DNA of 15,356 bases, taken from contig RFQK01000014.1 in the NCBI GenBank assembly GCA_009925045.1, forward strand, positions 1 to 15,356, given 5' to 3'. Source of the stretch: Methylococcaceae bacterium (GTDB lineage: Bacteria; Pseudomonadota; Gammaproteobacteria; Methylococcales; Methylomonadaceae). The notes beneath the pieces are model-generated. The model did no database searches and was not told where the DNA came from. It was given only the letters and a program-made list of their open reading frames with translations. Positions 1-15,356 of the stretch are shown piece by piece (positions within the stretch are counted from its first letter, which is position 1; every line of letters begins with the position of its first letter). Made by a program: the position numbers and the translations under genes.

Positions 1-821
1 TGATTTCCGGTAATTTGTCGATCAAATACGGTTTAAAAGGTCCTAATTTCGCGATTGTGACCGCGTGTTCGACCGGTACTCACAATATTGGTGATGCGGC
101 CCGTTTAATCAAATACGGTGATGCTGACATTATGGTTGCAGGTGGTGCGGAGCGTTGCACAACCTCACCGACTGCGATGGGCGGTTTTGCTTCCGCAAAA
201 GCCTTGTCGCGTCGAAATGACGATCCACAGCGTGCTAGCCGTCCTTGGGACCGTGATCGTGACGGTTTTGTATTAAGTGATGGTGCCGGGGTGGTGGTTC
301 TGGAAGAACTGGAGCATGCCAAAGCGCGTGGTGCCAAGATTTATGCTGAATTAGTTGGCTACGGTATGAGTGGCGATGCCTACCACATCACTTCACCCTC
401 AGTAGGTGGTGAAGGTGCAGCCCGTTGTATGCGTAATGCCTTGCGTGATGCGGGTTTGAATCCAACCGATGTTGATTACATCAATGCGCATGGCACCTCT
501 ACTCCTGCTGGCGATCTGGGTGAAACCATGGCTATGAAAGCAGCCTTAGGTGAGCATGCTTACAAAATTGCAGTCAGTTCAACCAAATCCATGATTGGCC
601 ACTTATTGGGTGCTGCCGGTGGTATTGAAGCAGTGCTGACTGCTCTGAGCGTGCAAAACCAAATTGCGCCACCGACGATTAATCTGGATAATCCTGATCC
701 TGAATGTGATCTGGATTATGTTCCTAACGAGGCGCGCGACATCAATATTGATATCGCCATTTCAAACTCCTTTGGCTTTGGTGGCACCAACGGCACACTG
801 GTGTTTAAACGCTTCCAATAG
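1..821 (+). CDS. fabF: 3-oxoacyl-ACP synthase II (FabF), 3' part
   Basis: Cytoplasmic condensing enzyme of type II fatty acid synthesis: it joins malonyl-ACP to a growing acyl-ACP and releases CO2. The 5' end lies outside the window; the first full codon is at 3, so about 272 C-terminal residues of a protein usually near 410 are visible. The thiolase-fold catalytic set is complete: the acyl-accepting cysteine in TACSTG (codon 66-68), the first histidine in HGTSTPAGD (codon 489-491), and the [14 protein letters not shown] block with the second histidine (codon 600-602). The C-terminal [10 protein letters not shown] glycine loop is also intact. Family identity is clear. FabF is preferred over FabB because of the close residue match to E. 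coli FabF (for example [21 protein letters not shown]). The TAG stop is followed 23 nt later by pabC, so the two are probably co-transcribed. Confidence 0.96.
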
Positions 822-844
822 CAGGCTGTCGGCCGTGTTTGCTA

Positions 845-1672
845 ATGTTTTTGCTAAACGGTCACGCTAGCAACAGTCTGCCCATCAGCGACAGAGGCCT
901 GCACTACGGTGATGGCCTCTTCGAAACCTTGGAAATCTACCAAGGTAAGCCCTTATTCCTTGCTCAACATCTGCAGCGCTTGCAACTGGGTTGTCATCGG
1001 TTAAAAATTCCTGTTTTTGATCCGCAATTATTGACGCAGGAAGCTCATCATATTTGTGAAAATCATGCGCGGGGCGTGTTAAAAATCATCGTGACCCGTG
1101 GCTCGGGTGGACGCGGTTATCGTCAACCAGATCCTGTTGCAGCTACACGCATTCTGGGGGTTTATCCTTACCCCGACTATCCACAACACTATACCGATCA
1201 AGGTGTGGAACTGACTGTTTGTCAGCACCCGGTCTCCACTAATCCTGTACTGGCGGGTATTAAGCACTTAAATCGTCTCGATCAGGTACTCGCCAGATCC
1301 GAATGGCAGGATGAGCGTTTTCAGGAAGGCATCATGTCTGACAGCCAGGGGTTTCTGATTGAAGGCACTATGAGTAATCTGTTCTGGTTACGCGATCAGA
1401 CAGTATTTACCCCATGTCTGGCTCAGGCGGGTATTGATGGTATTGTCAGACAGTGGCTGATTAGTTATTTACAAGCCAAATCTATCCTCGTCGAAACCGG
1501 TCAATTTACTCTCGATCACATCGTCAACGCTCATGAGGTGTGGGTGACCAATTCCATTATTGGTATTTGGCCAGTCAAAGCTATTAATGATCAAGCCTAT
1601 GTTTTAGGTCCAGTTGTGCGTCAATTACAGGCCGCTTGGCAACAAGCGCGTAAGCAACAATTGTCATGCTAG
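845..1672 (+). CDS. pabC: Aminodeoxychorismate lyase (PabC)
   Basis: PLP-dependent fold-type IV enzyme that splits 4-amino-4-deoxychorismate into p-aminobenzoate and pyruvate for folate synthesis. The ATG at 845 gives 275 residues beginning MFLLNGH, matching the start of E. coli PabC, and puts the PLP lysine of the AGIKHLNRLDQVLAR block at residue 140, the E. coli position. An in-frame TTG lies six bases upstream (839) but has no better ribosome site. Other family blocks visible are SDRGLHYGDGLFET (about 15-28), VTRGSGGRGY (about 83-92) and EGTMSNLFW. No clear Shine-Dalgarno sequence precedes the gene. It sits between fabF and mltG, a common gammaproteobacterial arrangement, and its last 7 nt overlap mltG. 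Branched-chain aminotransferases share the fold, but the motif spacing and context favour PabC. Confidence 0.93.
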   Translation: MFLLNGHASNSLPISDRGLHYGDGLFETLEIYQGKPLFLAQHLQRLQLGCHRLKIPVFDPQLLTQEAHHICENHARGVLKIIVTRGSGGRGYRQPDPVAATRILGVYPYPDYPQHYTDQGVELTVCQHPVSTNPVLAGIKHLNRLDQVLARSEWQDERFQEGIMSDSQGFLIEGTMSNLFWLRDQTVFTPCLAQAGIDGIVRQWLISYLQAKSILVETGQFTLDHIVNAHEVWVTNSIIGIWPVKAINDQAYVLGPVVRQLQAAWQQARKQQLSC

Positions 1673-2661
1673 TGATTCGGCAGATCAGTATTTTTACCGT
1701 GCTAATGATCATTAGCCTGTTGTTGGCATGGGGGATGATGAATTATCAGGTTCTGCATCGCAAACCACTGGTTACCACCGATACTGTATTTGAAATTCAT
1801 AAAGGGGATGGCTTGGATAAGGTTGTCACCCAATTGCAACAGCAAGGGATTGCGGTGAATCGCTTCTGGTTTCGATTATTAGCCTATCGACATAAGCTGG
1901 ATCGACACTTAAAAGCGGGCGAGTACTCGATTAGTAAAGGGGCAACTAGCCTAGATATCTTAAATTTGTTCGCCTTGGGTAAAACCAGACAATACAGTAT
2001 TACTTTTCCTGAAGGCTGGTCGTTTAAACAAATGTTCCAGGCGATTCAAAATAACCCGCATCTTCAGCATACCTTAAGCCATGTTGAGTTTAAGGACGTC
2101 ATGGCGCACTTAGGGTCTAATCAGACCCATCCTGAAGGTTTGTTTTTTCCGGATACTTATCTTTTTGAGAAAAACACTACCGATCTGGAGTTATTGAAAC
2201 AGGCCCATAAGAAAATGGTTACGGTGCTGGAGCACGAGTGGCAGCAACGTGATGTTCAGACACCCTTGCAAAGTCCCTATCAGGCATTGATTCTGGCCTC
2301 AATCGTTGAAAAAGAAACCGCTGCTGAGGAAGAGCGCAAACAAATTGCCGGAGTATTTTCCCGACGTTTGCAACAGGGTATGTTATTGCAAACCGACCCC
2401 ACAGTTATTTATGGTATGGGTGATGAGTACAAAGGTGATATTAAACGCCAGCATCTAAGAGAGCCGACACCTTACAATACCTACGTCATGTCCGGTCTGC
2501 CACCGACCCCGATTGCCATGCCGGGTCGTGATGCGATTCATGCCGCATTGCATCCCGAAGCAGGGAATAGTTTGTATTTTGTGGCCAAGGGCAATGGTCG
2601 TCATGCGTTTTCGGCAACGCTATCAGAACATGAAAAATTTGTGGATCGCTATCAACGATGA
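1666..2661 (+). CDS. mltG: Endolytic murein transglycosylase (MltG, YceG family)
   Basis: Inner-membrane lytic transglycosylase that cuts nascent glycan strands inside the chain and is thought to set where peptidoglycan synthesis ends. The protein is 331 residues, close to the usual 340. It has a short cytoplasmic start, one transmembrane helix (about 7-26) and a periplasmic region. A LysM-like part (about 40-105) precedes the catalytic YceG domain. The catalytic motif [10 protein letters not shown] is at about 208-218, with its glutamates at 215 and 217, and is followed by the family blocks [25 protein letters not shown] and [16 protein letters not shown]. The ATG overlaps the pabC stop by 7 nt and the gene's own stop overlaps tmk as ATGA, so translation is probably coupled through the cluster. 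Confidence 0.95.
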
Positions 2662-3287
2662 AAACAGGCAAGTTTATTACCTTGGAAGGTGGTGAAGGGG
2701 TTGGCAAATCCACCAATTTGCAATTCATACAGCAGTATTTGCAAACTCAGGGTGTCGATGTCTGTCTGACCCGTGAACCTGGCGGAACTCCTTTGGCAGA
2801 GCGGATTCGAAATCTATTGCTCGATCATGATCAAGAGTCGATGACGCCACAGGCAGAATTACTCCTCGTATTCGCCGCACGAGCCCAACATCTGCATCAT
2901 TTTATTTTGCCGCGTTTGCGTCAAGGGCAATGGGTGTTGTGTGACCGCTTTACTGATGCAACCTACGCTTATCAAGGTGCTGGCAGACAAATGGATAGCG
3001 CCAGTATTGCCTGGTTAGAGAATACAGTTCAAGCCGATCTCAGGCCAGATCTAACAGTGTTGCTCGATGCTCCGGTTGCAGTTGGTATGCAAAGAGCGCA
3101 AAAACGTGGCGAGCTGGATCGTTTTGAAACTGAACGCAGCGATTTTTTTGAAAGAGTCAGAAATAGCTATTTGCAACAGGCTCAGGCGCATCCGCAACGC
3201 TATCGAGTGGTCGATGCCAGTCAGCCATTGGCTGCGGTACAGGCTCAAATCGCTCTGATACTGGATACATTGTTACAAGCGCAATGA
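2658..3287 (+). CDS. tmk: Thymidylate kinase (dTMP kinase)
   Basis: Cytoplasmic enzyme that phosphorylates dTMP to dTDP with ATP, the step shared by de novo and salvage dTTP synthesis. The protein is 209 residues, a normal length. The P-loop GGEGVGKST is at 11-19, the dTMP-binding [11 protein letters not shown] block at about 38-48 and the [15 protein letters not shown] block near 95-110. The lid KRGELDRFE near 150 carries arginine and lysine, like the type II enzymes of E. coli. The start ATG overlaps the mltG stop (ATGA) and the stop overlaps the holB start (ATGA), which argues for coupled translation. Confidence 0.96.
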
Positions 3288-4285
3288 GTGAGTCACTTTA
3301 TCCCTGGTTGCATGCGCACTGGCGCCAGTTAGCCGCCTACGCCGAGCAACAACGCATCCCACAAGCATTAATCTTTTCCGGTCGTGCTGAATTAGGTCAA
3401 GAAGCCTTGGCGCTGGCTTTTGCCCATAGTCTTTTGTGTTTTGCACCGCAGACTGGCAAGGCCTGTGGATTTTGTCATGCCTGTCAGTTATGTGATGCTG
3501 GTAATCATCCAGATTTGTTGTTTTTGCAACCAGAAGAACCCAGTAAGCTAATTGGTATCGATGCGGTACGGCGGTTGGTCACCCGGCTAGCGCTGAAACC
3601 ACAATATGAACGCCAACGGGTGGTGATAATCCAGCCTGCCGATGCGCTCAATACAGCAGCGGCCAATGCTTTTTTAAAATGTCTGGAAGAACCGACTGAA
3701 CGCACCAGTTTTATCTTGCTGACCAGACATGCCAATCGCCTGCCGGCGACAATTCGCAGTCGTTGTCAGCAAATGCATTTTTTGTCGCCAGAGCCCGATT
3801 TAGCCATCCAGTGGTTAAGGCAACAAGGGGTCAAACAAGCGCCAGAACGCATATTGGCAATCGCACAAGGATCGCCTGTCCTGGCTTTGCAATATGCCGG
3901 ACAGGGCATGGAAACCCTGCATATGCAGATGTTTAACGATTGGCTGAATGTAATTCAACATCCTGCCCAGGTGCTTGAAGTGGCTGAACAATGGCAAAAA
4001 CAAAGCCAAGTGGATATTGAGGTGATTTTGACCTGGATGGCAAGCTGGTTAACCGATTTGATTAAGCTTAGTCATTCAGCAGAACAAAAGCATCTGCGAC
4101 ATCCTGATTTACAGGTCCGGCTTCAAGCCTTACTCAAGCCCTTAAATTTTCGCGCTGTCTATGCCCATTACGACCTGATCAATCGCAGTCGTCAGCAATT
4201 ACAGACCACGCTCAACAAACAATTGCTTCTGGAAAAACTGTTGATAGAGTGGTCGCGTATCAACCAGGGTTTAACTGCCTGGTAA
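3284..4285 (+). CDS. holB: DNA polymerase III delta prime subunit (HolB)
   Basis: Clamp-loader subunit that works with DnaX (tau/gamma) and HolA to place the beta clamp on DNA. The protein is 333 residues, as in E. coli. The AAA+ fold has a degenerate P-loop ([12 protein letters not shown], about 31-42), expected because delta prime does not hydrolyse ATP. A zinc module follows with cysteines 52, 61, 64 and 67 (C-x8-C-x2-C-x2-C). The [18 protein letters not shown] block and the sensor/arginine-finger motif IRSRCQ are present. The start overlaps the tmk stop by 4 nt. Many gammaproteobacteria carry a pilZ-type gene next; here tatD follows directly after an 81-nt gap. Confidence 0.94.
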
Positions 4286-4334
4286 CAAGGTTTTCCAGAC
4301 TTTTAGAATTAGCCAGACACTGAGGTGCTTAGCG

Positions 4335-4340
4335 TATAAT
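4335..4340 (+). promoter_or_regulatory. Probable -10 box for tatD
   Basis: A perfect TATAAT lies in the 81-nt gap after holB, about 26 nt upstream of the chosen tatD ATG (4367). No good -35 hexamer is seen at 16-18 nt upstream and there is no TGn extension, so the promoter would be weak or activator-dependent. Transcription starting near 4347 would leave only about 20 nt of leader, which supports ATG 4367 over the earlier TTG 4349 and ATG 4352. Inference from sequence only. Confidence 0.4.
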
Positions 4341-4366
4341 TCATCCATTTGATGCTTTCTAAGTGT

Positions 4367-5167
4367 ATGTTCATCGACTCCCATTGCCATCTCGATCGTA
4401 TTGATTTAAAGCCCTATGGTGGCGATTTTGCCGCTTTTGTTGCAGCGGCCGATCAACACTCTATCCAGCATATGTTGTGTATCGCGATCGATATGGAACG
4501 TTATCCGGCTATGCAAGCCATGGTCAAACCGTATCCGCAGATTTCCTTGTCGGTGGGCGTGCATCCCAATGAAAACGAGGGTGAAGAGCCAGATTTGCAG
4601 CGCTTAATTGATCTGGCTGAGGATGATCAAGTCATTGCCATAGGGGAGACTGGGCTAGATTATTTTCATGGTCAGGGTGATATGGCCTGGCAAAAGCAAC
4701 GTTTTCGCACCCATATTCAAGCGGCGTTAGCCGTCAATAAGCCCTTGATTATCCATACCCGTGAAGCAGGGCAGGAGGCATTGGATATACTGGCTGAAGA
4801 AGGCGCTGATCAGGTAGGCGGTATTATTCATTGCTTTACCGAAGACTGGGCCTATGCAGAACGTGCTATGGCCTTAAATTTTTATATTTCCTTTTCTGGC
4901 ATCGTCACCTTTAAAAACGCGGTACAAATTCAGGATGTGGCCAAACGGATTCCGGCGGATCGTTATTTAATTGAAACCGATTCGCCTTATCTGGCACCCG
5001 TGCCTTATCGAGGCAAACCCAACTATCCTCTTTATGTGCGACATGTTGCTGAATATATTGCTGATCTGCGTGGCTGTGATACCGAAACCGTAGCCAGACA
5101 ATCCAGCGAGAATTTTTACCGACTGTTTCAGCATCACTTGGCGACACCCAAGCCACTCAGCGTCTGA
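4367..5167 (+). CDS. TatD-family metal-dependent hydrolase / 3'-5' DNase (YcfH type)
   Basis: TIM-barrel metallohydrolase of the TatD DNase family; relatives are metal-dependent 3'-5' exonucleases linked to DNA repair. With the ATG at 4367 the protein has 266 residues, matching E. coli YcfH (265), and begins MFIDSHCHLD. Upstream in-frame TTG 4349 and ATG 4352 would fall on or next to the likely transcription start. The full metal-ligand set is visible: His6 and His8 in HCH, Glu94 in GETGLDYF, His130 in IIHTRE, His155 in IHCFTE and Asp205 in ETDSPYLAP. Placement right after holB is the classic YcfH position, so this paralogue is favoured over TatD proper. The stop is 3 nt before the rlmG start, so the two form a transcription unit. 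Confidence 0.92.
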   Translation: MFIDSHCHLDRIDLKPYGGDFAAFVAAADQHSIQHMLCIAIDMERYPAMQAMVKPYPQISLSVGVHPNENEGEEPDLQRLIDLAEDDQVIAIGETGLDYFHGQGDMAWQKQRFRTHIQAALAVNKPLIIHTREAGQEALDILAEEGADQVGGIIHCFTEDWAYAERAMALNFYISFSGIVTFKNAVQIQDVAKRIPADRYLIETDSPYLAPVPYRGKPNYPLYVRHVAEYIADLRGCDTETVARQSSENFYRLFQHHLATPKPLSV

Positions 5168-5170
5168 GTC

Positions 5171-6304
5171 ATGGACAAATGCTTGTCAGTCCCGCAAGGG
5201 CAGTTTCAGTTACAGCGCTTACCGTTTCTTCGCAACGATACCCTCCAGGCCTGGGATGCGGCAGATGAATATCTGCTGAATCATCTTGCTGAACAGGCGA
5301 TACTCAAGCCTGACAGTCGGCTATTGATTGTGAACGATAGTTTTGGTGCGTTAGCCTGCGGCTTGTCGGCCTATCAACCTACCGTGCTGAGTGATTCTTG
5401 GTTATCGCACCAGGCGACGCGGATTAATTTTCAGGTCAATCAGCTGGATCTGAATGAACTTAATTTACTCGACAGCCTGACGCTACCAGCCACCCAGTTT
5501 GACTGTTTGCTGATCAAGGTGCCGAAAACACTGGCTTTACTCGAGTACCAGTTGCATCAACTCAAACCTTTTCTGCACGCGGACACTCAAATCATCGCAG
5601 CGGGTATGGTCAAGAACTTAAGCGCTAATGTCTGGAAATTATTGGAGAAAATATGGGGACCTACCCGTAGTTCTCTAGCGGTGAAAAAAGCCAGACTAAT
5701 TTTTGTTCGTCCCGATTTTAGTCAGGTGTTGCCAAAAAATCCGTATCCCAGCTATTTTGACTATCCTGAAATGGGCTGGCGTATCGCCAATCATGCCAAT
5801 GTATTTTCCAGAGAAAGTCTGGATATTGGCACACGCTTTTTATTACAACATTTACCCGAACAAGCTGGTGCAGACATTATCGATTTAGGCTGTGGTAACG
5901 GCATCGTTGGCATGGCGCTGGCAAAGCGCTTTCCCGCAGCGAAAATCAGTTTTGTCGATGAATCCTATATGGCACTGGCTTCGGCGCGGTTGAATGTGGC
6001 TCAGCTGAGTCCTGAAGGTGTTGCAGCTGATTTTATCGCTGCCAATGGTCTTAGTGACTTTGCGAAACAGAGCAGCGATTGCATCGTCTGTAATCCGCCA
6101 TTTCATCAGCAACATAGCGTTGGTGATCATATCGCTTGGCAAATGTTTAAACAGTCGTTTCAGGTACTTCGTTCGGGCGGTGAATTGCGGGTGATTGGTA
6201 ACCGGCATTTAAACTATCATCTCAGTTTAAAAAAAATATTCGGGAATTGTCATCAGCTTGCCAGTAATGCCAAATTTGTAATTTTTAGTTGTCGTAAGCC
6301 TTAG
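5171..6304 (+). CDS. rlmG: 23S rRNA (guanine-1835-N2)-methyltransferase (RlmG)
   Basis: SAM-dependent enzyme that methylates N2 of G1835 (E. coli numbering) in 23S rRNA. The 377-residue length matches E. coli RlmG (378). It has the duplicated RsmC/RlmG layout: a degenerate N-terminal methyltransferase-like half (about 1-180, with LQAWDAADEYLL, VNDSFGAL and LIKVPKTLALLE) and a catalytic C-terminal half. The latter carries SAM motif I DLGCGNG (238-244), the acidic VDES after strand 2 (about 262-265) and the catalytic NPPFHQQH (308-315). The block NHANVFSRESLDIGTRFLLQHLPE is near-identical to RlmG. The RsmC paralogue is less likely because of this block and the C-terminal LKKIFGNC motif. The gene starts 3 nt after tatD. 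Confidence 0.92.
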   Translation: MDKCLSVPQGQFQLQRLPFLRNDTLQAWDAADEYLLNHLAEQAILKPDSRLLIVNDSFGALACGLSAYQPTVLSDSWLSHQATRINFQVNQLDLNELNLLDSLTLPATQFDCLLIKVPKTLALLEYQLHQLKPFLHADTQIIAAGMVKNLSANVWKLLEKIWGPTRSSLAVKKARLIFVRPDFSQVLPKNPYPSYFDYPEMGWRIANHANVFSRESLDIGTRFLLQHLPEQAGADIIDLGCGNGIVGMALAKRFPAAKISFVDESYMALASARLNVAQLSPEGVAADFIAANGLSDFAKQSSDCIVCNPPFHQQHSVGDHIAWQMFKQSFQVLRSGGELRVIGNRHLNYHLSLKKIFGNCHQLASNAKFVIFSCRKP

Positions 6305-6319
6305 GTCATCAAGCTAGGC

Positions 6320-6325
6320 TATAAT
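6320..6325 (+). promoter_or_regulatory. Probable -10 box for the MCE transporter operon
   Basis: A perfect TATAAT sits 22 nt upstream of the permease ATG (6348) in the 43-nt gap after rlmG. No convincing -35 is present at standard spacing. Short inverted arms (GCTAG at 6313-6317 and CTAGC at 6328-6332) flank the box and could mark a repressor site. The predicted transcript would have a leader of about 15 nt. Confidence 0.4.
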
Positions 6326-6347
6326 CGCTAGCAGTCTCTATTTCAGG

Positions 6348-7496
6348 ATGAAGGGTTTGGACATTACGACACCCAGCGCAAGTTTAGTCGTTCAGCGTCA
6401 ACCGTTTGGGTTGGAAGTCATCGTCGCCGGCGTCTGGACCATGGATGCCGTTCTGCCTTCTCGAAGCCAAGTGCTTAAGGCCATTCATGCCAGTCAGTCA
6501 TCGACGCTATTACGCTTCGATATGTCAGCAGTACAGCGTTGGGATAGTGCTCTGGTCACCGAAATCATTGCCATCACGCAAGCCGCTCAGCATCAGGGTT
6601 TATCTGTCGATTCATCCAGCTTATTACCCACTATCCAAAATTTATTAAACTTGGTTAGTGCCCTCCCGGAAAAACATCACCCCCCCAAACCGCCGCATCG
6701 AATCACCTGGCTGGAGGAGTGGGAATCTGGCTTCACGCATATCCTGCAAGAAGCGTTTGCTACAGTGGAATTTATTGGCCAACTGTGTTTGAGCAGTCTG
6801 GATGTGATTCAAAAACGCAGCCATTTTCGCCGTCTGGACTGGTGGTTGCAGGTTCAGGATTGTGGGCCGTCTGCTTTTCCTATTGTCACGGTTATCAGCC
6901 TGCTGGTAGGTTTGATTCTAGCCTTTGTCGGTGCCGTCCAACTGTCTTTATTCGGTGCGCAGATGTATATCGCCAACTTAGTCAGTCTGGGGATGACGCG
7001 GGAGATGGGATGTTTGATGACGGCGATTATCATGTCGGGCCGGACCGGCGCTGCCTATGCGGCGCAATTAGGTACTATGCGCGTCAATGATGAAATTGAT
7101 GCGCTCCGAACCATGAATCTGGAGCCTTTGGCCTTTTTGGTATTGCCCAGAATGCTGGCGCTGATTCTGATCATGCCCTTGTTATGTCTGTACGCGGATT
7201 TAATGGGCATCTTTGGTGGGGCGCTGGTGTCTTTGACGGTGTTCGATATTTCAACCGCAGAATACCTTGATCGCACCATACATGCGGTACAAATGAAGGA
7301 CTTCTTGATTGGCTTTGTTAAATCATCGGTATTTGGTGTCCTGATCGCCTTTTCCGGGTGTATGCGTGGCATGCAATGTGGTCGCAGTGCCTCGGCGGTC
7401 GGTGATGCAGCGACTTCGGCGGTGGTCACCAGTATTGTGTTTATTGTGATTGCCGATTCCATCATGACCCTAATCTGCAACCGTTTTGGGATTTAA
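6348..7496 (+). CDS. MlaE-family ABC permease with N-terminal STAS-like domain
   Basis: Inner-membrane permease of an MCE-type lipid transporter. The 382 residues are about 120 longer than E. coli MlaE (260) because of an N-terminal extension. Residues about 12-105 look like a STAS domain (beta-alpha pattern, with LLRFDMSAVQRWDSALVTEI at 54-73), the fold that MlaB supplies as a separate protein in E. coli. A proline- and histidine-rich linker (about 106-118) leads to the MlaE part: an elbow region (about 126-156) and membrane segments near 178-200, 222-240, 262-300 and 320-338, with the last near 358-378. The signature GRTGAAYAAQLGTMRVNDEIDALRTM (231-256) is fully conserved. No good Shine-Dalgarno precedes the ATG (AGG abuts it), but no earlier in-frame start exists. 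A C7 run (6680-6686) lies in the linker. The ATPase gene follows one base after the stop. The substrate is inferred to be a phospholipid or related lipid. Confidence 0.9.
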   Translation: MKGLDITTPSASLVVQRQPFGLEVIVAGVWTMDAVLPSRSQVLKAIHASQSSTLLRFDMSAVQRWDSALVTEIIAITQAAQHQGLSVDSSSLLPTIQNLLNLVSALPEKHHPPKPPHRITWLEEWESGFTHILQEAFATVEFIGQLCLSSLDVIQKRSHFRRLDWWLQVQDCGPSAFPIVTVISLLVGLILAFVGAVQLSLFGAQMYIANLVSLGMTREMGCLMTAIIMSGRTGAAYAAQLGTMRVNDEIDALRTMNLEPLAFLVLPRMLALILIMPLLCLYADLMGIFGGALVSLTVFDISTAEYLDRTIHAVQMKDFLIGFVKSSVFGVLIAFSGCMRGMQCGRSASAVGDAATSAVVTSIVFIVIADSIMTLICNRFGI

Positions 7497-7497
7497 T

Positions 7498-8274
7498 ATG
7501 CCTCAGTCTGTGATTAGCGTTGAAGATTTAACCATGGCCTATGGCTCAGTGCTGATTCAGAAAGATTTAAATTTTTCAGTTAATCAGGGTGATATTTTTG
7601 TCATCATGGGTGGCAGTGGTTGCGGTAAGAGCACCTTATTACGTCATATGATTGGCTTATCATCTCCGCTCAAGGGAGATGTTCGTTTTGGTGGCCAGAG
7701 TCTGGTGATGGCCGATAGCCTGCAACGCCAACAGTTAATGAAAAAGTTTGGTGTCTTATTTCAGACCGGCGGCTTGCTGAGTTCTTTGACTCTAGGTGAG
7801 AACATTAGCCTGCCATTAACGGAATCCACCCAACTGTCTGCCGGCAAGATTCGGGAAATTGTTGCTTACAAGCTGGCTTTAGTGGGCTTGGCCGGTTTCG
7901 AGGATTACTATCCATTACAACTCAGTGGCGGTATGCAAAAACGTGCCGGTTTGGCCAGAGCCATGGCCTTGGATCCTGAGATTTTATTTTTTGATGAGCC
8001 TTCAGCAGGTCTTGATCCGGTCACTTCCAAACATTTGGATGATTTAATTCTGCGTTTACGCGAAAGCCTGGAGACTACCATCGTGATAGTGACCCATGAG
8101 TTATCCAGTATTTTTGCGATTGGCAACAATGGTATTTTTTTGGACGCCGAAACTAAAACCCTGATTGCCCAAGGTTCGCCGCAGCAAATGCTGGCGACAT
8201 CGCAGGAGGCCAAGGTCTTAAATTTTCTGTATCGTGGCAATCTGCCAAGTGCTGAGGGACATAAAAATGAGTAA
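7498..8274 (+). CDS. MlaF-family ABC transporter ATPase
   Basis: Cytoplasmic ATPase that powers the MCE-type lipid transporter encoded by its neighbours. With the ATG at 7498 it has 258 residues; a TTG at 7486 inside the permease end is less likely. All ABC motifs are intact: Walker A GGSGCGKST (38-46), Q-loop Gln89, signature LSGGMQKRAGLARA (142-155), Walker B ILFFDEP (162-168), D-loop SAGLDP (169-174) and switch His200. The LSGGM-K/R-R signature and Q-loop context are typical of the MlaF/Mkl subfamily. It starts one base after the permease stop and overlaps the MCE gene by 8 nt. Confidence 0.93.
   Translation: MPQSVISVEDLTMAYGSVLIQKDLNFSVNQGDIFVIMGGSGCGKSTLLRHMIGLSSPLKGDVRFGGQSLVMADSLQRQQLMKKFGVLFQTGGLLSSLTLGENISLPLTESTQLSAGKIREIVAYKLALVGLAGFEDYYPLQLSGGMQKRAGLARAMALDPEILFFDEPSAGLDPVTSKHLDDLILRLRESLETTIVIVTHELSSIFAIGNNGIFLDAETKTLIAQGSPQQMLATSQEAKVLNFLYRGNLPSAEGHKNE
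8254..8259 (+). promoter_or_regulatory. Ribosome binding site deciding the MCE gene start
   Basis: GAGGGA lies 7 nt upstream of ATG 8267, inside the end of the ATPase gene. It supports ATG 8267 over the in-frame ATG at 8234, which would add 11 residues before the membrane anchor. Confidence 0.55.
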
Positions 8275-9262
8275 ACCGATTAAACCCTTTGCGATAGGCG
8301 TGTTCCTGGTGGGTGCGCTACTGCTATTAGTGACGGGTATTCTGGTATTTGGTGGCAATAGTTTGTTTAAAGAAAAAAACAAATATGTGATTTTTTTCGA
8401 CTCGGCCTTAAATGGTCTGAATCTCGGTGCCCCAGTGAAGCTGCAAGGTGTGCAGATCGGTAATGTTAAAGAAATTTCGCTGGAAATTGACACGGTGACC
8501 GGTAAGATTTTTAAACCGGTGGTGATAGAAATCGATCCGCAATTACTTCGCGATCTGTCAGGAGGCGAGCAGCATATTTCCCGTACTCAGCATCAAATGG
8601 AAGAAAATACGCAGCGATTGATTAACGCTGGTTTAAAAGCGCGCTTGGAGACGCAAAGTCTGTTAACCGGACTGTTGTATGTGGATTTAAACTTCTATCC
8701 GGATAAACCCGGCAGGATGAGTCACAAGAACTTTCAGGATCTGATGGAATTACCCAGTGTTTTGACTACTGTTGATGAGATACGCAATACCGCAGATGCA
8801 ATCCTGAACAAAGCGAAAGAACTGCCTTTTGATCAAATGGTTAAAGATTTGTCAGAGTCCTTACAGCAGACCCGTGAATTACTGAAGTCAGACGAAATGA
8901 AGCAGTCCTTGCAGGCTTTGGCCAAATCGATGCAGGAAATGCAAAAACTGATGCAAACCCTGAATCAGCAAACCGGACCTTTGTTGACTAACGTGAATGG
9001 TGTCGCCATCGAAACTAAAACGACGCTGCAGACTTTTAACGCCGAAATGTTGCCGGTTTTAAAAGCCACCGAGCAAAGTCTGGAAACCGCCAGCAAAATG
9101 TTGCAGCAATCGCAAGCTACGATGAAGGAAGTTGAGGAACTGGCTAATCCGGATTCTAATCTCGGGCAGGCATTGGTTAGTGTCCGCGATGCTTCACGAT
9201 CACTTAAAGACTTAACTGAAACCTTGGAGCGTCAACCCAATGCGATTATTTATGGCAAATAA
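8267..9262 (+). CDS. MCE-domain lipid-binding protein (MlaD/PqiB-like, single MCE domain)
   Basis: Periplasmic substrate-binding component, anchored in the inner membrane, of the lipid transporter. The 331-residue protein has one N-terminal transmembrane helix (about 8-28). A single MCE domain (about 38-145) follows, with YVIFFDSALNGLNLGAPVKLQGVQIGNV at 40-67 and the closing LLTGLLYVDLNFYP at about 132-145. A long, largely helical tail (about 165-310) comes next, with coiled-coil character (QALAKSMQEMQKLMQTLNQQ). The end ERQPNAIIYGK is a common C-terminal motif of long MCE proteins. E. coli MlaD (183 residues) lacks such a tail; in PqiB-like proteins the helices build a needle across the periplasm, so a bridging role is plausible. 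It overlaps the ATPase gene by 8 nt and the lipoprotein gene by 23 nt. Confidence 0.9.
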   Translation: MSKPIKPFAIGVFLVGALLLLVTGILVFGGNSLFKEKNKYVIFFDSALNGLNLGAPVKLQGVQIGNVKEISLEIDTVTGKIFKPVVIEIDPQLLRDLSGGEQHISRTQHQMEENTQRLINAGLKARLETQSLLTGLLYVDLNFYPDKPGRMSHKNFQDLMELPSVLTTVDEIRNTADAILNKAKELPFDQMVKDLSESLQQTRELLKSDEMKQSLQALAKSMQEMQKLMQTLNQQTGPLLTNVNGVAIETKTTLQTFNAEMLPVLKATEQSLETASKMLQQSQATMKEVEELANPDSNLGQALVSVRDASRSLKDLTETLERQPNAIIYGK

Positions 9263-9815
9263 ACGAAAGGTCTTAGGGCTGTTACCTATGCTGCTATTGG
9301 TGGCGTGTTCGCATTCAGGGCCGCAGTTTTATATGTTGGAAGCGTCGCCAGCGATAGCACCGGTCTCAGGTTTGGCTAAAACCACCCAAATTGGTTTAGG
9401 TCCGATTCATATGCCGGAGTATCTGAATCGTCCGCAAATGGTGATAGCCGTTGGTGAGCATCAATACCGTTTGGATGATGATAAGCGTTGGGCTGAGCAT
9501 CTGGAACAGAATGTGAGTCGGGTATTGACACAGCAATTGGCTGGTTTATTGGGCGTTGATCAGGTACTCCGATATCCTTGGGCACAGCGCCAAGTGATCG
9601 ATTATCAGCTTGTTCTGGATATCCTGAGTTTTCACCATACTGCCGGCAAAGGTGTGGAGTTAAAAGCCCAATGGCAATTGCGTAAGGCTGAGCAAGTGCT
9701 GAAGAGTCAGCAGTTCGATTGTCAGTTGAGCAACTCTGACGCCGCCGAGGCTATAGTCGCTAGTCAAAGCCAGTGTTTGACCCAGCTTGCTGAACAAATT
9801 CAGAAAAATTTTTAG
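9240..9815 (+). CDS. PqiC-like ABC-type transport auxiliary lipoprotein
   Basis: Predicted outer-membrane lipoprotein partner of the MCE transporter (ABC_trans_aux / PqiC family). The 191-residue protein has a signal peptide with basic start (MRLFMANKRK), hydrophobic core and lipobox LVAC; the lipidated cysteine is residue 23 and is followed by serine, so it should pass to the outer membrane. The mature part begins FYMLEASPA and has the family features IGLGPIHMPEYLNRPQMV and the WAEHLEQNVSRVL block. ATG 9240 is kept because GGAG (9226-9229) lies 10 nt upstream; the in-frame ATG 9252 would still leave an intact signal peptide. In E. coli, PqiC caps PqiB at the outer membrane, and this protein may do the same for the MCE protein upstream. 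Confidence 0.85.
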   Translation: MRLFMANKRKVLGLLPMLLLVACSHSGPQFYMLEASPAIAPVSGLAKTTQIGLGPIHMPEYLNRPQMVIAVGEHQYRLDDDKRWAEHLEQNVSRVLTQQLAGLLGVDQVLRYPWAQRQVIDYQLVLDILSFHHTAGKGVELKAQWQLRKAEQVLKSQQFDCQLSNSDAAEAIVASQSQCLTQLAEQIQKNF

Positions 9816-9816
9816 A

Positions 9817-9832
9817 CTGGGGCACACCCCAG
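9817..9832 (+). terminator. GC-rich hairpin after the MCE transporter operon
   Basis: Perfect 6-bp stem CTGGGG / CCCCAG with CACA loop begins one base after the lipoprotein stop. The following bases (CCTGAGGTTTATT) are only weakly T-rich, so termination may be partial or the hairpin may instead protect the 3' end of the mRNA. Confidence 0.4.
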
Positions 9833-9843
9833 CCTGAGGTTTA

Positions 9844-9943
9844 TTGCCCATTGGTGCAAGTTCTTAACCTTCAAAACCAGTTGGTTGGGGGCTTTTATTG
9901 GGCATAACTGCTCAATAAAAGCGATGGCTATCCAATTGGGCAA
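9844..9943. repeat. Nested inverted repeats in a convergent intergenic region
   Basis: This 144-nt non-coding gap (9816-9959) between the convergent lipoprotein and tolC genes holds several dyads. The outer arms are TTGCCCATTGG (9844-9854) and CCAATTGGGCAA (9932-9943), complementary with one bulged base. Inside is a perfect 10-bp inverted repeat GCTTTTATTG (9891-9900) / CAATAAAAGC (9913-9922) with a 12-nt loop, and a small AACCA/TGGTT dyad (9875-9886). Neither strand has a T-run after the inner stem, so it is not a standard intrinsic terminator. It may be a 3'-end mRNA structure or a member of a dispersed palindromic repeat family. Confidence 0.55.
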
Positions 9944-9959
9944 GCAAGTCCGGCGGAGG

Positions 9960-11261
9960 CTATTTAAGAAATTGATTGATCTGGGCTAAATCAACTTCGC
10001 TCAGACTGCCGTTAGCTTCTTTAAGACGAATTGTGTTGATCAAATAATCATAGCGACTGCGGGCAAAATCGCTTTTAGCTTTGTAAAGATTACGCTGTTC
10101 CGTCAAAACTTCCACCATGGTACGGGTGCCGACTTCCAAACCCACTGAAGTTGCTTCCAGAGATTTTTCTGCTGAGTTCACGGTGGCGTCTAGGGCTTTG
10201 ACACGACTGATACTGGCCTCGACGCCGCGAAAAGCATCTTTGGTGATGCGGGTGACGTTGCGTTGCGTACGGATCAGTTCTTGTTTGGCGGCATTAAATT
10301 CATGTTCAGCCTGTCTGACCCGGGATTGGGTGCCACCTCCTTCAAACAGCGGGACATTCAACTGTAGGCCAATATTTTCATTGTCACCACGCAAACCATA
10401 GCGGTTACCACTGTCTTGTTCATTGTATTGAGCAATGATATCTAAGGTGGGCAAATGCTTGGCTTGTTGATAATCCACCATCTTACGCTTGTATTCGGCC
10501 TGATTAATCTGTGCAACCACCGAAAAATTACTGCTCTCAGCAGCTGTGGTCCAGGCATTGATATCGGCTGGGCTGGGTGGGACTAATTGAATACTGTTTT
10601 GCAAACGGTTGAGATTGGCCGGATTGTCACCCAGAATTTCGCGCAAGGCTTCTTTGCTGTTATCGAGCAGATTTTGCGCTTCAATTAAATTAGCTTGAGT
10701 TCTATCGTAACCGGCCTGAGCTTCGTAAACATCGGTAATCGCAATTAAGCCAACTTCAAAGCGTTGTTTCGCCTGTTCCAGTTGCTGGGCAATTGCTGTT
10801 CTTTCGGCATTCACAAAATCCAGATTGTCCTGCGCGGCCAGAATATTAAAGTAGGCTTCGGCGCAACGACGCATCAATGCTTGGTGTTTAGCCTGATACA
10901 GGGCTTCGGACTGAGCGATCTGATTTTCAGATTGATCCAGTTGTATCCAGTGATCCCAGTGAAATACCGGTTGTTTCAGATTGAATCCTAATTTTTGATC
11001 CCAAAAATGTTGCAGTGTGGAGCCTAAAAAGCTTCGGCTGTCCAAACGGCTTCGGGTGCTGCTGGCGGCAAAACCAATATTGGGCAGCATCTGCGCGATA
11101 CTTTGTGATTTGATTTCGGCAGTACTGAGACGATTAATATCGGAAATTTTATAGTCCGGATCGTTCTGAATAGCCAGTTGATAAGTTTCCAGCAAGTCCT
11201 GTGCTAAAGCCAATTGCAAAGGCATCAACACCGCGATTACGGCGAGTGACAGTCTTTTCAT
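9960..11261 (-). CDS. tolC: TolC-family outer membrane efflux / type I secretion channel
   Basis: Outer-membrane channel-tunnel protein that serves RND and ABC exporters and type I secretion. The 433-residue protein has a signal peptide MKRLSLAVIAVLMPLQLALA, probably cleaved after residue 20 before QDLLETY. Two OEP repeats are visible: about 22-215, with AYFNILAAQDNLDFVNAERTAI and RFEVGLIAITDVYEAQAGYDR, and about 225-420, with GLQLNVPLFEGGGTQSRV and GLEVGTRTMVEVLTEQRNLY. The repeated pattern F-x-V-G / T-x-x-D/E-V-L is the family hallmark. It is shorter than E. coli TolC (493) but normal for many proteobacterial TolCs, and the R-x-x-Y-L-I-N-T-I-x-L-K end is typical. It stands alone, divergent from galU, with a GGA ribosome site 7 nt before the start. 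Confidence 0.93.
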   Translation of the reverse strand: MKRLSLAVIAVLMPLQLALAQDLLETYQLAIQNDPDYKISDINRLSTAEIKSQSIAQMLPNIGFAASSTRSRLDSRSFLGSTLQHFWDQKLGFNLKQPVFHWDHWIQLDQSENQIAQSEALYQAKHQALMRRCAEAYFNILAAQDNLDFVNAERTAIAQQLEQAKQRFEVGLIAITDVYEAQAGYDRTQANLIEAQNLLDNSKEALREILGDNPANLNRLQNSIQLVPPSPADINAWTTAAESSNFSVVAQINQAEYKRKMVDYQQAKHLPTLDIIAQYNEQDSGNRYGLRGDNENIGLQLNVPLFEGGGTQSRVRQAEHEFNAAKQELIRTQRNVTRITKDAFRGVEASISRVKALDATVNSAEKSLEATSVGLEVGTRTMVEVLTEQRNLYKAKSDFARSRYDYLINTIRLKEANGSLSEVDLAQINQFLK

Positions 11262-11282
11262 TGCATTCCATGTGATTAAGGG

Positions 11283-11313
11283 TTGAAAATATGGCTTAAT
11301 TATCTACTAAAAT
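11283..11313 (+). promoter_or_regulatory. Possible galU promoter
   Basis: TTGAAA (11283-11288) and TAAAAT (11308-11313) are good hexamers, but the 19-nt spacing is long. A second ACTAAAAT copy at 11322-11329 repeats the -10 region of the first (11306-11313) and could act instead. Either would place the palindrome at 11331-11351 inside or at the start of the galU leader. Confidence 0.25.
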
Positions 11314-11327
11314 AACGATGGACTAAA
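11299..11327 (-). promoter_or_regulatory. Possible tolC promoter
   Basis: On the minus strand a GATAAT -10 (11304-11299) lies 17 nt from a poor -35 TTTAGT (11327-11322). Transcription would start near 11292, giving a leader of about 30 nt before tolC. The -10 matches consensus at five of six positions and the -35 at only three of six, so this is tentative. Confidence 0.3.
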
Positions 11328-11330
11328 ATT

Positions 11331-11351
11331 ATTAAGGCATTTTGCCTTAAT
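11331..11351. repeat. 9-bp perfect inverted repeat in the tolC/galU divergent region
   Basis: Arms ATTAAGGCA (11331-11339) and TGCCTTAAT (11343-11351) are perfectly complementary around a TTT loop. The 132-nt gap between tolC and galU holds this dyad plus the two tentative promoters. No T-run follows on the plus strand, so it is more likely an operator for divergent control or a leader stem-loop than a galU terminator. Confidence 0.55.
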
Positions 11352-11393
11352 CACTCAGGTTCACACCCTTACAACACGTATAACGAGACATCT

Positions 11394-12179
11394 ATGAGCA
11401 AAAGAGTGAGCAAAGCAGTTTTCCCGGTTGCTGGTCTGGGCACCCGTTCTTTACCCGCCACTAAAGCGGTGGCTAAGGAAATGTTGCCGGTCGTGGATAA
11501 ACCGCTGATTCAGTATGCCGTTGAAGAAGCAGTAGCGGCGGGTATTGATACGATGATCTTTGTGCTGGGCCGCAATAAGAATTCGATTGCTGACCACTTT
11601 GACAAATCTTATGAGCTCGAAAAAGAATTAGAAAAAAGTGGCAAAACTGAACTCTTAGACATGTTACGCAGCATTTTGCCGCCTCATGTGACTTGCGTGT
11701 TTGTGCGTCAGGCAGAAGCCCTGGGTTTGGGGCACGCCGTCCATTGCGCTAAAGCTGTGGTGGGTGATGAACCGTTTGCCGTGATTTTGCCGGATGATTT
11801 GATCGAAGACGGTCAACGCGGCTGTATGAAACAAATGGTTGATTTGTTTGCTGAGCAACAAAGCAGCATTTTGGGGGTCGAGCGTGTCGACCCGAAAGAA
11901 ACGCATAAATACGGCATTGTTGAACACAGTGAAATTGCTCCGGGTGTGGGTAGGTTGCAATCGATAGTCGAAAAACCCAAACCTGAAGTCGCCCCCTCCA
12001 ACATCGCCGTGGTCGGTCGTTATATTCTGACAGGCGCTATTTTTGAGAAAATTGAAAAAACCGGCCGTGGTGCGGGCGGTGAAATTCAGTTGACCGATGC
12101 AATCGCTGCTTTGATGAATGATGAGCCTGTGTTGTCGTATGAATTTGCCGGCAATCGTTATGATGAAAGACAGTATTGA
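11394..12179 (+). CDS. galU: UTP-glucose-1-phosphate uridylyltransferase (GalU), 3'-truncated
   Basis: GalU makes UDP-glucose from glucose-1-phosphate and UTP for polysaccharide and LPS synthesis. Residues 1 to about 257 are typical: nucleotide loop FPVAGLGTRSLPATKAVAKEMLPVVDKP (10-37), FVRQAEALGLGHAV, the metal-site VILPDDLI, YGIVEHSE, the IVEKP lysine and GRYILTGAIFE. The family normally continues after FAGNRYD with CGSKLG and another 35-45 residues (E. coli GalU is 302 long). Here the reading frame instead gives ERQY and a stop, for 261 residues. From about 12163 the DNA encodes ExbB in another frame, so the 3' end of galU has been lost by a deletion or assembly join. The missing C-terminal part includes the conserved CGSK motif near the active site and helps form the oligomer, so the product is probably inactive. 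The start is ATG 11394, with a weak CGAGAC ribosome site. Confidence 0.85.
   Translation: MSKRVSKAVFPVAGLGTRSLPATKAVAKEMLPVVDKPLIQYAVEEAVAAGIDTMIFVLGRNKNSIADHFDKSYELEKELEKSGKTELLDMLRSILPPHVTCVFVRQAEALGLGHAVHCAKAVVGDEPFAVILPDDLIEDGQRGCMKQMVDLFAEQQSSILGVERVDPKETHKYGIVEHSEIAPGVGRLQSIVEKPKPEVAPSNIAVVGRYILTGAIFEKIEKTGRGAGGEIQLTDAIAALMNDEPVLSYEFAGNRYDERQY
12159..12171 (+). other. galU/exbB fusion junction
   Basis: Sequence up to the TATGAT at 12159-12164 fits GalU (Arg-Tyr-Asp), while sequence from the ATG at 12163 fits ExbB (MKDSIEEVGRHV). The join is out of frame, so no GalU-ExbB fusion protein is made. The few shared bases around TATGATG would be enough microhomology for an illegitimate deletion, but the join could equally be a misassembly. 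Confidence 0.7.
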
Positions 12180-12516
12180 AGAAGTAGGGCGTCATGTGGC
12201 TCACGAATTAGAGCGTTACCTCACAACTCTGGGGAGTATCGCCGCTGTGACACCTTTGCTAGGCTTGTTAGGAACCGTCGATGGGATTATTCGTGTGTTT
12301 TCCGCCCTGGCTGTTGAAGGTATTAACGATCCTGCTGTCATTAGTCATGGTATTTCTGAGGCCTTGATTTGCACCGCTACAGGCCTGATTGTGGCGATTC
12401 CCAGTCTGTTTTTTCACCGTTATTTTGAAGCATTGGTCGATGATCATGTGTTGCAAATGGAAGAAAATGCTTTGCGTCTGATCGATCTGATGCAAGGTGA
12501 CCGTGAGTTGATTTAA
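12160..12516 (+). CDS. exbB: ExbB/TolQ-family proton channel protein, 5'-truncated
   Basis: ExbB with ExbD forms the proton-driven motor that energises TonB-dependent outer-membrane transport. Only about 118 residues remain of a protein usually near 200-240. The product would start MMKDSIEEVGRHVAHELERYL, which in complete family members is internal, after the first transmembrane helix and cytoplasmic loop. The two later membrane segments are intact: one with LGSIAAVTPLLGLLGTVDGIIRVF (about 25-48) and one with GISEALICTATGLIVAIPSLFF (about 65-86). The C-terminal tail is also normal. The reading frame is open further upstream (ATG 12118) but that part is galU sequence read out of frame. ATG 12160 and 12163 lack a Shine-Dalgarno, so translation, if any, would depend on ribosomes finishing galU at 12179. 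Lacking TM1 it is probably not functional. It overlaps exbD by one base. Confidence 0.82.
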   Translation: MMKDSIEEVGRHVAHELERYLTTLGSIAAVTPLLGLLGTVDGIIRVFSALAVEGINDPAVISHGISEALICTATGLIVAIPSLFFHRYFEALVDDHVLQMEENALRLIDLMQGDRELI

Positions 12517-12950
12517 TGGAGTTTCGTCGCAAACGCCGCCGCTCAGTTGAAATCGGTCTGATACCCATGATCGATGTATTACTGGTGTTGTTGTTTTTCT
12601 TTATGGTGGCGACTACTTTTCGTCATCAAGCCGATATCAAGCTGGATTTGCCCAAAGCCAGTGTCGGCGAGCAAGCGGTGGCGGGTCAGCAAATTAATCT
12701 GTTTGTCCTGGCTGAAGGCGGCTATCGCCTGGATACTGGGGAAGCGAGTGCTGAGCATCTAAGTTCAGGTCTGGAAAGTTTAAAATCTGCTTTGCAGACT
12801 TTGCCGGCTGAGAGTAAACAATGGCCCTTTATTATCAATGCAGATGGCAAAGCTAGCCATCAGGCTGTGATTAGTGTGTTGGATCTTGCCAACCAACTGG
12901 GTTTTTATCACTTTAGTTTTGCTGTGGATGCAGCCTCTAAGCATGAATAA
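12516..12950 (+). CDS. exbD: ExbD/TolR-family biopolymer transport protein
   Basis: Partner of ExbB in the TonB motor. The 144-residue protein has a basic cytoplasmic start (MEFRRKRRRSVEIG), one transmembrane helix (about 14-34, LIPMIDVLLVLLFFFMVAT) carrying the proton-path aspartate at residue 20, and a periplasmic domain (about 40-144) of the usual fold. Everything expected is present. Its ATG shares a base with the exbB stop (TAATG) and a GAG lies 8 nt upstream. Position before lpxK suggests that this exbBD pair is the copy found in many gammaproteobacteria next to lpxK-kdsB. TolR is less likely because there are no tolA or tolB neighbours. Confidence 0.92.
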   Translation: MEFRRKRRRSVEIGLIPMIDVLLVLLFFFMVATTFRHQADIKLDLPKASVGEQAVAGQQINLFVLAEGGYRLDTGEASAEHLSSGLESLKSALQTLPAESKQWPFIINADGKASHQAVISVLDLANQLGFYHFSFAVDAASKHE

Positions 12951-13944
12951 ATATTTGTCTGCCTGGATACAAAGTTTCTGGTACAAGGAAATGTATTTAT
13001 CCAGTTTCTTCATGCCGCTGTCGATGATATATCTCGACATTATGCGTTTGCGTCGTTTTCTATACCGTATAGGCATATACAAAAGTGTGCGTTTGCCGGT
13101 GCCAGTGATTATCGTCGGTAATATTACGGTAGGTGGAACCGGTAAAACCCCTTTGGTAATTTATCTGGTTGAGTTTTTGCAACGCCAAGGACTCAAAGTT
13201 GGCGTCATCAGTCGAGGTTATCAGGGCGAAGAAAAGCCGGAACCACGACTGGTGTCAGTCAAGAGTGATCCGGCTTTAGTGGGTGATGAAGCCTTGTTAC
13301 TGGCCAAACATTGTGCCTGTCCGGTCGTAGTCTGTGCCGATCGCGTGGCCGCTGGCCGGCATTTGCTGCTCAATACTCCGGTCGATGTCCTCATCAGCGA
13401 TGATGGGATGCAGCATTATGCTTTGCAACGCGATATTGAAATTGCTGTGGTTGACGGTAGTCGCCGTTTTGGTAATGGCTATTGTTTGCCCGTCGGACCT
13501 TTGCGTGAACCTCAAGAGCGTCTGCAGGAAGTCGATTTTGTGGTCGTCAATGGCGATAAAAATATCGAGCCGGGTGAATGGTCTATGCGTTGTCTAGGTA
13601 TAGATTGCATCAATATGCAAAACGGCGAGATCCGGCCATTGGCCAGTTTTCGCGGACAAGAACTGCATGCCGTGGCGGCCATTGGCCATCCGCAGCGCTT
13701 TTTTCGTCAGTTACAGCAAGCCGGTTTAAACATCAAAGCTCACCCATTTCCGGATCACCATGCCTTCACCCAAGAAGAGCTCCGTTTTGGTGATCAGTTG
13801 CCAATTTTGATGACCGAAAAAGATGCGGTTAAATGTCAGCGTTTTGCCAATGCGCAAACCTGGTATCTGCCGATCAAAGCCGAACTGGAAAGCGGCTTTA
13901 CCACCGAATTATTAACCTTACTCACTAGGAAACAACATGGATAA
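12943..13944 (+). CDS. lpxK: Tetraacyldisaccharide 4'-kinase (LpxK)
   Basis: Inner-membrane-associated kinase that phosphorylates the 4' position of tetraacyldisaccharide-1-phosphate to make lipid IVA. ATG 12943 gives 333 residues (E. coli 328) with the usual amphipathic/membrane N-terminus (about 15-45). The P-loop [13 protein letters not shown] is at about 58-70, VISRGYQGE at about 88-96, and the catalytic and metal region [14 protein letters not shown] in the middle. [15 protein letters not shown] and [10 protein letters not shown] are also present. The open frame extends upstream to 12874 but that is exbD read in another frame. The gene overlaps exbD by 8 nt and ycaR by 8 nt. Confidence 0.95.
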
Positions 13945-14128
13945 AAAACTGCTCGAAATACTGGCCTGCCCGATTTGCAAAAGCAGTCTGATCTATAAAG
14001 CTGACGAACAGGAATTGATATGCCGTGCCGATAAGCTGGCCTTTCCGGTTCGTGACGGTATCCCAGTGATGCTGGAAGATGATGCACGTGAATTGAGTGA
14101 TGAAGAAGCCAAGGCTTTGTATAAATGA
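13937..14128 (+). CDS. ycaR: Trm112-like small zinc protein (YcaR family)
   Basis: A 63-residue protein of the Trm112/YcaR family, nearly always found between lpxK and kdsB. It begins [15 protein letters not shown] and has the conserved CPxC pair (Cys11, Cys14) and a later cysteine in [26 protein letters not shown]. That makes three cysteines, as in E. coli YcaR. Its exact role in bacteria is not established; eukaryotic Trm112 activates methyltransferases. AGGA (13927-13930) lies 6 nt before the ATG. It overlaps lpxK by 8 nt and kdsB by 4 nt. Confidence 0.9.
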
Positions 14129-14889
14129 CCGCTTTTAAAGTCGTCATTCCGGCACGTTTTGCTTCGACACGATTGCCGGGCAAACCTTTGTTGGATATTG
14201 CCGGTCAACCGATGATCGCCCGTGTCTGTGAGCGTGCATTGCAGGCACACGCCGAGGAAGTCGTGGTGGCAACCGACGATCAACGGATATTTGATGTCGT
14301 CGCGGCTTTGGGAATTGATGTCGTCATGACCGATCCCGATCATCAGTCTGGTACCGAGCGTCTGGCTGAAGTGGCTCGCATTAAACAGTGGTCTGACGAT
14401 ACCGTGGTGGTTAATGTTCAGGGTGACGAGCCCTTGATTCCGCCCGACTATATTCGTGATTTGGCGCATACCTTAGCTAATCAGCAACAGGCGGGGATTG
14501 CCACACTCGCTGCCGCGATCGAGACACTCGATGAAGTGTTAAATCCCAATGCGGTTAAAGTTGTTTTGGATCAGGCCGGTTACGCTTTGTATTTCAGTCG
14601 TGCACCGATTCCTTGGCAGCGTGGCAGTTATCCGCAGAGTTTTCCCGAAGATAGTCGGGTAGCGCCTTTACGGCACATCGGTATGTACGCCTATCGGGTG
14701 GCTTTTTTGCATCAGTATTGCGAGTGGCCAGCCTCCGGACTAGAGCAGGTTGAATCTTTGGAGCAGCTGAGAATTCTCTGGCAGGGTGAAAAAATCGCGG
14801 TTAAGGTGGTGGCAAGCGCCCCCGAAGCCGGGGTTGATACGCCAGAAGATTTGCAGCGAGTGATTAATCGTCTTAGTGCTCAAGCATAA
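14125..14889 (+). CDS. kdsB: 3-deoxy-manno-octulosonate cytidylyltransferase (KdsB)
   Basis: Cytoplasmic enzyme that activates Kdo with CTP to CMP-Kdo, the donor for the first sugars added to lipid A. The 254-residue length is normal (E. coli 248). Motifs seen are [14 protein letters not shown] (9-22, nucleotide loop), VVATDD near 47-52, [11 protein letters not shown] (about 72-82), [11 protein letters not shown] (95-105, metal aspartate at 101) and the C-terminal VDTPEDL. The start overlaps ycaR (ATGA). It is the last gene of the run that starts at galU, and a strong terminator follows directly. Confidence 0.95.
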
Positions 14890-14922
14890 AAAAACCCGGC
14901 AGGGCAAACCTGTCGGGTTTTT
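14890..14922. terminator. Bidirectional intrinsic terminator between kdsB and the carbonic anhydrase gene
   Basis: A 14-bp stem (with one G-U pair) runs AAAAACCCGGCAGG (14890-14903) / CCTGTCGGGTTTTT (14909-14922) around a GCAAA loop. The T-run on each strand makes it work for kdsB on the plus strand and for the gene ending at 14940 on the minus strand. It starts right at the kdsB stop codon. Confidence 0.93.
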
Positions 14923-14939
14923 CATGGCTTTGACTTAAA

Positions 14940-15356
14940 TTAACTGGCTTTGCCGGCTTCAGTGGCGGCAGGTACTTCAATCAAGCTTCCGGATTTCACA
15001 TCATAGATGTAACCATAAACCGGAATATCACTGGGCACCAATGAGTGCGCTTTAATGCGTTTTACATCTTCCAGAACGCTTTCGGCTTGGTCTTTGATGG
15101 TCAGCCAGTTGATGTATTTACCGTCCGTTGAGCCTGGACCAGGATTGTTATCGTGCCAGCCGGTCGCGTCAACAGACGAGGTTTGTAAACTGCTGGCTAA
15201 CAAATCACTCATGATGTCATTGGTAAACGTTTCCATACCACAATCGGTATGGTGAATCACAAACCATTCCTTAGTGCCCAAGAGTTTGTAAGAAATGACC
15301 AGAGAACGAATCGCATCGTCACTGGCACGACCACCCGCATTACGGATCACATGAGC
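14940..15356 (-). CDS. Beta-class carbonic anhydrase, C-terminal part
   Basis: Zinc enzyme that interconverts CO2 and bicarbonate. The gene runs off the right edge; the frame stays open to 15356 (visible start ..[19 protein letters not shown]), so the N-terminus with the first zinc cysteine and Asp/Arg pair is missing. In the 138 visible residues, HHTDCGM supplies the zinc histidine and cysteine. The end [22 protein letters not shown] block is typical of the small mycobacterial Rv1284-like branch of the beta class. A GTG within the frame (15350) is internal, not a start, because conserved sequence continues upstream of it. It ends against the bidirectional terminator. It has no visible functional link to the LPS genes beside it. 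Confidence 0.88.

Follow-up and report, generated by a model that had tools for sequence, protein, structure and literature searches.

An out-of-frame join of galU and exbB in a draft genome related to Methylomonas is very probably an assembly artefact

In a draft genome of a Methylococcaceae bacterium, a galU gene and an exbB-like gene run directly into one another in different frames, and both are incomplete. Did the organism lose the ends of these two genes, or did the assembly lose the sequence between them? The window analyzed here comprises contig C36 in full (15,356 bp). It belongs to a draft of 2.0 Mb in 478 contigs, with a listed completeness of 83% and contamination of 0.6%; the completeness and the number of contigs suggest a metagenome-assembled genome. 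Among named organisms, Methylomonas has the GalU proteins closest to its own, and the genus is probably Methylomonas. The features around the join are collected in Table 1.

Table 1. Features of the window around the galU-exbB join and the evidence for each.
Feature	Position	Strand	Evidence
galU, residues 1-257 of about 293	11394..12164	+	TIGR01099, 351.7 bits (curated cut-off 326.8), profile 1-251 of 261
Join; overlap of the galU-derived and exbB-derived ends	12160..12164	.	blastn alignment edges
exbB/tolQ-type gene, last 117 of 204 residues	12163..12516	+	PF01618, profile 27-127 of 127; tail identical to P0121
exbD/tolR-type gene, apparently complete, next after exbB	12516..12950	+	ORF of 144 aa; TolR and ExbD models below cut-offs
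lpxK (listed ORF; true start probably internal)	12874..13944	+	TIGR00682, 280.6 bits, above cut-off
kdsB	14125..14889	+	TIGR00466, 312.4 bits, above cut-off

The galU open reading frame extends to 12179 and encodes 261 residues, of which the first 257 are native, ending with NRYD at Asp257. The final four, ERQY, are read off bases from the exbB side and are followed by the stop. The protein therefore reads RYD-ERQY where CGSK and about 32 more residues are expected, so that the last 36 codons and the native stop are absent, and yet it still passes the curated cut-off of its family model. The ExbB frame begins with MKDSIEEVGRH and continues for 106 more residues; compared with an intact homolog, P0121, the N-terminal 87 residues are absent, and by eye the first membrane helix falls within this lost part. 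The remaining fragment scores 101 bits against PF01618 (MotA_ExbB), well above the curated cut-off of 22.9. For the pair of genes ahead of lpxK (12163-12950), the TolQ and TolR models score best, all below cut-off, and the names exbB and exbD are for this reason approximate.

The edges of the join were defined by blastn, with the galU side aligning up to 12164 and the exbB side from 12160, an overlap of 5 bp. Microhomology was considered as a cause and rejected: the nearest intact ExbB proteins read GREVMKDS, that is, EVMK where the window has EMMK, which cuts the shared sequence of the native edges to 0-4 bp, depending on the native Tyr and Val codons, and leaves the ATGATG at the join partly accidental. 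By formula, a random join would share at least 2 bp in 16% of cases and at least 4 bp in 1.6%. The exact join sequence gave no match in viral contigs, and the missing segment, searched with the DNA of locus L009, was not found elsewhere in the draft (best E 0.44).

What would normally lie between these edges can be read from five genomes of the same genus (G033, G029, G035, G030 and G015; loci L157-L161). As in the window, exbB directly follows galU on the same strand; unlike in the window, both genes are intact, encoding 293 and 204 residues and separated by a spacer of 161-297 bp. The distance between the positions that correspond to the join edges is 669, 597, 628, 533 and 545 bp, respectively. 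Aligned to L007 and L009, the window runs to 12164 and resumes at 12160, with several hundred additional bp in the relatives, and its DNA identity to G033 (L009) is 73% to the left and 69% to the right of the join. A first-pass annotation of the window, which had also proposed a comparison with this locus in relatives, had described an out-of-frame junction near 12160, and both the open reading frames and these alignments confirm it. Its claim of a loss of several hundred bp between TATGAT and ATGAAAGAC, with both genes cut, agrees with the intact relatives, and its estimate of some 400 bp holds as a minimum; no whole gene lies there, however, contrary to a further suggestion, and both genes are intact in all five genomes in which this gene order was seen. 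The spacers of G033 and G035 (L157 and L159) contain a palindrome, TTCCCGC..GCGGGAA, that is absent from those of G029, G030 and G015. This repeat was discarded as a cause of the join because it was not found in the draft itself, allowing up to one mismatch, and is absent from three of the five relatives' spacers.

One reading of the join is that a short GalU of 261 residues and a short ExbB of 117 residues are natural forms, both under selection. Both frames are open, and the GalU fragment passes the TIGR01099 cut-off. However, among the best 120 of 1759 GalU relatives (E <= 1e-100) none has about 261 residues; 118 have at least 291 and two have 231-232, and when aligned to P0001, an intact GalU of 293 residues that is 97% identical to that of the window, each of the 16 solved GalU sequences found extends to residue 267 or beyond. 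Within the genus, a strong GalU match is present in 27 of 37 genomes, our draft included; the 26 others match the query only over its residues 1-257 and then continue, in open frames of 296-326 residues. A full-length ExbB is likewise found in 32 of the 36 other same-genus genomes, while the sole match in G027 is a protein of 36% identity and a search of the 36 at E <= 1e-20 returned none in G009, G031 and G032. We regard natural short forms as extremely improbable.

Public data also contain intact alleles from much closer sources. P0121, with 11 member sequences on 8 contigs, the longest 32 kb, is an intact ExbB of 204 residues that is identical to the window over all 117 retained residues. 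Since P0121 and P0001 are intact and come from almost the same lineage, that lineage is not fixed for the short forms. Relaxed selection following a loss of function was examined as well. The retained part of GalU departs from the genus at 1 of 196 conserved sites, within the range of 0-10 seen in the 26 other genomes. The ExbB tail departs at 8 of 85 conserved sites, the most among 31 rows (30 of the 34 genomes with a match, plus our own), and because the very same tail occurs in the intact P0121, these departures represent divergence of the lineage. Relaxed selection was rejected on both counts.

Is the join an isolated event in this draft? Contigs C1-C20 (164 kb, each 20 kb or less; 10% or less of the draft) were searched by tblastn with open reading frames from 1.2 Mb of a single reference, the closed relative G015, with thresholds of 60 bp for deletions and 40 residues for end-truncations. 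The 33 comparable genes (40.7 kb) contained four internal deletions of at least 60 bp, in gltB (262 bp), mdtB (365 bp), dnaX (179 bp) and secF (155 bp), along with one frame-changing 58-bp gap in ftsH and five end-truncations; neither insertions nor simple frameshifts were found in these genes. All ten flagged places were then read. Two are not deletions, namely the N-terminus of an RND membrane-fusion-type protein and a CDF transporter of the DmeF type in which the frame continues. The other eight are direct joins, that is, 8 of 33 genes, with about 58-365 bp lost in each, on contigs C1, C2, C4, C9 and C18 (loci L171, L172, L174, L179 and L188). The joins in gltB, mdtB, dnaX, secF and ftsH are out of frame, as is that in recR, which lacks roughly residues 59-123, whereas in cysJ the sequence DLAFS is joined in frame straight to DKRYVRDVY. 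On C9, a prepilin peptidase gene (pilD) lacks about its last 51 residues and continues in frame into coaE; the resulting ORF of 433 residues carries Pfam A24 and CoaE domains, whereas G015 has two separate, adjoining genes. This is a second case, like galU-exbB, of neighboring genes joined to one another.

These losses amount to about one missing stretch for every 5 kb of coding sequence aligned; at this rate, one in a 15-kb window is as expected. Under the same test the window yielded 13 genes for comparison, of which exbB alone was flagged; galU was not, since its 36 lost residues fall below the threshold of 40. The 33-gene test supersedes an earlier, looser count, which included some genes twice and gave 13 of 70 reference ORFs truncated in the draft's contigs and window, against 1 of 47 in G033.

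Two related drafts served as controls. In G033, 20 stretches (301 kb, 49 genes) contained no deletion and no insertion; one 1-bp frameshift was flagged, as was one end-truncation that proved on reading to be a variable N-terminus. In G035, which is about as fragmented and incomplete as our draft and in which 4 of the 20 contigs read only N, nothing was flagged in 29 genes. Together the controls show deletions in 0 of 78 genes, compared with 8 of 33. By one-sided Fisher tests, the difference gives p = 0.007 for automatically called deletions (4/33 vs 0/78), p = 0.00006 for automatic deletions or end-truncations (9/33 vs 1/78), and, for seven of the eight deletions that were read, p = 0.00013 against 0/78 and p = 0.0008 against 1/78. 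A systematic pattern of missing stretches is thus present elsewhere in the draft and absent from the genes compared in G033 and G035.

Such a pattern could arise if the whole lineage were decaying through many short deletions, galU-exbB being one of them. The 8 cut genes of 33 would fit this, as would the size of the draft, 2.0 Mb compared with 3.7-5.7 Mb in most same-genus genomes. On the other hand, the sample contains no insertions or simple frameshifts, secF and dnaX were found only as broken copies (though in a draft no more than 83% complete), an intact ExbB with an identical tail exists, and G033 and G035, themselves only 2.3-2.8 Mb, show no such cuts. Loss of dnaX or secF would normally harm growth, whereas gltB, mdtB, recR and pilD are often dispensable. 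Essential genes thus provide an argument of moderate strength, because ftsH is backed up by a second, intact homolog in the draft (67% identity), other genes are losable and the broken dnaX retains about its first 353 residues. We consider decay of the lineage very unlikely.

A more serious alternative is a real, recent deletion in the strain or in much of its population, in which illegitimate joining removed the ends of galU and exbB. The join is clean and collinear and the gene order conserved, features also expected of a real deletion. In addition, some members of the genus have lost galU naturally: 10 of the 37 genomes fall below the cut-off, with the gene missing or a remnant. On C1, an intact-looking TonB-ExbB-ExbD cluster could take over TonB energizing, which answers in part the first-pass point that a truly damaged strain would need other copies; a second galU, however, was not found in the draft. 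A further point in favor is P0127, a 106-residue ExbB fragment on a contig of 2,428 bp (three member sequences) that is identical to the ExbB tail of the window. It starts at the position of GTG 12196, the first in-frame ATG, GTG or TTG past the new galU stop, and may represent either another instance of the join or the end of a contig. Some sources keep V at a GTG start, as seen in P0138, which starts with V and is otherwise identical to P0141, which starts with M; the V of P0127 is therefore not decisive. Against a real deletion stand the seven or eight further deletions of like kind in 33 genes, compared with none in 78 control genes, the intact alleles from nearly the same lineage, the missing second galU and a retained galU that shows no sign of decay. 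Taken together, a real deletion at this locus is improbable.

Several further observations concern galU and UDP-glucose in the genus. PF01704 was found in none of the 37 same-genus genomes, but neither was it in 14 controls, so this result carries no weight on the question of backup enzymes. The second match of the draft to the GalU profile is a nucleotidyltransferase of 224 residues beside a kinase-like gene, a pair that resembles MurU/AmgK. Nine of the ten genomes without a GalU above the TIGR01099 cut-off are listed as 99-100% complete with 1-2% contamination, and the tenth, G032, is listed at 99% and 4%. C-terminal galU remnants are present in six genomes (G024, G001, G021, G012, G025 and G020; L151-L156). 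In G001 a gene of 506 residues lies between the galU pieces, and the same galU-less genome has a nucleotidyltransferase of 350 residues beside a flagellin-like gene.

We conclude from these comparisons of sequence that the galU-exbB join is very probably an assembly artefact. This reading is favored because missing stretches of this type occur repeatedly in the draft and not in the two controls, and because the changes go one way, without insertions, occur about once per 5 kb and leave dnaX and secF only as broken copies. The first-pass annotation had left the choice between misassembly and biological damage open; the former is supported, and damage in a living strain is not. The organism itself would probably have an intact galU adjoining an intact exbB-exbD-lpxK cluster, as in the five relatives. 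A stretch of probably 530-670 bp, comprising the last 36 galU codons and stop, the spacer and the first 87 exbB codons, would have been omitted, with its edges joined directly and no Ns inserted. The likely cause is a collapse of gaps, whether in assembly, in scaffolding or at an amplification step, since the observed picture would follow if unresolved gaps were closed by joining their two sides. The joins being free of N proves little by itself, because the 164 kb sampled from the draft contain no N and the samples from G033 and G015 are likewise without N.

Errors of a similar kind have been described for metagenome-assembled genomes. Uncorrected local errors and scaffolding gaps lead to incomplete or incorrect gene sequences in databases (PMC7111523), and about 65% of misassembly breakpoints fell in coding sequence in the test data of another study (PMC9661791). 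Our draft resembles these cases in that gene sequences are damaged; the exact pattern seen here, many short missing stretches without Ns, is not described in the passages of the two papers considered here. A search of the literature on Methylomonas galU returned no title on a truncation or join, and a narrow search on misassembly in such genomes gave no match.

Were the join nonetheless real, which we think unlikely, the sequenced population would carry a true deletion and belong to a methanotroph lineage in which numerous short deletions cut into genes. Such a strain would have no complete GalU and, next to an intact exbD-lpxK, an ExbB lacking its first membrane helix, while keeping the TonB-ExbB-ExbD cluster on C1. 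Under the far more probable artefact, a likely false claim of gene loss is removed. The wider consequence is for the draft as a whole: about one quarter of the sampled genes are cut, a problem that a completeness of 83% and a contamination of 0.6% do not reveal, and claims based on this genome that genes have been lost or become pseudogenes, or that pathways are missing, should await its reassembly.
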